From the NCBI GenBank assembly GCA_026991225.1, contig JALXCB010000194.1, positions 1-32,673 on the forward strand: 32,673 bases of DNA. The letters run 5' to 3'. Below are positions 1 through 32,673 of this stretch, one piece after another; the first letter of the stretch is position 1, and each line of letters opens with the position of its first letter. The notes under the pieces were generated by a model that did no database searches, was not told the origin of the DNA, and worked only from the letters and a program-made list of their open reading frames with translations. Position numbers and translations under genes: made by a program. The DNA is from Anaerolineae bacterium (GTDB taxonomy: Bacteria > Chloroflexota > Anaerolineae > J102).

Positions 1-2384
1 GGCGTCAAGGTCGGCGTGGGTGTGGGCGTCGGTGTGGGGGTGAGAGGGGAGGCGCACGGTTGCGCATCCGTAGGATGGAGGTCGGGATGGTTGGTGATCA
101 GGAACGCATCCAGCCTGGCGTTCCCTTCGCGGGTTTTGAAGCGCAGGGTGTGCGTGCCTGCGGTCAGACCGAAGGCGTGGGATTGGGGGTTGCCGGTGTC
201 GACGAGGCGCCAATGCCATTGCCCATCAGGAGGGACGATCTCGAAATGCAGGGGCGTTTGATCATCCCATTGCACCCAAAAGGAGTTCTGGTTCCAATCC
301 ATGCCCATGACCCGGGCCCAGAGGAAGACGTTTTCGTTCCTCTCCTGATGGATGGTGAACTCGACCGCGCCATCGCTCCAGGCCTGGGCGTCGCTCACAT
401 ACCGATACCTACAGGCGGTGTTATCCCATTGCGGGCCCATGGGCGGGGTGATCTGCCCATCTTCGGCTTCCTGGCGAAAGAGGGAGGGGGATCGCGGCAG
501 GGGGCGCAGCACCCACAGGCCCGTGCCCTGGTTGACGGCGTAGATCAGATCGTTTTGGACGAAAAGGGCGTTGCCGTTCCCCATCGCAGCAGGATAACCG
601 CCCGCCACGTAGGGCAGGCTGGGATCGAACATGCCCAGGACCTGCTCAGGCAGCAGGAACAATCCCCCCATGATGTCGATGCGCTCATAGAAATAGCCGC
701 CCAGGCGCTGGAAGCCGATCTGGCGGGGATGAGCAGGATCGGAGACGTCGATGACCTCGCCCGATGAGAGATACACCCTGTTTCCACGCGCCAACACGTG
801 GCTGGCAGGGGATTCGTAGTAATCGCGCACGCGTTGAAGCTGGATGCGAGCGACCTCGATGACGTTTGCTTCGTCCGTGACGTCGTAGATGGCGAGATAA
901 AAAGGATCGTCAAAGGTGTAAACCAGCCGTTTATCCCCCTGCAAACGCACGTCAAAGGCGTGGAAATAGCCCTCGATCAAGCGTCGGGGATTGTTCCCAA
1001 GAGGGTCCATGACCCATAAATCACTGTTGTGAAGATAATAGATGCGTCCCGGTATCGAGCGGATGGTCGAGTTCCATGAATTGACCGCGGGGATCTCTCT
1101 GGCGCCCGAGGTCGCGAGGGTTTGCGTCGTGTCTATGATGAAAATCTGCCTTTCTCCCGCCAGGTAGGCCACGCCATCCTGAACGGTCATCTCTCGGATA
1201 TGGCTCTCGGGCAAATCCCACTGGGAGAGCGGGCGCGGTTGGGCGGGGTCGCTGACGTCGTACACGTCCAGGCTATAGCTATCGGCCACGTAGGCGCGGT
1301 CATCTTCCACGGCGATGGCGGTGGGAAGGCTGAGTTCAACGCGATAGCGCCCCACAGGGGCGGGATGCTCGATATCGGAGATATCCAGGAGTTGCAGGCC
1401 CCAGGAACCCCGGGCCATGAATACCAGATCGTCTGCGAAAGCGAACCCATAGTCCTCTTTCCCTTTGTGTATCCAGTACGATGTGACGACCGTGGGGGCC
1501 GTGGGGTCGTGGTAATCCAGGATCACAAAGCCTTTGCTCTGGTAATAACCAGCCTGAGTCTTCCCTAGAAAAATGTAGTCTTCGGTGACGGCAAAAATGG
1601 TGTTCAGATCTGGGTCCTGGAATGTGCCCACTGCGCCCAAGAGTTGCGGTTGCCTCTCATCATGGATGTCGTAGATGGCGTGATAATAGACCCCCTGAAT
1701 GAAGAGTTTGTCGTTGTATCGATAAAGGGCGTCATAGGGACGATTATCCAACAACGCGTGGCCAATGTATTGCGGTTGTTGGGGGTCGGACACATCCAGG
1801 ATGCTGAGAATGGCTCGCTCAGGAAGATTGGATGTGCTGATCAGGTAGAGATGATGGGATGAGAGCAGGGCTGTGGCAATGTCCATCTCCGATTCATATT
1901 GCCCCACTTGTTTAGACGAAGAGGGTTGAGCAAAGTCCATGAACAGGAGTTTTCTCATGGGATGGCCGACGCCAATCACCACCAGACTCCCTTCCATCGA
2001 GAGGGGTTCGCCCGGCACGTAATCCCCTCCCAAAAAGGTCAGGGTGTCATTGGTTTCGATGCGGAAGACCCACACACCCTGCGCGGAGAGGGCATAGAGA
2101 CGATCCCCATCGATGACCATGTGGCGAATGCCCCCTTCTTTCCCCCGGATTTCGAAAAGGGAACGAGGCTGCGAGGGGTCGCTGATATCCAGGATTTCGA
2201 GATAGCTGCCCGTTGCCAGATAGGCCCGCTGGCCCCGGATGGCCACAGCGCTTGCCAGGCCGTGAGCGTCACGATGGCCGATGATCTGCCAATGGGGCGG
2301 CTGAGGGATGGGCAGGGCGGCCCGGGCCCGCTGTGCCAGCAGAGGAAAGATGAGAATCAGCAGAAAGAGAAGTCGTTTTTTCAT
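1..2384 (-). CDS. Secreted LVIVD-repeat beta-propeller protein, 3' end outside window
   Basis: This frame is open from the ATG at 2384 to the left edge (about 794 codons, no stop), so the ORF track omits it. The start has AGGAGG five bases upstream. The N-terminus is a Sec-type signal (MKKRLLFLLILIFPLLAQ). The next ~600 residues carry repeated blades with the LVIVD signature, for example ILDISDPSQP, ILDVSDPQQP, LLDISDIEHP, VYDVSDPAQP and VIDVSDPAHP, which are known to build a beta-propeller. From about residue 636 (FRQEAEDG) there is a separate beta-rich, carbohydrate-binding-like domain, followed by a Thr-Pro tract (TPTPTPTPT) that runs off the edge and is probably a linker to another domain or anchor. 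An extracellular or surface-attached role is inferred. No enzymatic motif is visible, and ligand and function are unknown. Confidence 0.88.
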   Translation of the reverse strand, partial: MKKRLLFLLILIFPLLAQRARAALPIPQPPHWQIIGHRDAHGLASAVAIRGQRAYLATGSYLEILDISDPSQPRSLFEIRGKEGGIRHMVIDGDRLYALSAQGVWVFRIETNDTLTFLGGDYVPGEPLSMEGSLVVIGVGHPMRKLLFMDFAQPSSSKQVGQYESEMDIATALLSSHHLYLISTSNLPERAILSILDVSDPQQPQYIGHALLDNRPYDALYRYNDKLFIQGVYYHAIYDIHDERQPQLLGAVGTFQDPDLNTIFAVTEDYIFLGKTQAGYYQSKGFVILDYHDPTAPTVVTSYWIHKGKEDYGFAFADDLVFMARGSWGLQLLDISDIEHPAPVGRYRVELSLPTAIAVEDDRAYVADSYSLDVYDVSDPAQPRPLSQWDLPESHIREMTVQDGVAYLAGERQIFIIDTTQTLATSGAREIPAVNSWNSTIRSIPGRIYYLHNSDLWVMDPLGNNPRRLIEGYFHAFDVRLQGDKRLVYTFDDPFYLAIYDVTDEANVIEVARIQLQRVRDYYESPASHVLARGNRVYLSSGEVIDVSDPAHPRQIGFQRLGGYFYERIDIMGGLFLLPEQVLGMFDPSLPYVAGGYPAAMGNGNALFVQNDLIYAVNQGTGLWVLRPLPRSPSLFRQEAEDGQITPPMGPQWDNTACRYRYVSDAQAWSDGAVEFTIHQERNENVFLWARVMGMDWNQNSFWVQWDDQTPLHFEIVPPDGQWHWRLVDTGNPQSHAFGLTAGTHTLRFKTREGNARLDAFLITNHPDLHPTDAQPCASPLTPTPTPTPTPTLT

Positions 2385-2436
2385 GGTGACCTCCTTATCG
2401 GGCCATGCGGGGATCGCATATTTTGAGTTGTGGTAC

Positions 2437-2647
2437 TGCTAACGGGCCCCTGCTCACTTGACACGGATAGGAGAAAGCACGGATAAAATCTTTTGTAACT
2501 GCTAACGTCCTCGACTTTAAGCCGCAAGAAGCCACGAAGGCGCGAAGTTTTATCAAGACACGAAGAAAAAAACAAAGGAAAAAACGTCATGTCTTCGTCT
2601 TTCTTCGTGTCTTCGTGGCAAAAAATGGTGACACGACCTTAGTAGTT
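2437..2647. repeat. Composite palindromic element (ACACGGAT plus CACGAAG words)
   Basis: A first part (from TACTGCTAACG) carries TTGACACGGATAGGAG...CACGGATAAAATC. A second part begins GTAACTGCTAACGTCC at 2495, contains a palindrome of GCCACGAAGGCGCGAAG against CTTCGTGTCTTCGTGGC, and ends ACCTTAGTAGTT near 2647. Read inward, the two ends are GTAACTGCTAACGT and AACTACTAAGGT, that is imperfect terminal inverted repeats. The second part resembles 6689-6842 in the opposite orientation and in length (~154 bp). It is probably a MITE-like or other non-autonomous element. Confidence 0.7.
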
Positions 2648-2681
2648 TTTCGAAATTCACGCGGGCGCGGTGGGCCCGTCC

Positions 2682-2694
2682 AAAGACAAGTATA
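2682..2694 (-). promoter_or_regulatory. Possible extended -10 promoter for the LVIVD gene
   Basis: On the minus strand TGCTATACT fits an extended -10 (TGn-TATAAT, one mismatch in the hexamer). No good -35 is seen 17 bases upstream. It would give a leader of about 300 nt that crosses the palindromic element at 2437-2647. This is an inference from motif only. Confidence 0.3.
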
Positions 2695-2860
2695 GCAAAC
2701 AGGGATGAACATAGCGTGAAAACGCCATCGAAAGGGATGAAAGAATGTTCATGCGAGGCCGCGTCGACTGGCATTGAATGAAGCATCCGTCCCCTGCTCA
2801 CCCCGCGCCCAATCTCGAATTCGTTTCGCCCCTTTGTCGTTGGGGTTGGCTCCCGTTCCC

Positions 2861-3361
2861 TTATGCGTAAAACGCCTGCCACACGAAGATGACAATCATC
2901 ACCACCGCGAAGGCCATTTTCACGGCCATGGCCGCGAGGTAGCCAAGGATGAAGCCGCGGCTGGCTTTCCAGGCCTTGCGCAGTTCCCATCCCTGCCGAT
3001 AGGCTTCCCATAACAACAGGCCCAGGAACGCGCCCACCAGCGCGCCGATGAGGTTGAAGAGGATGAACCCGATGATCGCGGCTGCGCCCGCTACGACCAT
3101 GCTGAACCAGGATGCGCCACCCCCTTTCGCGCCCAACGCGGCCAGGGCCACGTCGCTAATCTCAGCCAGGATGGCGATGCCGCCCAGCACGGCCAGGGTG
3201 GGCCACCCCACGGCCTGAAAGCCATCAGCCCAGGCCCACAACAGCGCGCTGAGCCAGATGAGGATAGGGCCGGGGATGATGGGCAGCACGACGCCGATGA
3301 CGCCAGCGACGAGGCCGACGTAGGCGAGGATTTTCAGGAATTCGGCAAGGGATGGAGACAT
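2861..3361 (-). CDS. DUF456 family membrane protein
   Basis: A 166-residue, very hydrophobic protein with the layout of the DUF456 family: an N-terminal membrane hairpin with VGVVLPIIPGPILIWLSALLW, then a central segment (LAEISDVALAALGAKGGGAS) and further glycine-rich membrane segments. Length matches the family. Function is unknown for the family, so only an integral inner-membrane location can be inferred. It lies between the LVIVD gene and the aroKB-nnrE pair, separated from the latter by a nested palindromic repeat, and is probably its own transcription unit. Confidence 0.85.
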   Translation of the reverse strand: MSPSLAEFLKILAYVGLVAGVIGVVLPIIPGPILIWLSALLWAWADGFQAVGWPTLAVLGGIAILAEISDVALAALGAKGGGASWFSMVVAGAAAIIGFILFNLIGALVGAFLGLLLWEAYRQGWELRKAWKASRGFILGYLAAMAVKMAFAVVMIVIFVWQAFYA

Positions 3362-3382
3362 GGGGGGAATCAGTCTTCAGTC

Positions 3383-3617
3383 GTAACTGGTAACGTGATC
3401 CAGTTCATTCAACACGGATACGAAGAGACACGGATAAAACTTTTTGGGATGGCGAGGATCTTTTTCCCTTATCGATGAAAATTGTGGTCGGGAGCCCAGG
3501 AAACCAGTAGATCAGGAAACCGGGGCGGGCCGCTGCCCCCCTGGTTTTCCGGTCTCCCGGTTTACAATCTTTTTGAACCATCCGTGTTTTTCTGTGTTCA
3601 TCCGTGTTCTATTTTCA
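3383..3617. repeat. Nested palindrome: ACACGGAT arms enclosing a GGAAACCGG palindrome
   Basis: The outer left arm reads GTAACTGGTAACGTG...CAACACGGATACGAAGAGACACGGATAAAAC. The outer right arm is its inverted counterpart, CCATCCGTGTTTTTCTGTGTTCATCCGTGTTCTATTTTCA. Inside sits a second palindrome, GGAAACCAGTAGATCAGGAAACCGG against GGTTTTCCGGTCTCCCGG. The right boundary (minus strand TTGAAAATAG) contains the nnrE stop codon TGA. The left boundary resembles the GTAACTGCTAACG end of other copies. Confidence 0.7.
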
Positions 3618-4352
3618 ATGCAGCACGCGGAGGAGAGGGCCGGGGGCGAAGATGGGCGGGAGGTCGATGTCCAGGTCCTCGTAGAGGACGGGAGGGACGC
3701 TGATGTCGGCCAGGAAGAGATCGCCCACCACCTGCGGCGCGGCGAACAGGCCCGCTTTGGGCAGAGCCAGGGTCATGGTGGCGTCGGCCTGGATGCAGGG
3801 GTGATAGACCCGTCCGGAGCCCGCGTCCAGACCCGAGGGTGCGTCCAGGGCCAGGATGGGCGCAGGATGGCTGTTGGCGAGCTGGATGAGGTCCGCGGTC
3901 GTGCCTTGGGGGTCGCCCGAAAGCCCGTAGCCAATGAGCGCGTCCAGGATCAGGTCGGCGCTGGGCAGCTCCCAGCCGTCTCCCGCGGTCATCACCGAGA
4001 CGCCCATCGCCAGCAGGATATCCAACTGGCGAGCGGGGACGCCGCGGAAATCGTCGAACTCGCGCGGGGTGACCACCTGCACCTCGGCCCCGCGGTTGGC
4101 CAGATGCCGGGCTGCGGTCAATCCCCCGCCGCCATTGTTGCCCCGGCCCGCCAGCACAAGCACGGGGCGATCTCGCACCTCGCCGCCCAGCAGGGCCTGG
4201 GCCAGGTCGGCCAGATTCCGCCCCGCGTTCTCCATCATCTGGATGAGCTGGATGCCATAGACTTCGATCATGAGCCGGTCCACCTCGACCATCTGGGCCG
4301 TGGTGAGCGCGGGCAGGGCGGAGCTGGGGATCGTAGGGAAGTGGGCGGTCAT
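3615..4352 (-). CDS. nnrE: NAD(P)H-hydrate epimerase (YjeF N-terminal domain)
   Basis: A 245-residue protein with the YjeF_N/AIBP fold. TAQMVEVDRLMIEVYGI and LIQMMENAGRNLADLA form the N-terminal helix and substrate region, VLVLAGRGNNGGGGLTAARHL is the conserved glycine-rich loop, and ILDALIGYGLSGDPQG and LALDAPSGLDAGSGRVY carry the catalytic Asp and cation-binding motifs. The family epimerises R- to S-NAD(P)H-hydrate for repair of damaged cofactors. In many bacteria this domain is fused to the ADP/ATP-dependent dehydratase; here it stands alone and no dehydratase is in the window. It starts 10 bases after the aroKB stop, so the two are probably cotranscribed. Its TGA lies inside the end motif of the downstream palindromic repeat. 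Confidence 0.92.
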   Translation of the reverse strand: MTAHFPTIPSSALPALTTAQMVEVDRLMIEVYGIQLIQMMENAGRNLADLAQALLGGEVRDRPVLVLAGRGNNGGGGLTAARHLANRGAEVQVVTPREFDDFRGVPARQLDILLAMGVSVMTAGDGWELPSADLILDALIGYGLSGDPQGTTADLIQLANSHPAPILALDAPSGLDAGSGRVYHPCIQADATMTLALPKAGLFAAPQVVGDLFLADISVPPVLYEDLDIDLPPIFAPGPLLRVLH

Positions 4353-4362
4353 CAGTTATCGG

Positions 4363-5970
4363 TCATCCGTGAGAGGGGTTGGGGAGCAAAGAGTGGAGGG
4401 CGGTGAGGACCTCATCCTTCCGCACGTCGTCGTAGACCCCGACGTCGCCAATGGCCCGGGGCAGGACAAAGCGCACCTTGCCCTGCTTGCGCTTCTTGTC
4501 CGTGCCCATGGCCGCGAGGATGGCCGCGGGATCGTAGCCTGAAAGCGTCGTGGGCAGGCCCAGGCGTTCCACCACGGCCTCGATACGCCGGGGAATCTCG
4601 GGCGGGCACAGACCCCGGCCCGCAGCCAGCCGGGCGGCGGCGATGAGGCCCAGGGCCACGGCCTGCCCGTGGGGGATGGCGTAGTCGCTGACTCGCTCGA
4701 TGGCGTGGGCGAAGGTGTGGCCCAGGTTGAGATGCGCCCGCTCGCCCGCCTCGAAGGGGTCCCGCTGCACGATGCCGATCTTCACCCGCAGGGCGCGGGC
4801 GATGAGGGCTTCCAGGGAGGAGGGGCCGGAGGTCTCCAGTTGGGTGAAGAGTTCCGGGTCGGCGATGATGCCGTGTTTGATGACCTCGGCCAGGCCGTTG
4901 CGGAACTCCTCGGGCGGCAGGGTGGCGAGGACGTCGGGATCGATGATCACCAATTCGGGCTGCTTGAACGCGCCCACCAGGTTCTTGCCCTGAGGCAGGT
5001 CCACGCCCGTCTTCCCTCCGACCGACGCGTCGACCATGGCCAGCAGGGAGGTGGGGATTTGCACGAAGCGCACCCCGCGCAGGTAGGTGGCCGCGGCAAA
5101 TCCGGCCATGTCGCCGATGACGCCCCCGCCCAGGGCTACGACCACGCCCGATCGGTCCAGTTCCGCCTCCAGAAAGCGGTCGTACAGGCGGCGAATGGTG
5201 TCCAGGTTCTTGTGGGCTTCCCCCGCGGGCAGGGTGATCAGCTTCGCCCGAACCCCGGCCTGGGCGAACGCGTCCAGCAGGGGATAGCTCCAGTGAGGAG
5301 CCACGTTGGCATCGCTGACCACGATCACGTCCCCGGTGACGTCCCGTTGGGCCATGAGCCGGGGCGCGTGGGCCAGCAGGCCCGCGCCCAGTGCGATATC
5401 ATAATCCCGACCGCCGGGCGCGGCCACAGGCAGGCGCAGATAGCGCGGCGCATTCCCTTCCGCCAGGGCGATGACCTCTTCGGCCACCTCGGCCACGGTG
5501 CGGCCCGTGGTGTCGATCTGATAGGGGATCTCGGCGTAGGCCGCGGCGCGGCGGGCCATCAGGGCCTTGATCTTGTCCCGGCGATTGTTTCCGGCCAGCA
5601 GCGGGCGGCTTTCATCCGTTTCCAGCCGCTCCAGGATGGCGTCCACCCCCGCGGTGAGGCAGACCACCAGGCTGGTGCGCGTGGCCATCACTCGATTCTC
5701 TTCGGGGACCAACGCGCCGCCGCCGGTGGCGATGACCAGGTCCTTCTGGAAGCTCAACTCCCGCAGCAGCTCTTTCTCCAGCGCCCGGAACACCTCCTCG
5801 CCATGTTGGGCGAAGATGTCGGCGATGCTCATGTCGGTCTGACGCTCGATGGTCTCATCCATGTCGATGAACGTGCGGCCCAAACGCGCGGCCACTTCGC
5901 GGCCCACCGCGCTCTTGCCCACGCCCATGAAGCCGGTGATGACGATGTTAGGAGAAGGTGAATGGGTCAT
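4363..5970 (-). CDS. aroKB: Bifunctional shikimate kinase / 3-dehydroquinate synthase
   Basis: A 535-residue fusion for two shikimate-pathway steps. Residues ~1-170 are shikimate kinase: Walker A GFMGVGKS at 13-20, the substrate Asp in FIDMDETIE, GGGAL, and the lid arginine in ESRPLL. Residues ~180-535 are 3-dehydroquinate synthase, an NAD- and metal-dependent enzyme converting DAHP to 3-dehydroquinate, with GGGVIGDMAGFAAATYLRG, QIPTSLLAMVDASVGGKTG, NLVGAFKQP, the metal-binding GLAEVIKHG, and histidines in HLNLGHTFAHAIE and PHGQAVALG. Both active sites look intact. The order kinase-then-synthase is known from some thermophiles and Chloroflexota. nnrE follows after 10 bases. The ATG start is conserved in position just before the Walker motif; no strong Shine-Dalgarno precedes it. 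Confidence 0.95.
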   Translation of the reverse strand: MTHSPSPNIVITGFMGVGKSAVGREVAARLGRTFIDMDETIERQTDMSIADIFAQHGEEVFRALEKELLRELSFQKDLVIATGGGALVPEENRVMATRTSLVVCLTAGVDAILERLETDESRPLLAGNNRRDKIKALMARRAAAYAEIPYQIDTTGRTVAEVAEEVIALAEGNAPRYLRLPVAAPGGRDYDIALGAGLLAHAPRLMAQRDVTGDVIVVSDANVAPHWSYPLLDAFAQAGVRAKLITLPAGEAHKNLDTIRRLYDRFLEAELDRSGVVVALGGGVIGDMAGFAAATYLRGVRFVQIPTSLLAMVDASVGGKTGVDLPQGKNLVGAFKQPELVIIDPDVLATLPPEEFRNGLAEVIKHGIIADPELFTQLETSGPSSLEALIARALRVKIGIVQRDPFEAGERAHLNLGHTFAHAIERVSDYAIPHGQAVALGLIAAARLAAGRGLCPPEIPRRIEAVVERLGLPTTLSGYDPAAILAAMGTDKKRKQGKVRFVLPRAIGDVGVYDDVRKDEVLTALHSLLPNPSHG

Positions 5971-6004
5971 GGAAATTGGAGAGATGAATGATAGAAGAAT
6001 GAAG

Positions 6005-6139
6005 ACGGACGTGAAACGTCATGCGTGATGCGTAAGGTTCTCACGTTTCACGTTTTCACGCATCACGCCCGTGGCAGACTCGCCCAATGCGGGCTTCGAG
6101 TTGCTTTTGCAAGCGAACGCGCAACGCAATTTTCAAAGC
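6005..6139. repeat. Palindromic element with GTGAAACGTGATGCG words (family E)
   Basis: The core reads GACGTGAAACGTCATGCGTGATGCG...CACGTTTTCACGCATCACG, followed by CCGTGGCAGACTCGCCCAATGCG and an end that reads CTTTGAAAATTGCGTTGCG on the minus strand. The flank CGTGGCAGAYTCGCCCA and this end recur at 21113-21185 and, less exactly, at 18900-18950. The end motif contains the TGA of the adjacent yfcE-like gene. Confidence 0.65.
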
Positions 6140-6651
6140 ATCGGTTCCAGCGACGTAGGCACTTCGACCCAGACGAACTCGCCCGTCCCCGCGTCGTACA
6201 GGCCCCAGGTGGGCGCGTGTTTCAGGCCCAGCAATTCGCCCGGATTGACCAGCAGGGTGGAGCCGACGACCTCGCGGTGCTGCGTATGGTCGTGCCCGTA
6301 GCATACCAGGTCGAACGCGCCCGATTGGGCGATGCGGCGGGCGGGCTCGGGGTAGTGGATCAGCGCGATCCTGCGCCCGAACAGCTCGAGCTCCGCGTAG
6401 TCGCCGTGGTGGGTGACGTGATCGTATTTGGCCGCCTGCGTCTGGATGAGGCGACCGTCGCCCTCGTTGTTGCCGAAGATGATGTGGATGGGACCGTCGA
6501 AGTTGCGGGCCAGCAGGCCCACGATGAAGGGCGCGTTCATGTCGCCGCAGTGGAGCAGCGCCTCCGCGCCCGCTTCGCGGGCCTGCTCCAGGGCTTTTGT
6601 CAGGTGCCAGACGTTGTCGTGGGAATCGGAGAAAATGGCGATTTTGGACAT
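6133..6651 (-). CDS. YfcE/MJ0936-type metallophosphoesterase
   Basis: A 172-residue calcineurin-like phosphoesterase. Metal-ligand motifs are in order: FSDSHDN at 8-14, LLHCGDMN, FGNNEGD, IHYPEP, and CYGHDHTQ, with NPGEL near the C-terminus as in the YfcE/MJ0936 group. These are small two-metal phosphodiesterases of the cytoplasm; the natural substrate is unknown here. The start is supported by AGGAGG seven bases upstream (CAGGAGGTTCGCCATG). It is flanked by repeat elements on both sides; its TGA is inside the downstream one (CTTTGAAAATTG). Confidence 0.9.
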   Translation of the reverse strand: MSKIAIFSDSHDNVWHLTKALEQAREAGAEALLHCGDMNAPFIVGLLARNFDGPIHIIFGNNEGDGRLIQTQAAKYDHVTHHGDYAELELFGRRIALIHYPEPARRIAQSGAFDLVCYGHDHTQHREVVGSTLLVNPGELLGLKHAPTWGLYDAGTGEFVWVEVPTSLEPML

Positions 6652-6688
6652 GGCGAACCTCCTGGGGGCAGTTTTTCAGTGTTCAGGT

Positions 6689-6842
6689 GTAACTACTAAG
6701 GTCGCGCCGCCGCTTTTTGCCACGAAGACACGAAGAAAACGAAGGCACGACGTATTTTTCTTTATTTTTCCTTTCGTGTCTTCGAAAAACTTCGAGCCTT
6801 CGTGGCTTTTGGCGGCCTAAAGTCCAGTACGTTAGCAGTTAC
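6689..6842. repeat. CACGAAG palindromic element with imperfect terminal inverted repeats
   Basis: The element begins GTAACTACTAAGGTCG and ends (reading inward on the other strand) GTAACTGCTAACGTAC. Between these are TTTTTGCCACGAAGACACGAAG and its inverted counterpart CCTTCGTGGCTTTTGGCGGCCTAAAG. It fits exactly between the yfcE-like start region and the vanZ-like stop, and its end supplies the last codons of vanZ (AAC TGC TAA). About 154 bp, like 2495-2647. Confidence 0.75.
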
Positions 6843-7263
6843 GTTCAGGTTGTTTTTTCGCGGTGGATGGCAGGGCGTGTCCTCGTCGGCTGAGGGCAAA
6901 CCATGCGACCGCACCAATCCATGCGCCGATCATATCCACGCCCAGGTCGAACCACTCATCCCCGCCCCAGGCCCGATGCTTGTACGCGAGCTGGACGGCT
7001 TCCTGCAGGAAAGCGGCCACCAGCACGACGCCCAACACCATCGCCAGCCGTGGCCAACGCATCTCACCCCCGGGCATGAGCAGGGTGAGGAGCAGGAAGG
7101 CAAGCACGCCGAACAGGAACGCGTGACTCACCCAGTGCATCCAGGCCGGGCCGAATACGAAGGCGAAGGCCGCGTCGTAGCCGGGGATATGGCGGGCGAT
7201 CCAGGCCATGGGCGCCAGCATCCCCAGCAGCCAGAACAGAAGCAGCGTCTTGCGGTGGATCAT
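6832..7263 (-). CDS. VanZ-like membrane protein
   Basis: A 143-residue protein starting MIHRKTLLLFWLL. The 550-residue ORF in the track only extends this frame backwards through the M50 gene. Four hydrophobic segments carry the VanZ-like pattern: HWVSHAFLFGVLAFLLL early, then FLQEAVQLAYKHRAWGGDEWFDLGVDMIGAWIG with the typical E..Q and the D...D..G face. VanZ-family members are small integral membrane proteins; most have no proven function. The ATG overlaps the M50 stop by 4 bases (ATGA), indicating translational coupling. The last two residues and stop (N C TAA) come from the GTAACTGCTAAC end of the neighbouring repeat, so the native C-terminus may have been altered by its insertion. Confidence 0.8.
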   Translation of the reverse strand: MIHRKTLLLFWLLGMLAPMAWIARHIPGYDAAFAFVFGPAWMHWVSHAFLFGVLAFLLLTLLMPGGEMRWPRLAMVLGVVLVAAFLQEAVQLAYKHRAWGGDEWFDLGVDMIGAWIGAVAWFALSRRGHALPSTAKKQPERNC

Positions 7264-8399
7264 TGCACCAGGGTGATGGGGATGGGGGTGAATAGCAGGA
7301 CGAGCAGGAGCATCATGAACCAGCCCAGGGCCTTGTATTTGCCGGGCAGGGGCGTCAGATCGTCTCGGGGGACAGCATACACCCGGCCCAGGAAGAAGAG
7401 CAAGGCTGTCCAGATCAGCCAGCCGGGATATTTGATGGAGAGCAGGAGGAAACCAGCGACGACGGCGTAGCTCAGGTATTTCGCTTTGGGCCCGAGCAGG
7501 GTGTAGATGACATGGCCGCCGTCCAGTTGCCCGGCCGGGATCAGGTTCAGCCCAGTGATGAACAGGCCCACCCAGGCCGCGAACGCGATATTGTGGATCA
7601 TCACGTCCATGCCGCCCGAGGGCAGTATCTGGCCGAAGACCAGCCATTTCGCGGCCAGGTAGAAGATGGAATTGCCTTCGAGGATGTAGGGCGGCGGGGG
7701 CAGAGGCGACACCTGGGAGAGGAAGAGGCCGTAGAACAGGAAGGGAATGGCCAGGATGAGCCCGCCCAGCGGCCCGGCCACGGCCATCTGGAAGAGTTGC
7801 TTGCGGTTCTTGGGCGGTTTGCGCATGACGATGACCGCGCCCAGGGTGCCGAAGATGGAGAAAGGCATGGGGATGAAGTAGGGCGGGCTGGTGGCCATTT
7901 TGTTGCGGCGAGAGACGAGAAAATGCCCGAACTCGTGGAAGAGGAGGATGAGGATCAGGGGGATGGCGAAACTCAGCCCGCCCTTCCAGTCCAGCCCGCC
8001 TGGGGTGATGGCGTGCACCGAGAAGACTGAGGCCAGCGTGGCGATGAGCAGCGCCCCAAAAAGGAGCCAGTTGGGTTTGGTCTCGGGCCATTGCCCCAGG
8101 GCCGCGTAGACCACTTGCTCCCCCTCCTCTTCCCGGAAGAAAACCTGCCAGCCCTCGCCCGCCAGCCGCCGCGAGATGACTTCGAACGCGGTTTCCGTGT
8201 CGGTGAGAAACCGTCCATGCAGACGGACGGCGTGATCGAAGGGCTTGAAGACCGCGTCGAAGCGGATGCCCTGGATATCGAAGTAGCCATCCACGGCCGC
8301 GGCCAGCATTTGGGTGAGACGTCCTTGAACGATGGGGTCGATGGTCACGGGCTTGTGAGGGGGAGTGAGAGGGGGGAATGAGTAGGTAAACAACGTCAA
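7260..8399 (-). CDS. M50 site-2-protease-like intramembrane metalloprotease (EGY-like)
   Basis: A protein of up to 379 residues. About 110 N-terminal soluble residues are followed by several membrane helices. The zinc-binding HEFGH is at 155-159, and the third ligand is the Asp of NLIPAGQLDGG (293), both in membrane segments, as in site-2 proteases. The overall layout, with a soluble N-domain and no PDZ, resembles the plant/bacterial EGY subgroup more than RseP. The expected role is cleavage of membrane protein substrates; the substrate is unknown. The track start is a TTG without a Shine-Dalgarno sequence; GTG at 8348 or ATG at 8309 are alternatives, so the N-terminus is uncertain. The stop overlaps the vanZ-like start by 4 bases. 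Confidence 0.85.
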   Translation of the reverse strand: MTLFTYSFPPLTPPHKPVTIDPIVQGRLTQMLAAAVDGYFDIQGIRFDAVFKPFDHAVRLHGRFLTDTETAFEVISRRLAGEGWQVFFREEEGEQVVYAALGQWPETKPNWLLFGALLIATLASVFSVHAITPGGLDWKGGLSFAIPLILILLFHEFGHFLVSRRNKMATSPPYFIPMPFSIFGTLGAVIVMRKPPKNRKQLFQMAVAGPLGGLILAIPFLFYGLFLSQVSPLPPPPYILEGNSIFYLAAKWLVFGQILPSGGMDVMIHNIAFAAWVGLFITGLNLIPAGQLDGGHVIYTLLGPKAKYLSYAVVAGFLLLSIKYPGWLIWTALLFFLGRVYAVPRDDLTPLPGKYKALGWFMMLLLVLLFTPIPITLVQ

Positions 8400-8400
8400 A

Positions 8401-8535
8401 TTTCCCGGCCCGCCCGGAGCTGAAGCCTCTGGGCCAGGAAACGACGCCGGGTGAACCCGGCTTTTTGCTTACACGGCCAGCCAAAAGCCCCGTTCATGGG
8501 GCGTCGTTTTTAGCCCGCAGGTTCACCTGCGGGTG
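8401..8535 (-). repeat. Four-hairpin cluster (family F)
   Basis: Read on the minus strand, hairpins occur in the order CCGCAGGTGAACCTGCGG, CCCCATGAACGGGG, GCCGGGTTCACCCGGC, then a degenerate GGCTTCAGCTCC. The linkers GGGCTAAAAACGACG and the order match the repeat at 27585-27710. The first hairpin is coding: it encodes the last residues (TPAGEPAG) and stop of the sulfotransferase. Confidence 0.75.
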
Positions 8536-9310
8536 TCTGGGTGTGAATAGGACGTTCCAGATAATGATACCCCAACTCCTCCAAAATCCGCGCATCCAAC
8601 TGTTGGCTGATGAATCGCGCATCCTCCTCCTTCAGCTCCTCTCGCCAGCGTTCATTCAGGTAATAGTCCCGATAATAGGCGAAATCCCGGTCCTCTTCAC
8701 CCTTGACGGCTTCCCGCACATTCTCGAAAATTCCGGCCCGCCGCGCAAACCCCGCCCCCGCGATGGCGGCGATGACGGCCTCGGGGGCAGCCACCAGGTC
8801 CTCGTAGCGGATGATCTGGCCTTCCACCTCTCGGGCCAGGGCCAGATAGGACGCGTTCTTCTGATTCCACATGACGACGGGATTGGGGAAGGGCTCCCGG
8901 CCGACGTTCTCCCGCCCCAGGGTGGGCCATGCCGCCCGGATGAAGGCGCTGAAGTCGCTGGCCGGGGTGGGATGATGGTAGGGATGGCGGTGCAGGGAGA
9001 GCAGCCAGGCGTAGGGATTTTTGACCAGAAAGAGGAAATGGGTCTGGCCCAACGGGCGGATGCTGCGCTCCAGCCGCCAGCGCGGGGGTGCGAGCATGTG
9101 TTTCCAGCCCAGATTACGCCCGAAGGTGACGTAAAAATAGGCGTCGATGGCCCGTTCCCGCAGGCGGGGATGGCCGCGAAAACGGCGTCGCAGCCAGGCC
9201 GGGGCCGCGCCCGGCAGGATGACTGCATCCAGATTGCGCCGGATGAGTTGTTCCAGGTAATTCGTGCCGGTGTTGCGCTCGCCGTAAAGCTTGATGAAGG
9301 TGGGGTTCAT
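8510..9310 (-). CDS. Sulfotransferase family protein
   Basis: A 266-residue protein with a P-loop-like 5'-phosphosulfate site near the N-terminus (KLYGERNTGTNYLEQLI), a 3'-phosphate-binding strand-helix (FLFLVKNPYAWLLSLHRHP) and IIRYEDLVAAPEAVI, the usual sulfotransferase order for PAPS binding. The acceptor cannot be told; a cell-surface glycan or lipid is plausible from context. Its ATG overlaps the TGA of the upstream FG-GAP gene by 4 bases, so it is the third gene of a sulfotransferase/FG-GAP/sulfotransferase unit. The C-terminal TPAGEPAG and the TAA are encoded by the first hairpin of a repeat also found near 27.6 kb, which suggests the original end was replaced. Confidence 0.85.
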   Translation of the reverse strand: MNPTFIKLYGERNTGTNYLEQLIRRNLDAVILPGAAPAWLRRRFRGHPRLRERAIDAYFYVTFGRNLGWKHMLAPPRWRLERSIRPLGQTHFLFLVKNPYAWLLSLHRHPYHHPTPASDFSAFIRAAWPTLGRENVGREPFPNPVVMWNQKNASYLALAREVEGQIIRYEDLVAAPEAVIAAIAGAGFARRAGIFENVREAVKGEEDRDFAYYRDYYLNERWREELKEEDARFISQQLDARILEELGYHYLERPIHTQTPAGEPAG

Positions 9311-11181
9311 GGCGCGGGATAGAAAACATCCAGAACCTGATCTGCGGGGATGCGCGTGAGCGTTTGCTCGTTGCCGTCGGGCCAGAGGATGGTAAGCCGG
9401 TCAATCATGGTCTGCGTCCCCATGCCGAAATAGAGACGGTAGTGGCCCTGACCATAGTGACTGCTTTCGCTCCAGCCCACGCGGCTTTCCCGACGGATTC
9501 CTTCGGCCTGAACAATGACCTTGGCTCCCATAGCGGCTTCGTTGCCTTCCGGGCCATGTAAGAGGACTTCCAGCCAATGGTTGGGGCCAGGACGGCGTTG
9601 GAAATAAGCGACTTGCCATTGTTTATCCAGCGTCTGGGTGGCTGTGACGAGTTCCTGATAGCCGTCGTTGTCCGCGTCGAACCAGACGGCGCGGGCGCTG
9701 CGCAAATTTTCCAGTGCGGGCGCAGGGGGCAGGCCCATGTCGGTGGCGAGCTGGAATCTGCCATCGGCAGTCTGACGAAACACGCCGTCGGGAACCGCGT
9801 GCAGGTCCATGCGGCCGTCATTGTCCACATCCACCCAATGAGCCGTGAGGCTGGCTCGGGGAAGTCCCAGGGATTCGGGAGCCTGATAGCGCAACGCGCC
9901 GTCATCATTGATCAGGATCAAATTGGCGTCCTTGGAAGCCACGAAGGCGTCGCCATCGCCATCGCCGTCGAAATCCCCCAGCGTGATATGCTGAGCCCAA
10001 ACCTTGGGCGCTTCGATTTGCTCTCTCCGAAAGTGCTCTCCCAGGTTGCGATAGAGTGAGACGCCATACTCCCCCGCCCAAATCATATCTGGACGGCCAT
10101 CATCATCTACATCCAGCCATGCGAAGGTCCCGGCATCGGGCATATCCAGGCCCAGGTCGGCCGCGGTCTCGGTGAAACGTCCTTCTTCGGAGCCCAAAAA
10201 CAGTTGATTCGCGGTCTGGCGCACGCATGTCACATAAAAATCCCCCCAGCCATCTCCGTTCACGTCTCGAAAACTGGCCTGGCGCGCTGCGCAGCCCCCC
10301 TTTTTCAAACCCCATCGGGCCCCGTCCAGCCGTCTGAACCGCTGTCCATCCATTTGAAAATACTCATAGGCCCGACGGTCGGAGGGCAGAACGTCGGTCA
10401 GGCCCAGGTTGGCGCCGCCGGTGATGAACACGCGCGTCTCTTCATCCCCTGCTGGCAACCAGATCACCCCATGCCGGTCTTTCAGGTCCAGGAGGATGTT
10501 GGGTTCGGGCGGCGACGTCCGCTCCTGGCCGATGAAGGTGCGCCGGGTCATGGCCGCATCCGCGAGCTCCAGGCGGATGGGAGAGCCTACGCGGGGATAG
10601 GGCTGAGGCGTGAGGATGAGTTGGCCGTTCCCATTCGCCTGAAATCCCACGACGGTGCGCTTTCCGGTTTGGACAAGGGAGGATGTCCATGCGCCAAAAT
10701 CCCCGCGGCTTTCGATGGTGAGGGGGGTAAAGAAGATGAGTTGACCTCGCACGGGGTTTGATGTCAAATGATGGCTGTTCAGCACGAGGCGGGAGTCATT
10801 CCAGTAGAGGTACAGGCCCGGTGTGGTGAACTGGGGGGTGTGGTCGGAGTCCTCCAGGCCCGGGAAGGCGGGGGATTGCGAAAGCCCGGTGGCTTCCAGG
10901 GGCCACTCTTTCCATCCGCCGCGGCCATTCCCCAACAGAAAGCTTTGCCGGGCGCTGTGATTGGCGGTAAACAGATCCAGGACGCCATCCCCGTTCATGT
11001 CGGTGACGCCAATATCGAAGAGGTGGAAGCTTTCGATAGGTAACGGACGGACCTGAAATGGATTTGATTGATCCGGCCGACGCCATTTCGCGGGCAAAAT
11101 GCAGCCCGCGACCATGCCCAACATCGCCAATGTCCCCAGGATCAGAATGAATCGCCACAAAGACGTCGAAGAATGGTTCAT
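9307..11181 (-). CDS. FG-GAP/VCBS-repeat lipoprotein with C-terminal ASPIC/UnbV domain
   Basis: A 624-residue exported protein. The N-terminus is a lipoprotein signal (FILILGTLAMLGMVAGC, lipobox VAGC). Repeated calcium-loop motifs of FG-GAP/VCBS blades follow: VTDMNGDGVLDLF, DVNGDGWGDFYV, DVDDDGRPDMIW, DFDGDGDGDAFV, DVDNDGRMDLHAV and DADNDGYQELV, consistent with an integrin-like beta-propeller. The last ~90 residues (VGWSESSHYGQGHYRLYFG, LTILWPDGNEQTL) fit the ASPIC/UnbV domain. It is probably membrane-anchored and faces outward; ligand unknown. It starts 15 bases after the upstream sulfotransferase stop and overlaps the downstream one, so all three are likely one operon. Confidence 0.9.
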   Translation of the reverse strand: MNHSSTSLWRFILILGTLAMLGMVAGCILPAKWRRPDQSNPFQVRPLPIESFHLFDIGVTDMNGDGVLDLFTANHSARQSFLLGNGRGGWKEWPLEATGLSQSPAFPGLEDSDHTPQFTTPGLYLYWNDSRLVLNSHHLTSNPVRGQLIFFTPLTIESRGDFGAWTSSLVQTGKRTVVGFQANGNGQLILTPQPYPRVGSPIRLELADAAMTRRTFIGQERTSPPEPNILLDLKDRHGVIWLPAGDEETRVFITGGANLGLTDVLPSDRRAYEYFQMDGQRFRRLDGARWGLKKGGCAARQASFRDVNGDGWGDFYVTCVRQTANQLFLGSEEGRFTETAADLGLDMPDAGTFAWLDVDDDGRPDMIWAGEYGVSLYRNLGEHFRREQIEAPKVWAQHITLGDFDGDGDGDAFVASKDANLILINDDGALRYQAPESLGLPRASLTAHWVDVDNDGRMDLHAVPDGVFRQTADGRFQLATDMGLPPAPALENLRSARAVWFDADNDGYQELVTATQTLDKQWQVAYFQRRPGPNHWLEVLLHGPEGNEAAMGAKVIVQAEGIRRESRVGWSESSHYGQGHYRLYFGMGTQTMIDRLTILWPDGNEQTLTRIPADQVLDVFYPAP

Positions 11182-11196
11182 GGCTCCAATTTTACA

Positions 11197-12057
11197 TCAC
11201 CCTCCTTCCGACTTCAATTCCTTTTTCAGATGTTGTTCCAGATAATTTTTGGCGTGGGCGTGGAGGATGACATCGAGTTGGTTGTATGCGCGAATCATGT
11301 CGATAACATTGGGCGGCAATTCCTGGACTGAGGGCCGCATTTTCGTTCGATTGACATGGTCTATGAAGACGCGGCGCCAGCCAAAGACGCGAGCGAAATA
11401 CTGGACGGATTGGGCGTAGGCTTCGGTCACGCCCAGTTCGTAGTGTGCGTCAAGGATATGGAGGGCGTGTTGCAAGGCATTGTGCAGCGATGCAGGCGCG
11501 CCGGGCAAAAAAGGAATGCCCGTCACATCGAGATGAGGGCCGAGAATGGCGCGCGTTTGGCCGTTGAAAAAGGGCGCCAAAAGGGAAGCGTGTTCTGGAT
11601 CGATCTCACCTTGAGCGGCATGGCGATAGATATCTCCCAAATCCCAGCCGAGAGCGTCCAGCAAACGCCCGATGTCGGCCCCTTTCCCCTTTCCTTTTCG
11701 GGTCAGGATTTTGGCGAAGTAGTAGAGAGAGAGCACGCGATTCACCGGGTCGCGCAGCAGAGTGAACACGCGAAAGGGCCGGTCGAGCACGGGGATGATG
11801 TAGTGGGCGGAGTGGGCGGCGATGCACTGGATGGCGGCTTTACGCTCGGGAGAAAGCGACCGGTAATACGCCTCATACCAGGCTACGGAGCCGCGATTGG
11901 GGCCGTAGAGCTCCAGCAGAGCCTTGCCCTTGTAGTTGGCCTGCACCACCTCGCGCAGCGAGGTGCCGCCCGTTTTGGCGATATGGTGATAAATGATCAC
12001 CGGGCCGTAGGGAGGCGAGGGCGTTTCACGTCGTTTCCGCCAGAAGCGTGGGATCAT
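11197..12057 (-). CDS. Sulfotransferase family protein (HS2ST/sulfotransfer_2-like)
   Basis: About 286 residues from ATG 12057 (MIPRFWRKRRETP). The PAPS-binding 5' loop is IIYHHIAKTGGTSLREVV and the 3' motif is FRVFTLLRDPVNRVLSLYYF, both textbook for membrane-type sulfotransferases acting on glycans. The track start at 12093 lies in the loop of a stem-loop terminator for the gene upstream, so the shorter start is preferred; neither has a clear Shine-Dalgarno. Many basic residues follow the start. The FG-GAP lipoprotein begins 15 bases downstream. Substrate unknown; two different sulfotransferases flanking a surface propeller suggest modification of a surface polymer or of exported material. 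Confidence 0.83.
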   Translation of the reverse strand: MIPRFWRKRRETPSPPYGPVIIYHHIAKTGGTSLREVVQANYKGKALLELYGPNRGSVAWYEAYYRSLSPERKAAIQCIAAHSAHYIIPVLDRPFRVFTLLRDPVNRVLSLYYFAKILTRKGKGKGADIGRLLDALGWDLGDIYRHAAQGEIDPEHASLLAPFFNGQTRAILGPHLDVTGIPFLPGAPASLHNALQHALHILDAHYELGVTEAYAQSVQYFARVFGWRRVFIDHVNRTKMRPSVQELPPNVIDMIRAYNQLDVILHAHAKNYLEQHLKKELKSEGG

Positions 12058-12072
12058 GGGCAGGGAGAATGG

Positions 12073-12108
12073 AAAAGCAGCGCACCCGGCCATGGATGCG
12101 CTGCTTGA
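12073..12108 (-). terminator. Stem-loop terminator after the surface-repeat gene
   Basis: The minus strand has AAGCAGCGCA, a 12-nt loop, then TGCGCTGCTT followed by TT and C. The 10-bp perfect stem lies 37 bases past the stop at 12143. The T tract is short (four), so efficiency may be modest. It overlaps the extended start of the next ORF. Confidence 0.65.
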
Positions 12109-12142
12109 GATCTGACTATGTCAGAGAGGGGTGGAGCGTGAA

Positions 12143-13600
12143 TTATTCGGGGATGCCGTTGGTGGTGCCGGAACCGGCATTGGGAGCCTTGGAGACGCCG
12201 TTGAGCACAACGCCAATGGCGCCGGAGCCCGTCACCACGGCGTGCCCCTCGAAATTGTCGCCCAAGGGGATGAAGTCGGAAGCGTCGCGGCTGCCGCCGT
12301 TTTTGGTGTTGTAGCCAATCGAGGCGCCTCCGGACAGCGTGTCGGTCAGGGTCAGTTTGAGGTTGCCATTGCGGTCGTAGAACTTGACGGTGACGGTGTT
12401 ATCGCTGTTGGTCAGGTTCTGGACGATGACGGCGCTGAATTCTTTCCAGGCGCTACCATCCTTGATGCGGCGGATGCCGGGAACGAAGTATGTGGTCGCT
12501 TGAGACTGGGAGGCGTTGGGGGCTGCGTAATAGCCAGACTCCTTGCCACTGGAGCGCCACCATTGGGTGATGACGTTGGCGACGACGGCCTTGTCGGACA
12601 CGATTTTGACGGAGCCATCCCAAGAGGTGCCCAGATCATCGAAGAAGTCAGAGGGCTTGTCGCCGCCGTTGCGGGTGTTGAGACCGGCGGCGGAGTAAGG
12701 CGGGATGGTGATATCAAAGGTTTTGGAAGGGTTGACGCTGGCGTCGCGGGGAATGTACTCCAGGGTCACATTGGCGGTGGAGCCTTCCAGATTCTGGATG
12801 TTGATAGCAGAGAAGAGGAGCCAGCGGCCGTCATTGGTGGCCATGCGATACTGGCTGGGAACCACCAGCGTCGTAGAGCCAGAAGCGCCCGCGCAGTCGG
12901 CCGCGTTGTAGGTGGCGGTGCGGCCTTGCTGATAAACCACGCCTACGCCTGCCACGGTCTGGCCATTGGTGACTTCCACGACGGCGGAGCCATCCCACGG
13001 AGCGGTCAGGTTGGGCACGGCGCCGCCGGGATTGCTCAGATCATAAGTGTGTTGTGCGCCCGCGGGGATAGTGTCGGTGAATTGGCCTTCGTTGGTTCCA
13101 TTGCGCCTGAAGTAGGTGATGCGGAGGTCCGCCGGGCCGGTCCCCGTATTCTGGACGGTAAAGGAGGCGTAGATGGAGGGAGGGATCTTGAAGAGGCTGG
13201 GGAAGCAAATCTTGCTGGATCCCTGTGACACGCCTGAGTACAAGGCCATCTGGTAGCCGTCGCCAGGCCCGCCGGTCCACACGGTCTTCACCACCGAGGC
13301 CAACGGCTGGTTGGAGGAGACGACGCCCGCGCCCTGGAAGTTCTGGGGAAGCTGGACGCTGTCGGGATCGATCATGATCGAGCCGTTGCCAGGAATGGTG
13401 CGCTGCGGGCCCTGATGCACGCCGCCGCTGGTGTCATAATAGGTAAGCTGCGCTGTGGCCGCGTCCGCGGTTTTGTTCGCCAGTTCGGTGTAGGTGCTGC
13501 CCACGCCCGGATCGGGGTAGCTCTGGGCAGCCACGGGCAGGGCGACCATCGCCAGCAGCACGACCACTACAAGTGCGAGGGTCAAACGTCGTTTGGTCAT
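12143..13600 (-). CDS. Exported surface protein with four ~105-residue beta repeats
   Basis: The start is set at ATG 13600 (485 residues), with AGGAGA nine bases upstream and a clean signal peptide, MTKRRLTLALVVVVLLAMVALPVAAQ; the track ORF adds 39 spurious residues. The mature protein is four diverged tandem repeats. Each has a strand such as NKTADAATAQLTYYDTSGG, NTGTGPADLRITYFRRNGT, NLEGSTANVTLEYIPRDAS or NLTNSDNTVTVKFYDRNGN. After that come an IPPYSAAG-like turn and a W(D/E)GSVKI-like strand (APWDGSAVVEV, TSWDGSVKIVS, DNFEGHAVVTG). This suggests repeated Ig-like or CARDB-like sandwiches. I do not recognise a named family. No anchor is visible at the C-terminus, which ends shortly after the last repeat. 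Probably a secreted or S-layer-associated protein. A stem-loop terminator follows. Confidence 0.8.
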   Translation of the reverse strand: MTKRRLTLALVVVVLLAMVALPVAAQSYPDPGVGSTYTELANKTADAATAQLTYYDTSGGVHQGPQRTIPGNGSIMIDPDSVQLPQNFQGAGVVSSNQPLASVVKTVWTGGPGDGYQMALYSGVSQGSSKICFPSLFKIPPSIYASFTVQNTGTGPADLRITYFRRNGTNEGQFTDTIPAGAQHTYDLSNPGGAVPNLTAPWDGSAVVEVTNGQTVAGVGVVYQQGRTATYNAADCAGASGSTTLVVPSQYRMATNDGRWLLFSAINIQNLEGSTANVTLEYIPRDASVNPSKTFDITIPPYSAAGLNTRNGGDKPSDFFDDLGTSWDGSVKIVSDKAVVANVITQWWRSSGKESGYYAAPNASQSQATTYFVPGIRRIKDGSAWKEFSAVIVQNLTNSDNTVTVKFYDRNGNLKLTLTDTLSGGASIGYNTKNGGSRDASDFIPLGDNFEGHAVVTGSGAIGVVLNGVSKAPNAGSGTTNGIPE

Positions 13601-13785
13601 GGTGAAGTCTCTCCTGTGTTGAGTGGAAGGTTGGGATATTGCGGAAATTGAAATTGATTTCGCTGGGGAGCAAGCTTTGACTGTCTCCAGTTTAGCAACC
13701 TCGCAACCGGATTTCAATAGCTCATGAGGCGTATTTTTCAGGATTCGCTACGCCAGACGCTCCGAAAAGGGCTAATACTATCGGG

Positions 13786-15183
13786 TTAGTCTTCGGTTTC
13801 CGCCCGATTTCGGGCCGGATTCAGCCGGATGCGCACGCCTGACGGCCAGTCGGCGTAGGATGCGCCTCCGATCAGCGCGGGCAGGTCGCCTGAGCGAGCG
13901 ACTGACGCCAGCCAGGAGAGGAGATGCCCGCCGCGATCGATGACGCCTTCCGCCTTCAGAATCACTCGCCACCAGCCGGGATGCCATCCTGTCGCCAGGG
14001 CCATGAAGCCCGGAGGCGCGTCCGGTGTGAGATCGGAGGGGGATTGAAATGGATGTAAGAGGCCTTCGGTGTCGTAACCGGCCACGCCCAGTGGGCGATC
14101 GTGGACAGTCTCATCGACTGATGACGCTTCATAAGCCTTCCGTCGTTCCTGGATGAGGATGTCGACATGCGCCCGGCTATGCCATTCGCCCGTCATCATC
14201 TGTTTGATTTCTTCGATCTCCAGCATGAAGATCTCATCAGGATGGTGGATGCGCCCGTCATCTGCGCCCTCTTGCGCCGCGGCCAGAGCCCAATGCCGCG
14301 CCGCGGCCAGCACATAAGCCAGGGCTTCGCGGGCCTGGGCGTGGGCGACCAGGGCTTGCTGCGTCAGATCGATGGCCTTGCGCACGCCCGAGCGTCCTAA
14401 CATGCCCGCCTGGGAGAGGGCCTGCTTTTCCGCTTCTCCCCGGCGCTTTTGACCCCGCCCCACGTCCCAGTTCCAAACGTCCACAGGGGGCGTCGCCAGA
14501 AGCTCCTCGGGCGCGTCCATCACCCGCGGCAGCGCCACTTCGCCTTCCTGGGCCAAGGGCATGTGGCCGAACCTCTCGCGAAGCTCAGCCACCGGCTTGC
14601 CCACGACCAATCCGTGCAGAAATCGGCTGTCGGGCGTTTCCAGGCCCGCCACCAATCCCAACCGCAGGGCCCCAGCCCGCGCCGGGTCCTTCTCTTTCTT
14701 TGCCAGCAGCGTTCCAAGGTGTTGGTAACTTCCCACCGCGGTCAGGGCCAGAACGTGCACCCAGTTCAGCGCCTCCGCCACTTTGGGTTCGATTTCCTCC
14801 ATGACTTGCAAAAGCTGGGCCTGGCTCCATTCCGATTCGAAAACCCATTCCGACCAGCGCCGCAGTCGCGTGTAAGCGCCGGAGAAGTCCTGGAGCGCGG
14901 TCTGGGCCCGTTTCATGCCCTGGCCGGGTTTGCCTTTTCGGGTCACAGAGGGGGGAGCAACGCCCAACAACTGGCCCACATCGGGTTCGGAGCCGCCCCA
15001 TGTCGCCAGCACGAGTTCCGCCAGAAAGGCGTTGACGGCCTGGGGTTGGGTGATATCGGAGGGGGTGGGCGAGGACGGCGCTTGTTCGCTGGCGAGCCTG
15101 CTCAGAGAACTTGCCAGGGCCGGGCGGAGGATGCTCTGGCTGAAGGGGGTGAGTTTTGCGGGAATGTTCATTGTCGATTCCAT
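13786..15183 (-). CDS. PEP-synthase/rifampin-phosphotransferase-like protein with degenerate phosphohistidine domain
   Basis: About 465 residues from ATG 15183 (or 15171); the track ORF to 15726 runs through a repeat and the yebC promoter and is not credible. The middle region resembles the linker of PEP-utilising enzymes (RERFGHMPLAQEGEVALPR, then IFMLEIEEIKQMM...LIQERRKAYE). The C-terminal ~90 residues fit the swivelling phosphohistidine domain: TGWHPGWWRVILKAEGVIDRGGHLLSWLASVAR, then DLPALIGG. In active enzymes the serine of this motif is followed by the phosphorylated His (SHxA); here it is Trp (about residue 424). No N-terminal ATP-binding domain is present. A catalytic phosphotransfer role is therefore doubtful; a scaffold or regulatory function is possible. 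Alone on its strand, divergent from yebC. Confidence 0.7.
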   Translation of the reverse strand: MESTMNIPAKLTPFSQSILRPALASSLSRLASEQAPSSPTPSDITQPQAVNAFLAELVLATWGGSEPDVGQLLGVAPPSVTRKGKPGQGMKRAQTALQDFSGAYTRLRRWSEWVFESEWSQAQLLQVMEEIEPKVAEALNWVHVLALTAVGSYQHLGTLLAKKEKDPARAGALRLGLVAGLETPDSRFLHGLVVGKPVAELRERFGHMPLAQEGEVALPRVMDAPEELLATPPVDVWNWDVGRGQKRRGEAEKQALSQAGMLGRSGVRKAIDLTQQALVAHAQAREALAYVLAAARHWALAAAQEGADDGRIHHPDEIFMLEIEEIKQMMTGEWHSRAHVDILIQERRKAYEASSVDETVHDRPLGVAGYDTEGLLHPFQSPSDLTPDAPPGFMALATGWHPGWWRVILKAEGVIDRGGHLLSWLASVARSGDLPALIGGASYADWPSGVRIRLNPARNRAETED

Positions 15184-15228
15184 GAAGTGGCTGTGCGCCG
15201 GTGAGGATGAAGATGGCGGGCTACGTAG

Positions 15229-15325
15229 CCTCGTAAACCGGTAGACCAGGAAACCAGAGAAACCAGGTCGGGTCGCTCGCCCTCCCGGTCTACTGGTGTA
15301 CCGGTTTCCCGGTTTCCCGATTGCT
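15229..15325. repeat. GGAAACCGG/GGTCTACTGG palindrome (family D)
   Basis: AAACCGGTAGACCAGGAAACCAGAGAAACCAGG is matched by the inverted CCCGGTCTACTGGTGTACCGGTTTCCCGGTTTCCCG. The same words make up the inner palindrome at 3498-3565 and a half-copy at 31711-31752. The rest of the gap (15326-15420) shows nothing I recognise except GCTAACGTT near 15330. Confidence 0.65.
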
Positions 15326-15420
15326 AACGTTATTCTCGAATCGGGCTTGGAGATGAAACCATAGATTCGGAGAAAAAGGCAAGAAGCGGGAGCGCGTCGC
15401 GGGGAGTTTGCATAGGATTG

Positions 15421-15429
15421 TGATATAAT
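15421..15429 (+). promoter_or_regulatory. Extended -10 promoter for yebC-ruvC-hicB-ruvA
   Basis: TGATATAAT is a perfect extended -10 (TGn plus TATAAT). There is no good -35 at the standard distance. Transcription would start near 15436, giving a leader of about 80 nt to the yebC ATG. Confidence 0.55.
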
Positions 15430-15514
15430 GGAACCATAAGGCAGGCTGCGCCGGCGAATCTCTCGCCCGCGGGGTCTGGCGCAATCATCACTCTTTTTTG
15501 GAGACGTATTTTCT

Positions 15515-16264
15515 ATGGCAGGACATAGCAAGTGGGCGAATATCAAACGCCGTAAATCCGCCGTCGACGCCAAGCGCGGCAAACTGTTCACCAAGATCGC
15601 TCGCGAGATCCAGGCCGCGGCCCGGATGGGCGGTCCCGATCCCGAATCGAATATCCGTCTGCGGTTTGCGCTGGACAAGGCCAAGGCCGCCAACATGCCC
15701 AAGGATAATATCCAACGGGCCATCAATCGCGGCGCGGGCCTGGAGAAGGGCGCGGATCTGGAGGAGCTCGTCTATGAAGGCTATGCGCCCTATGGCATCG
15801 CCGTCATTGTCGAGGTGCTGACTGACAACAAGAACCGCACGGTGGCCGAGCTGCGCCATGTCTTCACCAAGGCGGGCGGCAATCTGGCCAGCAACGGTTC
15901 AGTGGCCTGGCAGTTCGAGCGCAAGGGCCAGATCACCGTCAAAATGGATGGGGTGGATGAAGACGAGCTGTTTTTGGTGGCTGCGGACGCGGGCGCAGAG
16001 GATGTGGAATTCGATGAGGGCGTGGCTATCGTCACCACCGCGGATACGGACCTGGCCGCCGTGCGGGATGCGCTGGTGGATGCAGGCTATGAGGTGGAAG
16101 ACGCCGAGCTGACCATGGTCCCCAAGACTGAAATGACGCTGCCCGTGGATCAAGCCATGAAGGTCACCGCGTTGCTGGAGCGGCTGGAAGACCTGGATGA
16201 CGTGCAAAAGGTGCATTCCAATCTGGCCATGAGCGACGAGCTCTACGCGGAACTGGCGGCGTGA
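15515..16264 (+). CDS. yebC: YebC/PmpR family DNA-binding regulatory protein
   Basis: A 249-residue protein with the invariant family start AGHSKWANIKRRKSAVDAKRGKLFTKIAREI. Also present are ARMGGPDPESNIRLRFALDKAKAANMPKDNI and the RAINRGAG stretch, a YEGYAPYGIAVIVEVLTDNKNRT core, and the C-terminal domain ending DDVQKVHSNLAMSDELYAEL. Length is normal for the family. Members are cytoplasmic; some act as transcription regulators and recent work links others to translation of problematic peptide stretches. It overlaps ruvC by 4 bases (GTGA), an association seen in many bacteria. The extended -10 promoter lies ~85 bases upstream. Confidence 0.96.
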   Translation: MAGHSKWANIKRRKSAVDAKRGKLFTKIAREIQAAARMGGPDPESNIRLRFALDKAKAANMPKDNIQRAINRGAGLEKGADLEELVYEGYAPYGIAVIVEVLTDNKNRTVAELRHVFTKAGGNLASNGSVAWQFERKGQITVKMDGVDEDELFLVAADAGAEDVEFDEGVAIVTTADTDLAAVRDALVDAGYEVEDAELTMVPKTEMTLPVDQAMKVTALLERLEDLDDVQKVHSNLAMSDELYAELAA

Positions 16265-16752
16265 GTGCAGGAAGTCCGGTGGTGCTGGGCATTGATCCCG
16301 GCACCGCCATCACCGGCTTTGGCGTGGTGAAGGAGGAGAACAACGCATCCCGGGCGCTGGATTACGGCGTCATTCGCACCCCGGCCAACCAACCTTTGCC
16401 CCAACGCCTGGTCACCATCTACGCCGAACTCAACGCCCTCCTGGACCGTCATCAGCCAGACGCGGTGGCGGTGGAGGAGGTGTTCTTCTCCAAGAATGCC
16501 CGCACCGCGCTCAGCGTGGGCCACGCCCGCGGCGTCGTCCTGCTGGCCGTGGCCCAACGGGGCATCCCCCTCTTTCACTACAAGCCCACCCAGGTGAAAC
16601 AAGCCATCACCGGCTACGGCGGCGCGGACAAGCGTCAGATTCAGGAGATGGTGCGGATGTTGTTGGGGCTGGACGATATTCCCCGGCCCGACGACGCAGC
16701 CGACGCCCTGGCCATCGCCCTCTGCCACCTTCACTCCGCCTGGGCATATTAA
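16261..16752 (+). CDS. ruvC: Holliday junction resolvase RuvC
   Basis: A 163-residue endonuclease that cuts Holliday junctions together with the RuvAB branch-migration motor. The RNase H-like acidic residues are visible in VLGIDPGTAITGFGVV, VAVEEVFFSKNARTALSVGHARGV, and the C-terminal PRPDDAADALAIALCH. KPTQVKQAITGYGGADKRQIQEMV is also family-typical. The GTG start overlaps the yebC stop (GTGA). The product appears intact. After its TAA a repeat element of ~140 bp separates it from hicB and ruvA, so the usual compact ruvCA order has been split. Confidence 0.97.
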   Translation: MSAGSPVVLGIDPGTAITGFGVVKEENNASRALDYGVIRTPANQPLPQRLVTIYAELNALLDRHQPDAVAVEEVFFSKNARTALSVGHARGVVLLAVAQRGIPLFHYKPTQVKQAITGYGGADKRQIQEMVRMLLGLDDIPRPDDAADALAIALCHLHSAWAY

Positions 16753-16810
16753 CTCAACCGGTTCATTTTATGAATAGGCGCAACAGGTAGAACCTTATAA
16801 TTCGCCCGAT

Positions 16811-16953
16811 GTAACTGCTAACGTAGCCCTGTTCACTTGACACGGATAGGAGGAAACACGGATAAAATCTTTTTTGAATGACTTCGTGCCTTCGTTTCCG
16901 TCGTGTCTTCGTGGCAAAAGAGGATGGTTAGGGCCGACTACCTTGGCAGTTAC
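16811..16953 (+). repeat. Composite ACACGGAT/CACGAAG element between ruvC and hicB
   Basis: Starts GTAACTGCTAACGTAGCC, then TTGACACGGATAGGAGGAAACACGGATAAAATC (nearly the same as 2455-2490), then GTGCCTTCGTTTCCGTCGTGTCTTCGTGGC, ending ACCTTGGCAGTTAC at 16953. The ends are imperfect inverted repeats. The ACACGGAT part contains a consensus TTGACA with GATAAA 18 bases downstream, so it could bring a promoter to hicB-ruvA. Confidence 0.7.
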
Positions 16954-16970
16954 CACCAGATTGAGGAAAA

Positions 16971-17198
16971 ATGAAGCAGGATTATCATATCAACATTTTC
17001 TATTCGGAAGAAGACGGGGGCTATATTGCCGATATTCCGGACCTTGAAGCCTGCTCTGCATTTGGCGAGACGCCCTTGGAAGCCTTGCGTGAGGTAGAGA
17101 TAGCCAAGGAAGTCTGGCTGGAGGCGGCCCGCGCCGCTGGAAAGCCCATACCTCGACCTCGTTATCGTCCGGTGATTTATCAAACCAAGGCTGCTTGA
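16971..17198 (+). CDS. HicB-like antitoxin-fold protein, no HicA partner seen
   Basis: A 75-residue protein with the HicB/UPF0150 N-terminal fold: INIFYSEEDGGYIADIPDLEACSAFGETPLEALREVEIAKEVWLEAA. It lacks the C-terminal ribbon-helix-helix or HTH DNA-binding domain of full HicB antitoxins. GAGG lies five bases before the ATG. It overlaps the ruvA TTG start by 4 bases (TTGA). No HicA (a small dsRBD-like toxin) is encoded next to it on either strand, so it is an orphan; members of this short type are common in genomes and their role is unknown. The family match is clear; a toxin-antitoxin role is not supported. Confidence 0.8.
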   Translation: MKQDYHINIFYSEEDGGYIADIPDLEACSAFGETPLEALREVEIAKEVWLEAARAAGKPIPRPRYRPVIYQTKAA

Positions 17199-17779
17199 AA
17201 ATCGTGATCCGTCGTCTGCGCGGGCGCATCGAAGCCCTGACCGAAGAGACCGCCATTGTCGATATCGGGCCTATCGGCCTGGAAGTCTACGCGCCCGCGA
17301 CACAGCTTGCTGAATGGCAGGTGGGCCAGCCCGTGGCCCTGTTCACCTATCTCCATGTGCGGGAGCAGGAGCTGACCCTGTTTGGGTTTGGTTCGGAAGA
17401 GGATTTGGAGCTGTTCGAGGTGTTATTGGGGGTGAGCGGCGTCGGGCCCAAATTGGCCCTGAGCATCCTCTCCACCCTCCCGCCCGATACGATCCGCATG
17501 GCCGTGGCCAATGACGAGCCGGGCCTGCTCACCCGCGTGCCGGGCATTGGCGCCAAAAGCGCCCGCAAGATCCTCTTTCACCTCAAAGACAAGATCGGCG
17601 CGCCCGAGTACGAAGGCGTGGGCGTGACGCCCATCACGGATGAAGACGCGGAGGTCATCGAAGCCCTCACCAGCCTGGGATACAGCGTCGTGGAAGCGCA
17701 GCGGGCGGTGCAGGCCGTGCCCAAGGATGTTTCGGGCGTGGAGGATCGCCTGCGCGCGGCCCTGGCGCAATTGCTATGA
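17195..17779 (+). CDS. ruvA: Holliday junction branch migration protein RuvA
   Basis: A 194-residue protein with three RuvA domains: N-terminal OB fold (RRLRGRIEALTEETAIVDIGPIGLEVYAP, YLHVREQELTLFGF), the helix-hairpin-helix DNA-binding region (LLGVSGVGPKLALSILS, LTRVPGIGAKSARKILFHLKDKI), and the C-terminal UBA-like domain (EDAEVIEALTSLGYSVVEAQRAV) that contacts RuvB. The track start is TTG, with AAGG five bases upstream; GTG at 17204 would give the more usual MIRRLRG N-terminus. ruvB is not in the window. The TGA stop lies in GCTATGAAAATAGG, the end motif of the repeat that follows. Confidence 0.96.
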   Translation: MKIVIRRLRGRIEALTEETAIVDIGPIGLEVYAPATQLAEWQVGQPVALFTYLHVREQELTLFGFGSEEDLELFEVLLGVSGVGPKLALSILSTLPPDTIRMAVANDEPGLLTRVPGIGAKSARKILFHLKDKIGAPEYEGVGVTPITDEDAEVIEALTSLGYSVVEAQRAVQAVPKDVSGVEDRLRAALAQLL

Positions 17780-17913
17780 AAATAGGATTAGGGAACGCAG
17801 ATGACGCAGATTGAAACGGATGGACGCAGATGATAAAGAAAAAATCTGTGAAAATCATCTGCGGAAATCTGCGATGCGAAGCATCCATGTCATCTGCGTT
17901 CTCATTTTCGTCC
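17774..17913. repeat. GCAGATGACGCAGATT palindrome (family C)
   Basis: Begins GCTATGAAAATAGG and continues GAACGCAGATGACGCAGATTG...GGACGCAGATGAT, then the inverted CATCTGCGGAAATCTGCG and GTCATCTGCGTTCTCATTTTCGTCC. Ends read inward are ATGAAAATAGG...GAACGCAGATGAC and GGACGAAAATGAGAACGCAGATGAC, an obvious terminal inverted repeat. It fills the ruvA-cinA gap and contains the ruvA stop codon. Confidence 0.75.
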
Positions 17914-17945
17914 ATCATCTTTATTGTGAATGATTCTCAGCACGC

Positions 17946-18731
17946 ATGACCATGAATAACGCCCCCACTCTTTCTCTACTGCGCGAGCTCAGCGCCGAAC
18001 TGGGCCGTCAGCTGGACGCCCACCATCTCACCATCGCCCTGGCGGAAAGCTGCACCGGCGGCCTGCTGGCCAGCATCCTCACCGATATCCCCGGCAGCTC
18101 CCATTACGTCATGGGCGGGGTGGTCTCGTACAGCAATTTCGCCAAGATGAAGGTGCTGGGCGTGCGGCCCGAGACCCTGGAAGCCCACGGCGCGGTGAGT
18201 CCGGAGACCGCGCAGGAGATGGCGCAGGGCTCGCGGGCGTTGTTGCAGACGGATATCGCCATCGCTATTACGGGCATCGCCGGGCCGGGCGGGGGCTCGC
18301 CCGAGAAGCCGGTGGGGCTGGTGTATCTGCATCTGGCCGCGGAGGACGCGGATTGGGGCGAGATGCATGTGTGGCCTCATGATCGCATCGGGAACAAGCA
18401 GGCGACCGTGGCCGCGGCCCTGCGTCTGGCCCTGCGCTATGTGAAGGATCGCACCGCGCGGGTGGACCCCAAGCCTGCGCAGCCGGAGGCGTCCTCGTCC
18501 ACGGTGCTGGTGGAGGCGTCATGGCGCAATGGCGCCTGGCGGCCCGAGGCGGTGTGGCTGGGCGGCCAGCGCAAGCAGGTGGTGGGCGTGGGGCGGCAGG
18601 AGCGAACGCCGGAGGGCGTGTGGATCATGACAGTGGAGTTCGGGGATGGCGGTCGGGCGGAGCTGGAAGCCGACGCCGAGGCGGGCGTGTGGCGTTTGCG
18701 GCGGCACTGGCCCCCGCGACGATACGCCTGA
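17946..18731 (+). CDS. pncC: CinA C-terminal-type nicotinamide-nucleotide amidase with extra C-terminal domain
   Basis: Residues ~1-165 form the CinA C-terminal/PncC domain, which deamidates nicotinamide mononucleotide in the pyridine nucleotide salvage route. Motifs are LAESCTGGLLASILTDIPGSSHYVMGGVVSYSNFAKMKVLGV, GAVSPETAQEMAQG and ITGIAGPGGGSPEKPVGLVY. The N-terminal molybdopterin-binding-like half of long CinA proteins is absent. Unusually, ~95 residues follow a Pro/Ala/Ser linker (KPAQPEASSS): VLVEASWRNGAWRPEAVWLGG, VVGVGRQERT, WIMTVEFGDGGRAELEAD and WRLRRHWPPRRYA, an unassigned beta-rich tail. The fusion partner's function is unknown. It probably has its own transcription unit behind the repeat; a TATAAT promoter lies just after the stop for sucCD. 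Confidence 0.88.
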   Translation: MTMNNAPTLSLLRELSAELGRQLDAHHLTIALAESCTGGLLASILTDIPGSSHYVMGGVVSYSNFAKMKVLGVRPETLEAHGAVSPETAQEMAQGSRALLQTDIAIAITGIAGPGGGSPEKPVGLVYLHLAAEDADWGEMHVWPHDRIGNKQATVAAALRLALRYVKDRTARVDPKPAQPEASSSTVLVEASWRNGAWRPEAVWLGGQRKQVVGVGRQERTPEGVWIMTVEFGDGGRAELEADAEAGVWRLRRHWPPRRYA

Positions 18732-18732
18732 T

Positions 18733-18762
18733 TTGGGATGGGTTTTCCCTTTCACCTATAAT
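18733..18762 (+). promoter_or_regulatory. Candidate promoter upstream of sucCD
   Basis: TTGGGA at 18733-18738, an 18-base spacer, then a perfect TATAAT at 18757-18762. It lies directly after the cinA stop and before the family E palindrome, giving a leader of about 210 nt that would fold as a hairpin. Confidence 0.4.
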
Positions 18763-18950
18763 TGAAACGACCATGAAGTCGGCGTCGATGACGGCGCAAT
18801 GGTCGAAGCCAGATTGGCGCGGGAAGCCGATGCCGTAATGCGTAATGCGTGATGCGTAATGACCTCACGGATTACGCATGACGTTTCACGTCCGTCGTCC
18901 GCCCGCCCAATGCTGGATCGGAAACGATTTTCGCAACACATTTCAAATCT
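18763..18950. repeat. Family E palindromic element upstream of sucC
   Basis: Includes GATTGGCGCGGGAAGCCGATGCCG, then GTAATGCGTAATGCGTGATGCGTAATG against GGATTACGCATGACGTTTCACG, then CGTCCGCCCGCCCAATGC and an end reading TTTGAAATGTGTTGCG on minus. The flanks GGCGCGGGAAGCCRATGCCGTAATGCGTAATGCG match the copy after sucD nearly base for base. Confidence 0.7.
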
Positions 18951-18980
18951 ATATCCTTTCGATTCCCAAAGGAGGGAACA

Positions 18981-20123
18981 TTGAAACTCCACGAATATCA
19001 GGCAAAACGGATTTTCGCCAAGTATGGCGTGCCCATTCCTGAAGGGGATGTGGCGACGACCCCGGAGGAAGCCCGAGCCATTGCGGAACGCATCGGCGGG
19101 CCCGTGGTCGTCAAAGCGCAGGTTTTGGTAGGCGGTCGTGGCAAGGCGGGCGGCGTGAAGCTGGCCAAAACGCCGGAAGAGGCCGAGGAGAAGGCCCGGG
19201 AGATCCTGGGGATGGACATCAAGGGGCTGACGGTCAAGAAGGTGTTGATCGATCCGGCCGCGGACATCCAGGATGAGATCTATCTGGGCATGATCATCGA
19301 CCGGGCCCGCCAGCGCGTGGTCATGATGGCGTCCAGCGAGGGGGGCGTGGACATCGAAGAGGTGGCCGCGACCAAGCCCGAGGCCATCAAGAAGGTGTTC
19401 ATCGACCCGTTCCTGGGGATGCGCGGCTATCAGGCGGTGGAGATCGCGTCGGGCATCGGGCTGGATGCAAGTCAGTTTCGGCAGTTCGGCAAGATCGCCA
19501 CGGGGCTGTACAACGCGTTCGTCGCCTCGGACGCGGAGCTGGCTGAGATCAACCCCCTGGTGGTGCAAGGGGATGGCAGCCTGCTGGCCGTGGATGGCAA
19601 GATGGTGCTGGATGACAATGGTCTGATCCGGCATCCCGATCTGGCCGCCATGCGCGACCTGGATGAGGAGAATCCGGCCGAGACCGCGGCGCGGGAAGCG
19701 GGCCTCAGCTACATCAAGCTGGATGGCGAGATCGGCTGCATGGTGAATGGCGCAGGTCTGGCCATGGCCACGATGGATATCGTCAAGCATTACGGCGGGG
19801 AGCCCGCCAACTTCCTGGATATCGGCGGGGGCGCCAATGCGACCAAGGTGGCTGCGGCCCTGCGCATCATTCTGGGCGACCCCAATGTGAAGGCGGTGCT
19901 GGTCAATATCTTTGGCGGCATCACCCGCTGCGACGAGGTGGCCAAGGGCTTGCTTCAGGCCATCGAGGAAGTGCAGCCGGATGTTCCCTTTGTGATCCGG
20001 CTGGTTGGCACGAATGAAGAGGAAGGTCGGGCGCTGCTGGCGGAAGCCAACTTCCCGACCGCGCGAACCCTGGCGGAAGCCGCTCAAATGGCCGTGGCTG
20101 CCGCCCGCGGCGAGCTCAAGTGA
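18981..20123 (+). CDS. sucC: Succinyl-CoA synthetase (ADP-forming) beta subunit
   Basis: A 380-residue ATP-grasp subunit of the citric-acid-cycle enzyme interconverting succinyl-CoA and succinate with NDP/NTP phosphorylation. The N-terminus [22 protein letters not shown], the [19 protein letters not shown] nucleotide loop, [18 protein letters not shown], and the C-terminal [13 protein letters not shown] and [17 protein letters not shown] are all family hallmarks. The start is TTG with AGGAGGG upstream (AAAGGAGGGAACATTG), which decides it. sucD begins 5 bases after the stop, so both subunits are cotranscribed. Length and motifs are normal. Confidence 0.97.
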
Positions 20124-20128
20124 GGTGA

Positions 20129-20998
20129 ATGATGAGCATTTTAGTGAACAATGACACGCGATTGATTGTTCAGGGTCTGACCGGCCGCGAGGGCAGCTTC
20201 CACGCGGCGCAGATGCTGGACTATGGCACGAATATCGTGGCGGGCGTCACGCCCGGCAAGGGCGGCCAGGAGCATCTGGGCGTGCCCATCTTCAACACGG
20301 TGAAGGAGGCCAAAGAGGCCACCGACGCCAACGCCTCCATCATCTACGTGCCCGCCCGTTTCGCTGGCGACGCCATTCTGGAAGCCACGGCCGCAGGCCT
20401 GGACCTGGTGGTTTGCATCACCGAGGGCATCCCTGTGCTGGACATGATCACGGTGAAAGCGTTCGTGGATCAGCATCCCACCCGGCTCATCGGCCCGAAC
20501 TGCCCGGGGCTGACCTCGCCCGGCCAGGCCAAGGTGGGCATCATCCCCGCCAATATCCACATTCCCGGCCCGGTGGGCGTGGTTTCTCGCTCGGGCACGC
20601 TGACCTATGAGGCGGTGTTCGCGCTCACGCAGCGGGGCATCGGCCAGAGCACGGTGGTGGGCATCGGCGGCGATCCCATCATCGGCACGAAATTCATCGA
20701 TGTCCTCGAACTGTTCGAGAAGGATCCCGACACCAAGGCGGTGGTCATGATCGGCGAGATCGGCGGCACGGATGAGGAGATCGCCGCGGAATACATCAAG
20801 AATCACATGACCAAGCCGGTGGTGGGCTTCATCGCCGGGCGCACCGCGCCTCCGGGCAAGCGCATGGGCCATGCCGGCGCCATCATCAGCGGCGGCAAGG
20901 GCACCGCAGCCGAGAAGATCAAGGCGCTGGAGGCCGCGGGCGTGCCGGTGGCCAACTTCCCCGAGGAGATCGCAGAGCTCATCGCCGAGCGGCTTTGA
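20129..20998 (+). CDS. sucD: Succinyl-CoA synthetase alpha subunit
   Basis: A 289-residue partner of SucC. The CoA-binding domain shows [33 protein letters not shown], the ligase domain has [19 protein letters not shown] and the [19 protein letters not shown] loop, and the phosphorylated His lies in [20 protein letters not shown]. Length is standard. GAGGTGA directly precedes the ATGATG start (sucC stop TGA is part of it). The stop TGA is in GCTTTGATCCCGCGTTCC, at the start of the family E repeat that follows; whether that belongs to the element is uncertain. Confidence 0.97.
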
Positions 20999-21185
20999 TC
21001 CCGCGTTCCAGATGGCCGTCGCTGCGGCCGAAAATGTCTCGCGGCCACATGGGCGCGGGAAGCCAATGCCGTAATGCGTAATGCGTAACGGCTTCACGGA
21101 TTACGCATCACGTCCGTGGCAGATTCGCCCATCGCTGGCCCGACAAGCCTTTCGCAATCTGCGCCAACACGCTATTTCCAAAACA
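20994..21185. repeat. Family E palindromic element downstream of sucD
   Basis: ATGGGCGCGGGAAGCCAATGCCGTAATGCGTAATGCGTAACGG is opposed by CACGGATTACGCATCACG. CGTGGCAGATTCGCCCATCGC and a long tail to TTTCCAAAACA follow, similar to the end of the copy at 6005-6139. The left boundary is inferred by comparison with 18763-18950 and is weaker. Confidence 0.65.
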
Positions 21186-21231
21186 AAGTACACGTCCAGA
21201 AATTAGTTCCCGTTTTTTGTGCTCACCGACT

Positions 21232-21440
21232 CAAGTCGGGTGCTTCAGGCCTGCGGCCGGTGGACGGCCTTCGCCGTCCAAAACGACGACAAACAAAAGG
21301 GTCGCCGAAGGGCGACCACCGGCGCCATCGAATCCTCCTTCCTTATCTCCTCCCCCGCCCGTCTCGGAGTGGGGGAGGAAGCAAAGGAGGGGGCTTGCGC
21401 CTAAAGAGCCCGAGTTCACTCGGCCAGTGTTGCGGCGAAA
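21232..21440. repeat. Hairpin cluster, long variant of family F
   Basis: Contains several short hairpins: CCGACTCAAGTCGG, GGACGGCCTTCGCCGTCC, GGTCGCCGAAGGGCGACC and CCCGAGTTCACTCGG. Stem sequences differ but all have TTCA/TCAA/TTCG/GAAG loops. The last one with its flank (AGAGCCCGAGTTCACTCGG) resembles the first hairpin of the 8401 and 27585 copies. Nothing else is recognised in the gap 20999-21506. Confidence 0.55.
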
Positions 21441-21468
21441 AAGGGAAGTTATTTTTAGACGCTCACAA

Positions 21469-21502
21469 AGGGGACGGTTTCCCATTTGGGGAGCCGTCCC
21501 TC
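21469..21502 (-). terminator. Hairpin terminator after the DUF1361 gene
   Basis: On minus GGGACGGCTCCCCAAATGGGAAACCGTCCC forms a 7-bp outer stem plus an inner CCC/GGG stem, followed by CCTTTG. It lies directly after the DUF1361 stop at 21507. The T tract is weak. Confidence 0.5.
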
Positions 21503-21506
21503 GCGT

Positions 21507-22214
21507 TTACGGGGTTCGGCGGTCCTGGATGGGGCTGGAGAGGATGGCGGGGAGCAGGGTCATCATGCCGTAGGCGACCAGCAGGATGACGGTGAGGATC
21601 GCCACATGAGCCCAGATGGTTCTGTGGGTCAGGGGATTGTGCAGGATGTCGAGGAGTTGACGGAAGAGGGCGTTGGGCTGGATGAGGATGTCCCAACTGT
21701 TCCAGCGCAGGAAGCGCCCGAGATAGACGCCGAAACTGGCCAGCGCGATGACGCTCACGGCGAAGCCCCGCGCGGGCCAGCGTCCCCATCGCTCCCGCAC
21801 GACTTCCTGCATCCAGGCCAGGGATGCGAATCCCAGCATCAGTCCTGTCAGCGCCAGGCTGAAGAGCATGGTCACATCGTAGAAGTAGGGGATGTGGTCG
21901 AAGGGGCGGAGATGGGCGATGTCGGTGATGAGGTAGGGTGCGTTGGGCAGGAAGATGAGCCAGGCCAGGGCGCTGGCCAGCGCCAGCAGCCAATGCCCCC
22001 ACGCGCCGCGTTCACGCGCCCGGCCGCGGGCGTAGGCCAGCGTCGCCATCCAGGCGAAAAGCAGGGGCAGCCAGGCCAGGAGGAGATTCCACAGCAGGAA
22101 GCCGTAGAGGATGGTGTGGGTGTAGGCCATGCGGAAGAGGATCAGGCCCGCGGGCGCGCCCGCGGCCAGGGTCAGGGCCAGGAATTGTCGGGTGTGGGGA
22201 AGGAATCGGGACAT
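21507..22214 (-). CDS. DUF1361 domain membrane protein
   Basis: A 235-residue integral membrane protein with about six hydrophobic segments. The DUF1361 core is visible: NLLLAWLPLLFAW, then LAWLIFLPNAPYLITDIAHLR, FYDVTMLFSLALTGLMLGFASL and FGVYLGRFLRWNSWDIL. The family has no known activity. No clear Shine-Dalgarno precedes the ATG (TTTCTATATCATG). It is followed by a hairpin terminator and lies downstream of the DUF4173 gene with a short E-type palindrome between them; they may be cotranscribed, though that is unproven. Confidence 0.85.
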   Translation of the reverse strand: MSRFLPHTRQFLALTLAAGAPAGLILFRMAYTHTILYGFLLWNLLLAWLPLLFAWMATLAYARGRARERGAWGHWLLALASALAWLIFLPNAPYLITDIAHLRPFDHIPYFYDVTMLFSLALTGLMLGFASLAWMQEVVRERWGRWPARGFAVSVIALASFGVYLGRFLRWNSWDILIQPNALFRQLLDILHNPLTHRTIWAHVAILTVILLVAYGMMTLLPAILSSPIQDRRTP

Positions 22215-22283
22215 GATATAGAAACAGCGTGGGTGTCGTTTGCAAAGGAATCTCGAAGATCACGTCGGGCGAGCCTGCAACAA

Positions 22284-22346
22284 TGTAAAACGTGATGCGT
22301 AAAACGTGATGAACCCACGCATCACGTTTCACTCATCACGCCATCA
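22284..22346. repeat. Short family E palindrome between DUF4173 and DUF1361 genes
   Basis: GTAAAACGTGATGCGTAAAACGTGATG is opposed by CACGCATCACGTTTCACTCATCACG. The DUF4173 TGA is immediately next to it (AGC TGA TGGCGTGATGAG on minus). Confidence 0.6.
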
Positions 22347-23927
22347 GCTTCCCGCATCCGTCGGGCTGGCAAACGTTTTTATCGGGAGCGGTGCGAGCTC
22401 GCTCACAGTTGGGCTTTCTTCGAAATGTGTTTGTAACAGGTGATACGCCCGCCAACGGGAAAGGTTCCATGACTGCCACGCGCGCCAGGCGTCATCCTCC
22501 TGCATGCGCTGATAGCGACGACGCAGGTCTTCTTCCACCGCGGGCCTGGCCCCGCGCAGGTTGGGCAGTTCCTCCAGCAGGGCGGGCACGGCGTCTTCGG
22601 ACAGGGTCTGGAAGTAGTAAACGTCCACGGATCGGCTGTTCATGAAGTCGGCCAATTTCCCATGTGCTCGAAAGCGGGCGACGTTCTGGCGGACGATGAA
22701 GGCGTCGGGGTTGAGGAGGTTGAGGGTGAGGATGAAGCCGAAGGCCGCGGTCAGGATGCCAATGGCCAGCCGTCCGGGCGCGATCCACAGGGTGATGATG
22801 AACCAGAGCAGCAGCGCGCCCAGCCAGACCATGAACACATGGGGCAGGAGGCGCATGAGGGTGAATCCGTAAGCGGATTCGTACAGGGCCAGACGTTTGA
22901 ACGCGGAGAGGAGCAGGATGATGGTTAGCGTCAGGAGCAGGGTGGCGGCGAGATTGAAGGCGCGTCGCGCCCGCGGGCTTTCCAGACGGCCCAGGCTGCG
23001 CAAGACGAGGATGACGCCGAAGATAATCAGGGCCGCGATCACGAGCTCGGCGAAGCCGCGGCGGGCGTACTCGGCATAGGTGTAGCCATGCTCGGTGATG
23101 TTGGCGACGCCGCCAAAGAGATAGGCGATCTGAATGATGATGAAGATCAGGAAGAGCAGGTTGGTCAGGATGAGGGGGATGAGGACTTCGATGGGGCCCA
23201 ACCGGGGGGATTGGGACGTTTTCGTGGCTGAGGTGGATGGGGTTTCGGCGATTGCGGGTGCGGGCGTTCTGGTTTGGGCGGTGTAGACCCACGCGCCCCC
23301 CACCAACAGCCCCAGCAGCCCCATGAACAGGAGGCGGACGCTCCGTTCGATGATGGCGTCCAGGACGAAGATGCTTCGCATCATGTCCGCGAAGACCATG
23401 TCCGCCGACATGAGCAGGGGGATGAGGACCAGCAGCAGAGGCAGGGAGATGAGCAAGCCGATCATCACGGCGGGGAGATTGCGCGTGGGCTTTTCGCCGA
23501 GATCGCGTCTGATGGCCCGGCGGCTTTCGCCCAGGAGGAAGACGGCTCCCGACAGGGAGTAGACCATCGCTTCGAGGGGGGCCAAAAGCAGATCGCGCAC
23601 GCGCAGCCCCAGGGTGGCGTTTCGCACCAGGTTGGCGCTGATGAGAACCAGCAGGGCCAGGACGGCGGCGACGTTGAGGAAAATGAGAAAGGCGTTGGCG
23701 CGGATGAAAGCCCAGGCGGCGAACACGAGGACCAGAACGGGCATCCACAAATTGACGGGCATCGGCTGCACCCGTTGCCAACGGAGGGTCAGCGCCAGGC
23801 CCGCCAGCAGCAGGATTGCGTAGATGAGGATGGATATGCCGGGCGTCTTACCCCAAAAAAGCAGGTCGAAGGCCCAACCCAGGCCCAGACCCGCCAGCAG
23901 TAAGCGAACAGGATGGCGGATGGTCAT
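22344..23927 (-). CDS. DUF4173 (DUF4153-like) membrane protein
   Basis: A 527-residue protein with around ten hydrophobic segments and the family's C-terminal signature: LNLLNPDAFIVRQNVARFRAHGKLADF, then VDVYYFQTLSEDAVPALLEELPNL. A cytoplasmic Arg-rich tail follows (LRRRYQRMQEDDAWRAWQSWNLSRWRAYHLL). DUF4173 proteins are uncharacterised inner-membrane proteins; some occur next to transcription regulators and two-component genes, which is also the case here, where a response regulator lies divergently 138 bases away. AAGGAG eight bases before the ATG supports the start. Confidence 0.87.
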   Translation of the reverse strand: MTIRHPVRLLLAGLGLGWAFDLLFWGKTPGISILIYAILLLAGLALTLRWQRVQPMPVNLWMPVLVLVFAAWAFIRANAFLIFLNVAAVLALLVLISANLVRNATLGLRVRDLLLAPLEAMVYSLSGAVFLLGESRRAIRRDLGEKPTRNLPAVMIGLLISLPLLLVLIPLLMSADMVFADMMRSIFVLDAIIERSVRLLFMGLLGLLVGGAWVYTAQTRTPAPAIAETPSTSATKTSQSPRLGPIEVLIPLILTNLLFLIFIIIQIAYLFGGVANITEHGYTYAEYARRGFAELVIAALIIFGVILVLRSLGRLESPRARRAFNLAATLLLTLTIILLLSAFKRLALYESAYGFTLMRLLPHVFMVWLGALLLWFIITLWIAPGRLAIGILTAAFGFILTLNLLNPDAFIVRQNVARFRAHGKLADFMNSRSVDVYYFQTLSEDAVPALLEELPNLRGARPAVEEDLRRRYQRMQEDDAWRAWQSWNLSRWRAYHLLQTHFEESPTVSELAPLPIKTFASPTDAGS

Positions 23928-24028
23928 GCGACGGCTCCTTGGGATGGTTGCTGATGGATATCCCCAGCTTACCCTGTCGCCAGCCCGCTTTCAAGGGCCT
24001 GAATGCCCGATGTCGCGCACTCAGGTGC

Positions 24029-24057
24029 TTGACGAAATGTTCGCCTTGGCGCACAAT
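24029..24057 (+). promoter_or_regulatory. Promoter for leaderless regulator mRNA
   Basis: TTGACG at 24029-24034, a 17-base spacer, CACAAT at 24052-24057, then 7 bases to the ATG at 24065. Transcription would start at or next to the start codon, and no Shine-Dalgarno is present. The aroA promoter has the same geometry. Confidence 0.5.
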
Positions 24058-24064
24058 GATCTTT

Positions 24065-24814
24065 ATGGCAGCCCAATCTTTACGCATTCTCGTGGTCGAA
24101 GACAATCCCCGCCTGCGTCCGGCCCTGTGTCGCGGCCTGGACGCCACAGGCGCGGTGCAGGTCATCGCTTCCTGCGACAGCGGCGAAGACGCGCTGGACC
24201 TGTGCCTGCGCCAGCCGCCCGACGCCATCCTCATGGATGTGCAGCTCGCGGGCGTGATGAACGGCATCGAGGCGGCCGTGGCTATCCGTCGGGAATTCCC
24301 CCGCATGCCCATCGTCTTCTACTCCATCCAGGATGATGACGAGTACTATCGGCAGTTTCGCCGCGCGGGCGTGCTCACCCACTTCGCCTACGTGCGCAAG
24401 TCGAACTATCTCCTGCCCGAGATGCTCATTCCCCTGTTTCGGGATGCGGTGGATGGCCGGAGTTTCATCGATCCCGACATCGCCGACCGGGTGCAGGAGG
24501 TGCAGCGCAAAGACGCCAACGATCCCATGGCCTTGTTGGAGCCCAACGAACGGCAGGTGGCCCGCATGTTGGCCCAGGGGCTGACCAACGAGCAGATCGC
24601 GGCCCGGCTGGGGTTTCGGGACAAGCGCACCATTAGCCGGGTGAACGGGCAGATTTACGCGGCCTGGGACCTGAAGCATTCGGCCGCGGATGAGAAGGTG
24701 GCCCGCACCCGGGCCGCGCTCATCGCCCGTCTGGGCATCCTCATCCATTGGGATGATGAGGGCAACGCCTATGTGCTGAATCAGCAGGATGAGTGGGAGT
24801 TGTGGAGACCATGA
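24065..24814 (+). CDS. Two-component response regulator, REC plus LuxR-like HTH
   Basis: 249 residues from ATG 24065 (MAAQSLRILVVEDNPRLR); the track start at 23939 is upstream of the promoter. The receiver domain has the acidic pair in VVEDN, phospho-acceptor Asp58 in ILMDVQLAGVMNG, the Ser in VFYSIQ and Lys in YVRKSNY. After a linker, LEPNERQVARMLAQGLTNEQIAARLGFRDKRTISRVNGQIYAAW fits a LuxR/GerE-type helix-turn-helix, followed by ~50 extra residues (VARTRAALIARLGILIHWDDEGNAYVLN). It should bind DNA when phosphorylated by the kinase encoded next, whose ATG overlaps its TGA by 4 bases. Targets are unknown; divergent DUF4173 is one candidate. Confidence 0.9.
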   Translation: MAAQSLRILVVEDNPRLRPALCRGLDATGAVQVIASCDSGEDALDLCLRQPPDAILMDVQLAGVMNGIEAAVAIRREFPRMPIVFYSIQDDDEYYRQFRRAGVLTHFAYVRKSNYLLPEMLIPLFRDAVDGRSFIDPDIADRVQEVQRKDANDPMALLEPNERQVARMLAQGLTNEQIAARLGFRDKRTISRVNGQIYAAWDLKHSAADEKVARTRAALIARLGILIHWDDEGNAYVLNQQDEWELWRP

Positions 24815-26913
24815 CCTCGAGTTTTTTCCTCAACTGGGTGCTCATCGCCATCTCCCTGTTCAACGCCATCCTGCTGCTGTGGCTGAGCCTGACCGTCTGG
24901 CTCAACGCGGATCGGCGGTCTCTGGGCGTGATTCTGGCCGCGGGCGGATTTCTCCTGGGATCGTTGTTCTTCGTCAGCCATTCCGCCCTGCTGATGAAGC
25001 GCGGCGCGCTTTATCTGACGCCCAGCACCATCCCCTGGTTCGTGCTGGGGATGGCGCCGGTGGTCATGCTGCCCGCGGCCTGGTATCTGGTCATCCTCTG
25101 GCATGCGGGCTATTGGGATGATCCCCAATCCCGGCTTCATCGCCGTCATCGTCCCTGGCTGTGGTTGATGATGGGGATTCTCCTCGCGGCGCTGGTCAGC
25201 CTGGCCCTCATGGGCATCCCCCATCTGCCCCTGCTGCATCGACTTACCCCCGTCATCTGGCCGGAGCGGGAGCTGCTGCGCTACCCCATCTTCGGCATCC
25301 CCATGACCACCGCGGCCTTCCCCGTCTACGTGCTGCTGGCCATGCTCCTTTCCCTGGACGCCATCCGGCATCCTGAGCCCAGCCGTCGTTTGATGGGGGA
25401 TGAGGCCCGGCGCCGGGCCCGGCCCTGGCTCATGGCCGCGTCTATTTTGTTGCTGCTGGTGGCCGTCGTCGTCGCTTTTGTGATTTTGTGGACGGTGCCT
25501 CGGACCCGCGCGCCCAACGGCCTCTACATCTTCACGCAGGAGACGCTGAACGCCATCGGCCTGCTCGACCTCACCGCAGAAGCGCTGATCGCCGGGGTTA
25601 TCCTCATGCTGGGGCAGGCCATGGCCGCGTACGAGTTGTTCACTGGCAAGGCTCTGCCCCGTCGCGGGCTGGCTAATCAGTGGCGGCGGGCGTTGCTGCT
25701 GGCGGGCGGATTCGGCGTCGTGGCGGGCGGGCTGCTGACTTTGGATCGACCGCCCATCTACATTGCCCTGTTTTCGGCTTTGCTTGTGGCCGCGTTCGCC
25801 GCCCTGTCGGGCTGGCGCATCTTTCACGAATGGGATCGCAGCATGCAGCAACTGCGCCCTTTCGTTTCCAGCCAGCGTTGGTACGATTCTCTCACCGCGA
25901 ATCGATCGGCCCGGTCCCCTGATCCCTTTCTGGCCCTGTGTCGCGACCTGCTGGATACTTCCATCGCCTACCTCATCCCCTCGGGGCCGCTGGCTCCTTT
26001 CGTGCCGCCGCGTAGCTACCCGCCCGACCGCCCCATTCCCGAAACAGGAGAGCTGCTCCAGCGGCTGCAGGAGGATGCGCTGGCCGTTCCCATCGATCCC
26101 GTCCGGTATGAGGGCTGCGCATGGGCCATTCCCCTGTGGAGCGAGCGGGGACGCATTGGCGTCATGTTGGTGGGCCCGCGGCGGGATGGCGGGCTGTACG
26201 CCCGGGAGGAGATGGAGATCGCCCGGGCCACGGGCGAGCGTCTCATCGACGCCGAGGCCAGCCTGGCGCTTTCACGACGCCTGATGGCGTTGCAGCGAGA
26301 GCACATGGCCGCGACGCAATTGCTGGACCAGCGCACCCGCCGCATCTTGCATGATGACGTGCTGCCCCTCATCCACACGACCATGCTCGCCCTATCGGCC
26401 AACGAGGATCCCGCGCGGGTCATGGAGAAGCTCTCCCGGGCGCATCAGAATATCGCAAACCTGTTGCGCGATCTGCCCGCCATCACCACGCCCGACATCG
26501 CCCGCCTGGGCTTCATCCCGGCGCTACGCCGCCTCATCGAGACCCAGTTTGGCCGCAGTTTCGACGCCATTCACTGGCAGGTGGATGAGGATGCGGCTCG
26601 GGCGCTGGATCAGCTCAATCCTCAGGCCCAGGAGGCCATGTTCTACGCGGCTCGGGAGCTGGCGCGCAATGCCGCCCGTCACGCTTTTCCCGAAGGGAAC
26701 GGCGCGTCGCGGGAGCTGCGCGTCCGGGCGTGGCTGGGCGAGGGCGTGGTGCAGCTGGTGGTGGAGGATAACGGCGTGGGCATGCAGGTTGGGGGCGAGC
26801 AGGGACGCGGCCTCAGCCTCCACGGCGCGCTCATGGCCATCGCGGGCGGGTCTCTGGCCCTGGAAAGCGCGCCAGGCCACTACACCCGCGGCATCCTGCA
26901 AATGCCGGTTTGA
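24811..26913 (+). CDS. Membrane sensor histidine kinase
   Basis: 700 residues from ATG 24811, which overlaps the regulator's stop (ATGA) and has GGAG just upstream; the track's GTG at 24793 is less likely. The N-terminal ~350 residues hold about seven hydrophobic helices, with no periplasmic domain of size. A GAF-like region follows (to ~residue 490: LAVPIDPVRYEGCAWAIPLWSERGRIGVMLVG). The dimerisation helix carries His514 in RTRRILHDDVLPLIHTTMLAL, a HisKA_3-like box. The HATPase has the N-box AARELARNAARHA, G1 VEDNGVGM and G2 GRGLSLHGALMAIAGGSL. The signal may be membrane-borne or hydrophobic (inference). It works with the response regulator encoded upstream. A repeat island follows the gene. 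Confidence 0.9.
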   Translation: MTSSFFLNWVLIAISLFNAILLLWLSLTVWLNADRRSLGVILAAGGFLLGSLFFVSHSALLMKRGALYLTPSTIPWFVLGMAPVVMLPAAWYLVILWHAGYWDDPQSRLHRRHRPWLWLMMGILLAALVSLALMGIPHLPLLHRLTPVIWPERELLRYPIFGIPMTTAAFPVYVLLAMLLSLDAIRHPEPSRRLMGDEARRRARPWLMAASILLLLVAVVVAFVILWTVPRTRAPNGLYIFTQETLNAIGLLDLTAEALIAGVILMLGQAMAAYELFTGKALPRRGLANQWRRALLLAGGFGVVAGGLLTLDRPPIYIALFSALLVAAFAALSGWRIFHEWDRSMQQLRPFVSSQRWYDSLTANRSARSPDPFLALCRDLLDTSIAYLIPSGPLAPFVPPRSYPPDRPIPETGELLQRLQEDALAVPIDPVRYEGCAWAIPLWSERGRIGVMLVGPRRDGGLYAREEMEIARATGERLIDAEASLALSRRLMALQREHMAATQLLDQRTRRILHDDVLPLIHTTMLALSANEDPARVMEKLSRAHQNIANLLRDLPAITTPDIARLGFIPALRRLIETQFGRSFDAIHWQVDEDAARALDQLNPQAQEAMFYAARELARNAARHAFPEGNGASRELRVRAWLGEGVVQLVVEDNGVGMQVGGEQGRGLSLHGALMAIAGGSLALESAPGHYTRGILQMPV

Positions 26914-26940
26914 ATGCGTATACACGCTTCTCCTCATAGC

Positions 26941-27070
26941 GAGGCAAAAACCACGAAGACACGACGACACGAAGGGGTAAGTAGCAGGTGGGAGGTAGCA
27001 GGTAGCAGGTGAAAAGCCTCTTATTGAGCAGACTTGCCGCTTGCGACCTGCAAACTTGCAAACCTGCATT
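26941..27070. repeat. CACGAAG half-element and GTAGCAGGT word palindrome
   Basis: AACCACGAAGACACGACGACACGAAGG is followed by GTAGCAGGTGGGAGGTAGCAGGTAGCAGGTG, with the inverted CTTGCGACCTGCAAACTTGCAAACCTGC further on. The CACGAAG arm lacks its opposing arm here; an opposing arm with the usual terminal end sits 700 bases downstream at 27769-27818. Confidence 0.5.
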
Positions 27071-27086
27071 GGCTTCGTTCCTTCGA

Positions 27087-27768
27087 GCGGGTGCGTCCCA
27101 AATTATGGGCGGGTTGCGTCTGACGCCCCGGAGGTGAACTCCGGGCTAGAGGCTGTTATGCACTTTTCCGCCCTCAAAGGTCAGGATCGCCGCATCGGAG
27201 GTTGAAATTCGCCGCAGATAACGCGGATAAAGCAGATTTCCGCGGATTTTTTCAAAAGGATGCCATCTTTTTTCCGTAACAATCCGTGTTGATCCGTCGC
27301 ATCAGCCTCATCCGTGGCGAATTGAAACGCACGTCACCCACAAAATCACGCCAAATTGGCGATAAGTTCATAACAGGCTCTAGTAACGACGCCCCCTCAA
27401 GGGGGCTTTCCGAGCCAGCCCGCGCCCAAAGCCGGGTTCACCCGGCGTGGTTTTGTAGCCCGGCGCTTCAGCGCCGGGTGGAGCCCGCATGACCGAATTC
27501 CTGATGACAACGCGATTGGCCAAAATTTTAGGACGCACCCCTTTCTCTCGGGTGCGTCCCAAATGGGCGCGTTGCGTCTGACGCCCCGGAGGTGAACCTC
27601 CGGGCTAGAAACGACGCCCCCTCAAGGGGGCTTTCCGAGCCAGCCCGCGCCCAAAGCCGGGTTCACCCGGCGTGGTTTTGTAGCCCGGCGCTTCAGCGCC
27701 GGGTGGAGCCCGCATGACCAAATTCCTGATGACAACGCGATTGGCCAAAATTTTAGGACGCACCCCTT
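27087..27768. repeat. Repeat island with a 159-bp near-exact direct duplication (family F)
   Basis: 27385-27543 and 27610-27768 are the same 159-bp sequence with a single mismatch that I can find (GACCGAATTC versus GACCAAATTC). Each holds hairpins CCCCCTCAAGGGGG, CCGGGTTCACCCGG and GGCGCTTCAGCGCC, and ends TTTTAGGACGCACCCC. GGGTGCGTCCCAAAT at 27087 and 27550 faces GGACGCACCC at 27531 and 27756 as a 10-bp inverted terminal pair. 27107-27155 and 27563-27610 duplicate the GGAGGTGAACCTCC hairpin. 27210-27320 has degenerate GCAGATAACGCGGATAA and AATCCGTGTTGATCCGTCG words. No gene is credible in 26914-27842. Confidence 0.8.
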
Positions 27769-27818
27769 CGAGCCTTCGTGGCTTTTGGCGGCCTAAAGTC
27801 AAGTACGTTAGCAGTTAC
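27769..27818. repeat. Right half of a CACGAAG element
   Basis: GAGCCTTCGTGGCTTTTGGCGGCCTAAAGTCAAGTACGTTAGCAGTTAC matches 6793-6842 with one clear difference (C to A). It joins directly to the end of the family F duplication, so one has inserted next to or into the other. Confidence 0.7.
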
Positions 27819-27842
27819 ATCGAATTTCAGAATGACTTCAGT

Positions 27843-28577
27843 TTAGGGACGGGAGGGTGCGATGTTGTACACGACGACCACCCACAGCGCGTTTTCGGGG
27901 CTGAACATCCCTACGGAACGCGGATACAAATACACCAGAACCCGGTAGGGATGCTGCGCAACCTGCTTGACCAAGGTGACATCCTGAACGGACTCCCATG
28001 CGCGCACGCCGCTTGTTTCATCAACACCCTGGACGCCTGGTCCAATTAGCACATCCAAACTCTCGGGGTGCGAAGACAACCGCTTTCCCTGACCGATTTT
28101 CTCCGCAGGCAGGGGCGTGGCGGGAAAAAGCTGCTCGCCCGCGCCTGACCACACGATACTGCCCGCGAAATTCAGCAGCCCGCTGCATCGATGCATGATG
28201 GCGAATCCGCCAAAATCGCCGGGTTCTATTTCCAGCACCGCCAGATCATGAACATGTTTGATTTCAAACCCCATGACTTTCTGAGGTCGACCATGCTCGT
28301 CAGTCACGACCTGATACGTCCAGTATGCACCCACGGCATCGAAAAAACCGCTGGCTTTCTTCAGCAGGATGTCGTCGGACAAAGGAGCGTGGAGTTCGTC
28401 ACAGGCCGTTTGTTTGCGAGCATAGAGACGTTGAAATTGGAAGGTTTGAAAGTCCAATACGACCATCCCCACGTTGGCGAAGTGCGGGTCCACGTCGAAG
28501 GTGGTTTGGGATCGGCTTTGGCAAGCGGTCACCAACAAAATGGCGGTACATGCCAGAAGCAATCCTAAGCGTTTCAT
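27843..28577 (-). CDS. Hypothetical lipoprotein
   Basis: About 244 residues. I chose ATG 28577 (MKRLGLLLACTAILLVTAC) because GGAG is seven bases before it; ATG at 28580 or 28583 is possible, and the track start is not credible. The N-terminus is a lipoprotein signal with lipobox LVTAC. No family is recognised. The mature part shows TFDVDPHFANVGMVVLDFQTFQFQRLYARKQ, a short Cys-containing segment (AIMHRCSGLLNFAGSIVWSG) and a beta-rich end (YRVLVYLYPRSVGMFSPENALWVVVVYN). It is the last gene of the aroA-protease-lipoprotein series, starting 33 bases after the protease stop, so it may act with the protease outside the cytoplasm. Function unknown. Confidence 0.72.
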   Translation of the reverse strand: MKRLGLLLACTAILLVTACQSRSQTTFDVDPHFANVGMVVLDFQTFQFQRLYARKQTACDELHAPLSDDILLKKASGFFDAVGAYWTYQVVTDEHGRPQKVMGFEIKHVHDLAVLEIEPGDFGGFAIMHRCSGLLNFAGSIVWSGAGEQLFPATPLPAEKIGQGKRLSSHPESLDVLIGPGVQGVDETSGVRAWESVQDVTLVKQVAQHPYRVLVYLYPRSVGMFSPENALWVVVVYNIAPSRP

Positions 28578-28610
28578 CATCATTCTCCAAATCGTGAAAG
28601 CCATCTTCCC

Positions 28611-30200
28611 TCAGGGTTGAAGGGCAGCGGGGAAGGTTTGGATCATCGGCAGGAAGGCGCGGTGGGGGTTCAGCGCCGTGCGGGCGTTGGCGACGCCCCA
28701 GCCGTAACCATTGTTGGGGATGGCGTCGGGGGCGTCGCCGCCACAGCCCTGGGCGGAAGTGTGCGGGTCGGCGGTGGTGGTGAGCCAGGCGCGGATGCGT
28801 TCGGGATGGCCTTTGAGGTCGGGGCGGGCGGAGAGCAGCAGTGCAGCCACGCCCGCAACATGGGGCCCGGCCATGCTCGTGCCGCTGGAACTGCCGTAGC
28901 GGTTTCCGGGAATGCTGGATACGACGGAGACGCCCGGGGCGCTGATGTCGGGCCCGGCGCGGGTCTGGCCGTCGTAGGTGACGGGCCCCCGGCTGCTGAA
29001 GCTGGCCAGATTGTCATTGCTGTCGGTCGCGCCTACGGTAAACGCTTTGGGATAGATGGCGATGGGATCGCGGATGGAGCCGCAGGAAGGGCCGCTGTTC
29101 TGGGCGGAGGCGACCACCAGGATGCCCGCGGCGTCGGCCGCGTTCAGGGCCGGTTCGATGACATCCAGATTCTCGGGTTTGCAGCCCTCATCCGGGGGAC
29201 AGCTCCAGGAGTTGTTGATGATGTCGGGGGCTTTGGCGGGATCGTCGTCGGCGGTTGGATCGCCGCCGATGGGCCAGGGGGCGACGAACCATTGGAAGCA
29301 TTCGATGTAGGTGGAGGGCATGCCCCAGCCCCGCTCCATGTTGCGACAGCCGATCCAGCGGGCGCCGGGCGCGATGCCGATGGGGTGCGCTGCGGCCTGG
29401 GGCCAGTCTGCGGCGTCGGGGGCAAGGTCGTTACCCACCATCGTGCCCATGGTATGCGTGCCGTGCCCGTAATCGTCGCAGGGTTCGGGCGAATCGAGTC
29501 CGCAGGGGTTGTCGCCGGAGAGGTTGGGGTTCAGTTCGTGGATGGCGTCGTGCCAGTTGTAGTCGTGGGAAACGGCGTCCGCGCTCGCATCGTAGCCGCG
29601 ATAGGCCCGCTTGAGGGTCTCGTGAGTCCAATCGTAGCCGGTGTCCTGGCCTGCGACCACAACGCCCTCGCCGGTGACGCCCTGCACCCAGGCCCAGGGC
29701 GCTTCCACCCGTTCGATGCCCCAGGGGATGGTTCCTGAGGCGGTCTGGATGGCGGTCGACGGTTCGGGGTGAGGGCCCGCGGCCCGAAAAGGCGCGTTGG
29801 AAGTGACTCGACGCACCTGTGAGAGGCGCAAGAGCTGGTTCAATTGCCCGGCATCCACCTGCACCCGCACCGCATTCACCACCCAAAAGGGTTGATAGTT
29901 CATGCCCATGCGGTCCAATTGCGCCAGGAGAGGGCGTTGGGTGGCGGCGGCGTGTTTTTGCAGTGTGTCGACGACCCAGCGCCCGCGAGCGGTTTTGTCG
30001 GGCAGGGCGTAGGCGGGATCAAGATCGGCCTGGGGTAGCTGGATGATGACGTCCGCCTTGCCCCGGGCGTCCAGCTCCTCCCAGACGGAGGCGGTCACCC
30101 GCGGGTCGGGCGGAGGCGCGGCCATGAGCGAACCGTCGGTTGCGAGCAAGAACAAACCGGCGAGAAAAACCAGCAGAGCAAATGACAATTGTTGTTTCAT
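28611..30200 (-). CDS. Secreted subtilisin-like serine protease (S8)
   Basis: 529 residues. An N-terminal signal peptide (MKQQLSFALLVFLAGLFLLATDGSLMAA) is followed by an I9-like pro-region (VIIQLPQADL...LLAQLDRMG... VNAVRVQVDAGQLNQLLRLSQVRRV). The S8 catalytic triad is intact: Asp186 in AGQDTGYDW, His246 in DDYGHGTHTMGT, and Ser442 in GSSSGTSMAGPHVAG, with Asn368 (ASAQNSGP) as oxyanion residue. Six Cys in the catalytic part suggest disulfides, in line with export. The layout is closest to bacillopeptidase F-type subtilases. The ATG overlaps the aroA stop by 4 bases (ATGA), an unrelated partner by function but clearly cotranscribed. A lipoprotein gene follows. Confidence 0.93.
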   Translation of the reverse strand: MKQQLSFALLVFLAGLFLLATDGSLMAAPPPDPRVTASVWEELDARGKADVIIQLPQADLDPAYALPDKTARGRWVVDTLQKHAAATQRPLLAQLDRMGMNYQPFWVVNAVRVQVDAGQLNQLLRLSQVRRVTSNAPFRAAGPHPEPSTAIQTASGTIPWGIERVEAPWAWVQGVTGEGVVVAGQDTGYDWTHETLKRAYRGYDASADAVSHDYNWHDAIHELNPNLSGDNPCGLDSPEPCDDYGHGTHTMGTMVGNDLAPDAADWPQAAAHPIGIAPGARWIGCRNMERGWGMPSTYIECFQWFVAPWPIGGDPTADDDPAKAPDIINNSWSCPPDEGCKPENLDVIEPALNAADAAGILVVASAQNSGPSCGSIRDPIAIYPKAFTVGATDSNDNLASFSSRGPVTYDGQTRAGPDISAPGVSVVSSIPGNRYGSSSGTSMAGPHVAGVAALLLSARPDLKGHPERIRAWLTTTADPHTSAQGCGGDAPDAIPNNGYGWGVANARTALNPHRAFLPMIQTFPAALQP

Positions 30201-31498
30201 GCGTCCAGGTTGGCCCCCAGCCCGCGCAGGGTTTCCACAAAGCCGGGGAAGGAGTCGGCCGCGCAGGCGATGTCTTCGACCACGGTGGTGCCGTCCGCGG
30301 CCAGGCCGGCAATGGTCAGGGCCATGGCCAGCCGATGGTCGCCGTGGGACCAGACGAGCGCGCCTTTCAGCCGCGTGGGGCCGTGCACGACGAAGCCGTC
30401 GGGCCGTTCCTCGATGTCTGCGCCCAGCTTACGCAGCTCGGCGACGGTGGTGGCGATGCGGTCGGTCTCTTTCACCCGCAATTCCCCCGCGTCCCGCACG
30501 ACGGTCTCGCCCCGGGCCTGGGTGGCGATGACTGCGAAAACGGGCAGTTCGTCGATCATGGTCACGATCTGGTCGCCTTGCAGGGTGATTGCTTTGAGTG
30601 CTGTGGGGCGGATGTGAAGGTCGCCCACGGGTTCGCCGCCGCTCTCGCGCCAGTTCGTCAGGGTGACGTCCGCGCCCATGGCGATGAGGGCGTCGAGCAG
30701 CCCGCGGCGGGTGGGATTGACGCCCACGCCCAGGATGTGGATGTCGCTGCCGGGGAGGATGGCGCCCGCGGCCAGGAGGAAGGCGGCGGAGGAGAAGTCG
30801 CCGGGGATAGTGATGTCGAGGGGCGCGATCTCGCTGGGAGGCTGCTCGGAGCTGATATAATGGCCTTTGCGCAGGATGGGCGCGCCCATGCTGGCCAACA
30901 TGCGTTCGGTGTGGTCGCGGGCCGGGCCGGGTTCGATGACTACGGTCAGGCCCAGGGCGTAGAGGCCGGCGAGGAGGATGGCGCTTTTGACCTGGGCGCT
31001 GGCCACGGGCAGTTCGTATTCGATCCCGCGTAAGGGGGAGCCGATGATGGCCAGGGGGAGCAGACGGCCTTCATCCCGACCGACGATCTGCGCTCCCATC
31101 CTCCGCAACGGCTCGGTGATGCGCCCCATGGGGCGTTTGCGCAGTTGGGGGTTGCCCGCCAGCACGCTGAAAAAATCCTGTCCCGCCAGCAGGCCCGCGA
31201 CCAGGCGGGCTGTGGTGCCGCTGTTGCGGCAATCCAGCACCTCTTCCGGCTCCTGCAGGCCGTGCAGGCCCCGCCCATGCACCAGCCATTCCCCGGCGTC
31301 GGTCTCCCGCACCTCAACGCCCAGCTTGCGCGCCACGTCCAGGGTGGCCAGGGTGTCGCCGCTGCGCAGGGCGTTGCGCACGCGGCTGACGCCGTCGGCG
31401 ATGGCGCCGAAGAGGAGGGCGCGGTGGGTAATGGATTTGTCGGCGGGGACGGTGGTGCGGCCTCGCAGCGGGCCGGGGGTGATGATGAGCTGGTCCAT
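30197..31498 (-). CDS. aroA: 3-phosphoshikimate 1-carboxyvinyltransferase (EPSP synthase)
   Basis: 433 residues from ATG 31498 (MDQLIITPGPLRGRTTVPADKSITHRALLFG). It transfers enolpyruvyl from PEP to shikimate-3-phosphate, two steps after the AroKB products. Motifs are PADKSITHRALL, LDCRNSGTTARL, GNPQLRKRPMGRI, VKSAILLAGL, DFSSAAFLLAAG, and the C-terminal ELRVKETDRI and HGDHRLAMAL. The NSGTT and (G)xxxLxxRPM form resembles Bacillus-type more than E. coli-type enzymes. The track start adds 28 residues that cross the promoter. A -35/-10 pair seven bases before ATG and no Shine-Dalgarno suggest a leaderless message. It overlaps the protease start; coupling to an exported protease is odd. Confidence 0.95.
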   Translation of the reverse strand: MDQLIITPGPLRGRTTVPADKSITHRALLFGAIADGVSRVRNALRSGDTLATLDVARKLGVEVRETDAGEWLVHGRGLHGLQEPEEVLDCRNSGTTARLVAGLLAGQDFFSVLAGNPQLRKRPMGRITEPLRRMGAQIVGRDEGRLLPLAIIGSPLRGIEYELPVASAQVKSAILLAGLYALGLTVVIEPGPARDHTERMLASMGAPILRKGHYISSEQPPSEIAPLDITIPGDFSSAAFLLAAGAILPGSDIHILGVGVNPTRRGLLDALIAMGADVTLTNWRESGGEPVGDLHIRPTALKAITLQGDQIVTMIDELPVFAVIATQARGETVVRDAGELRVKETDRIATTVAELRKLGADIEERPDGFVVHGPTRLKGALVWSHGDHRLAMALTIAGLAADGTTVVEDIACAADSFPGFVETLRGLGANLDA

Positions 31499-31505
31499 GG
31501 CGGAT

Positions 31506-31534
31506 ATGCTATCACCAATGCGGGGGGAATGCAA
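31506..31534 (-). promoter_or_regulatory. aroA promoter, probably leaderless
   Basis: On minus TTGCAT, 17-base spacer, TAGCAT, then ATCCGCC and ATG. The start of transcription is expected at or next to the ATG. The gap of 7 bases is identical to that of the response-regulator gene at 24065. Confidence 0.45.
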
Positions 31535-31537
31535 TCT

Positions 31538-31675
31538 GCTATGAAAATAGAGCCACGAAGGCGCGAAGGAAAGCGAAGGCACGAAGAAAAAAGACTGAAG
31601 ACTAAAGACTGAAGATTATCTGCGGAAATCAGCGTTGCATCTGCGTCATCTGCGTTCTCATTTTCATCGGTATCG
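31538..31675. repeat. Chimeric element: CACGAAG left arm, GCAGATGAC right arm
   Basis: GCTATGAAAATAGAGCCACGAAGGCGCGAAGG is the left arm, then GACTGAAGACTAAAGACTGAAGA, then the right arm ATTATCTGCGGAAATCAGCG...GCATCTGCGTCATCTGCGTTCTCATTTTCATCGG. The arms belong to different families (A and C) but the ends (CTATGAAAATAG and CCGATGAAAATG) still match as an inverted pair. Confidence 0.65.
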
Positions 31676-31698
31676 GCGCGCCGCCGCGCGTGGTACCT

Positions 31699-31752
31699 GC
31701 TATGAAAATGGATTTGGGAAACCGGGAAACCGGTACACCAGTAGACCGGGAT
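31699..31752. repeat. GCTATGAAAAT end plus half of a GGAAACCGG palindrome (family D)
   Basis: GCTATGAAAATGGATTTGGGAAACCGGGAAACCGGTACACCAGTAGACCGGGA. Only one arm is present. It ends directly at the stop codon of the next minus-strand gene (TGA ATCCCGGTCTACTGG on minus). Confidence 0.6.
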
Positions 31753-32673
31753 TCAGGGATGGTTGATGACCAGGGGCTGGTAGAGGCGCAGGGGTTTGGG
31801 GATTTCGTTGGGATAGGTCATGAGCAGGGGCGGGATGGCCTGGGTGGTGCCCAGGAGCAAGGTGCCGGGTTGGTCGCTCCGCCACCAGAAGGCCCCATCT
31901 TCCGCCTGGAAGCTGAGCAGCGCCTGCACCGCGTTCTGATCGCGGGTGAAGAGGGGGCCTTCCGGGTCCCAGCCCACAGCGATGAGGCCCTCTGTCACCA
32001 GGGCGGTGGAGTCTACATTGCTGACTTCATCTCCGTAGATGCCGCTGAGCTCCCAGCCGCCGTCGTCGTTCTGCATGGCCCGCAGTCGGGCGATGCACTG
32101 GCTCGCCGCGGGGTGGTCGGGGCGGCCCGCCGCGGCGAAGGCCTGCAACGTGCGGCCAGAAGTGTCGGTGTCGGAGGCGGTGGCGTTGGGGTCGATGGGC
32201 CAGCCCCAGCAGCCGTCGGGGTTTTGGGCCGCGGCCAGGGCGTCCACCGCTTTGGCGGGGATGGGGCGTCCGGCCCGGGCCAGGGCGATGATGGCCATGT
32301 CGTTGCGGAAGAGGTTGTATGCGTGGTAGTAGCCGGTGGCGGGGTCGTATTCGTCCTCGATGAAGGCGATGAGGTCGGTTCCGGCGAAGTGGCGGGGGTC
32401 TTTGCCCGCGGCCAGGGCCGCGCGCAAGACTTTGGCGCCTTCGCCCGCGTCTTTGCGCGTCAAGCTCTGAAAGGCGCTCTCGCAACGGTCGAGGAGGCTG
32501 GCTCCTTCACGGGTCCAGTCTGGGCCGTCGGGGTTTTGCCCGGCGAGGGCGACGACGTAGGTCGCGTCGCAGAGGGACATGCCTTTGATTTCGTCGGTTG
32601 CGAACTGGCCGTGGAGCCAGTCGATGGCGCGGGCGACCGCGGCTTCGCGCTGTGGGCGGGTGGTGGCGGGGGA
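31753..32673 (-). CDS. Prenyltransferase/squalene-cyclase-like alpha/alpha-toroid protein, 5' end outside window
   Basis: The frame stays open from the track's ATG at 32580 to the right edge, adding ...AVARAIDWLHGQFATDEIKG, so the gene is cut at its 5' end and 32580 is internal. At least 306 residues are visible. Repeats typical of squalene-hopene-cyclase/prenyltransferase toroids are seen: LAAAQNPDGCWGWP, RLRAMQNDDGGWELSG, LLSFQAEDGAFWWRS, each with Q..DG..W. Between them lie Ser/Thr-Ala helices (SNVDSTALVTEGLIAVG). The catalytic DXDD of squalene cyclases is not seen. Similar proteins in Chloroflexota are often secreted and have unknown ligands, so this may be a toroid binding protein rather than an enzyme. 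Confidence 0.8.
   Translation of the reverse strand, partial: SPATTRPQREAAVARAIDWLHGQFATDEIKGMSLCDATYVVALAGQNPDGPDWTREGASLLDRCESAFQSLTRKDAGEGAKVLRAALAAGKDPRHFAGTDLIAFIEDEYDPATGYYHAYNLFRNDMAIIALARAGRPIPAKAVDALAAAQNPDGCWGWPIDPNATASDTDTSGRTLQAFAAAGRPDHPAASQCIARLRAMQNDDGGWELSGIYGDEVSNVDSTALVTEGLIAVGWDPEGPLFTRDQNAVQALLSFQAEDGAFWWRSDQPGTLLLGTTQAIPPLLMTYPNEIPKPLRLYQPLVINHP

Follow-up and report, generated by a model that had tools for sequence, protein, structure and literature searches.

In a 32,673-nucleotide stretch of DNA from an Anaerolineae bacterium (the window), two sulfotransferase genes, ST_B and ST_A, enclose the gene of an FG-GAP/UnbV lipoprotein, and the same arrangement recurs in other genomes of the genus. 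With modest confidence, we read this trio as a genus-specific accessory sulfation cassette in which ST_A and ST_B would sulfate an envelope acceptor and the exported lipoprotein would bind or organise the product. Sulfation of an envelope molecule is likely because of the predicted fold and family of ST_A, the likeness of the lipoprotein to CRTAC1, and the capacity of the genome to make PAPS, encoded in an exopolysaccharide locus together with a further sulfotransferase.

The genes follow one another on the minus strand in the order ST_B, lipoprotein, ST_A (5′ to 3′; Table 1). A preliminary description had given their coordinates, the single strand, the 15 bases between ST_B and the lipoprotein gene (11196-11182), the 4-base overlap and the P-loop strings of both sulfotransferases, all of which we confirmed. 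Its start codon for ST_B was also upheld: a longer reading frame from an ATG at 12093 was rejected because this codon lies inside a terminator hairpin and the relatives align from 12057. An artefact of contig joining was dismissed because independent assemblies of two other genomes, G009 and G010, show the same order, and both keep UP1 upstream and the M50 gene downstream. The core of the palindromic repeat in which ST_A ends occurs more than 40 times in the window genome, and the C-terminal ends of the ST_A relatives do not contain it. A Pfam scan of the window genes found no glycosyltransferase, flippase, export or other glycan-synthesis gene beside the trio; the other families in the window include a metallophosphoesterase, an aroK-aroB fusion, YjeF, CinA, sucCD, a subtilase and DUFs.

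Table 1. Features of the trio locus, in window coordinates
Feature	Position	Strand	Basis
UP1, secreted protein upstream of the trio, without Pfam family; insertion flank	12143..13603	minus	
Predicted intrinsic terminator after UP1, 13-bp GC-rich stem and T run	12073..12106	minus	
ST_B, Sulfotransfer_2-type sulfotransferase, 286 aa	11197..12057	minus	Pfam PF03567
FG-GAP/UnbV (CRTAC1-like) lipoprotein, 624 aa	9307..11181	minus	Pfam; profile match to PDB 9etn
ATGA, 4 bases shared by the lipoprotein stop codon and the ST_A start codon	9307..9310	minus	
ST_A, predicted sulfotransferase of a rare family, 266 aa	8510..9310	minus	AF2 model; Foldseek
Dispersed palindromic repeat giving the final codons and stop of ST_A	8486..8556	not assigned	
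M50 site-2-type protease, other insertion flank	7260..8399	minus	Pfam PF02163, 2.1e-18

The host group consists of uncultured Chloroflexota bacteria, partly from hydrothermal vents. We compared nine genomes of the genus, the window genome (G000) included, and by this neighbourhood comparison the trio is conserved in relatives: it is intact and in the same order in five of them (the window genome, G008, G009, G010 and G015). G013 has UP1, the lipoprotein and ST_A without ST_B, on a contig that is 95% identical in DNA to that of G015 over the shared part, and G014 has UP1 and ST_B without the lipoprotein, with ST_A on a separate contig. The search found none of the three genes in G011 and G012. 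The set is thus not obligate, and because these genomes are fragmented metagenome assemblies, the absences of individual trio genes are soft. Six genomes carry both the lipoprotein and ST_A genes, and in every one of them the ATGA overlap measures 4 bases; three genomes share the 15-base gap unchanged. The arrangement is kept while protein identity drops to 45-57%. Because dN/dS ranges from 0.12 to 0.41 across the trio genes where it was measurable, all three genes are under purifying selection; synonymous sites are near saturation for the older genome pairs. The recurrence of the same order and overlap in other genomes under such selection argues that the trio is more than a chance assembly. 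Between the window and G009, dS falls along the locus from 1.56 (ST_B) through 0.94 (lipoprotein) and 0.54 (ST_A) to 0.44 (M50), and this unevenness suggests allele exchange.

In G005, which belongs to another genus of the same family, UP2, UP1 and the M50 gene are consecutive without the trio, and only 96 bases separate UP1 from M50 (locus L118). Because the two flanks are directly adjacent at this empty site, the trio has the appearance of an inserted cassette, and the simplest reading of the sequences is that it, or its precursor, inserted between UP1 and M50 in the lineage of the window. Among 400 sampled genomes of the phylum, the window's own excepted, we found neither ST_B orthologues nor full-length orthologues of the lipoprotein at the thresholds used.

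The predicted terminator ends approximately 15 bases ahead of the start codon of ST_B. In seven genomes of the genus, UP1 is followed by an equivalent hairpin and T run, with paired changes in the stem (for example CAGCGCGTCC/GGGCGCGCTG in G010 and GCAGTGCATC/GGTGCACTGC in G015). The trio is set apart from UP1 by this strong terminator, which the genus has conserved. The UP1 gene of G005 likewise ends in a strong hairpin, a different one. With the terminator ahead of ST_B, transcription of the trio must either read through it or begin at a promoter that overlaps the hairpin; a promoter search gave no convincing candidate.

The preliminary description had called the two sulfotransferases different, and they do belong to different families. 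ST_A matched only Sulfotransfer_3 in Pfam, at 20.9 bits and below the cut-off of 27, and because of this sub-threshold score we file it in the superfamily only, not in Sulfotransfer_3; 10 of the 19 ST_A family members have a Sulfotransfer_3 match at E ≤ 0.01. Membership in the PAPS-dependent sulfotransferase superfamily is secured by the predicted fold. The AF2 model (pLDDT 90.9) matched 12 PDB chains in Foldseek at E ≤ 0.001, all of them sulfotransferases, with TPST2 at the top (E 2.6e-5, probability 1.00) and CurM and SULTs also matched. ST_A resembles tyrosylprotein sulfotransferases, CurM and SULTs in the fold of its model (probability ~1.0) but is only 10-18% identical to them and departs from the more usual motifs, with GERN(S/T)GTxYL as its P-loop and with KNPYAW. 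In the window protein, the motifs are the P-loop GERNTGTNYL, NLGWKH and KNPYAWLLSL. In a 19-sequence alignment, GER..T, LGWKH, KNPY.W..S, PY and a C-terminal YY....W are invariant (G10-E11-R12..T16, L67-G-W-K70-H71 and K97-N98-P99-Y100..S105). By analogy, these motifs may supply the 5′-phosphosulfate P-loop, the 3′-phosphate motif and a basic/His catalytic candidate. AcrIIC4, the sole output of a single-sequence PDB search, was rejected as a relative of ST_A, the matches being short and at chance level; no ST_A was found in phage records, and PHROGs yielded chance-level matches only.

ST_B scored 22.4 bits against Sulfotransfer_2, just over the cut-off of 22, and all six ST_B proteins of the genus have a match to this family (best 2e-6). 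Its orthologues are 57-74% identical and were found only within the genus. The protein has the P-loop HHIAKTGGTSLR and a motif resembling a 3′-phosphate site, LLRDPVNRVLSLYYF. It shares the P-loop pattern HIxKTGGTxL and RDPVxRxxS with heparan sulfate 6-O- and 2-O-sulfotransferases, but the profile matches to these are faint (E 0.0056 and 0.086) and ST_B is short, apparently cytoplasmic and without a membrane anchor. Its AF2 model, built from a 5-sequence alignment, reached a pLDDT of 53 and was too poor for a fold search. By eye, neither ST_B nor ST_A has a signal peptide.

The lipoprotein consists of FG-GAP repeats (FG-GAP_3, 2.8e-31) followed C-terminally by an UnbV/ASPIC domain at residues 550-617 (UnbV_ASPIC, 8.7e-15), and its profile matches human CRTAC1 (cartilage acidic protein 1; PDB 9etn, E 1.5e-14). 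It thus has the propeller and UnbV domain of CRTAC1, but it is a bacterial lipoprotein with a stretch of ~190 residues, 95-285, without a Pfam match after the first repeat. The lipobox cysteine, Cys27, is invariant throughout the genus, and DxDxDG motifs resembling Ca-binding loops recur in the protein. Because the sulfotransferases are apparently cytoplasmic and the propeller is exported, the propeller most likely acts on an exported product or is itself the acceptor. Elsewhere in the class, FG-GAP/UnbV relatives have unrelated neighbours and no adjacent sulfotransferase; by eye, these neighbours include an MBOAT-like protein and glycosyltransferase-like proteins.

The window genome can make PAPS. 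Away from the trio, it encodes an ATP sulfurylase-APS kinase fusion (Sat-CysC) in an exopolysaccharide locus together with a NusG-like regulator, a UDP-sugar dehydrogenase, a Sulfotransfer_3 protein, a hexapeptide transferase, a Wzy_C ligase and a glycosyltransferase. A sulfotransferase match beside an APS kinase was also found in G009, G011, G013, G015 and G003. It is very probable that the lineage produces a sulfated glycan at its surface, on which the trio may act. Because the window genome has about a dozen further sulfotransferase matches, Sat-CysC is not evidence for the trio alone.

As we picture the cassette, it would have inserted between the conserved UP1 gene and the M50 gene and, presumably expressed, would draw on PAPS supplied by Sat-CysC from the exopolysaccharide locus. 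ST_B and ST_A would act in the cytoplasm as PAPS-dependent enzymes, each sulfating a different position of one envelope acceptor, most likely a glycan on a carrier that would be sulfated before export. The CRTAC1-like lipoprotein would leave the cytoplasm and be anchored at the outer face; there it may bind or organise the sulfated product, possibly with Ca2+ held by its loop-like motifs. The small pathway proposed in the preliminary description, in which a putative surface polymer would be sulfated and the propeller may be dedicated to it, is partly supported by the two different sulfotransferase families, the conserved set, the overlap or close spacing of its genes and the capacity for PAPS synthesis, but the three proteins may not always act together, as G013 lacks ST_B and G014 lacks the lipoprotein and has ST_A elsewhere.

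The acceptor might instead be a protein, such as the lipoprotein or UP1, sulfated by one or both enzymes before export in the manner of tyrosylprotein sulfotransferases. Among solved structures, human tyrosylprotein sulfotransferases 2 and 1 come nearest to ST_A in fold, and the lipoprotein and ST_A, joined by their 4-base overlap, stay together where ST_B is missing. However, these two lead SULTs and CurM only narrowly in Foldseek and the TM is ~0.5, so that the class of acceptor is unreadable from the fold, and ST_A relatives elsewhere have no propeller neighbour while several are near glycan genes, which leaves protein sulfation improbable. A membrane lipid or natural product as the target of the enzymes, with the lipoprotein as an unrelated operon rider, is in our view likewise distinctly unlikely. 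At least one NRPS protein of the window genome has an embedded Sulfotransfer_3 domain, and the best sequence-profile match of the ST_A family is to the CurM/olefin synthase sulfotransferase, but this match is weak (E 0.006) and covers ~80 residues, and the window scan found no lipid or NRPS/PKS genes near the trio.

Were the trio a passenger island whose genes have no common function and stay together only through descent, this would fit its confinement to one genus among the sampled genomes, with partial sets in two members and none found in two others. Against such neutral co-location, the 4-base overlap is conserved and purifying selection has persisted over a divergence deep enough to bring synonymous sites near saturation in the older pairs, and we consider it unlikely.

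The nearest described system is the synechan (xss) cluster of Synechocystis, in which two sulfotransferases of distinct subfamilies, XssA and XssE, accompany eight glycosyltransferases and a Wzx/Wzy system, and the sulfate stoichiometry of synechan is reported to be roughly in line with gene number (PMC8205485). Like that cluster, the trio combines two sulfotransferases of distinct subfamilies with a putative surface product; unlike it, the trio has no glycosyltransferases or Wzx/Wzy beside it and includes a lipoprotein. A locus of the glycosyltransferase/Wzy type with another sulfotransferase lies elsewhere in the window genome. The preliminary description knew of no operon of this make-up. 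A limited literature search agrees, having returned nothing relevant on UnbV/ASPIC with sulfotransferases, on FG-GAP proteins in sulfotransferase operons or on bacterial CRTAC1, but the pairing of two distinct sulfotransferases in one surface-glycan cluster is known from synechan. Each part of the trio is of a known kind, whereas the lipoprotein as a partner and the stand-alone layout appear new and the combination undescribed. Reports of sulfated polysaccharides among bacteria are stated to have come from cyanobacteria only (PMC8205485). In Chloroflexota, a compact acquired sulfation cassette that includes a surface protein of its own would offer a short, testable gene set outside that group.

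The ST_A family, repeatedly found with a second sulfotransferase and once fused to a CysQ-like domain, would offer further short, testable sets. Scanning 84,980 species genomes, we identified at least 22 loci of this family, a lower bound because the scan used two short patterns. The family is, as far as these sequences indicate, rare and sporadic, with members in Chloroflexota, Gammaproteobacteria, roseobacters, Desulfobacula, Methyloprofundus and Flavobacteriales; within the class, 19 of 298 genomes gave matches, the distant ones mostly weak. No propeller or ST_B orthologue was found beside the ST_A relatives outside the genus. A second sulfotransferase of another family was fused, adjacent or nearby at no fewer than 6 of 16 such loci (a raw count): Sulfotransfer_1 and a sulfatase at L077, two Sulfotransfer_2 proteins each at L078 and L081, Sulfotransfer_4 at L088, a Sulfotransfer_4-Inositol_P fusion ~5 kb away at L089, and a single protein with ST_A, Sulfotransfer_4 and Inositol_P parts at L085. 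The Inositol_P domain in this fusion is probably a CysQ-like PAP phosphatase that would clear PAP. It is conceivable, if doubtful, that ST_A represents an uncharacterised sulfotransferase subfamily working in tandem with a second family, and that the pair is dedicated here to the CRTAC1-like lipoprotein by sulfating it or making its ligand. A polysaccharide export gene adjoins the ST_A relative at L084, and sugar-nucleotide genes are near that at L086. ST_B relatives in other genera cluster as well (G006 C376 and G017 C21).

The 3′ end of ST_A, the sulfotransferase of a rare family, is overlapped by a dispersed palindromic repeat (8486-8556, core TTAGCCCGCAGGTTCACCTGCGGGTG) that occurs in more than 40 copies in the genome and supplies the final codons of the gene together with its stop; in the relatives, ST_A ends without this repeat. 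The window also contains two direct repeats of 164 bases each, 99% identical, at 27380-27818, and a 53-base repeat within the same interval matches 6790-6842 at 98%. The order of UP1 and UP2, the pair that flanks the insertion site, is kept across the family.

Elsewhere in the same genome, the Sulfotransfer_3 domain of a non-ribosomal peptide synthetase comprises residues 1206-1420 and lies ahead of the last condensation and adenylation module, and several further frames of approximately 3000 aa also contain a sulfotransferase match. An APS kinase with an adjoining sulfotransferase match, as in the locus of the ATP sulfurylase-APS kinase fusion (Sat-CysC), was seen again in other genomes of the family.

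Coordinates of the flanking genes and of sulfotransferase loci outside the window
Feature	Location	Description
UP1 and UP2	12143-15726 (window)	Secreted or unknown proteins, without Pfam family
Non-ribosomal peptide synthetase	L158:8571-17768 (contig C58 of G000, the genome of the window)	3065 aa; contains Sulfotransfer_3 domain
Exopolysaccharide-type locus	L157 (G000 contig C198)	Sat-CysC fusion, then sulfotransferase
Desulfobacula fusion	L085:9992-12121	Single ORF: ST_A-type sulfotransferase, Sulfotransfer_4 and Inositol_P (CysQ-like)
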